A stretch of 64,000 nucleotides of DNA from Flavobacterium sp. WV_118_3. GTDB lineage: Bacteria; Bacteroidota; Bacteroidia; Flavobacteriales; Flavobacteriaceae. The notes under the pieces are model-generated. The model saw only the letters and a program-made list of their open reading frames with translations. It was not told the DNA's origin and searched no databases. The DNA is taken from assembly GCF_039778605.1 (NCBI RefSeq), contig NZ_CP156060.1:3686001-3750000 (forward strand), read 5' to 3'. This document shows, in pieces, positions 1 through 64,000 of this stretch. The number at the start of each line of letters is the position of its first letter. Within the stretch, counting starts at the first letter, position 1. Made by a program: the position numbers and the translations under genes.

Positions 1-2
1 AC

Positions 3-3000
3 CGAATTTCTCTACAAGGAAATAACCCTGAAGATAAGGCAGTCTATTCTATTGAAGTATTAGGAGGAAGAAACATCGGTTACAGACTTTATTTAAAAGA
101 ATTAACAGCTGCTCAACCACCGGTAGATGTATTGATTACAGATGATAATGTCCCTTTAGGGGCAGACTTTCTCAATAATAATGGAGTATTAGCAGTTGAT
201 AAAAATGTTAAATTCTATTTTAGGCTACATAAAAATACAAATGGCTCTAATGCCGTTTTAAATTCAAATCCTAGTATAGAGTTTGTTGATGAATTTGGAG
301 TGCCGATGGGGCCGCTTTTAGATCCGAACGGAATCGATAATAATAGAAGTAACTATGCAGATTCTTTTATTTTGAGTAAGGAGGACGAAACGGAATTACC
401 AGGGACAGGAACTGTTAAATTTGAGTGGTCCAATTTTACAGTGGCGAATATGTCGGATGATGTGACTTATAAAATTGTAAAATATACGTATGATCTGACT
501 AATCTTCAAGCACAACCGTTGGAGGAGGTGATCTATCAGAAAATTTGCCCGCAAAACTCGAGTACGGTTGTGTCAATGGCAGGGAATACAATGGCTATAG
601 ATGTTAGTAACTACGTCATGTCTAATCTCTCAAATAACCAACAAGTTGTTTTTAAATTATTTGTAGAATCTGATTCTAACGTAAAATGGAAAGCAATTGA
701 ATGGAAACCAAAATTCACCTATATCCCTGATGCCAATGCAATTACTGGGGGAGTGGTAAATCGAAGCGTCTATAAATATCCGATAGTCAAATATTCAATA
801 TATAGAGGATACACAAGTAAATATCGTTTAGGTCCCAATCATAACAATGTATATGGCAGACCTATAATTTGGAATGTGCCTAATACGGTTCAGACCTATG
901 GTTTAAAAATTAATAATATGTTGGAAAGTAATCCAGCTTATCCGTTTACAAATGAAGATAATGGTTCTTTCCTGATGGTAGTAAAGAAAAATGGAAAATA
1001 TATAGCGAAAAGAAAAATAACGATCCAAAATGGAACAGTCAATGTTTCAAATAATAATGACCCCATCCCTCTTTATACTGGAAATATAAACAGTATTGCG
1101 ACACCGGTTGATATAAACGTAGAGTTTTATGTTGATGGTGCGCAAAATGATGAGCTTTTTGTAAAATGGAGAGGGTTGGTGCAGAGTCACTATGAGTCTT
1201 ATATAGCGCCAGATGGTGTTACAATAGTAACAACTTATAAAGATAGAGGTTCGTTAATTTATATTGGTTATGATTGGTCATTACCCTATCAAACTGGATC
1301 TTATTATAATCGTGAAGTTCCTTATAGCGCTTACTATACCAGTAAAAGCTATGGAAATTCTCAATATCAATATTGGGGAGAAATATTCAGGTATTCTTTA
1401 GAACATTTAGGCTCATTGCATAATGGATGGGGACAGTTTTTGTACAACGAAAATCATGATCCAAATCCCAATACACGATCAGATAGTTATGGAAAACTAC
1501 TTAATCATAGTGTAATTGCCAATCCGATGTTAGGAATGTCTACCGATATATTGGCAGATATGGGCATTGATACCAGTCAGTGTGATAATGCTCCGGATCC
1601 AGGAGCCTGTATACAAGGGGTGTTGACTTCGGCGTTTAATTTGCCGAATGAAAATACTGATTTTTCACAGTATAGCATTCAGGATTTACAAGCGTTGGGT
1701 GATTTATTAAACCAGTTTTCGATTAATCCGCCAGCTATTTGTTTATTGGAAGCAAAGCCAACGCGAAATGTGAATGAAAATAACCAAATGATTGAGAAAT
1801 GGGAAGGTTTTTTTGATACCACATATTCCAGTGCAACGACTATGCGGGCTGGTGATTTTACAACATCGTCTTTTGGAGATATGTTTAATGAAGACGACAG
1901 TCATACTCATTTTACAGAGCAAGCGGATATGAATACAGGTATGTTTGCTATTAACAAACAGCATCAAAGTGCATCAAGATCGTATACTGTAGGTTGGGGA
2001 CCGATTAACTTTAGTCGTAGTAGCTTGAATGATGAGGGATATAGCCAATCAACACGTGAGTTTATGGACTTGAATGGTGACGGATACCCGGAAATATTTC
2101 TAACAGACAATCTACAAACAACAACTATGACGGGTGGACATAGAAGCCCGTCGGGAGATCCCGGTTTTGGACATATATCGGTTAGTCATAGTGAAAATAA
2201 TGGCTTTACCTTAGCTAAAGGATCTATTATTGCAGGGAATAAGAGTACCGGATCCGATTCAAATAGTGATAGCAATGGAAGAGGGGGGGAAGAAAAAAGA
2301 GCAATGAATATTGGGAAACCTTCTGATAGAATTGGAGTGTCGGTGAGTCTGGATGGAGATAATCACGGTGAAAACTTTTGGCAGGATGTTAACGGTGACG
2401 GATTGCCCGACAGAATTAATATCGATGGCAATGTTTTTAGAGTCCAGTTAAATAAAGGAACAATAGGACAAACGGTATTTGAAAATGCTAATTATAGAAA
2501 CCTAACATCATATATGAGTACACCAAGTCCGTTGGGAGTAAGTTTAGGTTTTAGTATTGATGGAATGGTTTCAGGCTTATTACAATCTGTACCGCTAGAA
2601 TTTAGTATTGATATAGGAGCTAGTAGAAATGGAAATAACACAAGAGTTACTTTTGAGGATGTTAATAATGACGGACTTGTAGATATAATTACAAGTAATG
2701 GGGTGCGTTTTAATGAAGGGACCCGATTCTCAGATACGGTTTATCCAATCACAGTAAATCTGAATAATGACTCTCAAAGTACTGCTTTATCCATTGCCGG
2801 ACAGGTAGCCATGTTTTCCCATTTTACAATCTGTTGTAAATTTCTGTTTGTTTATTTTCCTATCCTACATTTTAAATGGGGAGCTAGTGTAGGAGGTAAT
2901 GCCAATCTTGCGATTACTGAAAACCTGAAGTCATACAGAGATTTTAATAAAGACGGGTTTACCGATATGGTAGCCAAAGACGGAGGGGATTTTATAGTTT

Positions 3001-6000
3001 ATCACTCTAATATTAAAAGAACCAACTTGTTAAAAACAGTTCAGAATCCATTAGGAGGAACTTTTACAGTTGACTATACACCGAAACCGGTTGATTATAA
3101 CAACCCGCATTCCCGATGGGTAATGTCCGGTCTTGTAATTCATGACGGAAAAACATTGGCTAATGAAGGAGTTGATATTTATAGAAAAAGTTTCGAATAC
3201 GAAAGAGGACGTTATGACAGACGAGAAAGAGAGTTCTATGGTTACGGAATCGTAAGAACGCTTGATTATAAACCAAATGAACAAGCGTACAGAACTACGA
3301 TAGCGGAATACCATAACGATAATTATTTCTTAAAAGGATTGGTGAAGAAATCGTATGTAAAAAAAGGCCCTTATTATGGTACAGCCAGCGGTCCTGTATT
3401 CTCACAAATGGAGAATTTCTATGAGTTAAGAAAGATATTAGCTAACGGGCAGATGGATACCAATTCTTCATTACCGTTAACATTTGACGTGGGTGGTAAA
3501 GAAGGTAGAAGACAGGCCGGTGTTGTAATGGTTAAAACCCGAAATGAGGTTTATGAATTAGGTACAAATACAATTGTTTCGGAAAGTCGTATGAAATATG
3601 ACGGTTACGGAAGGGTGACTGATTATATAAATGATGGTGATCTGGCAACAACAGCTGATAATTATTCGTCTACGGTTTCTTATCATAATGATGCTGTTTT
3701 AGTCGCTAAAAATATCTTGAATGTTCCGAAAGAGATTAAGGTGTTCGATTCCAGTAGCGGTTCATCTGTATTAAAACGAAGAAGAATAACGGATGAAATC
3801 AACCCGAATACAGGAGCAATCGGAGCGATTCTGGCCTATAAAGACGCGGGTAGTTTTGTAAAGACCACTATGGAATATGATGGTTTTGGTAATCTTACAC
3901 GGGTGGAATTCCCTCGAAATCATAATAACCAGGCTTTCTGGTATATGTACGGGTATGATACAGCAACCAATAAGTATGTGACGCAGATCGATGATGCCTT
4001 TGGTTATTATTCGACTACAGAATACGATCCGAAATTTGATAAAGTATTGGAGACTATCGATATTGGTGGTAGTATTGCGCAATATCAATATGATACCTTT
4101 GGTCGACTAGTTACAGTAAAAGGACCGAAAGAACTCGTTGCGGCCATTTCGGATTATACGATTAAATTTAAATATTATCCTACTCACGCGGATTTAGGAG
4201 CTAACCCATGTGTTTCAAGTACCGACTTCCTTCCGGTAGCGGTAACAACGCATTATGACGAACAACACGATCCGAATGCGATTGAAACGTTTACGTTTAT
4301 GGATGGATTGGGAAGACCAATGCAGGTGAAAAAAGATATTGAAATCAATACTGGAACAATCGATAAGCCGGTGTATGAAGAAGCGATGTCGGTTTCCGGA
4401 TGGGTGTATTACGATGATTACGGAAGAGGAATCCGACAGTATAATCCTACTTATGAAGGTAAGAGTTGTGCGGTAAATTATAAGATTAACCAACAGGTGG
4501 TTCCGTATTTCTCGAAAACGGAATACGACGAATTGGATCGTGTGGTAAAAACTACCGATCAGGATGGTAAAGAAGCGACAATGACGTATACCGTCGATAC
4601 AGATCAAAATGGTAGTATGGCATTGAAAACGAGATCGGTTACCGACCAAAACGGATCGCAAGAAGTGATATCGGAAATTTTTAAAGATATCAACGGAAGA
4701 GTGAATATGACTAAGAATGTAGGGCCATCCGGCGACATCTGGACAAAATTCAACTATAATGGAATTGGCGAATTGTTGGCCTATGTTGATGCGGAAGATT
4801 TAACTACAACGTATGATTATGACGATTTGGGAAGAAAGACGGAAGTAACACATCCGGATAACGGAACAACAAAATATGCATATGACAATGCTGGTAACCT
4901 TACGAAATTGGAAACCGCTAATTTAACAAATGCCGGAACTGCTATTTCATATGAATATGAATACAACAGACCGATTAAGATTAAGTTTCCGCCAACCGCA
5001 AGTGGAGTCAATATTAGTGATGTGACCTATAAATATGGAAATGGCGGGCCGGTGACGGGTAGACTAGTCTATCAAAAAGATGCTTCGGGAGAGCAACATT
5101 TTGATTATGGTAGTATGGGCGAACTGATTTATAACAAACGTACCGTAGTAGGGCCGAATATCCCGACGCGTGTATTTGAAACGTATTTTGAATACGATAG
5201 CTGGAACCGATTAAAAAAGATGACTTATCCGGACGGAGAAAGAGTGTCATATTACTACGATCTTGGTGGAAACTTGAACCGAGTGCTAGGAAATGTAGCC
5301 AGTACAGATTACGAATATATCCAGCGAATCGATTATGATCACTATGAACAGCGAACGTATTTGTTATATGGAAATAATACGGAAACAAAATATACATATA
5401 GCCCGTCATTACGACGTTTGAGTAATCTGAATGTTAAAACAGCTGCCCAGCAGAATATGTTTAATAATAATTATGCATATGATAATGTCGGGAATGTCAG
5501 AACAATTTCAAACAATGCGCCTTATAATCCTACAAATCAATTAGGAGGAACGTATGAGCATACATTCAAATACGACAACTTAAACCGACTGACATCGGGC
5601 AGAGGAAGTTTTATAGGGTTTGTAAATCGGGAGACGAATAACAACAGTGATTATTCATCGGATATGGAGTATAATGATACGCATGGTATCAAAGTGAAAA
5701 ACCAGACACATGCTGTTAATAGTTATTTGACGAATCCGGATAATACCTATAGTAATAATTACGAATATATTTCGGGATCGCATAGAGTGAAGAGTATTGT
5801 CGATTCGAATACCGGAAATATGGAAGATTTTAAATATGACTTAAACGGTAATATGACCGTACGATCAACATCGGTAGGAATGAATACTTCGATGTATTGG
5901 GATGAAAGTAACCGTTTACGCGTGGTCGATAAAGACGGTCAGATGCAACATTATATTTATGATGCTATCGGAGAGCGTATCTTAAAGGGAACTTCACGAG

Positions 6001-7346
6001 TGGAACAGGTGTTCGAAAATGGAACATTGGTAAACGGAAGTGGTGTAAGTTTTGAAGCCTATACGACTTATCCGAGTGCGTATGTTGTAGTCGACGGAAG
6101 AGGAGAATACAGCAAGCACTATTATGCCGGAGCGCAACGTATTGTTAGTCGAATCGGAGAAAGCGATGCAAGTATTTTTGAACGTTTGGATAAAACGGAG
6201 TTGGATATTAAAAAGCTGCAATTGGCTCAAAAAACAGATTTGGAACAAATGGTTTCAAAATCGGATAACGGAAAAGTATACTTTAAAGATTATAAACCGG
6301 AGATACTTACGAAAGAAAAAGATGGTGAGGAGCTGGAGAGTGAACGAGCCTCGCAGGTAACAGAGCAGTTCCCGTATACGGATATTTATTACTACCATCC
6401 GGATCATTTGGGATCGAGTACGTATTTAACAGATGCGAATGGAATGCCGTACCAATTTTTCTTAAATTTACCATTCGGAGAAACAATGGTGGAAATGCAC
6501 AGTTTTACAGAAAACTATGCATCACCTTATAAATTTAACGGTAAAGAACTGGATAGCGAAACAGGAATGTATTATTATGGTGCCCGTTATTACGATCCAA
6601 AAATTAGTATTTGGTTAAGTGTGGATCCGTTGGCTCAGAACTATCAGGGATGGAATCCGTATAATTATACGATGCAAAACCCGATTAATTTGATTGATCC
6701 GGATGGAATGCAGTCAGTTGACCCACCAGGTTTCTTTAAGCGAATTGGGGACTGGTTTAAGAGTACATTTAAAGGTGCTAAAGAAACTGGCTACCAAGAA
6801 ATAGAAAAGACAAATGATGTGGCATACACTGTTAATTTAAATGATATTGTTGTCCAGAGAAATAAAGAAACGATACCATGCAATACATGCCATCATAATT
6901 CCCAGTTAAATCCATCAATCTTGAGTGGTTTCAGTTTTCTTCGTGATATTTTTGATAGGCAAAGCGGTTACGTGCAGATGGATGGAGAAATGAAAACAGA
7001 TTTTTTAGGAGACAATCCTGGAAAGAAAGGCGTGATTTATAATGCAGTTGAGTCTCCATGGGCACCTGGACCAACTTTGTATGCAACAAAATTTTCTAAA
7101 GTTTTAGAGGATATAAAATTGTTTGCGGATCTTTTTTCCACTGAAATGGAAATGACTGGAATTATGAAAAATAGGAATGATAAAGATGTACAATTTAAAA
7201 CTTTTATTTATAGTGATACAGTTCGTTTGAAAACTAATAGATTCGATGATTTTGGTGGGTTTGGAGGAACTGTTAATGGTTATAAAATAAAAGAGAAAAA
7301 AGGATATATGTTTATTAATGGGAAAGATACTTTGAAACTAAAATGA
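3..7346 (+). CDS. Rhs/Tc-like polymorphic toxin, 5' end outside window
   Basis: Giant RHS-repeat protein, probably secreted or surface-delivered. The frame is open from the first base, so the true start lies upstream; at least 2447 codons are present. FG-GAP/VCBS-like D-x-N-x-D-G motifs lie near 2071, 2391, 2660 and 2940, as in the TcaC/SpvB-like part of Tc toxin B subunits. Many YD repeats (pattern YDxxGxLxx) follow from about 3590 to 5990. The RHS core motif (DHLGSS near 6400, YYYGARYYDP near 6565, DPDGM near 6700) ends the shell. About 210 residues after DPDGM form the variable tip, presumably the toxic domain; I do not recognise its fold. The tip contains a CxxCHH motif near 6880. A short hydrophobic stretch at about 2809-2870 interrupts the N-terminal part. 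The next gene overlaps the stop by 4 bp (ATGA), which suggests translational coupling. Confidence 0.9.
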   Translation, partial: RISLQGNNPEDKAVYSIEVLGGRNIGYRLYLKELTAAQPPVDVLITDDNVPLGADFLNNNGVLAVDKNVKFYFRLHKNTNGSNAVLNSNPSIEFVDEFGVPMGPLLDPNGIDNNRSNYADSFILSKEDETELPGTGTVKFEWSNFTVANMSDDVTYKIVKYTYDLTNLQAQPLEEVIYQKICPQNSSTVVSMAGNTMAIDVSNYVMSNLSNNQQVVFKLFVESDSNVKWKAIEWKPKFTYIPDANAITGGVVNRSVYKYPIVKYSIYRGYTSKYRLGPNHNNVYGRPIIWNVPNTVQTYGLKINNMLESNPAYPFTNEDNGSFLMVVKKNGKYIAKRKITIQNGTVNVSNNNDPIPLYTGNINSIATPVDINVEFYVDGAQNDELFVKWRGLVQSHYESYIAPDGVTIVTTYKDRGSLIYIGYDWSLPYQTGSYYNREVPYSAYYTSKSYGNSQYQYWGEIFRYSLEHLGSLHNGWGQFLYNENHDPNPNTRSDSYGKLLNHSVIANPMLGMSTDILADMGIDTSQCDNAPDPGACIQGVLTSAFNLPNENTDFSQYSIQDLQALGDLLNQFSINPPAICLLEAKPTRNVNENNQMIEKWEGFFDTTYSSATTMRAGDFTTSSFGDMFNEDDSHTHFTEQADMNTGMFAINKQHQSASRSYTVGWGPINFSRSSLNDEGYSQSTREFMDLNGDGYPEIFLTDNLQTTTMTGGHRSPSGDPGFGHISVSHSENNGFTLAKGSIIAGNKSTGSDSNSDSNGRGGEEKRAMNIGKPSDRIGVSVSLDGDNHGENFWQDVNGDGLPDRINIDGNVFRVQLNKGTIGQTVFENANYRNLTSYMSTPSPLGVSLGFSIDGMVSGLLQSVPLEFSIDIGASRNGNNTRVTFEDVNNDGLVDIITSNGVRFNEGTRFSDTVYPITVNLNNDSQSTALSIAGQVAMFSHFTICCKFLFVYFPILHFKWGASVGGNANLAITENLKSYRDFNKDGFTDMVAKDGGDFIVYHSNIKRTNLLKTVQNPLGGTFTVDYTPKPVDYNNPHSRWVMSGLVIHDGKTLANEGVDIYRKSFEYERGRYDRREREFYGYGIVRTLDYKPNEQAYRTTIAEYHNDNYFLKGLVKKSYVKKGPYYGTASGPVFSQMENFYELRKILANGQMDTNSSLPLTFDVGGKEGRRQAGVVMVKTRNEVYELGTNTIVSESRMKYDGYGRVTDYINDGDLATTADNYSSTVSYHNDAVLVAKNILNVPKEIKVFDSSSGSSVLKRRRITDEINPNTGAIGAILAYKDAGSFVKTTMEYDGFGNLTRVEFPRNHNNQAFWYMYGYDTATNKYVTQIDDAFGYYSTTEYDPKFDKVLETIDIGGSIAQYQYDTFGRLVTVKGPKELVAAISDYTIKFKYYPTHADLGANPCVSSTDFLPVAVTTHYDEQHDPNAIETFTFMDGLGRPMQVKKDIEINTGTIDKPVYEEAMSVSGWVYYDDYGRGIRQYNPTYEGKSCAVNYKINQQVVPYFSKTEYDELDRVVKTTDQDGKEATMTYTVDTDQNGSMALKTRSVTDQNGSQEVISEIFKDINGRVNMTKNVGPSGDIWTKFNYNGIGELLAYVDAEDLTTTYDYDDLGRKTEVTHPDNGTTKYAYDNAGNLTKLETANLTNAGTAISYEYEYNRPIKIKFPPTASGVNISDVTYKYGNGGPVTGRLVYQKDASGEQHFDYGSMGELIYNKRTVVGPNIPTRVFETYFEYDSWNRLKKMTYPDGERVSYYYDLGGNLNRVLGNVASTDYEYIQRIDYDHYEQRTYLLYGNNTETKYTYSPSLRRLSNLNVKTAAQQNMFNNNYAYDNVGNVRTISNNAPYNPTNQLGGTYEHTFKYDNLNRLTSGRGSFIGFVNRETNNNSDYSSDMEYNDTHGIKVKNQTHAVNSYLTNPDNTYSNNYEYISGSHRVKSIVDSNTGNMEDFKYDLNGNMTVRSTSVGMNTSMYWDESNRLRVVDKDGQMQHYIYDAIGERILKGTSRVEQVFENGTLVNGSGVSFEAYTTYPSAYVVVDGRGEYSKHYYAGAQRIVSRIGESDASIFERLDKTELDIKKLQLAQKTDLEQMVSKSDNGKVYFKDYKPEILTKEKDGEELESERASQVTEQFPYTDIYYYHPDHLGSSTYLTDANGMPYQFFLNLPFGETMVEMHSFTENYASPYKFNGKELDSETGMYYYGARYYDPKISIWLSVDPLAQNYQGWNPYNYTMQNPINLIDPDGMQSVDPPGFFKRIGDWFKSTFKGAKETGYQEIEKTNDVAYTVNLNDIVVQRNKETIPCNTCHHNSQLNPSILSGFSFLRDIFDRQSGYVQMDGEMKTDFLGDNPGKKGVIYNAVESPWAPGPTLYATKFSKVLEDIKLFADLFSTEMEMTGIMKNRNDKDVQFKTFIYSDTVRLKTNRFDDFGGFGGTVNGYKIKEKKGYMFINGKDTLKLK

Positions 7347-8164
7347 TAAATAATGGGGTAATGATAAAAAAAATGTCAATTGTTTGCTTAATGATGCTTT
7401 TTATAAGTTGTGTTAAGACTAAAGAAGAGAAGAATTTTTTTTCAAATGGAGATTTTTATATAGATTATTATGAAAATGAAATTCTGATTAGAAGAGATGC
7501 TTTTTATAAAAAAGGAAATCTTAAAGCTATTATAGAATTTAAAAATGATAAGCTGGATAATGCAAAAATTTATAATGGAAAAAAACTCGTTTCTCAATAT
7601 TTTAGAAAGAATGATACTCTATATGATAGTGAAACATATTATGATAATGGAATAGTAATAGGTGAAGGAAATGTTGATAGATGGTGTAGAGAAATTGGTT
7701 GGTGGAATTATTATGACAGGAATAGAAGGCTCTTTCAAAAGCAACATTATGTGATTCTCAATAATTCACAGTTGAGTAATCAAGTGCTTTTTTATAAGAA
7801 TGGGTTACTTGATACATTACGTAGCGATATTGCTGACATTGTTTTTTATAAAGATAAAGGAGGAGCTTCCTTTAAAGGGAAACTGATATATAATAGAAAG
7901 CTGAATGAAAAAAGTTATGTTTCAATATTATTTAGTGATAGTATTAAAGATGATTTCAGTAATATGGATTCGGTTAAATTTGATACAATCACATTTGGAG
8001 ATAAAGCAATAATGGAGTTTCCTGTTATTTTCGAAAGCAATGGAAGAAAAAATATAAGAGGGATTGTTGTTGAGCAATATGCTAAGGAAGAGAATGTTGG
8101 TGATAAACCTGTTAATATGCTTGAAAGATATATGTATATTGATAAAAAAGTTGATTTTCATTAA
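7343..8164 (+). CDS. putative lipoprotein with MORN/YwqK-like repeats, candidate immunity protein
   Basis: About 270 residues, function unknown. The N-terminus has a lipoprotein-type signal (basic MIKK, hydrophobic stretch, lipobox LFISC), so the protein is probably anchored in an envelope membrane. The first start overlaps the Rhs stop as ATGA; an alternative ATG at 7361 gives a cleaner signal peptide. The middle has repeats of the type YYDNGxxxGxG...GWWNYYDRNxRLF, resembling MORN or YwqK-family antitoxin repeats. Its place directly behind the Rhs toxin tip makes it a candidate immunity protein; that role is inferred from position and repeat type. Local DNA is more AT-rich than the Rhs core, as usual for exchangeable tip/immunity modules. 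Confidence 0.75.
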   Translation: MINNGVMIKKMSIVCLMMLFISCVKTKEEKNFFSNGDFYIDYYENEILIRRDAFYKKGNLKAIIEFKNDKLDNAKIYNGKKLVSQYFRKNDTLYDSETYYDNGIVIGEGNVDRWCREIGWWNYYDRNRRLFQKQHYVILNNSQLSNQVLFYKNGLLDTLRSDIADIVFYKDKGGASFKGKLIYNRKLNEKSYVSILFSDSIKDDFSNMDSVKFDTITFGDKAIMEFPVIFESNGRKNIRGIVVEQYAKEENVGDKPVNMLERYMYIDKKVDFH

Positions 8165-8172
8165 GGAAAAAC

Positions 8173-8244
8173 CTTGTTTCTACAGGTTTACATCCAGATT
8201 GCCAGATCGCTTGGATTTGCAATCCGAGTGAATAGAGAAACAAG
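8173..8244. repeat. short element bounded by a 9-bp inverted repeat
   Basis: CTTGTTTCT at 8173-8181 is the exact reverse complement of AGAAACAAG at 8236-8244. The 54 bases between them include the near-palindrome GGATTTGCAATCC. The element lies just after the Rhs/immunity pair and before a terminator. It could be a remnant of a small mobile or REP-like element; no function is shown. Confidence 0.4.
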
Positions 8245-8264
8245 CAAATAAATTCCTTACTAAT

Positions 8265-8308
8265 AAAAAACAAAACCCCGAACCGATGCCCGGGATTTTG
8301 TTTTTTAT
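8265..8308. terminator. bidirectional intrinsic terminator
   Basis: An A-rich arm ending in CCCCG pairs with CGGGATTTTGTTTTTT, giving a hairpin with a T tract on both strands. It lies between two convergent genes (the lipoprotein ending at 8164 and the DUF4403 gene ending at 8318). Confidence 0.8.
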
Positions 8309-8317
8309 TGTTGTTAA

Positions 8318-9709
8318 TTACTCCATTCCGTCGATTTTAATACTCATTTGTCCGGAAGTTTTAATAAAAGCAATAATCGCTTTATCGGTAACCTCAACTT
8401 TATCAAAAATAAAATCGTTAATGTTTCCGTTCACAAAAACACCTTTCATTGGCGAATAGTTGTTTAAGTATGGCAACATGTTTTTCTTGCCTTCTTCCAG
8501 ATTGTCCTTAATCGAATAACGACAGCTTTCCTGTATCTTATTTAGAATATAGCCTTGCATCAACCAGTTGGCCGTTTTGGTTAGAATACCTTTGGTGTTT
8601 AAAACATAGTCCATTTGGTCAAAATAAATCTCTTTCGAAACCGCATTGTAGTTCGGGATTCCCGACAGGTAAATCGTCCCGTCTAAACTGCCGGTCATGC
8701 TTAATGCTATGATCATTTTACCATCTTTATGCCATAGGTCAACTTTTTGAATGGTGATCTTGCGGCTTCCGGAAGCAAATTCCTTACCCTGGAAGTTTTT
8801 GGTGATGATACGCGATGCACTTTCATAAGTCGAAACCGCGGCAACCGTAGCTTCGATCTTGTTTGGCATTTTGGCTACCGGTTTTAAAACGATAGCTTCT
8901 TTTTTAAACGTGTTTAGGGGCTCCTGACCTACGATGGTTTGCATTTTGCATTTTAAGCCCATATCCATCGTGATTTTGCTTTTCGAAAGGATGGCGTCGG
9001 TCACGTATAATTCGGTTGGCGCTACCTTAAACCAGGTTTCGTAAACCTCGCTGGTTTTAAACGGCGTACTGATTTTTTCCAGAACGGCTAATACCTGTGG
9101 CTTGAAATCGGTGGTTTTGTTGATGGCATCGTCTATCGTTTTGGCAATTTTGGCTTTAAACAAACGGATCGTCGGATTGACAACATAGGTGATCGGTACG
9201 TTTTTGCCGGCTACCACAATACTCGGACTGTCTTTCCATTCGAAATCTTCAATTACAGAAGTGGTCGAAAGTTTCCAGTTCGATAATTTTGCATCACTCA
9301 AAAGAGTGATTTGTCCGTTTAAGTTGATTTCTTTCGTGTCGTTCAACCCTAAAAAATCAGTCCCGTATTTGAATTTGGTCCATATTTTTAAAGGAATTAC
9401 CGATCGGATTTTGCCATCTTTTTCCGTTAATTTTATCGGAGCCTGTTTCCAGATTTTCATTTCCGTTTTATCATCGGCCAGAATACTGTCGTTATAAATT
9501 AATCCGTTTAGGGATTTGTTAAGTTGGATTTCAATTTCCTTTAGCGGAATTTCTATCGGCATATTGATAAAAGAAGTGGTGGTTTCGTAAACCGCGGGTT
9601 TGTTGTCGCTCGGCTCCGGTTTTAGGGTGTTAATTTTTCCGGTAGTTCCGCAACGGGTTATTAGCATTGCCAGGCTTATCACTGCCAGGAATGAAAAAAA
9701 AGTTTTCAT
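8318..9709 (-). CDS. DUF4403 family lipoprotein
   Basis: 463-residue predicted lipoprotein. The N-terminus has a signal peptide ending in a lipobox-like LITRC (Cys20). The rest resembles the DUF4403 family, common in Bacteroidota and of unknown function: an early IPLKEIEIQLNKSLNGLIYND segment, then PLKIWTKFKYGTDFLG, and long stretches of alternating beta-type sequence. The family is probably periplasmic or outer-membrane attached. The gene is monocistronic, convergent with the Rhs-associated gene and divergent from the TolC gene; the 142-bp gap holds promoters for both directions. The family assignment comes from recognised sequence pattern only. Confidence 0.75.
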   Translation of the reverse strand: MKTFFSFLAVISLAMLITRCGTTGKINTLKPEPSDNKPAVYETTTSFINMPIEIPLKEIEIQLNKSLNGLIYNDSILADDKTEMKIWKQAPIKLTEKDGKIRSVIPLKIWTKFKYGTDFLGLNDTKEINLNGQITLLSDAKLSNWKLSTTSVIEDFEWKDSPSIVVAGKNVPITYVVNPTIRLFKAKIAKTIDDAINKTTDFKPQVLAVLEKISTPFKTSEVYETWFKVAPTELYVTDAILSKSKITMDMGLKCKMQTIVGQEPLNTFKKEAIVLKPVAKMPNKIEATVAAVSTYESASRIITKNFQGKEFASGSRKITIQKVDLWHKDGKMIIALSMTGSLDGTIYLSGIPNYNAVSKEIYFDQMDYVLNTKGILTKTANWLMQGYILNKIQESCRYSIKDNLEEGKKNMLPYLNNYSPMKGVFVNGNINDFIFDKVEVTDKAIIAFIKTSGQMSIKIDGME

Positions 9710-9827
9710 AAGAGTTGTCTAAAAATCTTCGGTAAAAGTAGGTTTTTATTGAAATAAAATTGTAACGTTCGTTAAAGAATTGCGTCTAATGGATACCGAA
9801 TAAAAATGCATATGTGCACAGAAATTT

Positions 9828-9835
9828 TATATTTG
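9828..9835 (+). promoter_or_regulatory. Bacteroidota -7 box upstream of tolC-like gene
   Basis: TATATTTG matches TAnnTTTG and lies 16 nt before the start codon at 9852. A clear -33 TTG at the usual distance was not found. Confidence 0.4.
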
Positions 9836-9851
9836 TAGGAAAATCAATAAT

Positions 9852-11285
9852 ATGAAGAACACAACATTGCTGTTTTTGGGTTTGTCGATGGTGACAATTC
9901 AAATGAAAGCACAAGCTAAAAAATGGACTTTGGAAGAGTGTGTGAATCACGCAATGGAGAAGAATATTTCGATCCGACAATCGATTTTAGATAAACAGGT
10001 GGCCGAAATCTCTAAAAAAGATGCCTGGGGTAGTTTCCTGCCAACTGTTAACGGACAAGCATCGCACTCCTGGAACGTGGGTTTAAACCAGAACATCACC
10101 ACAGGTCTTTTGGAAAATCAAACCATTCAGTATACTTCTGCCGCATTAAATGTGGGAATTGATATTTATAAAGGGTTACAGCATCAAAATCAGTTGCGAA
10201 AAGCCAATCTTTCGATCATCGCGTCACAATATCAGTTGCAGAAAATGCAGGAAGATGTTTCGTTGAATGTTGTGAATGCCTATTTGCAAATCCTTTTCAA
10301 TAAAGAAAATCTGAAAGTTCAGACCAAACAGCTGGCCTACGATACCAAACAAATGGAGCGTACACAAGAGCTTGTGGATGCCGGAGTAGTGCCTAAAGGG
10401 GACTTACTGGATGTGAAAGCTACGGTGATGGCAGACAATCAGAAATTGATTGCCGGAGAAAACGCACTGTTGTTGTCAAAGCTAAGTTTGGCGCAATTAT
10501 TACAACTGGACGACTTTCAGGAGTTTGATATTGTTGATTCTGAAACGCCGGTGCAAAACAGTAGTGTGTTGCTTGAAAATCCAAAAAATATTTTTCAGAA
10601 AGCAAAAGAAACCCGAGCGAATATAAAAATTGCGGAAGCCAATGTTTCGATAGCCGAAAAAGATTTGTCTATCGCAAGAGGAAAATACCATCCGACACTT
10701 CAGGGATTCTATAGTTTCAGTACCCGTGCGGCTTATGCCGATAGAATTACCGGTTACCAACTGGATGCGGCTAATCCGACGCTTCCAACACAGTATTTCA
10801 CGGAAAATGGATTACAGGTGTTGCAAAACAACTACCGTCCGGTTTTAGGAAGTCCGGAACCAATTTTTGATCAGTTTAGCAATAACAAAGGACAGAATTT
10901 TGGGTTATCGTTAAATATTCCGTTGCTAAATGGTTTCTCAGTTCGTAATAATGTCGAGCGTTCTAAAGTAGCGTTGGAGCGTTCCAGAATCGCATTGGAA
11001 CAACAGGAACTGGATTTGGAAAGAACTGTTTATACCGCTTTTACCGATACCAAAGGATCGCTTAAATCATACGAAGCGGCTGTGGCAACGCTGGAAGCCC
11101 GACAAGAATCGTTTAACTATGCAAAAGAGCGTTATGAAGTGGGCTTGATGAATGTTTTCGATTTTACACAGGCGCAAACCTTATTCGTAAATGCCCAGTC
11201 GGAAGTGTTGCGAACAAAATATGATTATATATTCAGAACGAAAATATTGGAATTCTACTTTGGGTTGCCAATTATTCAAAAATAA
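9852..11285 (+). CDS. TolC family outer membrane efflux protein
   Basis: 477 residues, usual TolC/OEP length. It forms the outer-membrane channel of a tripartite efflux or secretion pump. A signal peptide (MKNTTLLFLGLSMVTIQMKAQA) is followed by WTLEECVNHAMEKN, the typical TolC family opening, and by two OEP repeats with long coiled helices (about residues 30-220 and 255-470). The end carries the usual VGLMNVFDFTQAQTLFVNAQSE motif. The HlyD-type adaptor gene starts 6 nt downstream, so the two form an operon. No inner-membrane pump gene (ABC or RND) is next to them; the usual partner would be a MacB-type ABC protein elsewhere. Confidence 0.93.
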   Translation: MKNTTLLFLGLSMVTIQMKAQAKKWTLEECVNHAMEKNISIRQSILDKQVAEISKKDAWGSFLPTVNGQASHSWNVGLNQNITTGLLENQTIQYTSAALNVGIDIYKGLQHQNQLRKANLSIIASQYQLQKMQEDVSLNVVNAYLQILFNKENLKVQTKQLAYDTKQMERTQELVDAGVVPKGDLLDVKATVMADNQKLIAGENALLLSKLSLAQLLQLDDFQEFDIVDSETPVQNSSVLLENPKNIFQKAKETRANIKIAEANVSIAEKDLSIARGKYHPTLQGFYSFSTRAAYADRITGYQLDAANPTLPTQYFTENGLQVLQNNYRPVLGSPEPIFDQFSNNKGQNFGLSLNIPLLNGFSVRNNVERSKVALERSRIALEQQELDLERTVYTAFTDTKGSLKSYEAAVATLEARQESFNYAKERYEVGLMNVFDFTQAQTLFVNAQSEVLRTKYDYIFRTKILEFYFGLPIIQK

Positions 11286-11291
11286 AAATTT

Positions 11292-12611
11292 ATGAAAAAG
11301 AGTACAAAATACATCCTGTTGGGTAGTGTTGTTTTGTTGGTTGTTGTATTGGTTGCCCTTAGTAAATCGGGTGTAATCGGTAACAAAGAAAAAGGAACGG
11401 AAGTAGAAACGACGCAAGCCAATCAGATGACGATTGTCGAAACGGTTTCGGCTACCGGGAAGATACAACCTGAAATTGAAGTGAAAATTTCATCCGATGT
11501 TTCCGGAGAGATTATTGGCCTTCCGGTTAAAGAAGGACAAAACGTAAAAAAAGGAGATTTGTTGGTTCGTATCAAACGCGACTTATACGAGTCGGGAGTG
11601 AACCGATCGGTAGCGTCTTTATCAACCTCCAAAGCAGGATTAAGCCAGGCGGAAGCTCAGATGAAAGAAGCCAAAGCTAACTACGATCGTAACAAACAGT
11701 TGTTTGCTAAAGGAGTTATTTCTAAATCCGAATGGGATAAAATCGTATCGGCCTACGAAGTAGCGGTTGCTGCCAAACAATCGGCCTATTATAATGTACA
11801 AAGTGCTACGGCAACCGTGACCGAAGCCAATGATAATTTAAACCGAACCACTATTTATGCACCGGTAGACGGAACCATTTCCCGACTGGATGTGGAATTA
11901 GGGGAACGTGTGTTAGGAACGCAACAAATGGCGGGTACCGAATTATTGCGTGTGGCCAACCTCAACAATATGGAAGTAGAAGTCGATGTAAACGAAAACG
12001 ATATCGTTAAAGTAAATATCGGCGATCCGGCCAAAATCGAAGTGGATGCCTATCTGAAAAAAGAATTTAAAGGAGTGGTAACCAGTATTTCCAATTCGGC
12101 CAGTTCGACACTAACAGCCGATCAGGTGACAAACTTTAAAGTAAAAGTGCGCATCTTAAAAGAATCGTATCAGGATCTTTTGGTTGGAAAACAGGAGAAT
12201 TATTCGCCTTTCCGACCGGGAATGACAGCAACGGTTGATATCGAAACCAAACGTAAAGAAAATATTCTGGCCGTGCCGATTAGTGCGGTAGTGATGAAAA
12301 CCGATGCCGATATTTCAGGAGCTAAAAAAGATGTCATGGAAGAGTTGGAAAAAGAAGAAAAGGAAAAAACAAAAGGATCTACCGAAAAGAAATTCGAATG
12401 TGTATTTGTAAAAGTAGGCGATAAAGCAGAATTGCGTAAAATCAAATCCGGAATCCAGGACGATACGAATATCGAAATTGTCGAAGGTTTGAAGAAAGGG
12501 GATGCGATTATTACTGGTCCGTATACTACAGTTACCAAAGATTTAAAGCCCGGAGATAAAGTTGTGATCAAAAAAAACGGAGTCTCCGATAAAGGAAAAG
12601 ATAAAAAATAA
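11292..12611 (+). CDS. HlyD/MacA-type periplasmic adaptor subunit
   Basis: 439-residue membrane fusion protein linking an inner-membrane transporter to the TolC channel. One N-terminal transmembrane helix (YILLGSVVLLVVVLVALSKSG) is followed by a barrel-sandwich/lipoyl half (SATGKIQPEIEVKISSDVSGEI), a helical hairpin at about residues 95-175, the second lipoyl half (IYAPVDGTISRLDVELGERV) and beta-barrel segments (LNNMEVEVDVNENDIVKV). A Lys/Glu-rich linker near residues 345-370 (MEELEKEEKEKTKGSTEKK) is unusually charged. A membrane-proximal domain ends the protein. The translational unit with the upstream TolC gene supports an efflux role; the substrate is unknown. Confidence 0.92.
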   Translation: MKKSTKYILLGSVVLLVVVLVALSKSGVIGNKEKGTEVETTQANQMTIVETVSATGKIQPEIEVKISSDVSGEIIGLPVKEGQNVKKGDLLVRIKRDLYESGVNRSVASLSTSKAGLSQAEAQMKEAKANYDRNKQLFAKGVISKSEWDKIVSAYEVAVAAKQSAYYNVQSATATVTEANDNLNRTTIYAPVDGTISRLDVELGERVLGTQQMAGTELLRVANLNNMEVEVDVNENDIVKVNIGDPAKIEVDAYLKKEFKGVVTSISNSASSTLTADQVTNFKVKVRILKESYQDLLVGKQENYSPFRPGMTATVDIETKRKENILAVPISAVVMKTDADISGAKKDVMEELEKEEKEKTKGSTEKKFECVFVKVGDKAELRKIKSGIQDDTNIEIVEGLKKGDAIITGPYTTVTKDLKPGDKVVIKKNGVSDKGKDKK

Positions 12612-12658
12612 TAACGCTTAGTTTTTTGATTACCACCGGGGTAATTCCCGGGAATACA

Positions 12659-12721
12659 TTTGCCACGGTTGCACTATTTTTTCTGACGAAAAAGTCGGTA
12701 AGATATTGCAACCGTGGCAAA
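12659..12721. repeat. perfect 15-bp inverted repeat upstream of tsaB
   Basis: TTTGCCACGGTTGCA (12659-12673) and TGCAACCGTGGCAAA (12707-12721) are exact reverse complements separated by 33 nt. Neither strand has a T tract directly after the second arm, so it is not a standard terminator. It ends 38 nt before the tsaB start. Confidence 0.75.
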
Positions 12722-12759
12722 AAAATATATGATTATCTTTGCCAATAATTTTACTGAAA

Positions 12760-13434
12760 ATGGCTTACATTCTGAATATTGAAACGGCAACAAAGAATTG
12801 TTCCGTAACCCTCGCAAAAGACGGAGAAATACTGGTGTGTCTTGAGATGGCCGAAGAAGGCTATTCCCACGCAGAAAAACTTCATGTCTTTTTTGAACAG
12901 GCTTTGCAACAGGCTGGGTTGGCATTTCAGGATTTGAACGCGATAGCGGTAAGTCAGGGACCGGGTTCGTATACCGGACTTCGCATCGGTGTTTCGGCGG
13001 CCAAAGGTTTGTGTTATGCATTGAATATTCCATTGTTGGCGATTGATACGCTGGAAACCCTGGCGCGACAGTTAACGCTAACCGAAGGAAAGATTATCCC
13101 GATGATTGATGCCCGAAGAATGGAAGTTTTTACCGCTGTTTTTGATTCTTCCTATTCCCGATTACGGGCTACGGAAGCAGAAATTATTGAAACTACAACA
13201 TACGATACACTCGAAGGAACGTTGCATTTGGTTGGCGATGGTGCCGCAAAATGCAAAGCGGTTTTAAACGATCCGAGGTTTATATACCATGATGCTATTG
13301 TATATCCGTCGGCCAGAGAAATGAGCCGGATCTCCTTTGAAAAGTATCAAAAAAGCGACACCGTAGATGTCGCTTACTTTGAACCTTTTTATTTAAAAGA
13401 CTTCGTGATGACTACAAAGCCTAAGAAGTCGTAA
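12760..13434 (+). CDS. tsaB: tRNA threonylcarbamoyladenosine biosynthesis protein TsaB
   Basis: 224-residue ASKHA-fold protein. TsaB pairs with TsaD (and TsaE) in making the t6A37 modification of ANN-decoding tRNAs in the cytoplasm. The N-terminus ILNIETATKNCSVTL and the SQGPGSYTGLRIGVSAAKGL motif are diagnostic. The start is placed at ATG 12760, where the conserved MAYILNIET begins; a TTG at 12739 would add seven non-conserved residues. A TATCTTTG -7-like box is present at 12734-12741. The 3' end overlaps the convergent MscS gene by 14 bp. Confidence 0.93.
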   Translation: MAYILNIETATKNCSVTLAKDGEILVCLEMAEEGYSHAEKLHVFFEQALQQAGLAFQDLNAIAVSQGPGSYTGLRIGVSAAKGLCYALNIPLLAIDTLETLARQLTLTEGKIIPMIDARRMEVFTAVFDSSYSRLRATEAEIIETTTYDTLEGTLHLVGDGAAKCKAVLNDPRFIYHDAIVYPSAREMSRISFEKYQKSDTVDVAYFEPFYLKDFVMTTKPKKS

Positions 13435-14194
13435 CTTTAACAATCTTGCTGCTTTCTTCCAGTAATTCCGAACAAACGGTACCATAATCGGCATTATAGG
13501 TCCAGGCGCGAAGGGAAAAAATCAGGTTCTTTTCGCCCATATCGCTGATCACTACTTCAGGTGCCGGAGTTTGTAATACTTTCGGATGATTCTTTACCAG
13601 TGCTTCCAGTTTGATTTTGATGTTTTTGATGTCCGAATCATATCCTGTCGGTACTACCAGTGTGGTTCTACGGGTTGTTTTCTGCGAAAAGTTTTTAATC
13701 TTTCCGTTGGATAAAAGTCCGTTCGGAATATAGATGATCTGGTTTTGAGCGGTTAATATTTTAGTCGAAAATATCTGAATGCCTAATACTTTTCCATTTT
13801 CAGATTGCGCTTCGATGGTGTCGCCTACTTTAAAGGGTTTAAAAAGGATGATTAATACACCACCGGCAAAATTTGAAAGCGAACCTTGTAGCGACAAACC
13901 TACGGCCAATCCGATGGCTCCTAAAATAGCGACAAACGATGACGTTTCGATACCTAGTTTGGAAATTACCGATACAAATAATAGAATACGCAAAGCCCAG
14001 ATCAGGAAGTCCAACAGGAATTTGATCAATGTAGGTTCCAGTTCTCTTTTTGTCATTACCGTTTCGGCAATTTTCCGGATAAAACGGATTCCCCAAATTC
14101 CGACAAAAAGGATAATGATGGCCGAGATCACTTTGGGTGAATAATCCAGTAAAACATTAAAATAGTGAATAAAAAAGTTATTCATTTGTTCCAT
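13421..14194 (-). CDS. MscS family small-conductance mechanosensitive channel
   Basis: 257 residues, the length of classical MscS. The protein sits in the inner membrane and releases osmolytes under hypo-osmotic shock. Three N-terminal transmembrane helices (YSPKVISAIIILFVGIWGI; FLLDFLIWALRILLFVSVI; FVAILGAIGLAVGLSLQGSL) end in the Gly/Ala-rich pore helix and the LQGSLSNFAGGVLIILFKPFKVGD signature. The beta and alpha/beta vestibule domains follow (IFSTKILTAQNQIIYIPNG). Its last codons overlap tsaB on the other strand. The DUF255 gene ends upstream (stop at 14204), 9 bp before this start, so the two may be co-transcribed. Confidence 0.93.
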   Translation of the reverse strand: MEQMNNFFIHYFNVLLDYSPKVISAIIILFVGIWGIRFIRKIAETVMTKRELEPTLIKFLLDFLIWALRILLFVSVISKLGIETSSFVAILGAIGLAVGLSLQGSLSNFAGGVLIILFKPFKVGDTIEAQSENGKVLGIQIFSTKILTAQNQIIYIPNGLLSNGKIKNFSQKTTRRTTLVVPTGYDSDIKNIKIKLEALVKNHPKVLQTPAPEVVISDMGEKNLIFSLRAWTYNADYGTVCSELLEESSKIVKVTTS

Positions 14195-14203
14195 AAGGGG
14201 GAT

Positions 14204-16228
14204 TTATTTAATTGCTAATTCGTCTAATACGGTGGTCAGTTCACGAACGGGTAGCTGACAGTTTCTGTTTTCGCAAATATAAAACAGTGTGTCCTTTTCG
14301 TCAAATCGATTTTGAAGGAATGGAATTTTTGACGGACTTGTACTTCCGGCGAGAACCACATGCGGTAGGTATTGCTGCTGCACCGCCTTTATACCGGCAA
14401 TCGCATCCGCACCGCAAACGGCCAGTTCTTTGTTGTCGGTTGATAGGTTCATCCATAAATTCAGCCAGTTTGAAAAAGCCGAACCATAATCGATATTGGG
14501 AATGACATGGTTAAGCATTTGCAGGGCCGTTTTTTCATAATGACTGTTGTGAAACAGTATCCCAAGCGTATACAGGTTGTTCGCCATAACCGAGTTGGAC
14601 GACGGGATTACGTTGTCTTCAATTTCATAATGTTCGGCGATTAAGGCTGTGGTGTTTTTGGCTTTAAACAGGAAAAATTGCTGTGTTTCATCATAGAAAT
14701 GATCAAAGCAATAATCGGTTAATTGTTTGGCGTGATACAAAAAGGTTTCGTCCAGTGTAGCCTGATACAAACTGATAAAGGCGTCGATCGTAAAGGCATA
14801 ATCTTCTAAAAATCCAACGATACTACTTTGTCCGTTTTTATAGCTATGCCATAAATAGCCATCTTCCGACCAAAGTTTTTGGATGATAAAAGAGGCGTTC
14901 TGAAGTGCCCGTTCCAAAAAGGAAGCCGAGCCAAGAGCATTGTACGCCTCGGTATAACCTTTTAGCATAATGGCATTCCACGACGTGAGCGATTTATCAT
15001 CCAGTCGTGGTTTGGGCCTTTTTTGCTGTTCGCGGAATAATAACTGTTCCCACTGTTGTTTTTTGTCAGAAAGCACGGCTACGGTTAATCCGAATTGTTC
15101 AGCAATACTGTCCAGTGTCTGACTTTGGATAAGCACGTAATTGTCGTGTTCCCAATAGCCGAAGTCATTAATATTAAACAAGGCGCTAAAAACTTCAAAA
15201 TCGTCCTGTAAAAGTTGTTGCAGTTGTTCTTTTTGCCAAACGTAATAAGCGCCTTCTTCGAGTTGCTGTTTTGCATTTAAACTGTCGGCATCGAGCGCCG
15301 CATAAAAACCGCCTTCCGGATGTAAAAGTTCGCGTTCGACGAATGCCAACGTTTTTTCGATTACTTCTTGATACAGCGGATTTTGTGTCCGCTTATAAGC
15401 CTGAGCATATAGTGTAACCAACTGACCGTTATCATAAAGCATTTTTTCGAAATGCGGAACATGCCAGCGCATATCGACGGAGTAACGGGAAAAGCCACCA
15501 CCCAAAACGTCAAATAGTCCGCCGTGAGCCATTTTGGTCAGGGTTAGATCTACAAAATCTAAAAGGTCTTTTGAAGCCGTTTGGTAGCCGAATCGTTGTA
15601 GGAAAATAAAATTATTCGGCATCATAAATTTAGGCGCACGTGCATAACCGCCAAAATCCCAGTCGAAACTTTTGGACCACTTTTCAATCAGTATTTTAAT
15701 ACGTGCCGGATCCTGTTCTTCGGGATTGGCTTGTGTGTGGTTTACGATTCCTAAAAACGAAATGCCTTCGTGTAGTTTTTCGGCATATTCCAGCATCTTG
15801 CCGGGATTGGTCTGATACAGGTTTTGAAGCTGGCTTAAAATATCCATCCAGTTGTCCTTTTTAAAATAGGTGCCACCCCAAACCGGTCGGCCATCCGGTA
15901 AACAAACCACATTGAGCGGCCATCCGCCATGACTGGTCATTAGTTGTACGGCTTTCATATAGATGGCATCCACATCGGGACGTTCTTCGCGGTCGACTTT
16001 AACGGAAATAAATCCGGTATTCATTACGGCGGCTACTTCGGTGTCTTCAAAACTTTCGTGTTCCATCACATGGCACCAATGGCAGGCCGAATATCCGATA
16101 CTAACGATCATCAATTTGTTTTCGGTTTTGGCAGTGGCCAGTGTAGCATCGTTCCACGCTTTCCAATGGATCGGATTTTGCGCATGTTGGAGTAGGTAAG
16201 GACTGGATTCGTATTGGAGTTCGTTCAT
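14204..16228 (-). CDS. thioredoxin-fold DUF255 protein (YyaL/SPATA20 family)
   Basis: 674 residues, normal family length. The N-terminal thioredoxin-like domain (about residues 1-165) has the CHWCHVM motif in place of a classical CxxC active site, preceded by NPIHWKAW and followed by [19 protein letters not shown]. The remainder is an (alpha/alpha)6 barrel like N-acyl-glucosamine epimerase/glycosidase folds ([22 protein letters not shown]). The biochemical role of the family is not settled. The start is set at ATG 16228 ([13 protein letters not shown]). The longer ORF start at 16249 lies inside the dodecin terminator hairpin and would add residues not typical of the family. Confidence 0.88.
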
Positions 16229-16233
16229 GGTTT

Positions 16234-16260
16234 TAAAAAAGGCGTTCATTCGAACGCCTG
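16234..16260 (-). terminator. intrinsic terminator after dodecin gene
   Basis: On the minus strand AGGCGTTC (16259-16252) pairs with GAACGCCT (16247-16240) across a 4-nt loop and is followed by a T run. It lies between the dodecin stop at 16269 and the next start at 16228. Confidence 0.8.
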
Positions 16261-16268
16261 TATCTTTT

Positions 16269-16469
16269 TTATTTTATTTCAAAAGTAAGTTTCAGGTTTA
16301 CCCTGAATTCTGTCACCTGATCATCGTTAACAACGGCGCTCTGTTCCTGAACATAAACCGATCGGATATGTTTCAGGGTTTTCGATGCTTCCGCAACCGC
16401 TTTTCGGGTGGCTTCTTCCCAGCTTACTTCCGAACTGGAAAGTAACTCGATAACTTTTAGGACTCCCAT
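16269..16469 (-). CDS. dodecin family flavin-binding protein
   Basis: 66 residues, exactly the dodecin size. Dodecins form 12-subunit hollow shells that store or buffer flavins. The sequence has the expected pattern: [29 protein letters not shown] (beta strand, then the amphipathic helix), [31 protein letters not shown] (two long strands), with Gln in the usual flavin-stacking region replaced by a local EQSA context. The gene stands alone between the Nfu gene and its own terminator. Confidence 0.9.
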
Positions 16470-16554
16470 AATTTACCAGTTTTAAGGTTAAGCTATTAAA
16501 GGTAGTATATAAAAGTTTAAAAAACAATCGGAATTGCCCGAAAAGAGTTGTGTG

Positions 16555-17454
16555 TTAGCCGTTTACCGCTTCTACTTTAATGTTTTGATCGTGTAACATT
16601 TCTTTTAGCATGTTTTCAATACCGTTTTTCAACGTAAAAGTCGACGACGGGCAACCGCTGCAAGCGCCCTGAAGGATCACCTTTACGCGTTTGTCGGTTT
16701 CATCGTACGATTCGAAAATAATGTTACCACCATCCGAAGCTACAGCCGGTTTTACATATTCGTCCAGGATATTGATGATTTGCTGTGACGTCACATCCAG
16801 GTTGTTGAAATACTCCTCCTGTTGTTTTTCGTGATTAGAAGTTTTTACAATCTGGGTCTCATCAATAATGGGGTTGCCTTCTTCAATGTAATTTTTGATA
16901 AAGGTACGCACCTCCTGTGTAATCTCCTGCCACTCGTTAATGTCGTATTTGGTAATCGAAATATAGTTTTCGTCAATAAAAACCTCTTTTACAAACGGAA
17001 GCTTGAATAATTCTTTTGCCAACGGTGACGCAGCCGTTTCGTCGATGTTTTTAAACTCCACACTGGTTTTAGTCAGTAGCCGACTGGCAACAAATTTTAA
17101 TACCGATGGGTTAGGGGTTGTTTCCGCATAAACCGTAACCGGTACTTTTTTGCTTTTATTTTCATCGATGTTGATGATTTTTCCGCCTTTATCTACAAAA
17201 CTTTCGATCTGTTCGGCCAATAATTCTTTTACCTCATGCCATTCTACAATCGAATATTTTTCGATGGCAATAAAGTTGCCAGAAATATATACGGTCTTAA
17301 CAAAAGGTAGGTAAAATAGCTGTTTTGCAAGGGGTGACGGTGCGGTTTCGTCGATGTTTTTAAACTCGAAACTTTCACTTTTTGTTATGAAATCTGGAAA
17401 TTCAAACTTCACAATAGCAGGGTTTTGCGTATCTCGTATTGTTACTTTTAACAT
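16555..17454 (-). CDS. NifU/Nfu family Fe-S cluster carrier with duplicated N-terminal domain
   Basis: 299 residues. Nfu proteins carry and deliver [4Fe-4S] clusters to apoproteins. The C-terminal NifU domain (about residues 220-299) has the cluster-binding CSGCPSS motif and DGGNIIF. Upstream are two tandem Nfu N-terminal domains (about residues 1-90 and 97-190), clear from the repeated TxNPxxxKF...SFEFKNIDETAPSPLAKQLF and SVEFKNIDETAASPLAKELF. The start is set at 17454 (MLKVTIRDTQNP); the ORF extends to 17586 but the added 44 residues lie across a -7 box and are not family-like. It is transcribed divergently from the T9SS adhesin. Confidence 0.92.
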   Translation of the reverse strand: MLKVTIRDTQNPAIVKFEFPDFITKSESFEFKNIDETAPSPLAKQLFYLPFVKTVYISGNFIAIEKYSIVEWHEVKELLAEQIESFVDKGGKIINIDENKSKKVPVTVYAETTPNPSVLKFVASRLLTKTSVEFKNIDETAASPLAKELFKLPFVKEVFIDENYISITKYDINEWQEITQEVRTFIKNYIEEGNPIIDETQIVKTSNHEKQQEEYFNNLDVTSQQIINILDEYVKPAVASDGGNIIFESYDETDKRVKVILQGACSGCPSSTFTLKNGIENMLKEMLHDQNIKVEAVNG

Positions 17455-17472
17455 TTTTTTTGTGATTTTTTG

Positions 17473-17480
17473 CAAATTTA
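17473..17480 (-). promoter_or_regulatory. -7 box for the Nfu gene
   Basis: On the minus strand TAAATTTG matches TAnnTTTG and lies 18 nt before the chosen start at 17454, supporting that start over the longer ORF. Confidence 0.4.
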
Positions 17481-17504
17481 ACGAACATATATCGTTTGAA
17501 TAAG

Positions 17505-17512
17505 TATATTTG
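17505..17512 (+). promoter_or_regulatory. -7 box for the T9SS adhesin operon
   Basis: TATATTTG matches TAnnTTTG and would give a leader of about 70 nt before the start at 17589. No convincing -33 element was seen. Confidence 0.35.
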
Positions 17513-17588
17513 GAAATTTTAAAGGAAAAATTAACATTAAGGAACTGTTTTAACCCAAAAATAAGATATTTTACAAGCTTAAGCAAAC

Positions 17589-20500
17589 ATGAAAAAACTC
17601 TCCCCTCTATTGTTTTTGCTATTCTCCGTTGTGGCTTTTTCCCAGCCTATAACCGTGAATTCCAATACGTATACAGTTCCTCAATTGGTGCAGGATGTTT
17701 TGATCAACTCTCAATGTGCGCAAATTTCGAACGTGACCTGGAGAACAGGAAATACCAATGGACAAGGATCAGAAAACGGTATCGGATATTTTCAAAATAC
17801 CAATCCTAACTTCCCAATTCAGTCGGGAGTTATCCTGAGTACCGGTAGAGCGACTTCAGCTCCCGGACCGAACAACGGAATTTTAAGTCAGGGTAGTACT
17901 TCCTGGACCGGAGATGCCGATCTGAAACAAGCAATGGTAAATGCAGGTGTTGTGAGTAACGCATATGTGTATAACAATGCCAGCTATATACAGTTTAACT
18001 TTACACCTTTAACGGATAGTTTTAGTTTTAATTTCCTGTTTGCATCGGAAGAATATGGAACGTATCAATGTACGACCGATTATACGGATGCTTTTGCTTT
18101 TATTTTAACAAATTTAACCACGGGGCAGAGTACGAATCTGGCTGTTGTGCCGGGAACTTCAATTCCAATTTCTGTTTTTACAGTAAGTGATCAGGCAAAT
18201 AATAATAGCTGTGTTTCTCAAAACCCGGCTTATTTTGGGATGTATTATCCGCAAAATGGGACCCCGGCGGCTCCGATCAATTTTAACGGAAGAACGGTTG
18301 TAATGAATGCTTCTGCAATGGTTACTCCAAATACCCCTTACCGGATTAAAATGGTAATTGGAGATGGAGGTGGACAACCACCTAATAATACTAGTGATAC
18401 CGCTTATGACTCTGCGGTATTTTTACAGGCAGGTAGTTTTAACGTAGGACAGGCTTCTTTAGGCGGAAACCTTACAATTGATAACCTTGGGGCTTTGTGT
18501 CCGGGTGAGATTCGAACCTTATCTACCGGATTGGATCCGGCTTTTTATACATTCCAGTGGACTAACGGAGGAAATCCTATTCCTGGGGCAACCGGACCTT
18601 CCTATGGTGTTTCGGCACCCGGGACTTATGGTGTTATCATTACAAATGTTTCCGGTGCCTGTGTCCAACAACCCGATCCGGTTACGGTGGAGGTCTTTCC
18701 ACCTATTGCGGCCGGGACACCGATCGATTTATTTAGGTGTGGTGACGGGACAACTCCGGTTAGCTTTAATTTAGATGAAAATCATGCTGCAATATTAGCG
18801 GGTCTTGATCCGGGTACCATCATTACGTATCATACCAGTTTGGCCGATGCGGAACAAGGAGCAAATTATGTCCAGGATCCAACAAATTTCCTGACGCCAA
18901 TTACCCGAACGATTTATGTGAATGTTTCAACGGGTGAAAATGCCTGTTATGTTATCCGTCAGTTTAATGTAAACGTGATTTCGTGTACAGCTGATCCGGT
19001 ACGCCCAGATGATCAAACAGTTTGTGATATTGATAGTGATGGTTTGGAAACATTCGATCTGACGCAATTCTATACAACTATCCTGGGAGGACAAAATGCG
19101 TCCGACTACAATATTACATTCCATCTTAATCAGGCAGATGCCGATAATGATGTGAATCCAATTACACCGGCCAATGCTTTTACTACAGGCAACCAAACGG
19201 TTTATATCCGTATGGAAAGAGCAGCAGATCCAACTGTTTTTGGAACAACCAGTTTTAACTTGATTCTAAAAGCATTGCCTTTGGCTACTATTAGCGGACC
19301 TGATGGTATTTGTAATGGTAGTTCGGCAATAATCGTTTTTCAAGGTACGCCTAATGCAACGGTAAATTATACGGTTGATACTAATCCGGCCAGCATCACT
19401 TTGGATGCTTCCGGAAATGGGTCGGTAATTACGCCGCCAGTAACTGCTAATACGGTTTATAGTCTGGTTAGCGTGGTAAGTAATGATACAGCACCACAGT
19501 GTGCCCGAAACCTTACGGGTTCGGTTAATATAACGGTTTATAATGCACCAACGGCTACAATAGGAACCGATACGACAATCTGTTCCGGTGATACCGCAGT
19601 ACTAACATTTAACGGAACACCAAATGCTGTTGTTACTTATAATAACGGAACTGTTGATCAAACGGTAACATTGGATGGAACCGGAGCTGCTAGCGTAACA
19701 GTTGGTCCGTTATCAGCAACAACGACTTATAATCTTGTGCGGGTTATTTCTTCGGGAACTCCTGCTTGTCTGGCAACCTTAACGGGCAGTGCTACAATTA
19801 CCGTAAACCCATTACCAACGGCTACAATCAGCGCGCCTGCATTAATCTGTTCTGGAGACACAGCAGTAGTAACTTTTACAGGTCCTGCGAATGCTACGAT
19901 TACCTATAGTGACGGGACGGCTACTGCTACAATCAATCTTGATGGGGCAGGACAAGCTACTATCACGACTCCTGTACTAACAGCATCGGCTACCTATACC
20001 TTAGTAAATGTAGCGGTTGCGGGACCACCGGCATGTAACCAGAACTTAAGTGCATCGGTAACGATAGGTGTTAAAGCCCTACCGGTAGCAACAGTAACCG
20101 GACCAGCTTCGGTATGTTCAGGAAGTTCTGCGGATATCGTATTCAACGGAACGCCAAATGCTACGGTAACCTATACTATCGGAACGGATCCGACTCAGTT
20201 TACAATTACCTTAAACAGTGCCGGAACCGCTACAGTTGCCACAGGAGCAATAACCGGACCGGTTACGTATGCTTTGGTAAGCGTACAAAGCAACGGAACA
20301 CCAAACTGTAGTCAGCCGCAAACAACGAGCCATACGGTAACTACAGTAGTAGCGCCAACCATTTTCAACCCGACGCCACTAGAAGTTTGTAACTCCAACT
20401 ACGACGACGGAATTGAAACGTTTGATTTGAGTATTAAAATTGCAGAAATCACCGGAGGTGATCCTAACTTAACGGTAACCTTCCACGAAACACCGGAAGA

Positions 20501-23500
20501 TGCTCAGTTAGGTAACTATCCGATTGCAATGCCATTATACACGAATATTAATCCACATACACAAATTATTTACATCCGTGTGGTAAACACCGGAGTAAAC
20601 GCTTGTGCTTCTTTCAGTACCTTAACTTTAATTGTTAACGAAAGACCACGTATTGTAGAAGGAGATATTACCGATTACGAATTATGTGAGACCAGTACAC
20701 CGGGAGACGGATTTGAAATCTTTAACCTAACGACTAAAGATACCGAAGCGATCAATGGTCAGACAGGAGTAAACGTAACGTACTATACAAACGAACCGGA
20801 TGCCTTAGCAGGTACCAACCCAATTACAGGTGCGGCAGCTTATACTAATGCTACGAACCCACAAACGATCTGGTATCAATTGCAAAATGCATCAGGATGT
20901 ATCGCTGTAGGTTCATTCGATTTAATCGTAAACCCACTACCAACGGTACCGAACCCTGTGCCGGCGTATACATTGTGTGATTACACCGGACAGGCGTTAT
21001 ACGAGCAATTCGATCTATCGACCAAGATTCCGGAAATCATCGGAACAACAACCGGCTTGGAGGTTAAGTTTTATAAAACACAGGTTTTAGCCAATGCCGG
21101 AACAGCCGGAACGGAATTACCAACATTATATACCAACGAAGTAGCCACAGTACAAACGATTTTTGTACGTGTGACCAATAGTACAACAGGTTGTTACACG
21201 GTAACGGCAATGGACCTACGGGTAGAGCCACTACCGGTATTGGTAATGCCAACCGCTCCGGTAACCACATGTGACGGAACGAACAACGATGGAATTGGTG
21301 ATTTTGATTTAACGACTTTAATTCCGGGTATGTTAAGTGGCGAAGCTAACGTAGTGTTGAGTTTCCACGAAACACAACAAAATGCAGAAAACGGCTTGTT
21401 CCCAATTACGGTTCAACCGTACCAAAACATCAACCCATGGAACCAGACGTTATGGGTATTGGCGACTAACACGGTAACGGGATGTAAGAGTGTATACTCG
21501 TTCCAGTTAAAAGTAGAGCCGGCACCAATCATGCCAACGTTATTGGATCTTGCCGAGTGTGATACGGATTCGAATCCGCATGACAACCAGACGATGTTTG
21601 ATTTAACAGTACACACTGCGACAATCCTTGCGGCTCAACCAGGAGCGGCATCGGATTATGAAGTGAACTACTATATTTCACAAACCAATGCTCAGAATGG
21701 TTCACCATTTATCGTATCCAACGGGAACTTTATCGGAACCAACGGACAAACGATCTGGGTACGTGTTACGCATAAAGCAACGGGATGTTTCACCATCGGA
21801 AGCTTTAAACTGATTGTAAACAGTCCGCTGCAATTAACCCAGCCGGATGAGATTACCCTTTGTGATGATGCTTTACCAAACGATCAGCGTCAGATCTTTG
21901 ACCTAACGATTCGCGAGGCGCAAATCACCGGAGGCGCCACAGGATATACTTTCAACTACTACAGCAGTACGGCTTTACCACCGAACCCGGCTACGTTGAT
22001 CACCGATCCAACCGCGTTCCACAATACGGCTACAGTACAGACGTTATTAGTAGGAGTAGTAAGCGGAGCAGGCTGTAGCAGTTATGTAACCTTAACCATC
22101 CGTGTTACGCCACTACCGGAACCGAAATTCGACCCGGCACCACTTGTAACCTGTGATGATGATTACCCTGGAGACGGAATCACGTTCTTTGATGTAACGC
22201 AAAATGCGAGCTACATCTTAAATAATGCGAACTACGTATTAACGTATCACCCAACTCAGGCGGATGCTTTAGCGGGAATCAACGCGATTGCTACACCAAC
22301 CAACTGGCAAAATATGGATGCTAACGGAAACGCTTTAACCAGCGTATGGGTACGTGTAACAACTGCACCGGCTAACAACCGTGACCGTTGTTCGTTAGTA
22401 GTAGAACAACCATTAATCGTAAACCCACGACCAGCGGCAGGTCCTGTAACGGATTACCATATGTGTCAGATTCTATTCACAGGAAGTGGTGTATTTGATT
22501 TAAGTACGAAAACCCCTGAAGCTTTAGCCGGACAAGGTCCAGCAGGTTACACGGTGAGCTACCATGCTAACCAGGCAGATGCGGATACCGGAGCAAATCC
22601 ACTGGCAACCAGTCACCCAAGTACCGTGAACGGAGAGACCATCTATGTACGTGTGGTAAACACCGCAACAGGATGTTACAATACGACCAGTTTCCAATTA
22701 TTTGTAGAGCGAGGATCGGAAGCTACCGATGTAGCGGATATCGACAGATGTGATGATCTGAATGATCAAACGGAAACGTTTAACTTGAATGATTTAGACG
22801 CTACGATCTTAGGGCCTGTACAGGCAGCGGATCCGAACTTTAGCATAAGCTACTATGCTTCGGATGCTGATTTAGCCAACGGAACACCAATTGGAACACC
22901 GGGAGCTTATACGATCACGGATTACCTGACGCACGAAATCATTGCGGTAGTTAAAAATACGTATAGTGCTTACGGATGTCCTGCTGAAATCCGATTCAAT
23001 ATCACGGTACACCGTTTACCGGAGCCAACACCAAACGCAGGATTTGTGTGTATTGATCAAGAAACTGGAACAGTACTAAGTACGCATATCATCAACAGTG
23101 GATTGGATGCTACAACGCATACGTTCCAATGGTATGAGAATGATGCAGCCGGAGTACCACAACCAATTGCAGGCGCAACAGGAGCGACGTATGAAGTAAA
23201 CCACCCGGGAACGTTCTCTGTAATTGCAACCAGTATTGCAACAGGATGTCCTTCATTACCGGCATCAGTTGTGATCACACAATCGGAACCGGCAGAAGTA
23301 ACGGCTTATGTATCGAATGCCTTTACGGATAACCAATCGATTACAGTAGAAGCGATTGGAATCGGGGAGTATGTATACCAGTTAGACGAAGGCGATATCC
23401 AGACAAGCCCTGTATTTACTAATGTAAGCTCTGGATCGCATACCGTAACGGTATACGATAACAAAGGTTGTGCTACGGTAACCATCCCTGTAACAGCGAT

Positions 23501-23768
23501 CAACTATCCGCATTACTTTACACCAAACGGAGACGGTTACCACGATTTCTGGAATATTGGTGATTTAGAAAACGATGCAAACGCAAAAATTTATATATTT
23601 GACCGATACGGAAAACTATTGAAACAGATCAAACCATCGCGCTCAACCGGATGGGACGGAACGATGAACGGTCAACAGCTGCCATCGACGGATTACTGGT
23701 TCACAGTGACCTATACGGAGAATGGAGATATTAAAGAGTTTAAAGCGCATTTCTCATTAAAAAGATAA
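17589..23768 (+). CDS. giant T9SS type B adhesin with choice-of-anchor L domain
   Basis: 2059-residue secreted surface protein. A Sec signal peptide (MKKLSPLLFLLFSVVAFSQ) leads into a choice-of-anchor L domain (about residues 25-290; YTVPQLVQDVLI, FLFASEEYGTYQC). Four tandem Ig-like repeats of about 85 residues lie at about 563-920 (pattern ICSGDTAVLTFNGTPNA). Eleven copies of a repeat of about 95 residues (C-D...DG...FDLT...YTN...QTIYVRVxNxxTGC) are present: two near residues 378-560 and nine at about 930-1800. The last 85 residues are a type B T9SS sorting domain (FTPNGDGYHDFWNIG, FDRYGKLLKQI, DGTMNGQQLPSTDYWF). Likely SprB-like adhesin; a gliding or attachment role is inferred. The PorP/SprF gene follows after 5 nt. 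Confidence 0.93.
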   Translation: MKKLSPLLFLLFSVVAFSQPITVNSNTYTVPQLVQDVLINSQCAQISNVTWRTGNTNGQGSENGIGYFQNTNPNFPIQSGVILSTGRATSAPGPNNGILSQGSTSWTGDADLKQAMVNAGVVSNAYVYNNASYIQFNFTPLTDSFSFNFLFASEEYGTYQCTTDYTDAFAFILTNLTTGQSTNLAVVPGTSIPISVFTVSDQANNNSCVSQNPAYFGMYYPQNGTPAAPINFNGRTVVMNASAMVTPNTPYRIKMVIGDGGGQPPNNTSDTAYDSAVFLQAGSFNVGQASLGGNLTIDNLGALCPGEIRTLSTGLDPAFYTFQWTNGGNPIPGATGPSYGVSAPGTYGVIITNVSGACVQQPDPVTVEVFPPIAAGTPIDLFRCGDGTTPVSFNLDENHAAILAGLDPGTIITYHTSLADAEQGANYVQDPTNFLTPITRTIYVNVSTGENACYVIRQFNVNVISCTADPVRPDDQTVCDIDSDGLETFDLTQFYTTILGGQNASDYNITFHLNQADADNDVNPITPANAFTTGNQTVYIRMERAADPTVFGTTSFNLILKALPLATISGPDGICNGSSAIIVFQGTPNATVNYTVDTNPASITLDASGNGSVITPPVTANTVYSLVSVVSNDTAPQCARNLTGSVNITVYNAPTATIGTDTTICSGDTAVLTFNGTPNAVVTYNNGTVDQTVTLDGTGAASVTVGPLSATTTYNLVRVISSGTPACLATLTGSATITVNPLPTATISAPALICSGDTAVVTFTGPANATITYSDGTATATINLDGAGQATITTPVLTASATYTLVNVAVAGPPACNQNLSASVTIGVKALPVATVTGPASVCSGSSADIVFNGTPNATVTYTIGTDPTQFTITLNSAGTATVATGAITGPVTYALVSVQSNGTPNCSQPQTTSHTVTTVVAPTIFNPTPLEVCNSNYDDGIETFDLSIKIAEITGGDPNLTVTFHETPEDAQLGNYPIAMPLYTNINPHTQIIYIRVVNTGVNACASFSTLTLIVNERPRIVEGDITDYELCETSTPGDGFEIFNLTTKDTEAINGQTGVNVTYYTNEPDALAGTNPITGAAAYTNATNPQTIWYQLQNASGCIAVGSFDLIVNPLPTVPNPVPAYTLCDYTGQALYEQFDLSTKIPEIIGTTTGLEVKFYKTQVLANAGTAGTELPTLYTNEVATVQTIFVRVTNSTTGCYTVTAMDLRVEPLPVLVMPTAPVTTCDGTNNDGIGDFDLTTLIPGMLSGEANVVLSFHETQQNAENGLFPITVQPYQNINPWNQTLWVLATNTVTGCKSVYSFQLKVEPAPIMPTLLDLAECDTDSNPHDNQTMFDLTVHTATILAAQPGAASDYEVNYYISQTNAQNGSPFIVSNGNFIGTNGQTIWVRVTHKATGCFTIGSFKLIVNSPLQLTQPDEITLCDDALPNDQRQIFDLTIREAQITGGATGYTFNYYSSTALPPNPATLITDPTAFHNTATVQTLLVGVVSGAGCSSYVTLTIRVTPLPEPKFDPAPLVTCDDDYPGDGITFFDVTQNASYILNNANYVLTYHPTQADALAGINAIATPTNWQNMDANGNALTSVWVRVTTAPANNRDRCSLVVEQPLIVNPRPAAGPVTDYHMCQILFTGSGVFDLSTKTPEALAGQGPAGYTVSYHANQADADTGANPLATSHPSTVNGETIYVRVVNTATGCYNTTSFQLFVERGSEATDVADIDRCDDLNDQTETFNLNDLDATILGPVQAADPNFSISYYASDADLANGTPIGTPGAYTITDYLTHEIIAVVKNTYSAYGCPAEIRFNITVHRLPEPTPNAGFVCIDQETGTVLSTHIINSGLDATTHTFQWYENDAAGVPQPIAGATGATYEVNHPGTFSVIATSIATGCPSLPASVVITQSEPAEVTAYVSNAFTDNQSITVEAIGIGEYVYQLDEGDIQTSPVFTNVSSGSHTVTVYDNKGCATVTIPVTAINYPHYFTPNGDGYHDFWNIGDLENDANAKIYIFDRYGKLLKQIKPSRSTGWDGTMNGQQLPSTDYWFTVTYTENGDIKEFKAHFSLKR

Positions 23769-23773
23769 CCCAA

Positions 23774-24769
23774 ATGAATATTTTTAAAAAACGTTATTTA
23801 GTTTTAGCATTATTTTTATCCCAGATGTCTTTCGCACAGGAAGGGATTGCAGTTTATTCTGATTATTTATCGGATAACTATTATCTGATCCACCCGTCGA
23901 TGGCCGGGGCAGCAAATTGTGGAAAAATCCGATTAACAGCCAGACAGCAATGGTTTGGTCAGGATGATGCACCTGCCTTACAAACGTTGAGTTTTAATAC
24001 CAGTGTTGGGGAGCAATCCGGTATCGGTATTATTGCTTTTAATGATAAGAACGGGTATCATTCACAAATGGGAGGTAAGATTACTTATGCGCACCATATC
24101 CGTTTTTCCAGAGGTGCTAACGATTTGAATCAGTTGTCATTTGGTATGAGTGCCGGTTTGGTACAAAGTACGCTGGATGAATCCAAATTTGGAAATGAGT
24201 TTGATCCAATTGTTGCCGGTATGAAACAAAAAGATTCGTATTTTAATATCGATTTAGGGGCGTCTTACCACTACCTTGATTTCTATACGCACTTTACGGT
24301 TAAGAATGCCGTGTCAAACAAGCGTGATATCTATACCGATATTGAAAGTGATAACTTAAGAAAATATTTATGGAGTGTGGGTTATGTGTTTGGTAACAGT
24401 GATAGCGGATTATCATGGGAGCCATCTGTAATGTTACAGTATGTAGATAAAACCAAAGAGAAAACCTTCGATATCAACCTGAAAGTTTATAAAGATATGG
24501 ACTTCGGTAAATTATGGGGAGGTTTGTCTTATAGAAGAAGTTTTGACGGTGCTCAATTCGTTGCCGATAACAGCGTGAGTGATCAGAAATTGCAATATAT
24601 CACTCCTATCGTTGGGGTGAATTACAAGAACTTTATGTTCGCTTATACGTATTCACACTTAACGGGTGATGTAAAATTTGATAACTCAGGATTCCATCAA
24701 ATCACACTTGGTATCAACTTATTCTGTAAGCGTGAACCATACGATTGTCACTGTCCTGCAGTTAACTAA
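23774..24769 (+). CDS. PorP/SprF family T9SS membrane protein
   Basis: 331-residue outer-membrane beta-barrel protein with a signal peptide (KKRYLVLALFLSQMSFAQ). The family opening (Y..YLSDNYYLIHPSMAGAANCGKIRLTARQQWFGQDDAP) is diagnostic. SprF-type proteins help secrete or attach a type B T9SS partner encoded next to them; here that partner is the adhesin ending 5 nt upstream. The gene is followed by a strong terminator, so adhesin plus SprF form a closed two-gene operon. The C-terminus ends with CKREPYDCHCPAVN, an unusual Cys-rich tail. Confidence 0.93.
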   Translation: MNIFKKRYLVLALFLSQMSFAQEGIAVYSDYLSDNYYLIHPSMAGAANCGKIRLTARQQWFGQDDAPALQTLSFNTSVGEQSGIGIIAFNDKNGYHSQMGGKITYAHHIRFSRGANDLNQLSFGMSAGLVQSTLDESKFGNEFDPIVAGMKQKDSYFNIDLGASYHYLDFYTHFTVKNAVSNKRDIYTDIESDNLRKYLWSVGYVFGNSDSGLSWEPSVMLQYVDKTKEKTFDINLKVYKDMDFGKLWGGLSYRRSFDGAQFVADNSVSDQKLQYITPIVGVNYKNFMFAYTYSHLTGDVKFDNSGFHQITLGINLFCKREPYDCHCPAVN

Positions 24770-24791
24770 TTATAAAGAGATTATTAATTCT

Positions 24792-24818
24792 GTCCCGATT
24801 TATTCGGGACATTTTTTT
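24792..24818 (+). terminator. intrinsic terminator after adhesin/SprF operon
   Basis: GTCCCGA and TCGGGAC form a 7-bp stem with a 5-nt loop, followed by ATTTTTTT. Confidence 0.88.
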
Positions 24819-24829
24819 AGAAGACAGTT

Positions 24830-25342
24830 ATGGTTATAAAAGAAGTTAGAGGAAAGTATCCTCAAATCCCAGAGGATTGTTATGTGGCCGAAAATGCCAC
24901 TATTGTCGGTGATGTGTCCTTTGGTGCCTCATGTAGTGTTTGGTTCAATGCTGTCGTGCGGGGTGATGTGCATTATATAAAAGTAGGCGATAAGGTAAAC
25001 ATCCAGGACGGTGCGGTGATTCATTGTACGTATCAGAAGCATCCAACAATAATTGGAAATAACGTTTCCATCGGACATAATGCGATTGTACACGGTTGTA
25101 CGATCGAAGATAATGTACTCATTGGAATGGGAGCGATAGTAATGGATAATTGCGTGATCAAGAGTAATTCGATTATTGCTGCGGGTTCGGTGGTCACACA
25201 GAACACTGTAGTGGAATCCGGGGTGATTTACGCCGGTATTCCGGCTAAAAAGGTAAAAGATATCAACGCGTCGGATTTCGCCGGGGAAATCGAGCGTATT
25301 TCAAATAATTACGTAATGTATTCCAGTTGGTTTAAAGAATAA
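24830..25342 (+). CDS. gamma carbonic anhydrase family protein (left-handed beta-helix)
   Basis: 170-residue hexapeptide-repeat protein of the gamma-CA/YrdA family, presumably a cytoplasmic trimer. Three metal-binding His positions are recognisable: His in IQDGAVIHCT, and the GHNAIVHG pair. Repeated hexapeptides (VAENATIVGDVSFGASCSVWFNAVV; VLIGMGAIVMDNCVIKSNSIIAAGSVV) and the C-terminal YAGIPAKKVKDI helix complete the fold. Real carbonic anhydrase activity has not been shown for many members, so the reaction is uncertain. The gene lies alone between two terminators. Confidence 0.9.
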   Translation: MVIKEVRGKYPQIPEDCYVAENATIVGDVSFGASCSVWFNAVVRGDVHYIKVGDKVNIQDGAVIHCTYQKHPTIIGNNVSIGHNAIVHGCTIEDNVLIGMGAIVMDNCVIKSNSIIAAGSVVTQNTVVESGVIYAGIPAKKVKDINASDFAGEIERISNNYVMYSSWFKE

Positions 25343-25380
25343 GTTTGTTTCTTTTTTTACTCGCGGATTTAGTAACATAT

Positions 25381-25415
25381 AAAAGGCCATCTTAAGATAA
25401 AAGATGGCCTTTTTA
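25381..25415. terminator. bidirectional terminator between gamma-CA and murI
   Basis: AAAAGGCCATCTT (25381-25393) pairs with AAGATGGCCTTTT (25401-25413), a 13-bp perfect stem with T runs on both strands, between convergent genes. Confidence 0.88.
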
Positions 25416-25433
25416 GTACAATGTATTTTCAGT

Positions 25434-26219
25434 TTAAAAATCGATTACGGAAACACTGTCGGAAAAAGGAGTACCCAATAGTTTTTTGAGAACATCCGCT
25501 TTCGAATTGGTGTAGAATAAATGTTTAGTTGCTTCGTGTGAAGTGTTTAACAGTCCGTTTTGTTCCAGTATGTTTTTGGTTTGTTTCGCAACGGCTTCAC
25601 CGGAGTCGATAATTTTAATGTGATCCGGAATGATTTCTTTAATCTGTGGAATCAGAAAAGGGTAGTGCGTGCAACCCAAAACCAGATAATCCATATTGGC
25701 GGCTACCATCGGATCGAGATAGGTTTTTAGCAACTCTTTAATCTCTTCTGATTCAAGATCGCCGTTTTCGATTAGCTGAACCAGATTATAGCCCACCTGT
25801 TCAATGATATTGAGGTGCTGGTAGTTCGCTATGGTTTTGTGGAATAACTCGCTGTTTAGTGTTCCTTTTGTAGCCAGGATTCCAATGGTTTCGGTCTTGG
25901 TCTGATTGGCAGCCGGTTTAATCGCCGGTTCGATACCAATAAAAGGAATGTCATAGCGGGCACGTAGTTCTTTTATCGCATTCGTTGTTGCGGTATTACA
26001 GGCAACGATTACCATTTTACAACCGCGTTCGATTAAATAGTCAACGTTTTTACAACTTAAACGGATAATGTCTTCTTTGGTCTTTTGACCATATGGGGCG
26101 TTTTTACTATCGGCTAAATAGATGGTGTTTTCATGAGGGAGGAGTTGATGTACCTCTTTCCAGATGGAAATGCCTCCAACACCGGAGTCGAATAAGCCTA
26201 TGGGGTTTTTACTACTCAT
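25434..26219 (-). CDS. murI: glutamate racemase MurI
   Basis: 261 residues, normal length. It converts L- to D-glutamate for peptidoglycan. Diagnostic motifs: PIGLFDSGVGGISIW (catalytic Asp), YLADSKNAPYG, VIVACNTATTNAI (first catalytic Cys) and LVLGCTHYPFL (second Cys and His). A TATATTTG box on the minus strand at 26224-26231 lies only 4 nt before the ATG, so if it is used the mRNA would be nearly leaderless. The intrinsic terminator of the OmpH genes lies immediately upstream, arguing for an own promoter. Confidence 0.95.
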   Translation of the reverse strand: MSSKNPIGLFDSGVGGISIWKEVHQLLPHENTIYLADSKNAPYGQKTKEDIIRLSCKNVDYLIERGCKMVIVACNTATTNAIKELRARYDIPFIGIEPAIKPAANQTKTETIGILATKGTLNSELFHKTIANYQHLNIIEQVGYNLVQLIENGDLESEEIKELLKTYLDPMVAANMDYLVLGCTHYPFLIPQIKEIIPDHIKIIDSGEAVAKQTKNILEQNGLLNTSHEATKHLFYTNSKADVLKKLLGTPFSDSVSVIDF

Positions 26220-26230
26220 TACACAAATAT

Positions 26231-26264
26231 AAAAAAAAACTGCCCTTGGAAAAAGAGCAGTTTT
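26231..26264 (-). terminator. intrinsic terminator of the BamA/OmpH gene group
   Basis: On the minus strand AAAACTGC and GCAGTTTT form an 8-bp stem followed by a T tract. It sits between the second OmpH stop (26285) and the murI start (26219). Confidence 0.8.
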
Positions 26265-26284
26265 ATTTTTATGAATAGAATGGA

Positions 26285-26797
26285 TTATTTAAATCCTAAT
26301 TCTTTTTTAACGTCACCTAATAAATCCGGACCGTCGGCCAATATTACACCACTTCCGTCAGTTGAATCTAATACATACTGGTATCCTTTTGCTTTCGCTA
26401 CTTTTTGGATAGCCGTTCTTGCTTTTTCCATGATTGGTTTTACAAGATCCAATTCTTTTTGTTGTAATTCTTTTCCAGCATTCTCTCTGTACTGTTGGAT
26501 TCGCTGACCCATATCCTGCATTTCTTTAGAACGTGTTTCGTTGATCGCTTCAGTTACAGTGGCTGCTTCTCCCTCGTATTTTTTCAATTTGGTTTGATAC
26601 TCACTAACCATGGTTTTATATTGTGCATCGTATGTCTCACCAATTTTTTTTACTTGAGCCTGTGCGGTTTTCATGTCCGGGTAGCTTGTCATCAGTTCAC
26701 TTACGTTGATGTGTGCTATTTTTGCCTGTGCAGAAATAGTTTGACTAGCACCAATGAAAAGTGCAGCAGCGATAAGTAAAGTTTTTAACTGTTTCAT
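26285..26797 (-). CDS. OmpH/Skp family periplasmic chaperone
   Basis: 170 residues, the usual Skp length. Signal peptide MKQLKTLLIAAALFIGASQTISAQ, then the OmpH pattern AKIAHINVSELMTSYPDMKTAQAQVKK, long coiled-coil arms (about residues 45-125) and the closing IMEKARTAIQKVAKAKGYQYVLDST. Skp-type trimers hold unfolded outer-membrane proteins in the periplasm for delivery to BamA, whose gene is two upstream. It is the second of two tandem OmpH genes, 17 nt after the first. Confidence 0.92.
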   Translation of the reverse strand: MKQLKTLLIAAALFIGASQTISAQAKIAHINVSELMTSYPDMKTAQAQVKKIGETYDAQYKTMVSEYQTKLKKYEGEAATVTEAINETRSKEMQDMGQRIQQYRENAGKELQQKELDLVKPIMEKARTAIQKVAKAKGYQYVLDSTDGSGVILADGPDLLGDVKKELGFK

Positions 26798-26814
26798 TGT
26801 TTTAGGTATTTAAT

Positions 26815-27846
26815 TTAATTTTCTGATTTATTTTCTGTTGTCTTATTTTTCAATTTTTCTTCGCGCTCTTTTTTAGCCTTTTCTCTTTCTTCCAATATTT
26901 TTTGTTTGCGCTCTTCTAAGGCTTTTTTACGCTCTTCTATTTTTTGCTGACGTTCCTGTGCTGCTTTTTCACGGGCTTCCTGTTGTGCCGCTTTTAGGTC
27001 GGCTTTAGGATCTGACGCCGGTGCAGTTACTGCAGTTCCGTCTGCTGCTTTTTCGGCTGGTTTATCAGTCGCTTTATTTTCGGTTTTGTTACCACCTTGT
27101 TTCGCTTTTCGCTCTTCAAGTAGGAGTTTTCTCTTTTCTTCCTGCTCCAGTTTTCGGGCTTCCAGTTCTGCTTTACGATCGGCAATTAGTTTTTCACGAG
27201 CCGCCTTTCTTTCGTCAATTTTTCGCTGACGTTCCACCTGATCCGGATTAGCATTATCCATATCTTCTTTGCGTTCCTGCGCTTCCAGTTCTTTTTGCTG
27301 TTTTTTGCTCAACTGCTCTTTTTTCTGCGAACGGGTTAGTACGCGAAGTACCTGATCACTAATGTCAAAACGTTGTGCTGCAAAAAGCATGGTCAAATCG
27401 GATGACTTGTCAAATACGAAATCGTATTTTTTGGCTTCGGCAATATCCTGAACGGCATTAAATACCTGATCCTGGATTGGTTTTACCAACATGGTTTTCT
27501 GTGTCATCAGATCCCCTTGCGGACCAAAACGTTTTTGCTGATAATCCAACATTTCTGTTTCCAGGAATTTGATTTCTTCCTCTCTTTCGGCAATTAATTC
27601 TTTAGTAAGTAAAACCTTTTCTGTTTTAAGGCTTTCCTTTAATTTATTGACTTCATTTTTTTTGGCTTCGATCTCCTGTTTCCAGCCTTGTGCTTTTAGT
27701 TCCAACTGGTTTTTCGCTTCGGCATATTCCGGTGCTTTTTCCAGAATATATTCCATATCGATATAACCTATGCGGATTCCTCTACCTTGCGCATTCGATG
27801 CGATACTAACAAATGTTACAAGTGCCAATAAAAAATATTTTCTCAT
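26815..27846 (-). CDS. OmpH/Skp family protein with extended charged coiled-coil tail
   Basis: 343 residues, about twice the normal Skp length. Signal peptide MRKYFLLALVTFVSIASNAQ; OmpH domain about residues 21-175 (IRIGYIDMEYILEKAPEYAEAKNQL ... VQDIAEAKKYDFVFDKSSDLTMLF). The remaining 165 residues are a Lys/Glu/Arg/Gln-rich helix, including repeats of the type KIEERKKALEERKQKILEEREKAKKE, broken by an Ala/Pro-rich spacer (about 255-280). It presumably works as a periplasmic chaperone with BamA, 40 nt upstream; the tail's purpose is unknown. Confidence 0.9.
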   Translation of the reverse strand: MRKYFLLALVTFVSIASNAQGRGIRIGYIDMEYILEKAPEYAEAKNQLELKAQGWKQEIEAKKNEVNKLKESLKTEKVLLTKELIAEREEEIKFLETEMLDYQQKRFGPQGDLMTQKTMLVKPIQDQVFNAVQDIAEAKKYDFVFDKSSDLTMLFAAQRFDISDQVLRVLTRSQKKEQLSKKQQKELEAQERKEDMDNANPDQVERQRKIDERKAAREKLIADRKAELEARKLEQEEKRKLLLEERKAKQGGNKTENKATDKPAEKAADGTAVTAPASDPKADLKAAQQEAREKAAQERQQKIEERKKALEERKQKILEEREKAKKEREEKLKNKTTENKSEN

Positions 27847-27886
27847 AGAATTAAATATTATTTTTCAACTATCGTGCCAAACTTTA

Positions 27887-30562
27887 TTAAAACTGTTGTC
27901 CAATGATAAAGTGCGTCTCCCATCCATTTTTCTGAGTTTGTCCTGGTAAGGCGTCGAATCCGTATCCAAAATCAATTCCCAGTAATCCAAAGGCTGGCAT
28001 AAATACCCGTAATCCAAATCCGGCTGAACGTTTCAGATCAAATGGATTGTAGGATTTGAATGAATCGAATGAGGCTCCTGCTTCTAAGAATGTCAATCCG
28101 TAGATCGATGCCGATGGATTCATGGTAATCGGGTAACGCAACTCTAATGAGAACTTGTTGTAAATGGTTCCTCCGGATTGTTGTCCTTTTTGAGATCCTT
28201 CCTGGATGATTGGTGTTAACGATTGATTCGGATATCCTCGTAACTGAATCACCTCCCGACCATCCATAGAGAAGTTCGCTAATCCGTCACCGCCTAAATA
28301 GAAGCGCTCAAACGGTACTAATCCTCTGGACTGGTTGTAGGCTCCTAAGAATCCAAACTCTCCTAACGAACGCAATACTAATTTATTATAAATGGTTGTA
28401 TACCAATCGGCTTTGAATTTAACTTTGTAATATTCCAGCCAGTTAAATTTCTTTTGATCCACTAAGGATTGATCGGCTGCCGCATTGTGGAAATCCGTTA
28501 CCGGATTTCCATTGGAATCGATATACGATCCGGATGGTACAAAAATATTGTTTGAATTCAGATATCCGGCACCGTTATTTTTCAATTTATAGGCTTCCTG
28601 ATTTCCTAAATCACCGTAATCCACCCCGTTAAATAACGAGTAAGGTAAGGTAAATTTTCCAGAAATACTAAATTCTGAACCATAAGTTGGGAAAATTGGA
28701 TTAAAACCTTTACTGTTACGGGTTAGACCAATCGTATAGGTAAGGTTTTTAGACGAACCGTTACCAAAGGTAAATAACCCGGTGTTGTAGTTGTTCAAAT
28801 CGTAATACTGGAAACTCACTACGTGGGATAATTGGAAATAATCATCCGGGATTGTAAGACGTTTCGCTAATCCTACCGATAATGTTGTAATGTTGAAACT
28901 TTGGTTTCGTGTTACATCCCGGGTCTGGTAGTTGTATAAGAATTGTTTACTGTGTGAAATCGATGTCGAGAAACTTACCGGTTTTTTACCACCTAACCAT
29001 GGTTCCTGGAAGGAAATACTATAGGTTTGGAAATAGCTACTTCCCTGAAGACGTAACGACATTTTTTGTCCGTCTCCCATTGGTAACGGGCGGTAAGCAC
29101 TTTTGTTAAAAATGTTTTTGATCGAGAAGTTGTTAAACGATAATCCTAACGTTCCGATGAATCCACCACCACCGTAACCACCTTGTAACTCTACCTGGCT
29201 GGATCCTTTTTCTACTACGCTCCATTCTACGTCTACACTTCCTGAAGAAGGATCGGCATTTTTTACTTCCGGACGGATGGCTTCCGCATCGAAAAACTGT
29301 AACGCTCCCAGGTCACGAATGGTACGGATTACGTCCTGTTTGTTCCATTTCTGTCCCGGACGGGTACGTAATTCACGATAAATTACATAATCGTTCGTTT
29401 TGTCATTTCCTTTAACCGTTACATTGTTGAAGTAGGCAATCGGACCTTCTACAATTCGGATCTCGAAATCGATAGTGTCGTTGGCCGTACGGACCTCAAC
29501 CGGGTTAATGTTCGAAAACAGATAACCGTTGTTCTGATATAGGTTGGTGATATCTTCCGCATCCGGACTTTTTTTGTTGGCAATACGCTCCTGTAATACT
29601 TTTCCGTTATAAACATCACCTCGGTTAATACCCAGAAGTCGTCGTAATTCACGATCGGTATAAACCGTATTTCCAAGGAAACGGATGTCGCCAAAATAGT
29701 AACGTTTTCCTTCTTCAACGTTTAATTTGATCGCTACGGTATTGTCTTGTTTGTTATAGGTAACCGTATCGGAGGTGATACGGGCATCGCGGTACCCTTT
29801 TTCTTTATATTTTTCAACAATGGAAACCAAGTCTTCCTTGTATTTGTCTTTGATGTATTTTGAAGTCTTGAAAAGACGCATCGGGTTAAAAGGATTACGC
29901 ACTTTGGTGTTGCTCATCGCTTTTTTGATTTTGGAAGCCGACATCATTTGGTTTCCGGTAATTTCGATGTCTGAAACTTTTACCTTCTTGCCTTTGTCAA
30001 CCAGGATAACCATATTCACATTGTGTTCGGTCGAATCGGTAGCAATGGTATTGATGGTTACTTTCGTGTTGAAAAAACCGTCTTTTTTATATTTGTTTTC
30101 AATGTAATTACGCGTTGTGGTAATTAAATTTTCATTGACAACCTTTCCTTTTTTAAGGTCGTTGTCTTTGATAAACTCTTCGCTCTTTCCTTTTTTAACA
30201 CCGGTGAATTTTACATCCTGTAATTTCGGTAATTCATGGATATTTAATTCCAGGAAAATACTATCGCCCTGGATTTTATTGAAATAAACGTTGATGTCGT
30301 TGAAAAGTCCAAGCTTCCAAAGTTTTTTGATGGCATTACTGATTTCCTCTCCGGGAACACTAATCATTTGTCCTTTTTCCAAACCGGAAAAGGTTACAAC
30401 CGTTTGCTGGTTATAACTTATTTTTCCCGTAACATCTACATCTGCTAATATGTATTGTCGACCCGTTTCAGGTCCGGTATGCGGTTGTTCCTGAGCATTT
30501 AATTTGGAAATGTTTCCTAAAATTATAATAGCAAAAAGTAGTTGTATTCCTTTTTGAAGCAT
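27887..30562 (-). CDS. bamA: outer membrane protein assembly factor BamA
   Basis: 891 residues. BamA inserts beta-barrel proteins into the outer membrane. Signal peptide MLQKGIQLLFAIIILGNISKLNAQ; five POTRA domains over about residues 50-450 (for example YILADVDVTGKISYNQQTV, VKVSDIEITGN, YYFGDIRFLGN); then the 16-strand Omp85 barrel, with the lid-loop type motif LGGDGLANFSMDGREVIQLRGY near residue 760 and an aromatic C-terminal strand ending GQQF. The start is set at 30562, 7 nt after the uppS stop; the longer ORF to 30700 would overlap uppS by 131 bp. Flanking uppS and ompH genes are the conserved arrangement. Confidence 0.95.
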   Translation of the reverse strand: MLQKGIQLLFAIIILGNISKLNAQEQPHTGPETGRQYILADVDVTGKISYNQQTVVTFSGLEKGQMISVPGEEISNAIKKLWKLGLFNDINVYFNKIQGDSIFLELNIHELPKLQDVKFTGVKKGKSEEFIKDNDLKKGKVVNENLITTTRNYIENKYKKDGFFNTKVTINTIATDSTEHNVNMVILVDKGKKVKVSDIEITGNQMMSASKIKKAMSNTKVRNPFNPMRLFKTSKYIKDKYKEDLVSIVEKYKEKGYRDARITSDTVTYNKQDNTVAIKLNVEEGKRYYFGDIRFLGNTVYTDRELRRLLGINRGDVYNGKVLQERIANKKSPDAEDITNLYQNNGYLFSNINPVEVRTANDTIDFEIRIVEGPIAYFNNVTVKGNDKTNDYVIYRELRTRPGQKWNKQDVIRTIRDLGALQFFDAEAIRPEVKNADPSSGSVDVEWSVVEKGSSQVELQGGYGGGGFIGTLGLSFNNFSIKNIFNKSAYRPLPMGDGQKMSLRLQGSSYFQTYSISFQEPWLGGKKPVSFSTSISHSKQFLYNYQTRDVTRNQSFNITTLSVGLAKRLTIPDDYFQLSHVVSFQYYDLNNYNTGLFTFGNGSSKNLTYTIGLTRNSKGFNPIFPTYGSEFSISGKFTLPYSLFNGVDYGDLGNQEAYKLKNNGAGYLNSNNIFVPSGSYIDSNGNPVTDFHNAAADQSLVDQKKFNWLEYYKVKFKADWYTTIYNKLVLRSLGEFGFLGAYNQSRGLVPFERFYLGGDGLANFSMDGREVIQLRGYPNQSLTPIIQEGSQKGQQSGGTIYNKFSLELRYPITMNPSASIYGLTFLEAGASFDSFKSYNPFDLKRSAGFGLRVFMPAFGLLGIDFGYGFDALPGQTQKNGWETHFIIGQQF

Positions 30563-30569
30563 TTGTAAA

Positions 30570-31310
30570 TTATTTAATTTGTTCGCTGGTTTTTCCAAAT
30601 CTACGTTCTCTTTTTTGATAGCTGATGATTGCCTCATATAAATCTTTTTCTCTAAAATCAGGCCATAGTACGTCAGTAAAGTAGAACTCTGCATAAGCAA
30701 TTTGCCATAATAAAAAGTTGCTGATACGGTGTTCGCCGCTTGTTCTGATAACCAGGTCGACGTCGGGTAAATTATGCGTGTAAAGATGCTGATTTATAAT
30801 TGATTCATCAATATGGGCTGATGAAATTATATTATTTTTAACTTTATCGCTGATGTTTTTTACAGCTGAAATGATTTCTTCACGGGAACCGTAGCTCAGT
30901 GCCAGTGTTAACGTCATTCGGGAGTTGGTTTGTGTCTTTTCAATAACTTCCATCAGTTCTTTTCGAACCGAATCCGGTAAATGCTGTATCGAACCGATAC
31001 AATTTAGACGGATGCTGTTTTTCTGTAAAGTCGGAAGTTCGCTTTTCAGGGATTTGACCAAAAGTTTCATCAGGGTTTCCACCTCAACCTTTGGGCGGTT
31101 CCAGTTTTCGGTCGAAAAAGCGTAAAGGGTAAGAAATGAAATCCCGAGTTTGGCACAACATTCTACAGTTGTCCGTACCGATTTGGTTCCGTTTTCATGG
31201 CCAAACGCACGGAGCATCCCTTTCTGTTTTGCCCAACGACCATTACCATCCATAATGATGGCCAGGTGTCTGGGAAGGTTCTCTTTATTAATTGTATTTT
31301 CTAAATCCAT
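30570..31310 (-). CDS. uppS: undecaprenyl (polyprenyl) diphosphate synthase, cis-type
   Basis: 246 residues, normal for cis-prenyltransferases. It condenses isopentenyl diphosphate onto farnesyl diphosphate to make the lipid carrier for peptidoglycan and O-antigen. Motifs: LAIIMDGNGRWAKQKG (catalytic Asp), GHENGTKSVRTTVECC, LYAFSTENWNRP, and LVIRTSGEHRISNFLLWQIAYAEFYFTDVLWPDF. It lies 4 nt after DUF6089 and 7 nt before bamA in an envelope-biogenesis operon. Confidence 0.95.
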   Translation of the reverse strand: MDLENTINKENLPRHLAIIMDGNGRWAKQKGMLRAFGHENGTKSVRTTVECCAKLGISFLTLYAFSTENWNRPKVEVETLMKLLVKSLKSELPTLQKNSIRLNCIGSIQHLPDSVRKELMEVIEKTQTNSRMTLTLALSYGSREEIISAVKNISDKVKNNIISSAHIDESIINQHLYTHNLPDVDLVIRTSGEHRISNFLLWQIAYAEFYFTDVLWPDFREKDLYEAIISYQKRERRFGKTSEQIK

Positions 31311-31314
31311 TTAT

Positions 31315-31998
31315 TTATTCTGCACAAAAACATGGGTTTTGCCCAAACGTATACGTTAAGGTTATTCCCGAAAAAACATACCAGTCGTTACTGTTTAGAT
31401 TTCCGAATTGTAATCGTTTAAACTGGTCGTTTTTGGGATTACTTCCGTCCAAATTGTCTGTAAAGGTATAACGGGCGCCTACTTCAAATCCCAGGATAAA
31501 ACTATCCGTCAGCCTTGTTTTGATTCCCGCAATAATCGGAATACCAAAAGCATTTCGGGAATCGTCTGTACGCGTGGTGCCGTTCAATACATACAATTCG
31601 TCATAGCGGAATAAACTCACTCCCGTGGTAATATAAGGAGTAGTTATCGGTCCGGAATCATGTAAATCGAAATCAAAAAAGTTGAATTCGAGTGCTAAAG
31701 ATAATTCTTTTACAGAATTTTCAAAGCTGTAACCCCGGTCCTTTCTTCCGGAAACCTTCGAGTCGGCATCACTTGCGCTTATTTTTCCCTGTGTATAGGA
31801 AATCCTGTAGGAATGTCTTTTGCTTCGGTTCCATTTGTATAAAATACCAAAACTAAAGTCTTTCGGCGCAATGTAACTCGTTGGCCCCACATCTCCTACA
31901 TAGTTGCTTCCGCCTAAAAAAATACCCAGCTCGTTAATCTGAGCGTGCGAATTTGTGTAGGTGAATATCAGTAAAAATGCAATAAGAATTCGACTCAT
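31315..31998 (-). CDS. DUF6089 family outer membrane beta-barrel protein
   Basis: 227 residues. Signal peptide MSRILIAFLLIFTYTNSHAQ, then INELGIFLGGSNYVGDVGPTSYIAPKDFSFGILYKWNRSKRHSYRISYTQGKI, the typical DUF6089 opening, followed by alternating strands consistent with a small 8-strand barrel. The function is unknown. Its fixed position between NadK and UppS/BamA in Flavobacteriaceae suggests an envelope role (inference). A TATATTTG -7 box lies just upstream. Confidence 0.85.
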   Translation of the reverse strand: MSRILIAFLLIFTYTNSHAQINELGIFLGGSNYVGDVGPTSYIAPKDFSFGILYKWNRSKRHSYRISYTQGKISASDADSKVSGRKDRGYSFENSVKELSLALEFNFFDFDLHDSGPITTPYITTGVSLFRYDELYVLNGTTRTDDSRNAFGIPIIAGIKTRLTDSFILGFEVGARYTFTDNLDGSNPKNDQFKRLQFGNLNSNDWYVFSGITLTYTFGQNPCFCAE

Positions 31999-32015
31999 TT
32001 TTCTAAAATAGTGTG

Positions 32016-32023
32016 CAAATATA
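32016..32023 (-). promoter_or_regulatory. -7 box for the DUF6089-uppS-bamA operon
   Basis: On the minus strand TATATTTG lies 17 nt before the start at 31998. No clear -33 box is seen. Confidence 0.4.
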
Positions 32024-32150
32024 ATAATATTGATTTCTAAACCATTTAATTGCTCGCTTTTTCAGCTTTTTTTTGACTGAGGCGATCTGGCATAGAACAA
32101 TAAAACGGGATATTGCCGTTTCTAGTATGACTTCATTTTTAAAAAATCGT

Positions 32151-33035
32151 TTAATTTCTTTTGTCTTCTCCCCAAAGTAATTTGTTGCGAAGTGTTTTTA
32201 GGAAGCCTTCCTCCGGAAATTCAACCATGTTGATGGTAAACGGTGCTTTTTTAATATGGATCTCGGTTTCATTGTCGATTGCCTTGGTTCCGGAATCCAG
32301 CGATACCAGAAACTGAGGCTCTCTTCCGGAAACCTTAAGTTTGATTTCGGTATCGTCGGAAATAATCAACGGGCGAACATTCAGGTTGTGTGGCGCTATA
32401 GGCGTGATGATAATACATTTCACTTCCGGAGTGATCACGGGACCGCCACAGCTTAAGGAATAGCCGGTCGATCCGGTTGGTGTGGAAATAATCAGTCCGT
32501 CCGCCCAGTAGGAAGTCAGGTATTCGCCATTCAGACAGGTTTCAATGGTAATCATCGAAGTGGTGTCTTTTCGGGAAACAGTGATTTCGTTCAATGCAAA
32601 ATTCAGATCGTAAATATTGCATTCGTCCGGGTAACACTCCAGGCTTAATAAGGAGCGTTGCGAAATTTTATACTTGCCTTCGAATAATAGCGGTAGCAAA
32701 TGTTCGATGGCGTCTTGTTGTACATTGGCTAAAAAACCCAATCGCCCGGCATTGATTCCAACAATCGGGATGTTTTTGTTTTTAACATAGGTCGCCGCAC
32801 GCAACATCGTACCGTCGCCTCCAATGCTGATAAAAAACGCAACCGAACTGTCGAGTTGGGTATGATTGGAAAATGTCGAATACGATTTGTCGATAATTCC
32901 TTTTTCCAATAGTGTCGTATGAAAGTCGGCTTCAAATACCACCTCTGTTTCATAGTTTTTAAAAACATCGAATACTTTATGGATAATCTCTTCGGTGTTT
33001 TTCTGGTAGTAATAACCGTAAATTGCTATTTTCAT
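32151..33035 (-). CDS. nadK: NAD kinase
   Basis: 294 residues. Cytoplasmic enzyme that phosphorylates NAD to NADP. Motifs: ISIGGDGTMLRAATYV (GGDG catalytic motif), PIVGINAGRLGFLANV, ALNEITVSRKDTTSMI, and WADGLIISTPTGSTGYSLSCGGPVITP. It follows the CBS-domain gene with a 9-bp gap, indicating an operon. Confidence 0.96.
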   Translation of the reverse strand: MKIAIYGYYYQKNTEEIIHKVFDVFKNYETEVVFEADFHTTLLEKGIIDKSYSTFSNHTQLDSSVAFFISIGGDGTMLRAATYVKNKNIPIVGINAGRLGFLANVQQDAIEHLLPLLFEGKYKISQRSLLSLECYPDECNIYDLNFALNEITVSRKDTTSMITIETCLNGEYLTSYWADGLIISTPTGSTGYSLSCGGPVITPEVKCIIITPIAPHNLNVRPLIISDDTEIKLKVSGREPQFLVSLDSGTKAIDNETEIHIKKAPFTINMVEFPEEGFLKTLRNKLLWGEDKRN

Positions 33036-33044
33036 ACGTGTCTT

Positions 33045-33704
33045 TTAAATGTTTAAATATTTGTCCAGATAGTCGGATCGATCCTTCAGGTTGTTCAGAT
33101 AGGCGTCTTCCTGATGTTCGGAGACGATCTCATAATTATACCGGCGGAAGGTTTGAATGATTTCGTTTAAACCGCCAAGGCTTATTTTGACCGTAATCTG
33201 AACGCGGTCCATTTCGGCTTTCGAAATAAACATCCCTAATATCCGGGCATTGTTGGTTTCGACGATCTGACTGATTTCGCTCATGCTGTATTCTTCTGCG
33301 CCTTTTTCGACAATAAGGATGCCACCTTCTTCCCGTAAAAATGGGGTTTCGTGAAAAAAACGGATGATGTCGTCCATTTCGTAATAACCCAGATAGTTGT
33401 TGTCGTTGTCCAGTACCGGAACCAGATTGGTTTCGTTTTTGGCAAAAACTTCCAGAACATCCAGCCACATCGTGTCTTTTCGGGCAAAAAAACGTTCGAA
33501 GGTATACCGGAAATCACCGATTTTCATATCGTGATCCAGTAATTCCACATCGTGCGCACCGATACATCCGATATAGATGCCATTTTCGACTATCGGAAAA
33601 TGACTATACGGAAATTCCAGAAAAAGGTCTTGTGCCGTTTCGATACTCTCGTCGGTGCAAAGCGGATTAATCTCCTTAATGATGTAGTCGGAAATTTCAG
33701 TCAT
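33045..33704 (-). CDS. CBS domain-containing protein
   Basis: 219 residues. Two CBS motifs occupy about residues 1-130 (ETAQDLFLEFPYSHFPIVENGIYIGCIGAHDV and MWLDVLEVFAKNETNLVPVLDNDNNYLGYYEMDDI). An ACT-like domain follows at about 140-205 (GGILIVEKGAEEYSMSEISQIVETNNARILGMFI). CBS pairs usually bind adenine nucleotides and regulate partner activity. Being first in an operon with nadK suggests a nucleotide-sensing role near NAD(P) metabolism, but this is inference. Confidence 0.87.
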   Translation of the reverse strand: MTEISDYIIKEINPLCTDESIETAQDLFLEFPYSHFPIVENGIYIGCIGAHDVELLDHDMKIGDFRYTFERFFARKDTMWLDVLEVFAKNETNLVPVLDNDNNYLGYYEMDDIIRFFHETPFLREEGGILIVEKGAEEYSMSEISQIVETNNARILGMFISKAEMDRVQITVKISLGGLNEIIQTFRRYNYEIVSEHQEDAYLNNLKDRSDYLDKYLNI

Positions 33705-33773
33705 GGTAAGTGGGTCTTATAATCGAATGCAAAATAATCAAAAAATAGGAGATTACCGCTTAATTATACTTTG

Positions 33774-33781
33774 TATTTTTG
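33774..33781 (+). promoter_or_regulatory. -7 box for pdxJ
   Basis: TATTTTTG matches TAnnTTTG and ends 18 nt before the pdxJ start at 33800. Confidence 0.35.
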
Positions 33782-33799
33782 TGGGAAAATAGATTGATT

Positions 33800-34513
33800 A
33801 TGACAAAACTTTCGGTAAATATTAATAAAATAGCGACGTTGCGCAACTCACGAGGAGGGAATGTGCCTAACCTGTTACAGGTGGCCATAGATATTCAGAA
33901 GTTTGGAGGGCAGGGAATTACCGTTCATCCCCGACCAGATGAAAGACATATCCGTTATCAGGATGCAAGAGATTTGGTTGCGGTTGTGCATACCGAATAT
34001 AATATTGAAGGAAATCCGGTAAAGAAATTTATGGATCTGGTTTTGGAAACCAAACCCACTCAGGTAACATTAGTGCCGGATGCGGATGATGCACTGACTT
34101 CAAATGCCGGATGGGACACCATCAGGAATAAAGATTTTTTAAAAGAGGTGATTGCGGAGTTTAAACGTAACGGAATCCGAACCTCCATTTTTGTCGATCC
34201 GGTATTGGAAATGGTGGCCGGCGCCAAAGAAACCGGAACCGACCGGATTGAATTGTATACCGAAGCGTTTGCACATGAATACGGTTTGGGAAATTATAAC
34301 GGAATCGAACCATATGCGGCGGCGGCGGCTTTGGCTAACGAACTGGATCTGGGGATTAATGCCGGGCACGATCTGAGTTTGGATAACATCAAATTCTTTA
34401 AAGAAAATATACCGGGATTGTTGGAGGTTTCGATCGGACATGCGCTGATTTCGGAATCGATTTACCTTGGACTGGAGAATGTAGTGAATATGTATTTACA
34501 ACGGATGAAATAA
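33800..34513 (+). CDS. pdxJ: pyridoxine 5'-phosphate synthase PdxJ
   Basis: 237 residues, normal length. It condenses 1-deoxy-D-xylulose 5-phosphate with 3-amino-2-oxopropyl phosphate to make pyridoxine phosphate. Motifs: LSVNINKIATLRNSRGGNVPNL, GITVHPRPDERHIRYQDARDL, VTLVPDADDALTSNAGWD, RIELYTEAFAHEYG, and LGINAGHDLSLDNI with EVSIGHALISES. The start is set at ATG 33800 (MTKLSVNINK); a GTG start at 33779 would overlap the -7 box. The stop and the next start share one base (TAATG). Confidence 0.96.
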   Translation: MTKLSVNINKIATLRNSRGGNVPNLLQVAIDIQKFGGQGITVHPRPDERHIRYQDARDLVAVVHTEYNIEGNPVKKFMDLVLETKPTQVTLVPDADDALTSNAGWDTIRNKDFLKEVIAEFKRNGIRTSIFVDPVLEMVAGAKETGTDRIELYTEAFAHEYGLGNYNGIEPYAAAAALANELDLGINAGHDLSLDNIKFFKENIPGLLEVSIGHALISESIYLGLENVVNMYLQRMK

Positions 34514-35280
34514 TGAGTTTGTATTCAAGAATTGAAGGAGCCGGAAAACCATTGCTTATTATTCATGGTTTTTTGGGTATGTCGGACAACTGGAAGACAT
34601 TGGGAACTCAGTTTGCTGCCGAAGGGTATGAAGTACATGCGCTGGACATGCGAAACCACGGGAAAAGTTTTCACTCGGATGCATTCAGTTATCAATTGAT
34701 GGCCGATGATGTCTTTGAGTATTGTCAGCAACACAATCTGACGCATATTGATCTTTTAGGGCATTCCATGGGCGGTAAGGTAGCAATGTTAGTCGCTGTT
34801 ACCTATCCGGAACTGGTGGATAAGCTTATTGTGGCCGACATCGGTCCGAAACAATATGCGCCGCATCATCAGGATATATTGAAAGGTTTGAGTGCGGTCA
34901 ACTTTTCTCAAAAACCGGGTAGAAGTGAAGTGGAGGCTATTGTTGAAACTTATATTCCGGATTTCGGCACGCGACAGTTTTTGCTGAAAAACCTGTACTG
35001 GAAGGAACCCGGACAATTGGCATTCCGATTTAATCTGGATGTTTTTGTAAGAAATCAGGAAGTGATAGGGGAGTCATTGCCGTATGAAGGTCATTTTGAT
35101 AAGCCCGTACTCTTTTTAAAAGGTGAAAATTCGGGTTACATCAAAAGTGAAGATGCCGAATTGATCGAACATCATTTTCCGTTTTCTAAAATTGAAACGA
35201 TTAAAAACGCAGGTCACTGGTTGCATGCCGAAAATCCAGGCGATTTTTTTACAGCAGTAATTTTATTCTTAAAAGGATAA
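34513..35280 (+). CDS. alpha/beta fold hydrolase (YbfF-like esterase)
   Basis: 255 residues. Motifs of the alpha/beta hydrolase fold: oxyanion region LLIIHGFLGMSDNWKTL, then LDMRNHGKSFHSD, nucleophile elbow LLGHSMGGKVAML (GxSxG), acid region near VLFLKGENSGYI, and catalytic His in AGHWLHAENPGDF. Closest in pattern to the YbfF type of acyl-CoA/ester hydrolases; the substrate is unknown. It is translationally coupled to pdxJ (one-base overlap). Confidence 0.9.
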   Translation: MSLYSRIEGAGKPLLIIHGFLGMSDNWKTLGTQFAAEGYEVHALDMRNHGKSFHSDAFSYQLMADDVFEYCQQHNLTHIDLLGHSMGGKVAMLVAVTYPELVDKLIVADIGPKQYAPHHQDILKGLSAVNFSQKPGRSEVEAIVETYIPDFGTRQFLLKNLYWKEPGQLAFRFNLDVFVRNQEVIGESLPYEGHFDKPVLFLKGENSGYIKSEDAELIEHHFPFSKIETIKNAGHWLHAENPGDFFTAVILFLKG

Positions 35281-35344
35281 AATTATAAGGTTGTTAATAT
35301 AAAAGAATAATTATTATGAGTGCATAATATTTTTCTTAAAAAAA

Positions 35345-35374
35345 TTGTAAAATCCATATTTTGTTATAAATTTG
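35345..35374 (+). promoter_or_regulatory. Bacteroidota-type promoter for the FadL gene
   Basis: TTG at 35345-35347 and TAAATTTG at 35367-35374 are separated by 19 nt, the expected -33/-7 spacing for the Bacteroidota housekeeping sigma factor. The predicted leader is about 45 nt. Confidence 0.55.
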
Positions 35375-35425
35375 ATATAATCAATATTTGAACGTAAACA
35401 AATAAAACTAACACATTTTTAACTT

Positions 35426-36679
35426 ATGAGAAAACTGCTATCTTTAACATTGTTAGCTCTGGCTTCTTCGAGTGCTTTTGCAGGCGGGTATCGTGTGAGT
35501 CTTCAAGGGCAGAAGCAATTGGCAATGGGACATACAGGAGTTGCTGTTGTAAATAGTGCAGAGGTATTGTTCTTTAATCCGGCAGGAATGTCCTACTTGA
35601 AAGATCGATTTAATATCTCTGTTGGTGCTAATATCCTTACAGCAAAAACAAAATTCCAGAATGAAATGTACAATTGGAATGCTTCTACCAGTAATACCGG
35701 AACGCCTTTCAATATTTATGCTTCCTACAGAATAACCGACTGGCTTTCTGCCGGAATCGCGGTGTATACACCATATGGTAGTGAAGTAGCCTGGAACCAG
35801 GATTGGCAGGGCGCTCATTTAGTGAATAAAATTGATTTGAAATCGTTTTATGTTCAGCCAACAATCTCCTTAAAAGTAAACGAATATTTCAGTGTGGGTG
35901 GTGGACCTATCTATGTGAACGGTTCGGTTGAATTCAACAGAAACCTGTTCCGTGGTGATAATATCACCGATGCCAACGGAAATCGTCCGGATGTAACCTT
36001 GGATGCAAAAGGAATTTCCGGATGGGGATATAACGTAGGTTTTATGTTTAACCCAACCAATAAAATGCGTTTAGGGGTAAACTACCGTTCTAAAATCGTT
36101 ATGGAAGCCCGTGACGGAGATGCTACTTTCCACGATGTTCCGGCTTTCTTACAGCAAACGCTAACCAATACGAAATTTAATGCCGACTTGCCTTTGCCGG
36201 CGGAGTTAACAGCAGGTTTGTCGTACCAGATTACCGATAAGTTTTTGGTAGCATTTGATATCAACCGAGCGATGTGGAGTGCCTATAAAGCTTTGGTGGT
36301 TGAATTCGCAAATGGTGCGCCAACGTCTAACAATCCGAGAAATTATAAAGATGCCACTACCTACAGAGTAGGAGCACAATATAAAGCGAATGAGAAATTT
36401 ACTTTCCGTGCCGGATGGTATCATGACGAAAGTCCGGTTCAGGATGGTTATTTCGCTCCGGAAACACCAAGAAACAGTTCTATGGGATATACCGGTGGTT
36501 TAACGTACCAGATCGGAAAACGTTTTGGAGTTGATGTGTCCTTCCTGTACCTGCATTTCGACGAAGTGAATAACAGTTATGATCACTATACTGAAGGAGC
36601 GAACCAAAATGTTAGTTTTGGTGGAACGTATAAATCATCAGTGTTTTCACCAGGTTTAGGGGTAACCTATAGCTTCTAA
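35426..36679 (+). CDS. FadL/OmpP1/TodX family outer membrane transporter
   Basis: 417 residues. Outer-membrane barrel for uptake of long-chain fatty acids or other hydrophobic compounds. Signal peptide MRKLLSLTLLALASSSAFAG is followed by the plug (GYRVSLQGQKQLAMGHTGVAVVNSAEVLFFNPAGMSYL), with the characteristic NPAGM motif, and barrel strands such as GYNVGFMFNPTNKMRLGVNYRSKI. The protein ends in an aromatic strand (LGVTYSF). The lipoprotein hydrolase gene starts 35 nt later, so uptake and hydrolysis of lipids may be coupled. Confidence 0.94.
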   Translation: MRKLLSLTLLALASSSAFAGGYRVSLQGQKQLAMGHTGVAVVNSAEVLFFNPAGMSYLKDRFNISVGANILTAKTKFQNEMYNWNASTSNTGTPFNIYASYRITDWLSAGIAVYTPYGSEVAWNQDWQGAHLVNKIDLKSFYVQPTISLKVNEYFSVGGGPIYVNGSVEFNRNLFRGDNITDANGNRPDVTLDAKGISGWGYNVGFMFNPTNKMRLGVNYRSKIVMEARDGDATFHDVPAFLQQTLTNTKFNADLPLPAELTAGLSYQITDKFLVAFDINRAMWSAYKALVVEFANGAPTSNNPRNYKDATTYRVGAQYKANEKFTFRAGWYHDESPVQDGYFAPETPRNSSMGYTGGLTYQIGKRFGVDVSFLYLHFDEVNNSYDHYTEGANQNVSFGGTYKSSVFSPGLGVTYSF

Positions 36680-36714
36680 TCCTTAATCGTCTAATCTTTT
36701 TATCGGAATTTAAC

Positions 36715-38295
36715 ATGAAAAATAAATTTATATACTTTGCTGTTTTGGCTGCATTGGGACTAGCATCCTGTGAGCCGGAATTTGAAAACGAGGTGAGCAA
36801 TGCGAGTTACTCGGCAGGAGACGCTGATTTTAGTTCGTATGTAGCCATCGGAAACTCATTAACTTCGGGTTATATGGATGGTACGGTGTCTCGCGTGGGA
36901 CAACAGTATTCCTTCCCGAACATCTTGGCACACCAGTTTGCAGTTGTAGGTGGTGGTGAATTTACACAGCCTTCTTATGCCGAAGATACCGGTAATCTGG
37001 GAGGTTTGTTGATCAATGGACAGCCTTTTCCAAGTGCACAGGCAAATGCGTTTCCAACACGATTGATTATTAATGCTTCAGTTGGTGGACCTCAAAATAT
37101 TGCAGGAACCTCAACAATTAATGTAAGTCCATCTACATTACAAGCTACGGCTTATAACAATATGGGAGTACCGGGAGCAAAAACGTTCCATTTAACCTTA
37201 CAGGGATATGGAAATATCGCCAATTTGGCAACCGGAACGGCAAACCCATACTTCGTGCGTCATGCCGTAACACCAAATTCTACCGTAATTGGGGATGCGA
37301 TGACGAAAAATCCGACGTTCTTTACTAACTGGATTGGGAATAACGACGTATTAGGTTATGCAACCAATGGTGGATCAGGTTCTACTTCCGGAACCGGGTC
37401 GGCTGATATTACACCGTCTGCCGTGTTTTCGATGGCTTATGGAGCAATTATTGATCAGTTGACATCAAATGGTGCTAAAGGTGTTGTGGCTACGATTCCT
37501 TCGGTAACGGCGATTCCGTTCTTTACAACGGTTCCGTACAACCCGATTACAGTTGCTTTATTAGCGGATCCGCAACTTGACCCAACAGGTCAGGCAACAC
37601 TTCAGCAGTTAAATTCTCAGTTGTATGGTCCACTTAAACAGGCTTTAACGGCTTTTGGTGCAGGTGATCGTATCAACTTGCTTTCGGCAACAGGTCAGAA
37701 TCCATTGTTGATTAAAGATGAGACCTTAACGAATCTTTCGGCGCAGTTAACGGCAGCATTTACACCAACATTAGGTCCAACATTGGCAGCGCAATACGGA
37801 CAGATCTTCGGACAAGCGAGACAAACAACCAATAACGACTTGGTGTTGTTGACTACCAGAACAGCTATCGGAACAGCTCCGGCTGGAATCCCATATCCAT
37901 TGAATAAATATGGAGTTACCTATCCGCTAGAAGATAAACACATTTTGATTCCGTCTGAAAAAGATGCGATTGCGGCAGCAACTGCCGATTTTAACAATAT
38001 CATCCGCGCAAAAGCTGCTGCTAAAAACCTGGCTGTTGCCGATATGAATGCAATCATGAACCAATTGGTAAGTGGATTGCGAGTAGAAGACGGTCAGATT
38101 TATACGGCGAACTATTTTAGTACGGCTGGTATTAATACTGTATTGTTCTCTTTAGACGGGGTACACCCGAACGCCAGAGGATATGCCGTTATCGCGAATG
38201 AAGTGATCAAAGTGATCAATAATTACTACCATGCAAAATTACCATTGGTAAGCGCCGGAACCTATCCGGGAGCGACTGTTTTGATTGAAAATTAA
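36715..38295 (+). CDS. SGNH/GDSL-type hydrolase lipoprotein
   Basis: 526 residues. Lipoprotein signal peptide with lipobox GLASC (Cys19). Block I is AIGNSLTSGYMDG, with the catalytic Ser but Asn in place of the Asp of GDSL; block III is WIGNNDVLGY; block V is SLDGVHPNARGYAVIANEV, with the catalytic Asp and His. SGNH enzymes are esterases or lipases, probably acting here at the outer membrane. Paired with FadL upstream, it may release fatty acids for uptake (inference). A terminator follows. Confidence 0.9.
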   Translation: MKNKFIYFAVLAALGLASCEPEFENEVSNASYSAGDADFSSYVAIGNSLTSGYMDGTVSRVGQQYSFPNILAHQFAVVGGGEFTQPSYAEDTGNLGGLLINGQPFPSAQANAFPTRLIINASVGGPQNIAGTSTINVSPSTLQATAYNNMGVPGAKTFHLTLQGYGNIANLATGTANPYFVRHAVTPNSTVIGDAMTKNPTFFTNWIGNNDVLGYATNGGSGSTSGTGSADITPSAVFSMAYGAIIDQLTSNGAKGVVATIPSVTAIPFFTTVPYNPITVALLADPQLDPTGQATLQQLNSQLYGPLKQALTAFGAGDRINLLSATGQNPLLIKDETLTNLSAQLTAAFTPTLGPTLAAQYGQIFGQARQTTNNDLVLLTTRTAIGTAPAGIPYPLNKYGVTYPLEDKHILIPSEKDAIAAATADFNNIIRAKAAAKNLAVADMNAIMNQLVSGLRVEDGQIYTANYFSTAGINTVLFSLDGVHPNARGYAVIANEVIKVINNYYHAKLPLVSAGTYPGATVLIEN

Positions 38296-38318
38296 AACAC
38301 CGTAAGGTATTACATTAT

Positions 38319-38347
38319 AAAAAGCACTGATTATTCAGTGCTTTTTT
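38319..38347 (+). terminator. intrinsic terminator of fadL/hydrolase operon
   Basis: AAAAGCACTGA (38320-38330) and TCAGTGCTTTT (38335-38345) form an 11-bp stem with a 4-nt loop and T tail. Confidence 0.88.
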
Positions 38348-38380
38348 ATATTTTTATACTTCGAAACGAAACAAAATAAT

Positions 38381-38719
38381 ATGAATTTACTTGTTAGACT
38401 CCTTCTTACAACCATCCTTGTGGTGGTGTTGGCTAAATTTTTACCGGGTGTTTCGGTAGATAGCATCAAAACGGCACTTATCGTTGCGGTGGTTCTGGCC
38501 TTACTCAATACGTTTTTAAAACCGATACTGGTGTTTTTTACGCTGCCGGTAACGGTGATAACGCTGGGATTGTTCCTGTTGGTGATCAACGCGGTAATGA
38601 TTTTAATCTGTGATTATCTGATCGATGGCTTCGAAGTCAAATCGTTTGTAAGTGCCTTACTTTTTAGTGTTGTCCTTTCCGTTTGTCAGTGGTTACTGAA
38701 TCTTTTTGTGAAAGACTAA
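38381..38719 (+). CDS. phage holin family (4-TMS) small membrane protein
   Basis: 112 residues with four predicted transmembrane helices (LLVRLLLTTILVVVLAKFLP; IKTALIVAVVLALLNTFLKP; ILVFFTLPVTVITLGLFLLVINAVMILI; SFVSALLFSVVLSVCQWLLNLF). The pattern FLPGVSVDSIKTALIVAVVLALLN matches the family named for a mycobacterial phage holin (PF04020). Most members are chromosomal and not linked to phage, as here. Function unknown. Confidence 0.85.
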   Translation: MNLLVRLLLTTILVVVLAKFLPGVSVDSIKTALIVAVVLALLNTFLKPILVFFTLPVTVITLGLFLLVINAVMILICDYLIDGFEVKSFVSALLFSVVLSVCQWLLNLFVKD

Positions 38720-38780
38720 AGTAGAAAACGCGATTTTAAAAGATATTTTTTAGCTTATTGAGATACAATAAGTTAAAAAC

Positions 38781-38819
38781 TTGGTTGGGTTGTAAAAAAT
38801 ACATAATTTTGCAACCCAA
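38781..38819 (+). promoter_or_regulatory. tig promoter overlapped by an inverted repeat
   Basis: TAATTTTG at 38804-38811 matches TAnnTTTG; candidate -33 TTG boxes lie at 38781 and 38785. TTGGGTTG (38785-38792) and CAACCCAA (38812-38819) are exact reverse complements enclosing the -7 region, as an operator might. Confidence 0.45.
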
Positions 38820-38843
38820 TTTTAGTATGTAAAAAATAAAATA

Positions 38844-40169
38844 ATGAATATTACAAGAAACAATGTTGATGCATTAAATGCGATTGTAACAGTTGAAGTT
38901 ACAAAAGAAGACTATGCGGGTCAGGTTCAAAAAGTTTTAGCAGATTATCGCAAAAATGCTAGTATCCCTGGATTCAGAAAAGGTGCTGTACCCATGAGTT
39001 TAATTGAAAAGCAATATGGTAAAGCGGTTCTTCTTGATGAAGTAAATAAATTGTTGCAAGATTCATTAAACAACTATTTAGTTGAAGAAAAATTAGATAT
39101 CCTTGGGAATCCGCTTCCAAAAGTTACGGAAGATTTCGATTGGGATACCGATAATTATAAATTCGAATTCGAATTAGGTCTTGCTCCTGAATTTTCAGTT
39201 GATTTAACGGCTAAAAACGATATCACGAAATTCAACATCGTTGTAGACGACGCTATGTTGGACGAACAAGTGGAGCGTATCCAAAAACAATACGGGAAAT
39301 TGATCTCTAAAGAGAAAGTAGAAGAAGGTGACGATTTAAGAGGTACTTTCTCAAACGAGGAAAAAGGAATCAACAATACCACAAACATTACGTTGGATAT
39401 CTTTAAAGATAAAAAAACGATCAAAAAATTCATCGGTAAAAAAGTAGGTGACGTAGTAACTGTTAGCACTAAAGGTTTGTTTGATGACGATCACAAATTA
39501 ATGGATTATCTAAAAGTGGGTCACGATGACGTTCACGGTTTGGATATCGAAGTAAACTTTACAATCGAAGAAGTAAACACCACTGAAAAAGCGGAAATCA
39601 ACCAGGAATTATTGGATAAATTGTTCGGTGAAGGAGTAGTAACTTCTGTGGAGCAATTAAAAGAGAAAATCAAAGAAGATGCGGACAAGCAATTTGCTAC
39701 ACAAGCGGATCAGAAATTCTTAAACGATGTTACTGAGTTCTTAATCGAAAACACAAAATTCGAATTACCAGCGGAATTCCTTAAAAAATGGATCCAGACG
39801 GTAGGTGAGAATCCATTAACCGAAGAACAAGCTAACGAAGAGTATGCGAAATCGGAAAAAGGATTGCGTTACCAATTAATCGAAAGCAAAGTAATCGTTG
39901 AAAACAACTTGCAAATCACTTTCGAAGATCTAAAAGCATTTACTGCTGACTTGATCAAAAAGCAAATGGCACAGTTCGGACAAATGGATCCGTCTGATGC
40001 TGAGGTAGAAAATATCGTTGCACGTGTATTGTCAAACCAGGAAGAAGTAAAACGTCTTTCGGAGCAGGTAATGAACGAAAAGATGCTAAATGTTTTCAAA
40101 GAAAAGGTTTCTGCAAAAACTAAAGAAGTTTCTTACCAAGACTTTATTAAAGAAATGTACGGAGAATAA
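38844..40169 (+). CDS. tig: trigger factor
   Basis: 441 residues. Ribosome-associated chaperone for nascent chains. The ribosome-binding domain (about residues 1-115) includes the tail-signature-like SIPGFRKGAVPMSLIEKQYGKAVLLDEV. The middle PPIase-like region (about 155-240; GDDLRGTFSNEEKG...) is divergent from FKBP, as in other Bacteroidota. The long C-terminal helical domain (about 250-441) is complete. It lies upstream of clpP-clpX, a common gene order, but a strong terminator separates it from clpP. Confidence 0.93.
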   Translation: MNITRNNVDALNAIVTVEVTKEDYAGQVQKVLADYRKNASIPGFRKGAVPMSLIEKQYGKAVLLDEVNKLLQDSLNNYLVEEKLDILGNPLPKVTEDFDWDTDNYKFEFELGLAPEFSVDLTAKNDITKFNIVVDDAMLDEQVERIQKQYGKLISKEKVEEGDDLRGTFSNEEKGINNTTNITLDIFKDKKTIKKFIGKKVGDVVTVSTKGLFDDDHKLMDYLKVGHDDVHGLDIEVNFTIEEVNTTEKAEINQELLDKLFGEGVVTSVEQLKEKIKEDADKQFATQADQKFLNDVTEFLIENTKFELPAEFLKKWIQTVGENPLTEEQANEEYAKSEKGLRYQLIESKVIVENNLQITFEDLKAFTADLIKKQMAQFGQMDPSDAEVENIVARVLSNQEEVKRLSEQVMNEKMLNVFKEKVSAKTKEVSYQDFIKEMYGE

Positions 40170-40194
40170 TTTGTACTAAAAAATAAGTATATTT

Positions 40195-40227
40195 GAGCGT
40201 CAGACTAACTTGTCTGACGCTCTTTTT
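40195..40227 (+). terminator. strong intrinsic terminator between tig and clpP
   Basis: GAGCGTCAGAC (40195-40205) and GTCTGACGCTC (40212-40222) form a perfect 11-bp stem with 6-nt loop, then TTTTT. Confidence 0.9.
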
Positions 40228-40249
40228 AATTTTAAACAAAAAAATTACT

Positions 40250-40909
40250 ATGAATTACGGAAAAGAATTTGAAAAATATGCTACCAGACATCACGGTATC
40301 AATAGCATGTATTACGATAAAATCGTAAGTAGTATGACACCATATATCATAGAAGAACGTCAAATGAACGTGGCTTCTATGGATGTTTTCTCCCGATTAA
40401 TGATGGATAGAATTATCTTCCTGGGAACAGGTATTGACGATTATGTAGCCAACATTATCCAGGCGCAATTGTTGTTCCTGGAAAGTGTAGATGCGACTAA
40501 AGACATCAGTATCTATATCAATTCACCGGGTGGAGGCGTTTATGCCGGATTGGGAATTTACGATACCATGCAGCTGGTTAAACCGGATGTAGCTACCATT
40601 TGTACCGGAATTGCCGCTTCTATGGGTGCGGTGTTATTATGTGCCGGAGCCGATGGAAAACGTTCGGCGCTACCACATTCCCGTGTGATGATTCACCAAC
40701 CGCTTGGAGGAGCGCAAGGTCAGGCGTCCGATATCGAAATCACAACCCGTGAGATCTTAAAACTGAAAAACGAGTTATACGAAATCATTTCGAAACACTC
40801 CAAACAGCCTATGGATAAAGTACACCATGACAGTGACCGTGATTACTGGATGATCGCACACGAGGCCAAAGCATACGGAATGATCGATGAAGTATTAATC
40901 AGACAATAA
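40250..40909 (+). CDS. clpP: ATP-dependent Clp protease proteolytic subunit
   Basis: 219 residues. Serine protease of the ClpXP machine. Catalytic Ser lies in GIAASMGAVLLCAG, His in SRVMIHQPLGG, and Asp in the following HSDRDYWM region; ISIYINSPGGGVYAGLGIYDTM is also diagnostic. The start is placed at ATG 40250 (MNYGKEFEKYATRHHG), because the ORF start at 40193 would lie in the tig terminator. clpX follows 48 nt downstream behind another hairpin. Confidence 0.95.
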   Translation: MNYGKEFEKYATRHHGINSMYYDKIVSSMTPYIIEERQMNVASMDVFSRLMMDRIIFLGTGIDDYVANIIQAQLLFLESVDATKDISIYINSPGGGVYAGLGIYDTMQLVKPDVATICTGIAASMGAVLLCAGADGKRSALPHSRVMIHQPLGGAQGQASDIEITTREILKLKNELYEIISKHSKQPMDKVHHDSDRDYWMIAHEAKAYGMIDEVLIRQ

Positions 40910-40916
40910 TTTTTTC

Positions 40917-40945
40917 GAAGATGCTTCGCGGCATCTTCACTTTTT
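40917..40945 (+). terminator. hairpin between clpP and clpX
   Basis: GAAGATGC (40917-40924) pairs with GCATCTTC (40931-40938), 6-nt loop, then ACTTTTT. It looks like a terminator or partial attenuator setting the clpP:clpX ratio. Confidence 0.7.
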
Positions 40946-40957
40946 AAGAAAATAAAA

Positions 40958-42190
40958 ATGGCTAAAGAAGTATTAGAGTGTTCTTTTTGTGGAAGAAAAA
41001 AGCCAGAAACAAACCTGCTGATTGCCGGAATCAATGCGCACATTTGCGACAGATGTATTGAACAGGCACACGGGATTGTTTTAGAAGAATTAAAGCAGAG
41101 TGAGAATTCCGGGTTGCTGGCCGATTTGGTGTTGAGCAAGCCTAAGGAAATACGTGCGTTCCTGGATCAGTATGTGATCGGACAGGAGCAAACCAAAAAA
41201 GTATTGTCCGTTGCCGTATATAACCACTATAAACGTTTATTGCAAAAGCAATTGGACGATGAAGTGGAAATTGAAAAAAGTAACATCATCATGGTGGGAC
41301 AAACCGGTACGGGTAAGACATTAGTGGCCAAAACCATTGCCAAGATGCTAAATGTACCATTGGCAATCGTAGATGCTACGGTATTGACCGAAGCCGGATA
41401 TGTTGGGGAAGATGTGGAAAGTATTCTAACCCGTCTTTTACAGGCTGCCGATTATGATGTGGCAAAAGCCGAACGCGGCATTGTATTTATCGACGAGATT
41501 GATAAAATTGCCCGTAAAAGCGATAACCCATCCATCACCAGAGATGTTTCCGGAGAAGGCGTGCAACAGGCGTTGTTAAAGCTATTGGAAGGAACGGTGG
41601 TAAATGTGCCGCCTAAAGGAGGACGTAAACACCCGGATCAGAAGTTTGTGGAGGTGAATACCCAAAATATCCTTTTTATCGCAGGTGGTGCTTTCGACGG
41701 TATTGAGCGAATCATTTCCAAACGTTTAAACCATCAGGCGGTAGGGTATACAGCGTCTAAAAATGCCGATCAGGTGGATAAAAGCAACCTGTTACAATAC
41801 ATCATCCCGAAAGACATTAAAGATTTCGGACTGATCCCGGAGATTATCGGACGTTTACCGGTGCTAACGCATATGGATCCTTTGGATCGCGAAACTTTAC
41901 GCGCTATTCTAACGGAACCTAAAAATGCCTTGGTAAAACAATACAAAAAACTATTCGCAATGGATGAGGTTGAATTTTCGATCACTGACGATGCGTTGGA
42001 TTTTATTGTAGAGAAAGCGTTGATGTATAAATTAGGTGCCAGAGGACTGCGTTCGTTATGCGAAGCGATCTTAACCGATGCGATGTACGAACTACCGGGT
42101 TCGGATGAAAAAGAACTGGTAATTGACAAAAAATATGCCGAACATTCGTTAGATAAAAATCTGTTACAACGATTAAAAGCAGTATCATGA
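40958..42190 (+). CDS. clpX: ATP-dependent Clp protease ATP-binding subunit ClpX
   Basis: 410 residues, normal length. AAA+ unfoldase that feeds substrates to ClpP. N-terminal zinc-binding domain with four Cys ([10 protein letters not shown]...HICDRCIEQ), Walker [16 protein letters not shown], Walker [12 protein letters not shown], sensor and pore-loop region ([16 protein letters not shown]), [11 protein letters not shown] at the C-terminal domain. The last codon is followed by TGA at 42188-42190, and this stop coincides with the first bases of the terminal repeat of the neighbouring IS element. The C-terminus ([10 protein letters not shown]) still looks complete. Confidence 0.96.
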
Positions 42191-42232
42191 GTCGTCCTAA
42201 AATAGGTTGACAGATTTTAGAATAAAAATATA

Positions 42233-43063
42233 TTAACCAGTCAGGTTTTCTGGCTGGTTTTTTTGATGTATAAAGTTAGGTGTTTTCATTTTCAGACTCA
42301 AATGTGGTCTTTTATTATTATAGGTTTGTATTGCTGTTTTTATGAGTTTTTCTAATGTTTGTCCGTCTTTACATTTATAAATCAAAAATTCGTTTTTTAA
42401 AATTCCGTTTATTCTCTCAGCTAACGCATTCTGATAACAATCATATCCGTCGGTCATAGAGGGCGTAATACCGTTTTTAGCTAATACTTTCTGATAAATT
42501 TTAGAACAATATTGTAATCCTCTATCGGAGTGATGTATCAGTGGTAATGTTGATTTCCTATTCAGTACAGCCATTTTTAATGCCTGTACCACATTTTCAG
42601 AACTCATATCATCACTGAGTTTGTATCCCATTATTTTTCTACTATAAGCATCAGTAACTAAAGATAGATAATGCGTTTTCTGATGTGATTTGATATAAGT
42701 AATATCACTAACGTATACCTGTTCGGGACGGTTAATTTCACATTCTTTCAAAAGATTTTCGTACTTGTGTAGCCAATGTTTAGAATAGGTAGTTTTAGTG
42801 TAACTCTTCATTGGTTTAACAAGTAACTTCTCCCTTCTTAGATAATCAAATAAAGCATCACGACCTATCTTTACACCCTGTTGATCAAATTGCTTCGAAA
42901 GTAGATAATATAGTTTACGTGTTCCTATACGTGGCATTTCCAATCGCAAAGAAAGAACCAGATGCTTTACTTTGAGTAAGGCAGATTCCCGATGGAAGAT
43001 TCTTTTTTGTTCCTGATATATAGCTTGTCTACTCATCCCAAACAATCGGCAACTTTTGGACAA
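42233..43063 (-). CDS. IS3 family transposase OrfB (DDE integrase domain)
   Basis: 276 residues from a TTG codon. An HTH_21-like segment (about residues 50-85; LRLEMPRIGTRKLYYLL) precedes the rve catalytic core. DDE residues are recognisable in YVSDITYIKS (first Asp), LIHHSDRGLQYCS (second Asp) and NALAERINGILKNEF (Glu). No good ATG start exists, and the frame is open back into orfA. Production as an OrfAB fusion by -1 frameshifting at 43111-43117 is likely. Confidence 0.92.
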   Translation of the reverse strand: MSKSCRLFGMSRQAIYQEQKRIFHRESALLKVKHLVLSLRLEMPRIGTRKLYYLLSKQFDQQGVKIGRDALFDYLRREKLLVKPMKSYTKTTYSKHWLHKYENLLKECEINRPEQVYVSDITYIKSHQKTHYLSLVTDAYSRKIMGYKLSDDMSSENVVQALKMAVLNRKSTLPLIHHSDRGLQYCSKIYQKVLAKNGITPSMTDGYDCYQNALAERINGILKNEFLIYKCKDGQTLEKLIKTAIQTYNNKRPHLSLKMKTPNFIHQKNQPENLTG

Positions 43064-43065
43064 AC

Positions 43066-43458
43066 TTATTCCTGCTCCTTCCCGGAGTCGGAAGATGGTT
43101 TGGGAGAAAACTTTTTTCGGATCTGAGTTCCGTACTGACTATCAGAAATGTCGATCATCGTATTGAGAATCGTATTTCGAAGTTTCTCATCGGCCAGTTC
43201 TTTCTCTAATCGTTTAATAATTTGAGCCGGGGTTTCTTTAGATTTAGACATAAATAACAGATTTGGTTTACTCCAGTCTAAGTTACCATATTTTCGAAGC
43301 CAAACCAAAACAGTACTTCTTCCCTGGATTCCATAAACAGATTGAGCCTGCCTATAAGTCATTTCACCTTGTTCAACTCGGGTAATTACAGCTAATTTAA
43401 AAGCCATGTTGTAATCCTTTTGACTACGCTTAATAGCCTTGCTTTCTTTGTCTTTCAT
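43066..43458 (-). CDS. IS3 family transposase OrfA (HTH domain)
   Basis: 130 residues. A helix-turn-helix region at about residues 15-60 (YNMAFKLAVITRVEQGEMTYRQAQSVYGIQGRSTVLVWLRKYG) binds the IS ends, followed by a leucine-zipper-like helix (IIKRLEKELADEKLRNTILNTMIDI). The A6G heptamer at 43117-43111 occurs in frame as A-AAA-AAG, a standard -1 slippery site; after the shift the frame runs without a stop into orfB. Confidence 0.9.
   Translation of the reverse strand: MKDKESKAIKRSQKDYNMAFKLAVITRVEQGEMTYRQAQSVYGIQGRSTVLVWLRKYGNLDWSKPNLLFMSKSKETPAQIIKRLEKELADEKLRNTILNTMIDISDSQYGTQIRKKFSPKPSSDSGKEQE
43111..43117 (-). promoter_or_regulatory. A6G programmed -1 frameshift site
   Basis: AAAAAAG on the minus strand, in the orfA frame as xxA AAA AAG. 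Slippage by -1 gives continuous reading into orfB across the orfA stop. Confidence 0.75.
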
Positions 43459-43528
43459 AATAAAGTCGATTTGGTGTCAACTTATTTCAGGACGGGACAC
43501 CAATTGGATAGCCTTTTTTTATTTACAC

Positions 43529-43563
43529 TACACCTGACCCGTTTTTGAAACGGGTCAGGTGTA
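43529..43563. repeat. REP-like palindrome, copy 1
   Basis: 16-bp perfect arms (43529-43544 and 43548-43563) with a 3-nt loop; core ACACCTGACCCGTTT. A variant of the copies at 44098 and 46232, with CCCG in place of CAGG. Confidence 0.8.
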
Positions 43564-43666
43564 AAAACTATAAAAGATGTAAAAACTATATTGTCCTTTT
43601 TTGGGATAATTTAGAAGCATAATTTTAATTATATTTATACCCGTTATTCATTAAAAAATAGTAATT

Positions 43667-44098
43667 ATGTCACAGTTCGAGACACCAGACAAAAAGGTAC
43701 ATCAAGGGAGAAATATTAAACGTTTCCGCGAAATGCTTGGCATTAAACAGGAGGCCTTTGCTTATGAACTTGGGGACGACTGGAACCAGAAAAAAGTGTC
43801 TTTACTGGAACAAAGAGAAACTATTGAAACCAATATACTGACACAGGTAGCAGCAATATTAAAAATACCGGTTCAGGCCATTGAAAACTTTGATGAAGAA
43901 CAAGCTATGAACATTATTTCGAATACGGCCTCTTTTGATAATTGCCATTATCCTGCTTTTTTAAATCATCAACCAACATTTAATCCAATAGATAAAATAG
44001 TCGAATTGTATGATGATAAAATTGCGTTATACGAACGGATGCTAAAAGAAAAGGAAGAAATGATGGCGGAACTAAAGGAGTTACTTAAACATAAATAA
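43667..44098 (+). CDS. XRE-type helix-turn-helix protein with C-terminal coiled coil
   Basis: 143 residues. HTH domain about residues 12-75 (GRNIKRFREMLGIKQEAFAYELGDDWNQKKVSLLEQRETIETNILTQVAAILKIP) is followed by a linker and a coiled coil (about 108-143; DKIVELYDDKIALYERMLKEKEEMMAELKELL). Proteins of this design are common in Bacteroidota and are presumed DNA-binding regulators; the target is unknown. It lies alone between REP-like palindromes 1 and 2, near the IS element. Confidence 0.85.
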   Translation: MSQFETPDKKVHQGRNIKRFREMLGIKQEAFAYELGDDWNQKKVSLLEQRETIETNILTQVAAILKIPVQAIENFDEEQAMNIISNTASFDNCHYPAFLNHQPTFNPIDKIVELYDDKIALYERMLKEKEEMMAELKELLKHK

Positions 44099-44138
44099 AA
44101 CACACCTGACAGGTTTTCGAAATCTGTCAGGTGTTTTG
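44098..44138. repeat. REP-like palindrome, copy 2
   Basis: ACACCTGACAG (44102-44112) pairs with CTGTCAGGTGT (44124-44134); the loop side has TTT/AAA and one mismatch, and A/T runs flank both sides. It can serve as a terminator for the XRE gene. It also supplies the stop codon of the membrane-protein gene on the other strand. Confidence 0.8.
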
Positions 44139-44573
44139 ATGTTTTAGGGATGCAAAAGCTATCGACATACAAATTAAACTAATACAATATCCCGCTAATT
44201 TAGTAAACCCGTCAACTTCAATGGTAGCTTCATCCGGATTGGATTTTAGACCGGTATAATTCGCCCAATTCTCAAAATGAAAATAAGCCGATAACCAAAT
44301 ACAAAACAATACTAAAACTGTATTGAGTATAAAGAACCGGTAGTTTAAAGCGTATCTTTTTGCCATCAAAAAATTGAATAGGGAAAGGCATATAGGAAGG
44401 AAAAATATTGTTGTTAAAGCTTCTAAACTGGTAACAAAAGTGTTGTTTTTAGGACTTGTTCCCCAAAAAGGTTTTACTAATGCATGATTCAAATAGGTTG
44501 ATGCCAAGCAAAAGACAACTATAAACAGCCAATACTTTATTTGTGTTTCTTTATGAGTATCACTTTTGTTCAT
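44127..44573 (-). CDS. hypothetical four-helix membrane protein
   Basis: 148 residues, not recognised. Four hydrophobic helices: YWLFIVVFCLASTYLNHALV, SLEALTTIFFLPICLSLFNFLM, FFILNTVLVLFCIWLSAYF and KLAGYCISLICMSIAFASL. The last codons (HQNT-stop) are written inside REP-like palindrome copy 2, which suggests the repeat inserted into or trimmed the 3' end. It overlaps the upstream lipoprotein gene by 14 bp and is the third gene of a small operon. Confidence 0.7.
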   Translation of the reverse strand: MNKSDTHKETQIKYWLFIVVFCLASTYLNHALVKPFWGTSPKNNTFVTSLEALTTIFFLPICLSLFNFLMAKRYALNYRFFILNTVLVLFCIWLSAYFHFENWANYTGLKSNPDEATIEVDGFTKLAGYCISLICMSIAFASLKHQNT

Positions 44574-45201
44574 ACTGCCTACAGGTTTTCATCAAAGTGT
44601 CAATATTTAAGATATTATCAAATTCAATTAACGGATTGTCCTTGAGTATTGTGAAATCTTTTCCGGCTTGAAACGAATAATTAAGGTCTTTTGTTCTCAT
44701 TGAGTTTTCGCGGTCATTTTTATTTTTGGTCTTTGCTAAATACTCATTTATTTTTTCCTCATAATGATAGTTTAATGTGACTTTGTTTGTAAAATCCAGT
44801 AACGCTTTTCTTCCTGTTCTATTAGCGATTAACCACTTACCAGGGTGTTGTTTGCTATACGAAAAGATATAAGCAGTTTTTGAATAAGGTTTTAAACGTA
44901 AATAATTTGAAATTCCAAAAGCACCGATTGGAGTTACCGTTTCTGAACTTTTTAATAAAACACCGGCTTGGAAGTACGCGTCCGATTTACGTAAAGTGTT
45001 ATTGAATAATTTGATCTCTTGATTACTATTGTTTTTAAAGGATATAATAAAATTTATGGCGGGGATAGGAAAATCAAACGAATCGGATATAATAATTTTT
45101 TCACATTTCGCGGTTATAGCGTTTTCAGGAATAGGAATATCTTTTTTATCCGTACAGGAAAGAACAACCAGACTTACTATTATGATCAATACGCGTTTCA
45201 T
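44560..45201 (-). CDS. hypothetical lipoprotein
   Basis: 213 residues. Lipobox LVVLSC (Cys16) after a short signal peptide. The body is beta-rich (IKLFNNTLRKSDAYFQAGVLLKSSETVTPIGAFGIS, then YSKTAYIFSYSKQHPGKW) and resembles small immunoglobulin-like envelope lipoproteins; no family recognised. It follows the Rhs-tip-like lipoprotein by 4 nt, so it may be its partner, for example an immunity protein; that is inference from position. Confidence 0.7.
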   Translation of the reverse strand: MKRVLIIIVSLVVLSCTDKKDIPIPENAITAKCEKIIISDSFDFPIPAINFIISFKNNSNQEIKLFNNTLRKSDAYFQAGVLLKSSETVTPIGAFGISNYLRLKPYSKTAYIFSYSKQHPGKWLIANRTGRKALLDFTNKVTLNYHYEEKINEYLAKTKNKNDRENSMRTKDLNYSFQAGKDFTILKDNPLIEFDNILNIDTLMKTCRQYEQK

Positions 45202-45205
45202 TTTT

Positions 45206-46012
45206 TTAATCTCTTAATTGTTGTAAATATCCTTCTGTAACTTTGGCTTTCCATTCTTTGGTGGTACCCGACCAGGTAGAATGGCTCATTTGCATTTCAT
45301 AGGCTTTGGCGTGTTCTTTTCCTGTGCCGGGAACATGATTTACGATATGACCTTGTCCTTCATGTATCGATGCGTTTTGAATATTGTTAACCGTAAATTG
45401 TCCTTTAGAAGTCCACATTGTGCTTATTAAGTTAAAGGTCATTTTGTTGCCATTAACGCTTACCGGAATTTCATCTTTGTTAAAGCCAAGTCTTTCTCCT
45501 TCGTTTGAAGATGTAAATACGCTATTTGCAGGATTAGCGTTATCAAGCCAACTATAATTCGTTGAGGTTTGACCATTGTGTAAATCATCTAAACGAAATC
45601 CCGGAGATTTTGTTTGCCCGACAATGTGTGTTATAGCATTATTTATCATATCGCTTTCAGATTGAGAAATCCCGTCTTTTGCCAGTTCATGTAACTTTAG
45701 CCCGTAGTGTAGTGCTACCTGATGGGGAATTCCTCCTTTTTTCGAATTATCTGTTCCATTATTATAGCCCCCTAATATTCTGAAAATGTTTTTATCCATG
45801 AAAAGGACTTCTCCTTCAAATCCCTGATTATCCGTTCCCATAAAATTCCCCTGATAATCATAGATAGGGTTTAAATTTATATTGTTTGAATTATAAATTG
45901 GCATCGTTGATTTGCTATCAGAAGACTGATCCGGAAAGGATTCTTTTAAAGGTTCTACATCGCAGGAGAAAAACTGTAAAAGAAGAACGATTGCTATTAG
46001 TTTTGCCTTCAT
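45206..46012 (-). CDS. lipoprotein with Rhs-tip-like region and HEGQGH motif
   Basis: 268 residues. Signal peptide and lipobox QFFSC (Cys17). Residues 51-64 (YDYQGNFMGTDNQG) resemble the linker that begins many Rhs toxin tips in Bacteroidota. The C-terminal part has HEGQGH at 217-222, then HAKAYEMQMSHSTW at 234-247, an arrangement recalling metallopeptidase-like toxin tips. The sequence is not a standard HExxH motif, so catalytic function is uncertain. First gene of a three-gene operon with a second lipoprotein and a membrane protein. Confidence 0.7.
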   Translation of the reverse strand: MKAKLIAIVLLLQFFSCDVEPLKESFPDQSSDSKSTMPIYNSNNINLNPIYDYQGNFMGTDNQGFEGEVLFMDKNIFRILGGYNNGTDNSKKGGIPHQVALHYGLKLHELAKDGISQSESDMINNAITHIVGQTKSPGFRLDDLHNGQTSTNYSWLDNANPANSVFTSSNEGERLGFNKDEIPVSVNGNKMTFNLISTMWTSKGQFTVNNIQNASIHEGQGHIVNHVPGTGKEHAKAYEMQMSHSTWSGTTKEWKAKVTEGYLQQLRD

Positions 46013-46199
46013 AGAATGTCATTAAAAAATGATTTATCGTTTATTAGGGAATACTTTTAATACCTGAAAGGTTTTGAAGTTAACAGGTGTTTTAAGTTAA
46101 AAAGAAATAGCCTGAGGTAAAAATCAAGACTCAATATGTCTTGATTTGTCTTTAAATGGATTTGTTACTCAATAACTAACGAGCTTATAAGGCAATAAA

Positions 46200-46224
46200 A
46201 AAGGCGACCAATTGGTCGCCTTTA
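46200..46224 (-). terminator. intrinsic terminator of the second T9SS operon
   Basis: GGCGACC (46203-46209) and GGTCGCC (46214-46220) form a perfect stem with AATT loop; on the minus strand it is followed by TTTTTTATT. It ends the operon running from 54884 to 46276. Confidence 0.85.
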
Positions 46225-46231
46225 CTGTATG

Positions 46232-46269
46232 TAACACCTGACAGGTTTCTAAAAACCTGTCAGGTGTTA
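46232..46269. repeat. REP-like palindrome, copy 3
   Basis: 17-bp perfect arms (46232-46248 and 46253-46269, core AACACCTGACAGGTTT) with a 4-nt loop. A degenerate fourth copy is visible at about 46060-46093. Confidence 0.85.
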
Positions 46270-46275
46270 ATAATA

Positions 46276-48150
46276 TTACTTTTTAACAATCAGGAATTCT
46301 GATCGTCTGTTTTGTGCATATTCTTCTTCGGTACAGTTAGCACCGCAGTTAATCTTAGGCTCGCTTTCTCCATAACCTTTACCAGAGATTCTGTCCTTAG
46401 CAATTCCTTTAGATAAGATATACTGAACCGTGGACTTCGCACGACGGTCGGATAAATTCATGTTGTATTTATCGCTACCTCTGCTGTCGGTATGGGATTT
46501 AACCATGATCACCATGTTTGGATAGGCAGTCATCGCCTGAACCAACTTGTCTAACTCAAAAGCGCCTTGTTGGGTAATATTGCTCTTGTCGAATTCGAAA
46601 TAGATGTCGTTTAATACAACCTCTGTTTCTTTTACGATCTGTTCGATTGGCTGTAAGTCGGCGTTGATGTTCACGATACCTCCTTTGGTTTTGCTAACCG
46701 GGAAGTTGTTGCTTTCATAACCGTCTTTCGCTACCTGAATGGTATAGGCTTTATCACATTCTACAGCGTACGATACCGTACCGTCTGCCTCAGTGGTTTT
46801 AGTTGAAATGATATTGTTCTTCTCGTCTAAGATCGCTACACGGGCACCGGATAATTTAGCGCCTGTTTTTGCATCTCTAACCAAAGAAACCACTTCCACA
46901 CCACAAACCGGAATCGCCATATAGATGTTATCGACTCCGGCACGGTTACTCGATACAAATCCGATGTTTTTAGTCGTATTAAAACTAAACGCGAAATCGT
47001 CTTTCTCCGAGTTTACCGGTTTTCCTACGTTAGTAGCATCCGTTCCTTTGTTTAAGTCGATCACATACACATCCATTCCTCCAAACCCCTGACGGGCGTC
47101 TGATGAGAAATACAATTTGTTGTCATCCGTGATAAACGGGAAACTCTCATTTCCTTCGGTGTTGATCTTCTTACCAAGGTTCTCCGGTGTGCCGTAAGTT
47201 CCATCCGAATTGATCGCTACTTTCCAGATATCCACACCACCTACCGATCCCGGCATATTGGAAGAGAAGTAAAGTGTTTTACCATCTTTGCTCAAACTTG
47301 GATTACTGGTGGAATAGTCTTTACTGTTAAACGGTAATGAAGTAATGTTACTCCATTGATTTCCGTTTTTAGTGGCTTTAAACAAGTTTACCTGTCCGAA
47401 TTTCAATTTCTGAGCTTTGTCTTTTTCAAACATACCTTCTTTAAAACTCTCACTGGCAAAATACATCGTATTACCGTCGGCACTGATCGTAGCCGGTCCG
47501 TCGTGGTATTTCGAGTTGATACTCTCTACCGGTGTCGGCTGACTAAAAGTTCCATCGGAATTATACGTAGCACTGTACAAATCCAAAAACGGTTGTTCGT
47601 TCCATCCGTAGGTTTTACGCGAAGTGTTTCGCGCTGAGGCAAAATAAAGGGTGTTATCATTGGTTAAAACCGCTCCAAAATCCGATTTATCACTGTTGAT
47701 ATCCATGTTTTTGATATCAAAGGATTTCGCCTTTTCGTTTAGTTTTGGCAGATAATTCGGGTTTTGCTTGAATGCGATCGCACGCTGATCATTCGGAGCC
47801 ATACTGGCAAACTTCTGCATTTGCTTGTTCGCCTCGTCATATTTCCCCTGTGCTTTTAACATCTGGGCATAACGGTAATAGGTCTCGGCATCGTCGTGCT
47901 TTTCGCTGATCGCCTTAGCGTACCATTTGGAGGCTTCGGCAGCATTGAATACGTTGTAGTAACTGTCGGCCAGTTGCTTGTAAACGTATCCGTCCGCTTT
48001 GCCTTTGTCTACCAGCTTCAGGTAAGCATTGGCAGCATCGACATACTCAAATCTGTTGTAGAGTTTGTCGGCGCTTTGGGTGTCTTTGTTTTGTGCCGAT
48101 AGTGTCGAACTAGCGATCACAAAACTTAAAGTGATATATAAATTCTTCAT
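46276..48150 (-). CDS. OmpA family protein with TPR and PD40 propeller (PorE-like)
   Basis: 624 residues. Signal peptide MKNLYITLSFVIASSTLSAQ; TPR-like helices about residues 25-115 (YNRFEYVDAANAYLKLV); PD40/WD40-like propeller about 140-410 (SADGNTMYFASESF, SKDGKTLYFSSNMPGSVGGVDIW); a carboxypeptidase-regulatory-like domain about 425-500; OmpA peptidoglycan-binding domain 510-624 (IYFEFDKSNIT, SHTDSRGSDKYNMNLSDRRAKS, GYGESEP). The architecture matches T9SS-associated PorE-type proteins that tie secretion components to the cell wall. It is last in the adhesin-SprF-OmpA operon. Confidence 0.92.
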   Translation of the reverse strand: MKNLYITLSFVIASSTLSAQNKDTQSADKLYNRFEYVDAANAYLKLVDKGKADGYVYKQLADSYYNVFNAAEASKWYAKAISEKHDDAETYYRYAQMLKAQGKYDEANKQMQKFASMAPNDQRAIAFKQNPNYLPKLNEKAKSFDIKNMDINSDKSDFGAVLTNDNTLYFASARNTSRKTYGWNEQPFLDLYSATYNSDGTFSQPTPVESINSKYHDGPATISADGNTMYFASESFKEGMFEKDKAQKLKFGQVNLFKATKNGNQWSNITSLPFNSKDYSTSNPSLSKDGKTLYFSSNMPGSVGGVDIWKVAINSDGTYGTPENLGKKINTEGNESFPFITDDNKLYFSSDARQGFGGMDVYVIDLNKGTDATNVGKPVNSEKDDFAFSFNTTKNIGFVSSNRAGVDNIYMAIPVCGVEVVSLVRDAKTGAKLSGARVAILDEKNNIISTKTTEADGTVSYAVECDKAYTIQVAKDGYESNNFPVSKTKGGIVNINADLQPIEQIVKETEVVLNDIYFEFDKSNITQQGAFELDKLVQAMTAYPNMVIMVKSHTDSRGSDKYNMNLSDRRAKSTVQYILSKGIAKDRISGKGYGESEPKINCGANCTEEEYAQNRRSEFLIVKK

Positions 48151-48169
48151 GTCTTAGGTCGCTTTTATA

Positions 48170-49090
48170 TTAGAAATATCTCGGAGATCGGGACACTTTC
48201 TTAGAGAAGTTAACATCGAATAACAAGATGACTTCGTGCGAAGAAGGTGTGGTTACTTTTAAATCGGATACGATATGGTCGTAGGCATATCCGATACGAA
48301 GGCTTGGCGTAATGGCATAGTTAACCATGGCTCCAAAGGAATCGTCCAATCGGTAAGTAGCTCCGATTTCGAATTTGTCATAAAAAAGGAAGTTGGTCGA
48401 CACATCAAACGAAGTTGGCGCATCGAAGGCCGACTTCACCATAAAGAACGGTTTGAATTTTGCATTCTCGCTTAAATCGAATACATATCCCCCCGTTACA
48501 AAATAGTGTTGGGTATCACTTCCGAATTTACGGCCGTTATAATCCAAATACGTCGACTTTAACATGTTAGGTACCGAAGCTGCCAAATAGTACTTATTGG
48601 TATAGTAGAACAATCCCGCTCCCGCGTTAAAAAACGTTCGGCTGGTGTTCTCGGCAAAAGCAGGGTCGTTCGCATCCGGAACATACGGACTTACATCCGA
48701 TAATAGTCCAACTTTATGGAAAGTCGCTCCCGCTTTTAATCCCAAAGCCAGTTTGTGTTCACCACCAAGGTTTAAGGTGTAGGAGAAGTCAGCGTACACA
48801 TTATTCTCTTTCACAGGACCGATCTTGTCCGAAATTACCGAAAGTCCCAATCCTACATTCTTACCTACCGGACTGTGACCCGAAAAGGTAGCCGTAGACG
48901 GAGCCCCTTCAAGATCAACCCACTGCTTGCGGTATAACAAACCAAAGGATAACGTCTCCTTCGAACCGGCATACGCCGGGTTAATGACATTCATATTATA
49001 CATGTATTGTGTATAATGTGGGTCTTGTTGTGCTGAGGCCTCTTTTAATCCGATCAGGGCTAAAAAGGCGGTCAAATATATTTTCTTCAT
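48170..49090 (-). CDS. PorP/SprF family T9SS membrane protein
   Basis: 306-residue outer-membrane protein. Signal peptide MKKIYLTAFLALIGLKEASAQ then QDPHYTQYMYNMNVINPAYAGSKETLSFGLLYRKQWVDLEGAPST, the core PorP/SprF signature. More typical of the family than the copy at 23774. It probably serves the type B cargo encoded 67 nt upstream (49158-54884). Confidence 0.94.
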   Translation of the reverse strand: MKKIYLTAFLALIGLKEASAQQDPHYTQYMYNMNVINPAYAGSKETLSFGLLYRKQWVDLEGAPSTATFSGHSPVGKNVGLGLSVISDKIGPVKENNVYADFSYTLNLGGEHKLALGLKAGATFHKVGLLSDVSPYVPDANDPAFAENTSRTFFNAGAGLFYYTNKYYLAASVPNMLKSTYLDYNGRKFGSDTQHYFVTGGYVFDLSENAKFKPFFMVKSAFDAPTSFDVSTNFLFYDKFEIGATYRLDDSFGAMVNYAITPSLRIGYAYDHIVSDLKVTTPSSHEVILLFDVNFSKKVSRSPRYF

Positions 49091-49157
49091 TGGTATACTG
49101 TTTGTAGATAAAGTCCCTGCCCGATCACTCAGGCAGGTCTTTATATAATGTTACTGC

Positions 49158-52100
49158 TTATTTCTCTCTGCTGATATAAACCCATCCGGTTTTAGTATCC
49201 CCTCCTTTTAACTCGATCACATAGAAATACGTACCGTCTGGTAACTCACTACCACCTTTAGATTGACCAAACCATTGGTTGGTATAACCTGCGCCGAAAG
49301 TGTAAACCTCAGCGCCATAGCGGTTGAAGATACCTAGTTTTTCTACATTAAATCCGGTTAAATCAAAAGTATCGTTTAGTCCGTCGTTATTCGGTGAAAT
49401 ACCTTTCTGGATCTGACAGTATACTTGTTCTACGGTATATGGTAGTTCTAAAGAACATCCGGCACTACTGGTTACTTTTACTTTGAATATAGCCGGAAGA
49501 TTCGGTGTATTCGAACTAAAGTATTCCGATACGTTAAATGTCGGACTGTCGTTTCCTACTGTCGTTCCATTGTTATTCGTCCATTGGAAATGGGCATTGC
49601 TTAGATCAAGATTGCTATCCGATGTTTGTACGGTCAACACAAATTGATTGGCAACACAGTCTCCAAAAATAGTAAACGCGAACGGCTCCTGTACGGTTAC
49701 GGTTAATGTAGTCGTTTTAGCGCATTGTCCGGCATCCGGTGTAAAGGTATAGGTTCCTGTTGCGGTATTGCTTACAGTAGCTGGCGACCAGGTTCCAGTG
49801 TAACCATCGTTTGACGTCGTTGGTAATACCGGTGCTGTACTGCCCGAGCATATTGGCGCAATTGCAGTAAATGAAGGTACCGGCGATGGAATAACCGTGA
49901 TGGTCATCGTTACCGGGCTGCCACACTGACCTGTTGTTGGGGTAAAGGTATAGGTACCGGTTGCCGTATTGCTCACCGTAGCTGGCGACCAGGTTCCGGT
50001 AACGCCTTCAATAGAGGTAGCCGGTAAGCTTGGTGCCGTACTGCCTTCGCAGAATGACGCAATCTGGTTAAAGCTTGGTTGTACGCCCGGATTTACGGTA
50101 ACATTTACGGTGGCTGTTGCGGTACATCCGTTGTGGTTGATCGTAACGGTATAAGCACCGGATTGTGTCACGGTAATAGTTCCGGTTGTATCCGTTAACG
50201 GATTCGTACCATGTGTCCATGAATAAATCACATCAGCTGGATTGTAATTCGTTGGTGTCACAACAATTTGCCCGGTTTGATTGGTACAAATGGTCAGATC
50301 CGGAGTAATCGTAAACTGAGGTGTCAAGTCCTGAACAATCAGGTTAAAGGTTACAGTCGTATGACATCCGGTCGTATTGTTTTCGACGCGTACATAAATT
50401 GTCTCCTGATATTGGATTACGTTGGTATAGGCCGTCGGTGTTCCAATAGGGTTAAGATCTCCGTCGGCATCTGCCTGCGAATTATGGAAGGTAATCGTAT
50501 AATCCGCTGTTGCCAGGTTTCCTAAGATTGCACTGTTGTTTGTCGTAAGATCGAATGTTGCAAATCCGGAAGCATCACATACAGTCATGTTCGACGGCGT
50601 ATTGGCTACAATTTGATCATAAAATTCTACAGAAAGCGTATCCGACTGTGAACAGGTAGTTCCGTTGTATAGAGCACTAACGGTATAATCGCCTGTTTGC
50701 GTCACGGTTAATGATGGTCCGGTAGCACCCGGAATCGGAGTACCTCCAGCTGTCGACCATGTGAATGTGAAATCAGCAGGGTTTAATCCGGTGTCAATAG
50801 TATAGCTATCACCATAACAAACCGCCGTTCCGTCTGCAATTAGTAAATCGTCTCCAAGATCAACCGTGCCAATGTTAAAACTTCCTGCTTTTAAGAATAC
50901 GGCAGAGTCGAATTGGGTATCATTTCTATCGGCAATAACCAATTTGATATGATAGGTCGTATTTGGCGTTACAGCAGATTGTGCTGTCATTACTTTCGTC
51001 TGACCGTTAAAGTTGATCGAAGCATCTTCTTCATTCGGTTCGCCGTTATAAACATCAAAATATTGTGCGTTTATAGACGGACAGCCCGAATTATAAGCAT
51101 TGTCTCTAATTCGCGTTACCGAAATCGGATCGCTTGTTCCCGGTACTAAAGCCAGGTTCGTAGTTGTTCCGTTGGAATCGGTTAGGAAAAAGGCAAAGGC
51201 ATCGGAGAAATCACATTGATATGTTCCATATTCTTCTGACGCAAACAGGAAGTCGAAACTTAACTGGTTGGTAATCGGAACGAAATCAAATTCCAGAACA
51301 GTCGCATTACGATAAATAGTTAAATCCGGATCAAATCCAAGATTCTGGATGTAATTGAATAATTGTGTATCGCCCGGCCATGAATTGGTACCATCGCTTA
51401 GGTTGGAGGTATTTGGACCTTTAGCTTTTAAAGCATCTCCTGTCGATAGTACGATTCCGCTTTCTAATGGGAAGTTGGATCCGTTACGGGTAAAGTAAGC
51501 GATACCATTCGGGTTTCCGAAGTTTGTTCCTGTAGACCAGGTAATGTTGCTGATCTGCGCACAGGTAGAACCGATCAATACATCCTGTACCAGTTGCGGA
51601 ACAGTATACTGTGTATTGTTGGTTGCGATTGGCGGTGGTGGTGTCGCAACACATAAGTCAAAAGTACTGGTTTGACCCGGTGTAGAAGTATAGGTGTACA
51701 CACGGATATAATAGGTCTGACCTACCACTAAGTTTTCTGCAATACTCGTTTCCGGATCGCTACAATACAATTGTGTTAAGTTACCACAAGTACCGGAATA
51801 AACCGCATGGAATAAGTCGGTTGTGCTTCCGTTTAAATTTAAAAGCTTGATGGAATGACGAACGTTGGTAGCGGTAAATTGATACCATACATCATCATCG
51901 GCCGTTCCGCCACAGGCATTTGGTTCGGAGGAAGCTGTGGCACCAACTACTGTACCCGGAGTTGTTAGGGTACACAATTGCGTGTCGTTTACCGGTGCCT
52001 GAGTAGCAGCGCTACATTCGTCGTTTACCGGTTTGGTTGTGAATTTTTTACGGAAAGACCAGTTACTCTTATCTGTCGGACTACAAATAGCTCGGACAAA

Positions 52101-54884
52101 TACGTCATATGATGTTGATGGCGTTAAGGTGCCTTCCGGAATGGTATATGGTTTTATCGAAGTTGTAATTATACCTGGAGGATTCGCCCCCGGTGCCGGA
52201 TCTCCGGACGGAATAATTACGATTTCCCATTGTGTAGCAGTACCCACTTCGGTCCAGTCGATCATGGCGCCAGTTTGGGTGATGTTGCTAATGGTTACAG
52301 CCGTAGGTCGCGGACAGGTTGGTGGCGGTCCGCAGGTTACGGTTGCATCCCAACCCGGAGCAGTTACAATTCCATCTGACTCGAATACAAAAGTAATACA
52401 GCCACCTGGAACCGAAGATTCGAACGGTCCCGGAAGGTTGCCGTTTAAGTTTCCTGTAAAAGTACCTATTGGTGTTCCGGTTGCACTACTGCCATCATAA
52501 ACTGTAAGGAAGTCGTATGAGTTTTCAATATTAAATTCGTTAAATTCAATGGTTACAATATCGCCTGGATTTGAAGGGCAGATTGTAGTGGTAATATTGG
52601 AGTTGTTGCTGTAGTTACCAGTTGCGCCACCGCTATCATAAAAATGATCTCCGGCACAATAATCCGGTAATGTTCTATGTGTTGCAGGTCCGGTCCAGTA
52701 ACTGGAATCGGTAGGGCTACAAACAGCTCTTACATAAATATCATAGTTGGTATCCGATGATAACGAACTAATCACATGGTTAGGATTGGTTGTTACGGTT
52801 ATAATACCGGATGTTGGAGGCGTTGTGTTTGGAGAAGGAGAACCTGCCGGAAGGGCGATTACTTCCCATGTTGTAGCGGTTCCGGCTTCTGTCCATGCAG
52901 CCTGAATCGAGTTGGCAGTAGCTCCTGAAGCCGTTAATGCTGTAGGCTGCGGACACGTTGGCGGTACACAGTCGGTTGGACCGGTAAATAATAATGAATC
53001 CTGAGATCCTGTTCCCGGAGGTTTGGTATAGGCCGTTACGCCAAAAGGTGTAATTACGGTTAGACCTACTTCAGTAGGGTAACTTCCGTCCGGATTCCAG
53101 TAGACCTCATAAGGAATTCCGGAACACAAAGGTACCTGTACGGTAATCGGATTGGTTCCGTCTGTTGCAGTCGGTCCGGTTAATGTCGCAATAATAACAC
53201 CGTTTTGGCGGATATCGATCGTATTACCATTCCATCCGTCGCCATAACTGTCGGTCATTACAAATGAGAAGTTACAGGCGTTGTTACATAACGGTAATTG
53301 GAATAGTTTTGGTCCCGACCATTGGCTATACGAACCATCCGGACATTTTGCCCGCACATAATATTCGTAATTGGATCCGGCTGTTAAAGCAGCACCGGCA
53401 AATGTTGTAGTCGCGTTAAACGGTAAAGCCGTTACGGTTGTTCCGGCTCCGGCTGGAACGCCCGATCCTGGTGTCTGTACTACAACCTGCCATTCGGTAG
53501 CACCGCTTGGGTTACCCCAGGTTAAATCGGCTGAGGTCATGTTTAAGGTGCCTACCGCTAATGCCGTTGGCGGCGGACAGGTTACCTGTTGGATTACCAA
53601 CGTATACGCGGTTGTTTGTGGAGATGCATTTGTAGAGATTAGGAAATAGTAGGTCGTACCTGTGGTTACCGGGAAGTTGGGTATATTCCGGATATTGGAG
53701 GTGGAGTTCCCCACACCGGCCAAACAGCTGGTTCCAATATTGGCACAGTTATCATACACGAAAATACCCGAATAGGTAGCTGTTGGTGTCATAGAGATAT
53801 CGATCATACCGGTGAATGTTGCCGTATAAGCATAAACAACATCGTTACCGGTCAGGTAGTTGCCGGTTGCGCTACAACCCGAAGCGCCCTGGTCTCCTGA
53901 AATATGATTACCGTAATTCGACGTGTCGTCAGTAGTAGAATACGGTAAAGAGTTGATCATTATTGGTGCCGCACAAGTTTGTCCTAAGGATACAGTCGTA
54001 AAATAGAACGGTCCGGCCCAGTTACTTGGAATACCGCCGGTACAGATAGAGCGTACACGATATTGGTAAACTGTTCCAGGTGCTATAGGTGTACCTGTTG
54101 AAGTGGTAGTAGCGGTATAAGGATTCGAGTTAATCACCTGTCCTACGCCTGTTAAAGGATCTGCAGAAGGGATTAATTCGATTTCCCATTGGGTAGAGCC
54201 ACTTGGGTTATCCCACGAAAGCTGTGCCGAATTGGTCGTTATTGTGCCGGCAACACCATTTGCAGGGTCCAAACATTGTTGTACCAGATTGATATCGTCA
54301 ATCAGAAAACGATCCCCATCTGCAGAGGCACCGTTTTGGGTGTGCACTCTTACAAAGGCAATGTATATCTGCTGGTTGGCCGGAACCAGGTTGTTGAAGT
54401 TTACTACTTGTTCTACATAAGTACCCGGTGTCGGCGATATAGCCGTTTCCGATAGTTCGATAATTTGTGTTGTAAATGTAGATAGGTTCGTTTGAGAAGT
54501 TGTAGAAACCCGGATCTGTAGTTTGGATCCCTGATCGCCGGCGCGACCATGTTGGGCGTAAAAACGTAATTGTCCATTGGCGGGGGCAGTAACTAATGGT
54601 GAAATCAGCCAGTCTTCTTCGGTATTGCCGTTACCGATGTTGACCCGTTCGACCATAGCTGCATAGTTCCCGGTGTGTGGTGGTGAGGTTGTAGAATTCA
54701 AAGGGGTTCGAATCCACAGATTTCCGTTGGCGGGGCCCATTCCTATGCCGTTATGAGATATTACCCAGGTTCCTCCAGGGCCTGTTGGAGGGAAAGCGGT
54801 GCCTTCAAATCCTTCAGGAAATACTTGGGAGAAACCCACAAAACTCAATAATGACATAAAAATTAGTAGTGTAATTTTTTTCAT
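49158..54884 (-). CDS. giant T9SS type B adhesin, multi-domain
   Basis: 1908 residues, secreted. Signal peptide MKKITLLIFMSLLSFVGFSQ. Domains in order: cleaved-adhesin/MAM-like (about 20-205), repeated fibronectin III-like modules (CLDPANGVAGTITTNSAQLSWDNPSGSTQWE type), a CUB-like domain near 730-840 (DHFYDSGGATGNYSNNSN...FLTVYDGSSATG), a choice-of-anchor L domain near 1085-1340 (YTVPQLVQDVLIGSTCAQISNITW), Ig-like/PKD repeats, two near-identical 80-residue repeats (GTWSPATVSNTATGTYTFTP) and a type B sorting domain (ISPNNDGLNDTFDL, IFNRYGAEVYTF, GGSELPDGTYFY). Likely a surface adhesin. It heads the operon with SprF and the OmpA protein. Confidence 0.93.
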   Translation of the reverse strand: MKKITLLIFMSLLSFVGFSQVFPEGFEGTAFPPTGPGGTWVISHNGIGMGPANGNLWIRTPLNSTTSPPHTGNYAAMVERVNIGNGNTEEDWLISPLVTAPANGQLRFYAQHGRAGDQGSKLQIRVSTTSQTNLSTFTTQIIELSETAISPTPGTYVEQVVNFNNLVPANQQIYIAFVRVHTQNGASADGDRFLIDDINLVQQCLDPANGVAGTITTNSAQLSWDNPSGSTQWEIELIPSADPLTGVGQVINSNPYTATTTSTGTPIAPGTVYQYRVRSICTGGIPSNWAGPFYFTTVSLGQTCAAPIMINSLPYSTTDDTSNYGNHISGDQGASGCSATGNYLTGNDVVYAYTATFTGMIDISMTPTATYSGIFVYDNCANIGTSCLAGVGNSTSNIRNIPNFPVTTGTTYYFLISTNASPQTTAYTLVIQQVTCPPPTALAVGTLNMTSADLTWGNPSGATEWQVVVQTPGSGVPAGAGTTVTALPFNATTTFAGAALTAGSNYEYYVRAKCPDGSYSQWSGPKLFQLPLCNNACNFSFVMTDSYGDGWNGNTIDIRQNGVIIATLTGPTATDGTNPITVQVPLCSGIPYEVYWNPDGSYPTEVGLTVITPFGVTAYTKPPGTGSQDSLLFTGPTDCVPPTCPQPTALTASGATANSIQAAWTEAGTATTWEVIALPAGSPSPNTTPPTSGIITVTTNPNHVISSLSSDTNYDIYVRAVCSPTDSSYWTGPATHRTLPDYCAGDHFYDSGGATGNYSNNSNITTTICPSNPGDIVTIEFNEFNIENSYDFLTVYDGSSATGTPIGTFTGNLNGNLPGPFESSVPGGCITFVFESDGIVTAPGWDATVTCGPPPTCPRPTAVTISNITQTGAMIDWTEVGTATQWEIVIIPSGDPAPGANPPGIITTSIKPYTIPEGTLTPSTSYDVFVRAICSPTDKSNWSFRKKFTTKPVNDECSAATQAPVNDTQLCTLTTPGTVVGATASSEPNACGGTADDDVWYQFTATNVRHSIKLLNLNGSTTDLFHAVYSGTCGNLTQLYCSDPETSIAENLVVGQTYYIRVYTYTSTPGQTSTFDLCVATPPPPIATNNTQYTVPQLVQDVLIGSTCAQISNITWSTGTNFGNPNGIAYFTRNGSNFPLESGIVLSTGDALKAKGPNTSNLSDGTNSWPGDTQLFNYIQNLGFDPDLTIYRNATVLEFDFVPITNQLSFDFLFASEEYGTYQCDFSDAFAFFLTDSNGTTTNLALVPGTSDPISVTRIRDNAYNSGCPSINAQYFDVYNGEPNEEDASINFNGQTKVMTAQSAVTPNTTYHIKLVIADRNDTQFDSAVFLKAGSFNIGTVDLGDDLLIADGTAVCYGDSYTIDTGLNPADFTFTWSTAGGTPIPGATGPSLTVTQTGDYTVSALYNGTTCSQSDTLSVEFYDQIVANTPSNMTVCDASGFATFDLTTNNSAILGNLATADYTITFHNSQADADGDLNPIGTPTAYTNVIQYQETIYVRVENNTTGCHTTVTFNLIVQDLTPQFTITPDLTICTNQTGQIVVTPTNYNPADVIYSWTHGTNPLTDTTGTITVTQSGAYTVTINHNGCTATATVNVTVNPGVQPSFNQIASFCEGSTAPSLPATSIEGVTGTWSPATVSNTATGTYTFTPTTGQCGSPVTMTITVIPSPVPSFTAIAPICSGSTAPVLPTTSNDGYTGTWSPATVSNTATGTYTFTPDAGQCAKTTTLTVTVQEPFAFTIFGDCVANQFVLTVQTSDSNLDLSNAHFQWTNNNGTTVGNDSPTFNVSEYFSSNTPNLPAIFKVKVTSSAGCSLELPYTVEQVYCQIQKGISPNNDGLNDTFDLTGFNVEKLGIFNRYGAEVYTFGAGYTNQWFGQSKGGSELPDGTYFYVIELKGGDTKTGWVYISREK

Positions 54885-55266
54885 AATTTAATTTATTGTG
54901 AATTTTGGTATTAATATTTTTTAAATGTAAAGTAAATTTGATTAAAAAATTACACTAATGTTAAAAATAACAAAATATTGTTTTTTACATATGTTTTGTT
55001 ACAAAAAATCAAAAGTGTTGTTTTTTTTAGTCTTTTCAGTAGATTTTGATTAATATAATTGTGAATACCTGTTTTTTCAAGGGATGACGCGTTTTATTTA
55101 TGACGCGTGATAAATGTTGAAAAAAACAATACAGTTTGTATTTTTTTTAAGACTCCTGTTGGAAAACAGATCCCATACACCAAGCCAAACGAATGATTGA
55201 CCAAGTCTCAAAAAAAAGAAAAGAGGGAGGGCTTAATTTAGTCGCGGTACAATAAAAAGATTCATT
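54885..55266. other. 382-bp AT-rich divergent intergenic region
   Basis: No gene is supported here. It must hold the promoters of the minus-strand adhesin operon and the plus-strand Asp-box gene, but no clear -33/-7 pair was found. The 8-bp direct repeat ATGACGCG occurs at 55084 and 55100, and long T and A runs are present. Confidence 0.5.
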
Positions 55267-57084
55267 ATGTTACACCGCTACTTTTTGTTTTTCACTTTTT
55301 TTATACTATCTACGATTGCCAAAGCACAACCGGGATGGCGGGACTTTACAACACGCTATTATTATACGATTTTAGATTGCGAAGGCAATGAAATTTCCTT
55401 TGTGAAAAATAAGGCCTATCGTATCGTCATCGACAGTGTGTCGTATCGGTCGCCAGCTATTCCAAACGATTCACTGGAGCCGGTTAAACCCTATCAACGG
55501 GAGGGATTTGATAATTATATCCGGATTAATGACTTTTCACTTCGGATACCACAGGGAAAGTACAACAGTTATGTTCCTCTGGAAATTAAAATCATCCACC
55601 AAAAGGATACAATGTACCTCAACCAAACGACTGGAATAGGAAGCGGAATTTCAGAACGATTGCAGATTTACGGTCAGAATGCCAACGAAAAGTCAAAACC
55701 GGCTTCCGATTATACCTTACAGTTTATTGGCGGACGCTATTATTTTCCGAATTGGGCGAAAACGGTATGGGACAACAAACCAGAGCCTACAGGAAAAGTG
55801 GCATTTGCGAATCTTGATCAACGTCATTTTCGTATTCCTAAAGTATTGTACGATTCGCTGGCATTACGGAAAGCGGACTATAGAATCCGCGATCAGCTAA
55901 CGAAGCGCGCCGACGATTATGTAGTGCAAAATTTTAAACGGGGTTATTTTTTGCTTAATAAACGGATTGAACCGACGAAATTTCACAATCCGGCTTTACC
56001 TTTTAAAGAACCTTATTGGGATGATGCACTTAATCCGACAAGCGATAAGGATGTTTTTTTCGGCCGGATACGCTATAGCAAAGATTCGCTCAATGAAAGT
56101 AATTGGAAATATGTGTTTTCACTTTATGACAAACGGGAGAATTCCATTCGGCATTGGTTTCCGGTAAACGACATACACTTGTTTAGCAGCGGCTATTTGT
56201 ATAAAAATCCATTCAATGGAATTGTTTACCAGGAAGTGTGGCGTATGGATAAGCAACAGACGGCGGAAAAAGGCTATATTCCACCCACACGACACGTGTA
56301 CCAATCGGATGACGAAGGACAAACATGGAAGGAAAGCCTTGAAATGACCCAAACTTTTGCGAAATACGATCTGGAACATATTGAATTTCTGGATTCCGAT
56401 TTTGCGGTTGGTTACGGACGAAAAGAAGTGCAACATAAAACAAGAAAGTATACCATTAAACGGGTAACCTATTACCTTTTGAAAAATGAAAAAGTAGTGG
56501 ATTCAATACAAATAACAAATGATTTCTATGAGGCTATTAATTATCTGGAAGGCCATAATCACAGTTGGTTTGCGGTGAATGACGCCATGGTGTTGGGAAC
56601 CTGGAATTATAATTTTAGCGGAGATTCCGAAAGACCGCACTTTCAGGTTGTCCTTTTTAGAAATCAGAACAGTTGGGAGTTTAAAGTCGAAGAAATACAA
56701 GATCCCCGTTCTCCGTTCTCCGGTTCTGTAAAGAGGGACGAAGATATTTTTATAGGATATCATAATTTTCTTCTGATCAATAAAAAAGAACTGAGGTTTA
56801 AAAATAATTCGGGAAGCTTGCGCTTACAAAACCAGGTTGCCGATCATCCGTGGAATTCCGGGGTGGTTGTTCTCGAAAAAGAGGATCAGATTTACCTGTT
56901 GGATAACAGCAATGGCTTTACCTATTTTTCCTTCGATGGCGGCAGAACGTGGTATATCTATCCGAAACCACTGGAACAGCGTTCGGACTATCAGTTTTTG
57001 GAAATTGATGATCAGGGTATAATTTCGTTTTTTAATCCTTCGAAACTCTATAAGGCATTTTACCAATTTATACCTGAATCATAA
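55267..57084 (+). CDS. secreted protein with Asp-box (BNR) motifs, function unknown
   Basis: 605 residues. Signal peptide MLHRYFLFFTFFILSTIAKA. Two Asp-box motifs are clear (YQSDDEGQTWKESLE and FSFDGGRTWYIYP), typical of sialidase-like beta-propellers, and the C-terminal two thirds are rich in strand-type sequence. The N-terminal 190 residues (GWRDFTTRYYYTILDCEGNEISFV) look like a separate beta domain. No sorting domain is seen at the C-terminus, so it is probably periplasmic or exported by another route. It is monocistronic. Confidence 0.75.
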   Translation: MLHRYFLFFTFFILSTIAKAQPGWRDFTTRYYYTILDCEGNEISFVKNKAYRIVIDSVSYRSPAIPNDSLEPVKPYQREGFDNYIRINDFSLRIPQGKYNSYVPLEIKIIHQKDTMYLNQTTGIGSGISERLQIYGQNANEKSKPASDYTLQFIGGRYYFPNWAKTVWDNKPEPTGKVAFANLDQRHFRIPKVLYDSLALRKADYRIRDQLTKRADDYVVQNFKRGYFLLNKRIEPTKFHNPALPFKEPYWDDALNPTSDKDVFFGRIRYSKDSLNESNWKYVFSLYDKRENSIRHWFPVNDIHLFSSGYLYKNPFNGIVYQEVWRMDKQQTAEKGYIPPTRHVYQSDDEGQTWKESLEMTQTFAKYDLEHIEFLDSDFAVGYGRKEVQHKTRKYTIKRVTYYLLKNEKVVDSIQITNDFYEAINYLEGHNHSWFAVNDAMVLGTWNYNFSGDSERPHFQVVLFRNQNSWEFKVEEIQDPRSPFSGSVKRDEDIFIGYHNFLLINKKELRFKNNSGSLRLQNQVADHPWNSGVVVLEKEDQIYLLDNSNGFTYFSFDGGRTWYIYPKPLEQRSDYQFLEIDDQGIISFFNPSKLYKAFYQFIPES

Positions 57085-57115
57085 GTGTTGCTTTGGAGAA
57101 AGTAGCGAAATGATG

Positions 57116-57153
57116 CCCACAAAGGTCGGAATACCGTTTGAAACCTTTGTGGG
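57116..57153. terminator. inverted repeat between convergent genes
   Basis: CCCACAAAGGT (57116-57126) and ACCTTTGTGGG (57143-57153) are exact reverse complements with a 16-nt loop. There is no long T tract, so it may be a weak terminator or a repeated palindrome. Confidence 0.5.
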
Positions 57154-57176
57154 TCGTCGGGTTCTACAATAAACAA

Positions 57177-59186
57177 TTACCAATTGACATAGGTGAACTG
57201 GGTTTGCCAGGGGAGTCGTATCATACTGATTCCCCAGGATAGTTTGTCCATTAAAATATCCTGTGTTTTGCGTTCGACTATAAGTGTCTGACTGTCTACG
57301 GTTAATTTTCCGGGGCGCTGAAAAAATTCGTGTTGTAACAATCCTACCGATGCCGTTTTCATAGCACTCCAGTTTTGTTGTACGGCTCCGATTACTTTTG
57401 CTGCTTCGGTTTTCTGTTTCCGCGTAAGTTTGACATGCCGGTTAATACTTTGATGTAGTGGAAAATTACACAAATATTTTTCGAAAAGCATCGCACTTTC
57501 GGGTTGGTTGGTTTTTCCGGTAGCAATATAATGCAACAGATGAATGCCGGTTTCCGGATCGGTAAGCGTATTGGTTTTGGGATCCATCAGATTGCAATGT
57601 TTAAAAAGATTGGCAATAAAAGGATGAATAAGCACAAGTCCTGCATTTTGCACCTGAAGGTCATTTGATACCTCATCGGTTATCGGAGTTTTCTGCTGCG
57701 TTGTTTGGAATAACTCAGGAGTGATTTTATTTTGTGCTGTTTTTTGGAATTCCTCTTTATCCGGATGCTTCTGGTTGCTTTTGGATGTCTTTTCGGGCGT
57801 CTTTTCGGGCGTCTTTTCGGGTGTCTTGCCGTTTGTTTTGTTTTTTGTCTCGTTTTCTGTCTCGTTTTTTGTCTCGCGGAATGTACTATAGGGAACACGC
57901 TGTTCGATAAAAGGAAAAATAGCTTTTATTTCCTCCCAGATCTGTTCTTCGGTTTCCGGATTTTTTGCGGCTTTTAAGAGCGGTATTGTTTTGATAATCT
58001 GTTGAATTATAGTTGTTTCTGAGTTCGTAAGGTTGTTCGATACGAGTGTGGATATGGTTTGTAAAATTAAAGACCATAGCACTTTTCGATCGGCAAAAGA
58101 CGATCCGGAAAGTTGTTTTATAATAGCACTTTTAAGTGCGATTTTTAAACCTTTAGATTGTATCACGGCCAAACAGATTTGTGCGATCTGGGCATCGGTG
58201 AACTGATTGATAATGCGTTCCTGTACTTTTGGTTTTTGGATGCGGAACACAATTTTGGCTACAAAAGCTTTTTCGGAAATGATTTTTCTAAACGGAATGG
58301 ATTCAAAAATAGCAGCCGATGTTTCATTGGTATCCCACCAGGGCATAGTACCTGTTTCTATAAAATGAATAAAGGTCTGTAGCAATTTTTCGGTTTCTCC
58401 CAGAAAATGGATTCCGGGATTTTCGGTAGTCCCATAATTCGGATTCCGATCATAATTTGAGTCGTAGCCAGGATCAGAACCATAATTCGGATTTTCGTTA
58501 TGATTTTGTCCGTAGCGCGGATTTTGACCATAATTCGGATTTTGGTCATTACGCGACTTTTGGCGATGACCCTGGTTTTGGTTCTGATTTTGCCCGCGAC
58601 TTTGACTTTGTCCATTAGGCTGACCCTGATCATAGTTCGGGTTCGGGTTCGGGTTTTGCCTGTGATTTTGGTTGTGGTTGTGGTTACGGTTTTGTCCGTT
58701 ATTCAGACGTTGTTCATCATTCCAACTTGGTTCGTAATCTTGATTTTGTCCTGCAACCTGATTTTGTCCATTGTTTTCATGTTGCCTTTGGTTGTACTGT
58801 TGATCTTGGCTGTGTTTTGGGTTATAATACTGATTTAGGTTTAGATGTCGTCGCTGACTTAGATACGGATTCAGATGCTGACCCGATCCGTTTTTTATTA
58901 TTTCGGCAAGTTCCTTTCGGAACGCTGTTATAACGTCATTTTTTAATGTGCCGTTTAATATCGTATTTGATGATGATTCACAATGATTGACGTCGACAAC
59001 CAACTGTGCAATCTGTAAAGTGTGAGCCGGTATTTTGGCCTGTACAGTGTTAAGATGTTTTTCAAGTTTAGGAAAAACATCCATAGCTAAAAAGCTACTG
59101 ATATCATCTTTGATCGCATACGCCTTTTTCCTGTTGTTAACCGAAACCTCAATGATAACTTTATGTATAATATGGGTGTGTTCCAC
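57177..59186 (-). CDS. contractile injection system tape measure family protein
   Basis: 669 residues. The N-terminus (HIIHKVIIEVSVNNRKKAYAIKDDISSFL...LEKHLNTV) and C-terminus (AGLVLIHPFIANLFKHCNLMD, GIHLLHYIATGKTNQPESAMLFEKYLCNFPL, LLQHEFFQRPGKLTV, SWGISMIRLPWQTQFTYVNW) match the CIS tape-measure family (Afp14/Pvc14 type). Tape measures set sheath and tube length. Residues 103-256 are Asn/Gln/Gly/Tyr/Pro-rich and low in complexity; residues about 437-490 are a second low-complexity, charged stretch with PEKT tandem repeats. Folded modules lie between (about 258-435). It is divergent from the sheath operon. Family call is strong; the effect of the inserts is unknown. Confidence 0.85.
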   Translation of the reverse strand: MEHTHIIHKVIIEVSVNNRKKAYAIKDDISSFLAMDVFPKLEKHLNTVQAKIPAHTLQIAQLVVDVNHCESSSNTILNGTLKNDVITAFRKELAEIIKNGSGQHLNPYLSQRRHLNLNQYYNPKHSQDQQYNQRQHENNGQNQVAGQNQDYEPSWNDEQRLNNGQNRNHNHNQNHRQNPNPNPNYDQGQPNGQSQSRGQNQNQNQGHRQKSRNDQNPNYGQNPRYGQNHNENPNYGSDPGYDSNYDRNPNYGTTENPGIHFLGETEKLLQTFIHFIETGTMPWWDTNETSAAIFESIPFRKIISEKAFVAKIVFRIQKPKVQERIINQFTDAQIAQICLAVIQSKGLKIALKSAIIKQLSGSSFADRKVLWSLILQTISTLVSNNLTNSETTIIQQIIKTIPLLKAAKNPETEEQIWEEIKAIFPFIEQRVPYSTFRETKNETENETKNKTNGKTPEKTPEKTPEKTSKSNQKHPDKEEFQKTAQNKITPELFQTTQQKTPITDEVSNDLQVQNAGLVLIHPFIANLFKHCNLMDPKTNTLTDPETGIHLLHYIATGKTNQPESAMLFEKYLCNFPLHQSINRHVKLTRKQKTEAAKVIGAVQQNWSAMKTASVGLLQHEFFQRPGKLTVDSQTLIVERKTQDILMDKLSWGISMIRLPWQTQFTYVNW
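57787..57822. repeat. 12-bp tandem repeat, three units, coding PEKT
   Basis: GTCTTTTCGGGC at 57787 and 57799, then GTCTTTTCGGGT at 57811. On the coding (minus) strand each unit encodes PEKT. Unit changes keep the frame, so slippage would alter linker length only. Confidence 0.85.
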
Positions 59187-59220
59187 TGTGCAATTATTTT
59201 ATAAATCAGCTACTTCTAAA

Positions 59221-59535
59221 TTATTCGAATTCTCCGCCCCAAAAACCAGCCGGGCAACTACTATATTTTGACTTTTGCTTGGCACTTAGCCTGCAACCAC
59301 AACCTCTTATATAGCCTTCTCTTGGCATTTTTGAAACTTCTAATGTCAATGGCTCAATCCATCGTTGCGTATCGCAGCTGTTACCGTTTTTTAAAGGGCA
59401 GGCATTACAGATGGTTTCCCTTTTTGCAAAAATGTATTCGTCGCTTTCATTTGTGAATCCGATTTTAGAACGAAACTCATTAAAATGACCATCTGCAATC
59501 TCATTGCGTTTTTGGAAAAGATTTTTAAAATTCAT
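59221..59535 (-). CDS. small Cys-rich protein, function unknown
   Basis: 104 residues. Six Cys at positions 43, 46, 54, 79, 81 and 94 in the order CNACPLKNGNSC ... GCGCRLSAKQKSKYSSCPAGFW. The CxxC-x7-C and CxC-x12-C spacing suggests a zinc or Fe-S site. The second half resembles small proteins I associate with Bacteroidota phages, but I cannot name a family. It starts 34 bp upstream of the tape-measure gene on the same strand and faces the sheath operon, so it may belong to the CIS locus. Confidence 0.65.
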   Translation of the reverse strand: MNFKNLFQKRNEIADGHFNEFRSKIGFTNESDEYIFAKRETICNACPLKNGNSCDTQRWIEPLTLEVSKMPREGYIRGCGCRLSAKQKSKYSSCPAGFWGGEFE

Positions 59536-59611
59536 CGGGTTTAGTATTAAAATTATACCGCCAAAATTATTAGAAGTGATCGCATCAGGCTAGTTATTAG
59601 TCGTCTGGATT

Positions 59612-60049
59612 CTGTCTTTGCAGTAGATCGCAATTTGAAAAAAGGGATGAAATATGACGCAATCCTTTGCCGTATATGGGGATGCGGGATCGGTTTTGAG
59701 GTTCTTTTTTCTGCTAAAAGGAACTGGTATCCGACTGTTTTTTCTGATGTAAGTGCGATGAGGTGTGTTTAAAATGGTTCGTTACTTGATTTTATTAACG
59801 GCTTGCTGTAGTTGCATTGTTAATATTGTCCTTGTTTTTGGTTTGTAAACATGACTATAAGAGGTTTTTTTATTTTTTATGGTGCGAATTGCCTCTTAAA
59901 TACCTGAGTTTATGCGGGATTGCGGACTTAAAAGAGTATACGATTTTAGGAAATAGTGGTGTTTTTAAGTAGCAGTATATCAGTTGATTATAATTTATTT
60001 TTTGTCGATCGCTACAATTGGCCATAAAAACGACTTACTGCAAAGACAG
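59612..60049. repeat. 14-bp inverted repeat pair bounding 410 bp
   Basis: CTGTCTTTGCAGTA (59612-59625) and TACTGCAAAGACAG (60036-60049) are exact reverse complements. No target-site duplication is visible outside the arms. Confidence 0.8.
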
Positions 60050-60092
60050 TTTTACGGGGGCAAAATATTCGTTTTTTCGGAAGCTGTGATTG

Positions 60093-60100
60093 TATGTTTG
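60093..60100 (+). promoter_or_regulatory. -7 box for the CIS structural operon
   Basis: TATGTTTG matches TAnnTTTG and ends 27 nt before the DUF4255 start at 60128. It lies just outside the right arm of the 14-bp inverted repeat; no clear -33 TTG. Confidence 0.4.
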
Positions 60101-60127
60101 CATCGTGATAATCAACAATAGAAAATT

Positions 60128-60712
60128 ATGATTTATAAAGTATTAAAAGCATTAAGCGACAAGCTTGATCATGAACTAAATCTTCCGGATCCGGAGTACC
60201 CGGTTCAGGAGCCGGTAGATGTGGTGATTGATAGTATAGCAAAAGAAGATAATGATGCGACAGCGATTAGCAATAAGGTGGTCATTTCATTGTTGAGCGC
60301 AGAGGAAGAATCGGCATTAAAAAATACATCAAGGTATGAGCCTATTTATCCTGAAGGTTCTACGGTACCTAGAGGTTATAAGAAAAAGAATCCGACAGCT
60401 TATCTAAACCTGTATGTGATGGTTGCGGCAAACCGTGATAACTATGAAATCGCACTTCGGAATATTTCTAAAGTGATTCAAACCTTTAATACCGAGAAAA
60501 CCTTTGTTAATGAAGCACAGGGATTCAGTATTAAACTACAACTACACCCACTTCCTTTCGATCAGTTGAGTTATGTGTGGGGATTGCTTGGAGGTAAAGT
60601 AATTCCGTCTGCTTTATACAAAATAAGCATTGTGAAAATCCAAAAAGCTGGAGAAACCTATCCGGAAATAATCGAGGATATCGATATCCTAAGAAGAGAA
60701 AAAAAAATCTAA
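60128..60712 (+). CDS. DUF4255 family CIS protein (Pvc16-type cap)
   Basis: 194 residues. The opening MIYKVLKALSDKLDHELN, the YLNLYVMVAANRDNYEIALRNISKVIQTFN segment and FDQLSYVWGLLGGKVIPSALYKISIVKIQ match DUF4255/Pvc16 N-terminal proteins. In characterised contractile systems such proteins cap the end of sheath and tube. First gene of the rightward operon; the sheath gene starts 31 nt later. Confidence 0.9.
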   Translation: MIYKVLKALSDKLDHELNLPDPEYPVQEPVDVVIDSIAKEDNDATAISNKVVISLLSAEEESALKNTSRYEPIYPEGSTVPRGYKKKNPTAYLNLYVMVAANRDNYEIALRNISKVIQTFNTEKTFVNEAQGFSIKLQLHPLPFDQLSYVWGLLGGKVIPSALYKISIVKIQKAGETYPEIIEDIDILRREKKI

Positions 60713-60743
60713 GAAAATTATTATTAACCTAAATTTTTAAAAC

Positions 60744-62429
60744 ATGTCAGAATTTAAAACTCCGGGCGTTTTTATAGAGGAAATCCCAAAATTTCCACCT
60801 TCTGTAGCTCAGGTAGAAACGGCAGTACCGTCATTTATCGGCTATACCGAAATAGCGCTTGACAAAGAAAACAAACCGTTGAAAATGGTGCCTACGAAGA
60901 TCAGCTCTTTAATGGACTATGAAACGTATTTTGGAAAAGCTAACAAAGAAAGTATCAAATTACAAGATACTGTAGATGAAGGCTTGACCCTGGTAAAACC
61001 GAATGTAAAGTTCCTAATGTACTATTCCATGCAAATGTATTTTGCAAATGGTGGCGGTCCGTGTTATGTTGTTTCTGTAGGTGACTATATTGGCGATGTA
61101 ATAAACAAAAGTGATCTGAAGTTAGGTCTGGAAGCTTCTGCTTTGCAGGAAGAGTCGACAATTGTTGTTTTCCCAGATGCAACATCATTAACCGATCAGG
61201 AAGAATTTTATGCACTTTACCAGGATGCCATCGCACAGGCCGACGACTTAAAAAACAAATTCCTGATCATGGATACTTTCCTTGGGGAATCAAAAAGTGA
61301 AGATGAGGACACTGGTTTTAATACCGTTGAATTTCTTCGAAACAGAATCGGACGAACCATGCATGCTGCAGCGTATTTCCCGCATTTGAAAACCGTATTA
61401 AATTATCGTTTCAATGAAGACCTAGCAATCGATCATGCCGGATTGCAGCCAGCCAATGCTACCGGTGGTTTTTTCGCAGCTTCTGTGGCCGATTTGAACG
61501 CGTTAAGTCTTCTTGCTACGGCAGAATTGGCCGGTGCAACAGAAGAGGAACCTGCTGATACAAAAATGCTTATCGATATTGCGAAGAGTGTTATTGCTAT
61601 CGTAGAAGAAGTGAATGTTACGGCCGATGGTAAAATTTCGTTAGTGGATGTTCAATCGTATTTACAAGATCTTCAGAATGAAGACGAAGATCGTGATGTC
61701 GCTGATATTACGGGATATATTACCACTTTAAAAAATGCGGTAGATCTCGCTCAGGATAAAAAAGGAGATGCGCACGGATTAAAACTGGAAGCGTTAAAAA
61801 CTACAAATTCCGTTTTATACAATCAGATTAAAAAAGTAATCGGCGAATTAAAGGTGGTATTACCGCCGTCGGCTACAATGGCTGGAGTATATGCTAAAGT
61901 TGATGGTACACAAGGGGTGTGGAAATCACCGGCGAATTTAGGACTTAACTATGTAATCGCACCAACCCAAAAAATTTCAAACAAAGAACAGGAAAGCTTA
62001 AACGTAGATACAAACGGAAAATCGATTAATGCAATCCGCACGTTCACCGGTAAAGGAAACCTGGTTTGGGGTGCCAGAACTTTCGATTCAGAAGACACAG
62101 AATGGAAATATATCTCGGTGCGTCGTCTTTTTGATATGGTTGAAAAATCAGTTCAAAATGCAATGCAGCGATTCGTTTTCGAAACCAATGACGCCAATAC
62201 CTGGGTAAAAGCGAAAGCCATGATCGAAAATTACCTGAACCAGTTATGGATGAATGGTGCCTTAGCGGGATCAACTCCGAAACAAGCCTACTACGTTATC
62301 GTTGGTAAAGAAACAACAACTGATCAGGACGTTTTGGAAGGAAGAATGAATATCGAAATCGGTATGGCAGCAGTTCGCCCTGCAGAATTTATTGTGTTGA
62401 ACTTTTCACACAAATTACTAGAAGCATAA
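60744..62429 (+). CDS. CIS tail sheath protein, long form with insertion
   Basis: 561 residues. The contractile sheath drives the inner tube into a target cell. N-terminus FKTPGVFIEEIPKFPPSVAQVETAVPSFIGYTE and MYFANGGGPCYVVSVGDY are sheath hallmarks. The C-terminal third (GLNYVIAPTQKISNKEQESLNVDTNGKSINAIRTFTGKGNLVWGARTFDSEDTEWKYISVRRLF) is the conserved sheath core with the GARTFD motif. Residues about 225-345 contain some 85 residues absent from the paralogue at 62917, including NVTADGKISLVD, which has the spacing of an EF-hand loop. The insertion probably faces outward. Same operon as the tube gene. Confidence 0.94.
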   Translation: MSEFKTPGVFIEEIPKFPPSVAQVETAVPSFIGYTEIALDKENKPLKMVPTKISSLMDYETYFGKANKESIKLQDTVDEGLTLVKPNVKFLMYYSMQMYFANGGGPCYVVSVGDYIGDVINKSDLKLGLEASALQEESTIVVFPDATSLTDQEEFYALYQDAIAQADDLKNKFLIMDTFLGESKSEDEDTGFNTVEFLRNRIGRTMHAAAYFPHLKTVLNYRFNEDLAIDHAGLQPANATGGFFAASVADLNALSLLATAELAGATEEEPADTKMLIDIAKSVIAIVEEVNVTADGKISLVDVQSYLQDLQNEDEDRDVADITGYITTLKNAVDLAQDKKGDAHGLKLEALKTTNSVLYNQIKKVIGELKVVLPPSATMAGVYAKVDGTQGVWKSPANLGLNYVIAPTQKISNKEQESLNVDTNGKSINAIRTFTGKGNLVWGARTFDSEDTEWKYISVRRLFDMVEKSVQNAMQRFVFETNDANTWVKAKAMIENYLNQLWMNGALAGSTPKQAYYVIVGKETTTDQDVLEGRMNIEIGMAAVRPAEFIVLNFSHKLLEA

Positions 62430-62460
62430 AAATTAGATAAACAATTAAATACAGCAAATT

Positions 62461-62892
62461 ATGAATGAATATCCATTAGCGAAGTTTTCCTTCGAAGTTG
62501 ATTGGGGTGGAACAAAATTAGGTTTCACGGAGGTTACCGGAATGCAGATTGAAACTGACGTTACGGAATACAGACACGGAGCCAGCCCGGACTTCAGTAA
62601 AATCAAAATGCCGGGACTTAGAAAGTTCTCCAACATCACGTTAAAACGTGGTTCTTTCAAAGGAGACAACGAGTACTTTACGTGGTTAAACACGATCAAC
62701 CTGAATACGGTAGAGCGTCGTTCGGTTACGATTTCACTTTTAGACGAAACCGGAGCACCGGCAATTACCTGGAAAGTGAAAAACGCATTCCCGGTTAAAT
62801 TACAGGCCAGCGACTTAAAAGCAGATGCAAGTGAAGTGGCTATCGAAACCTTAGAGATCGCTCACGAAGGATTAACAATCGAAAACAATTAA
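62461..62892 (+). CDS. CIS tail tube protein (T4 gp19-like)
   Basis: 143 residues, usual tube-subunit size. YPLAKFSFEVDWGGTKLGFTEVTGMQIETDVTEYRHGASPDFSKIKMPGLRKFSNITLKRGSFKGDNEYFTWLN is the gp19/Pvc1-type signature, and the end (VKLQASDLKADASEVAIETLEIAHEGLT) is the usual strand-turn-strand. Hexameric rings stack to form the inner tube. It lies between the two sheath genes. Confidence 0.94.
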   Translation: MNEYPLAKFSFEVDWGGTKLGFTEVTGMQIETDVTEYRHGASPDFSKIKMPGLRKFSNITLKRGSFKGDNEYFTWLNTINLNTVERRSVTISLLDETGAPAITWKVKNAFPVKLQASDLKADASEVAIETLEIAHEGLTIENN

Positions 62893-62916
62893 TAAATAAC
62901 TTTTAAATTAAAACAC

Positions 62917-64000
62917 ATGAATTACAAAACACCAGGGGTTTACGTAGAGGAAATTGTAAAATTCCCACCATCAGTGGCGCAAGTAGAAACAGCTATTCCG
63001 GCTTTTGTTGGATATACTGAAAAAGGACCAAAAAATGACCCAACAAGAATTGCTTCCTTAATGGAGTATGAAACACTTTTTGGAGGTGCAGAATTTGAAA
63101 AAACAGCAATCACATTAGACGTACTTGATGAAGTAGCTACAGCAACGGTAACGGCAGCCAATTTAAGTAAATTTAAAATGTACTACGCATTGCAAATGTA
63201 TTTTGCAAATGGCGGTGGTCCTTGTTATATCGTTGCTGTAAATCATTATAAAACAGGAACTACAGTAAATGCAGTGGATTTTGACGAGTTGGTAGATGGA
63301 CTAGATCTATTGGAAAAAGAAGACGAGCCAACATTAATCGTATTCCCGGATGCTGAAGCTTTAGGACAAATCGACGCTTGTACTTTATACGTAAATTCCT
63401 TAAATCAGGCAGAAAAAATGGGTGACCGTTTTGTGATTATGGATGTAATTGGGGATCTTGAAATTTTCAGAACTAAAGTTGAAGCAACCGGTTTAAAATA
63501 CGGAGCAGCTTACCACCCAAAATTAGAAACGGTTTTGAGCTACAACTATAAAGATGAAGAAGTTGCAATTTCGACCTATAAAAAGACTCTTCCAAATGGA
63601 ACAACACAAGCTGTAGCGGATGCACCGGAACTTCTTAGTGAATTAAAAGGAAATAACTCGGCTTTATACAACCAGGCGAAAAAGGCAATTGCTGCACAAC
63701 GTGTTGTTTTAGCACCATCTTCAGCAATCGCTGGAGTTTATGCAAAAGTGGACAGCACTTCTGGAGTGTGGAAAGCACCGGCAAACATTGGTCTTAACTA
63801 TGTAATTGCTCCGGTTGAAAAAATTTCACATAAACAACAGGAAAGCTTAAACGTTGACTCTAAATACGGAAAATCAATCAATGCGATCCGTACTTTTAAC
63901 GGTAAAGGTACTTTAGTTTGGGGTGCCAGAACATTAGACGGAAACAGCAACGAATGGAGATATGTATCAGTTCGTCGTTTCTTTAACATGGTGGAAGAAT
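62917..64000 (+). CDS. second CIS tail sheath protein, 3' end outside window
   Basis: At least 361 residues; the frame is open to the window edge. ATG 62917 begins MNYKTPGVYVEEIVKFPPSVAQVETAIPAFVGYTEKG, closely parallel to the first sheath. MYFANGGGPCYIVAVNHY and GLNYVIAPVEKISHKQQESLNVDS are also shared. It lacks the insertion of the first sheath, joining DEEVAI directly to a short ELKGNNSALYNQAKK segment. Two or more sheath paralogues also occur in PVC/Afp systems (Pvc2-4), where they have different positions along the particle. Confidence 0.93.
   Translation, partial: MNYKTPGVYVEEIVKFPPSVAQVETAIPAFVGYTEKGPKNDPTRIASLMEYETLFGGAEFEKTAITLDVLDEVATATVTAANLSKFKMYYALQMYFANGGGPCYIVAVNHYKTGTTVNAVDFDELVDGLDLLEKEDEPTLIVFPDAEALGQIDACTLYVNSLNQAEKMGDRFVIMDVIGDLEIFRTKVEATGLKYGAAYHPKLETVLSYNYKDEEVAISTYKKTLPNGTTQAVADAPELLSELKGNNSALYNQAKKAIAAQRVVLAPSSAIAGVYAKVDSTSGVWKAPANIGLNYVIAPVEKISHKQQESLNVDSKYGKSINAIRTFNGKGTLVWGARTLDGNSNEWRYVSVRRFFNMVEE

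What the first reader, a model, noticed from the sequence alone, without database searches (positions are those of the whole stretch)
57177..64000. Start of a contractile injection system locus in a flavobacterium
Tape measure, DUF4255 cap-type, two sheath and one tube genes are together here. Established knowledge: these families define extracellular (eCIS) or related contractile injection systems; AlgoCIS from Algoriphagus is a studied Bacteroidota example. Divergent placement of the tape measure with a Cys-rich small gene is a layout I do not recall from PVC/Afp. No T6SS-type TssB/TssC sheath pair is seen.
Basis: partly seen in the sequence, partly recalled or inferred. Interest (0 to 1): 0.8.

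Follow-up and report, generated by a model that had tools for sequence, protein, structure and literature searches.

The report
Toxin-injecting particle with phage-like release switch
The window ends in the first genes of a complete bacterial toxin syringe that, here and in Chryseobacterium relatives, sits beside phage-type genes that look built to burst the producing cell under stress, plus toxin and likely antidote genes, so it is probably a weapon against other bacteria.

Summary
The window edge cuts a ~54-kb eCIS locus of AlgoCIS type with cap, sheaths, tubes, spike, PAAR, gp25, baseplate, ATPase and toxin; no head genes were seen in the scans. The divergent tape-measure/Cys layout marks one clade (this Flavobacterium, F. 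supellecticarium, Chryseobacterium). A Dokdonia locus, from the sister lineage, has an intermediate layout. The clade lacks the AlgoCIS cap adaptor. It carries a CI/LexA-type S24 repressor with cleavage motifs (29 of 29 genomes), a single-copy operator-like palindrome, a 52-56-aa ORF, a holin-like gene and an endolysin that varies; the holin was absent from 39 of 39 genomes with the older layout. Toxins share one N-terminal family with 17 C-terminal types in 27 proteins; 24 of 27 have a small gene directly behind. A 14-bp box 41-43 nt before a promoter element marks locus operons: 4-8 sites in 14 of 14 clade genomes, 0 in 10 others. Away from the locus it marks orphan tail-fibre cassettes (13 of 13 Chryseobacterium sites) and, here, a satellite ATPase-toxin cassette. 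Most likely: a RecA-induced, lysis-released, antibacterial eCIS regulon with satellite parts. Induction, lysis and killing are inferred.

The parts
57177..59186 (-). tape measure protein (CIS_TMP), 669 aa, with an N/Q-rich insert
   Evidence: composition
59221..59535 (-). 104-aa Cys-rich protein of unknown function
59562..59569 (-). -7 promoter element TAATTTTG of the Cys/tape-measure operon
   Evidence: element type recalled
59612..59625 (-). box TACTGCAAAGACAG facing the Cys/tape-measure operon
60036..60049 (+). box TACTGCAAAGACAG facing the cap operon
60093..60100 (+). -7 promoter element TATGTTTG of the cap operon
60128..60712 (+). cap protein (Pvc16_N)
60744..62429 (+). sheath 1, 561 aa
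62461..62892 (+). tube protein, copy 1; copy 2 lies 1.4 kb on, beyond the window edge
62917..64000 (+). sheath 2, 455 aa; continues to 64284 beyond the window; the rest of the locus is listed in the full report with genome coordinates

Best explanation
This is an AlgoCIS-type extracellular contractile injection system that has been turned into a tailocin-like, lysis-released weapon against bacteria. Normally the S24 repressor sits on one operator overlapping a promoter and blocks the rightward operon (56-aa protein, holin-like protein, endolysin). When DNA damage activates RecA, the repressor cleaves itself as CI and LexA do. The operon then makes an activator, for which the 56-aa protein is the best candidate. 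It acts through the TACTGCAA(AG/CT)AC(A/T)G box 41-43 nt upstream of the -7 element and switches on the structural operons, fibres, ATPase and satellite cassettes together. Particles assemble, the AAA ATPase helps to load the large toxin, and holin and endolysin burst the cell. Released particles bind other bacteria by one of several fibres and inject a toxin with an exchangeable tip, while kin survive through the small gene behind it. Shown: gene content, conservation, phylogeny, motif geometry and genome-wide specificity of the motifs. Inferred: cleavage, activation, lysis, loading and target.
For: Complete eCIS gene set. S24 and holin found together in 28 of 32 genomes searched, one copy of the holin each; holin in 0 of 39 genomes with the older layout. 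AG site, GDSM and V/IKR in 29 of 29 S24 proteins, the ORFs having been picked by GDSM and one HTH motif. Perfect palindrome at the S24 promoter in 27 of 29, followed directly by TATATTTG, and exactly one per genome in 9 of 9 clade genomes against 0 of 2 without the locus. RecA found, LexA_DNA_bind not found in this genome. Box geometry: 51 of 51 AG-type boxes and 33 of 35 CT-type boxes. Composite signature 4-8 sites in 14 of 14 clade genomes, 0 in 10 others, 0 for the reversed control in 24. Distal sites mark fibre cassettes in 13 of 13 Chryseobacterium cases and an ATPase-toxin cassette here. 27 toxins: one N-terminal family, 17 tips, 24 with a gene of 134-382 aa within 35 nt. In Dokdonia the gene behind the toxin is a Tdi1/GAD-like T6SS immunity protein.
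Against: The holin is weak by family: LydA-type Pfam match at 19.6 bits under a cut-off of 28.4, no PHROG match, no match in the phage collection. The 56-aa protein, which I first read as helix-turn-helix, is modelled as one long helix and has no Pfam match. The two Flavobacterium carry an imperfect palindrome and CATATTTG in place of TATATTTG. Of nine immunity candidates scanned only the Dokdonia one matches an immunity family; the 276-aa protein matches none. A 60-kb stretch downstream of the locus core in G085 has toxin and ATPase but no box at up to 2 mismatches. The toxin of this genome has no box of its own. Endonuclease toxins could also act on eukaryotes.
Confidence: 0.62

Rival explanations
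1. An AlgoCIS-like eCIS aimed at eukaryotes such as protists or invertebrates; the repressor and lysis genes only serve release, and the small genes behind the toxins are accessory rather than immunity genes.
For: The best-studied eCISs act on eukaryotic hosts (abstract and passages). The 276-aa protein matches no immunity family. Three fibres carry DUF285/LRR domains, which name no target.
Against: 17 toxin tips in 27 proteins with a small gene directly behind in 24; the same tip and small gene recur as a pair in another genus and the small gene also stands alone there; a Tdi1-type immunity gene in the sister lineage.
Confidence: 0.2
2. The system is regulated and released by lysis, but not by DNA damage: the S24 protein responds to another signal, or the box is read by an unlinked host regulator.
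For: Cleavage is inferred from motifs only. The proposed activator is modelled as one helix. Other eCIS loci are linked to GerE/LuxR-type regulators (passages).
Against: All three cleavage motifs are kept in 29 of 29. The box occurs with the S24-holin module and was not found in the local Dokdonia or other eCIS regions, nor was the small ORF.
Confidence: 0.2
3. A decaying prophage tail cluster without present function.
For: Phage-type repressor and lysis genes are present.
Against: No head or integration genes in the scans; the two tube genes differ at 36 nt but at no amino acid; the release module is kept in 29 genomes.
Confidence: 0.02

Closest known systems
AlgoCIS of Algoriphagus machipongonensis (eCIS subtype Ib)
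   Same: Sheath, Alg12 baseplate protein, short cap protein, AAA ATPase, cargo (abstract and part 1 of the Results of PMC8894135).
   Different: The clade lacks the cap adaptor that older-layout relatives keep; two to three sheath genes and usually two near-identical tube genes; divergent tape measure; repressor-holin-endolysin module. The AlgoCIS paper has no occurrence of holin, repressor or immunity in its main text.
R-type tailocins (R-pyocins)
   Same: Cleavable repressor, dedicated lysis genes and probable bacterial targets (passages).
   Different: Core proteins are eCIS-type: sheath 2 scores 467 bits to AlgoCIS and 25 bits to the pyocin sheath. It also carries an ATPase and a large toxin; R-tailocins kill by membrane depolarisation (passage).
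Afp of Serratia entomophila
   Same: eCIS with lysis genes nearby: a review places an endopeptidase-holin-lysozyme cassette upstream of Afp (passage).
   Different: Here the lysis genes lie inside the locus next to an S24 repressor; targets are probably bacteria, not insects.
Bacteroidales injection systems (BIS)
   Same: Bacteroidota; one architecture has two sheath and two tube genes (passages).
   Different: The passages I saw mention no S24-holin module or divergent tape measure; no BIS sequence was compared here.
Orphan VgrG or Hcp islands of type VI secretion (recalled, no call)
   Same: Scattered modules that serve one injector.
   Different: Here the satellites are eCIS tail fibres and an ATPase-toxin set, tied to the core by a shared promoter signature.

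Membership tests
eCIS (PVC/Afp/AlgoCIS class) | sheath, tube, gp25, baseplate J, VgrG-type spike, PAAR, cap, tape measure, AAA ATPase in one locus | tested here: met
eCIS (PVC/Afp/AlgoCIS class) | sheath closer to eCIS than to phage or pyocin sheaths | tested here: met
   AlgoCIS 467 bits, All3325 (7b5h) 455, Pvc3 235, T4-type gp18 about 36, pyocin 25
eCIS (PVC/Afp/AlgoCIS class) | no T6SS membrane complex | not tested
   no family search for TssJ/L/M was run
eCIS (PVC/Afp/AlgoCIS class) | free extracellular particle | not testable with these tools
   needs electron microscopy
AlgoCIS as such | cap adaptor (Alg16B type) after the cap gene | tested here: not met
   HMM of 47 adaptors hits none of the clade loci; its 4 control hits belong to the training set; ties the adaptor to AlgoCIS
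R-type tailocin | dedicated lysis genes | tested here: met
   amidase; holin-like, by weak family match and conservation
R-type tailocin | self-cleaving repressor over an activator (PrtR/PrtN logic) | tested here: inconclusive
   cleavage motifs kept, operator; activator unproven
R-type tailocin | tail without loaded toxin cargo | tested here: not met
   AAA ATPase and 1421-aa toxin in the locus; loading itself not shown
polymorphic toxin-immunity system | constant N-terminal part, varying toxin tip, small gene directly behind | tested here: met
   27 toxins from 25 genomes, 17 tips, 24 with a gene within 35 nt
polymorphic toxin-immunity system | small gene neutralises the toxin | not testable with these tools
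   only a Tdi1/GAD-like family match in Dokdonia

The most novel reading that the evidence does not exclude
An eCIS that works as a chromosome-wide DNA-damage regulon: one phage-type repressor and one promoter signature coordinate a core particle, a lysis module and movable satellite cassettes of tail fibres and ATPase-toxin-immunity sets far from the locus, so that a culture releases a mixed population of particles with several targets and payloads against competing bacteria.
Probability: 0.5. Interest if true: 0.88.

Novelty: new variant of a known kind. Interest (0 to 1): 0.8.

Why it matters
How eCIS particles leave the cell, what triggers them and how producers survive antibacterial cargo are open; Geller et al. 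2021 call the missing immunity genes an intriguing mystery (passage). This clade of Chryseobacterium and Flavobacterium, many of them named cultured strains, offers testable candidates on all three points: a repressor, lysis genes and toxin-immunity pairs. The promoter signature also pointed to orphan fibre and cargo cassettes that a survey of gene neighbourhoods would miss. No paper in the library names both 'contractile injection system' and Chryseobacterium.

Tried and rejected
Prophage or myophage: rejected, no head genes in the scans. Helix-turn-helix reading of the 56-aa protein: made from its sequence, not supported by the AlphaFold2 model; kept only as candidate activator by position and conservation. 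Concerted evolution of the tube genes: within-locus nucleotide identity 0.959 against 0.807 between loci, but only 14 of 25 first copies are closest to their own second copy (3 of 28 loci dropped for length), so gene conversion is likely but not uniform. Phage source of the holin: none in the phage collection; one IMG/VR contig at 73%, not read. The S24 repressor is 41% identical over its length to one of a Leeuwenhoekiella phage, which fits a phage origin. Defence-system names: the ATPase matches PADLOC IetA and TRIP13 models, taken as shared AAA homology. NCBIfam added only tube-family names. No tRNA in 80 kb around the locus. The Cys-rich protein's model is of middling confidence (pLDDT 74); no fold search was run. 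The tape measure and S24 gave no match among solved structures.
Full report
Observation. The window lies at 3686001-3750000 of a 3.85-Mb single-contig genome; window coordinates are genome coordinates minus 3686000. Sheath 2 and the Alg12 homologue are nearest AlgoCIS among solved structures.

Parts beyond the window, in genome coordinates, + strand unless stated: sheath 2 3748917-3750284; tube copy 2 3750316-3750747; third tube-like gene 3750750-3751190; DUF5908 3751331-3751573; CIS_tube 3751573-3752304; spike 3752309-3754054; PAAR 3754138-3754428; gp25 3754574-3754984; Baseplate_J 3755076-3758246; Alg12 homologue 3758276-3761068; 1050-aa, 88-aa and 1082-aa proteins 3761081-3767895 (the first matches a PKD-domain chain of a structure that also holds Alg12); S24 repressor 3768056-3768718 (-); palindrome 3768785-3768797; 56-aa ORF 3769072-3769242; holin-like 3769838-3770212; Amidase_2 3770232-3770876; 141-aa protein with C-terminal membrane helix 3771141-3771566; box 3771693-3771706; fibre-like array 3771892-3790293; box 3790493-3790506; AAA ATPase ORF 3790532-3791905 (the box geometry suggests a start near 3790595, inferred); toxin 3792061-3796326; 276-aa putative immunity gene 3796333-3797163.

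Layout and history. Six of 80 genomes searched, the own one included, have a CIS_TMP gene. Five loci in four of the others (G006 twice, G024, G030, G054) have the tape measure downstream on the same strand; only G052, a Chryseobacterium, shares the divergent Cys/tape-measure layout. A scan of genome contigs with an alignment of three spike proteins gave 108 relatives; the best 80 were kept. Thirty of the 80 are F. supellecticarium and Chryseobacterium-type loci; five of these are cut short before the cap. In all 25 that reach it the tape measure is divergent, and the Cys-rich gene was labelled in 23. A baseplate-J tree of 80 rows (quick method, no bootstrap) puts this set with the window genome in one group of 30 rows (SH-aLRT 99), two Dokdonia rows being sister (100). 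The Dokdonia locus read in full has one strand and an intermediate order: Cys, tape measure, ATPase, toxin, small genes, cap, cap adaptor, sheath, tube, sheath, tube and so on. The Cys-rich gene gave strong matches in 8 of 46 chosen genomes, all of this sublineage, and one weak match; the 66 homologues in the protein database include other Flavobacteriia whose context I did not see. The cap adaptor, identified by its match to the AlgoCIS protein, is not found in the clade by an HMM of 47 adaptors; its four control hits were in the training set, and five clade loci do not reach that place.

Release module. An S24 repressor lies on the opposite strand before the holin. The holin was found in 28 of 32 genomes searched and a strong S24 match in the same 28. 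The four without the holin are three Dokdonia genomes, which have only weak S24 hits, and a MAG known here from a 6-kb eCIS contig; L062 was not held. The holin was absent from 39 of 39 genomes with the older layout (40 of 47 such loci were given, one not held; one of the 39 is a Dokdonia already counted). S24 was not searched in those 39, that Dokdonia excepted. All 29 S24 proteins (28 plus the window genome) keep an AG site, GDSM and VKR, IKR in one; the script picked the ORFs by GDSM and one HTH motif. A perfect palindrome CGAACANTGTTCG followed by TATATTTG lies at the S24 promoter in 27 of 29; the two Flavobacterium have CGAACAAAATTCG and CATATTTG. TTTG precedes it in 5 of 6 promoters printed; TTTG and TAnnTTTG are the Bacteroidota promoter elements (recalled). 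The perfect form occurs exactly once in 9 of 9 clade genomes searched and not in 2 of 2 without the locus. A 52-56-aa ORF between S24 and holin is present in 29 of 29, and another small ORF before the holin was seen in 23 of 29 by a loose pattern, of which at least two look like false hits. RecA was found in this genome, LexA_DNA_bind was not. Endolysins vary: Amidase_2 here; a 146-aa lysozyme-like protein beside a lipoprotein with a C-terminal membrane helix in five of six Chryseobacterium loci followed downstream and in G052; another pair in the sixth. The names lysozyme and spanin-like are recalled from sequence and hydropathy, not from a family call.

Promoter signature. The Cys-cap intergenic region carries TACTGCAAAGACAG on both strands, facing outward: both copies at one mismatch or fewer in 24 of 25 complete loci, one copy in the other. 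In this genome the exact 14-mer occurs only at these two places. In 26 loci, 51 of 51 such boxes are followed by TAnnTTTG at 42-43 nt. A second form, TACTGCAACTAC(A/T)G, precedes fibre, toxin and ATPase genes; 33 of 35 with enough sequence have an 8-mer ending in TTTG at 41-42 nt (two of 37 dropped for short flank). Sites are homologous between species, so counts across species are not independent; those of different operons within one genome are. The composite pattern gives 4-8 sites in each of 14 clade genomes, none in 10 others (two Dokdonia, a Flavobacterium with two other eCIS loci, seven more), none reversed in 24. It was built from locus sites of several of these genomes, so the distal sites are its fair test. 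Against it: no box at up to 2 mismatches in the 60 kb downstream of the core of G085.

Satellite cassettes. All 13 composite sites on another contig or more than 0.6 Mb from the locus in the 12 Chryseobacterium genomes were fetched (11 stretches, nine genomes; three genomes have none). In 11 of 11 stretches the next sizeable gene has the fibre anchor of the main locus, the weakest match being 23 bits, and in 10 a gene over 700 aa follows. In the window genome the site at 118176 precedes an eCIS-type ATPase (487 aa, 227 bits), a 1221-aa toxin-like protein with PG_binding_1, and a 208-aa gene; the site is conserved in F. supellecticarium. The toxin tip and the 208-aa protein match toxin and following gene of two Chryseobacterium main loci (408 and 306 bits; 359 and 249), and the 208-aa protein also matches a gene standing alone in the G052 array at 216 bits. 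The other distal site (2392789) precedes a DUF4760 protein and is not among the sites of F. supellecticarium; it may be chance.

Toxins and target. 27 toxins from 25 of 29 genomes share one N-terminal family and fall into 17 C-terminal classes; 24 of 27 have a gene of 134-382 aa starting within 35 nt. Four genomes gave none: the stretch was cut or my filter missed it, as for the 1357-aa toxin of G103. The tip here is a DNA/RNA non-specific endonuclease (32 bits, cut-off 27) with RGH kept; others match weakly or not at all, one to Ntox1 below its cut-off. In Dokdonia the gene behind the toxin is Tdi1/GAD-like. This favours bacterial targets and does not prove them.

Print. I saw listings, abstracts or passages, and part 1 of the Results of the AlgoCIS paper. 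Geller et al. name GerE/LuxR-type and BTAD regulators and a few toxin-immunity pairs; a review places a lysis cassette upstream of Afp. I met no S24-controlled eCIS, no such promoter signature and no satellite eCIS fibre cassettes in searches, in an open-licence library only.

Noticed in passing
L019:16597-17109 (genome 956597-957109) and L020:7870-10938: A second CIS_TMP fragment (170 aa) without other CIS genes in 40 kb, and 11 kb on a 1022-aa protein weakly similar to the toxin (70 bits) with a 120-aa gene behind it: perhaps a remnant or an orphan cassette.
   Followed up: partly
57177-59186: The tape measure carries an N/Q-rich insert (35 N and 27 Q in residues 111-255); the frame is 669 aa here and 695 aa in F. 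supellecticarium, so the insert may vary in length.
   Followed up: partly
62461-62892 and genome 3750316-3750747: Two tube genes encode the identical protein but differ at 36 of 432 nt; near-identical pairs recur across the clade.
   Followed up: yes
L004:2647-5895 (genome 3764647-3767895): The C-terminal end of the 1082-aa PKD protein looks like a Hint/intein-type domain by eye (recalled; Pfam named only PKD-type and Y_Y_Y domains).
   Followed up: no
L004:11831-18537: Three fibre-like genes carry DUF285/BspA-type leucine-rich repeats behind one shared N-terminal anchor; the 2026 catalogue of eCIS receptor-binding domains has no occurrence of these names in its main text.
   Followed up: partly
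L025:12081-15776 (G006 contig C8): A Flavobacterium with two other eCIS loci; in one of them the tape measure frame is 1231 aa long.
   Followed up: no
L220 (IMGVR_UViG_2751185727_000001): A 47.9-kb contig in the viral collection encodes the holin at 73%: possibly one of these eCIS loci filed as a virus.
   Followed up: no
L005:15216-16488 (genome 3797216-3798488): A HipA-type pair lies directly after the putative immunity gene, on the other strand.
   Followed up: no
L204:1391-2104 (genome 2392891-2393604): A DUF4760 protein behind the second distal promoter-signature site.
   Followed up: partly
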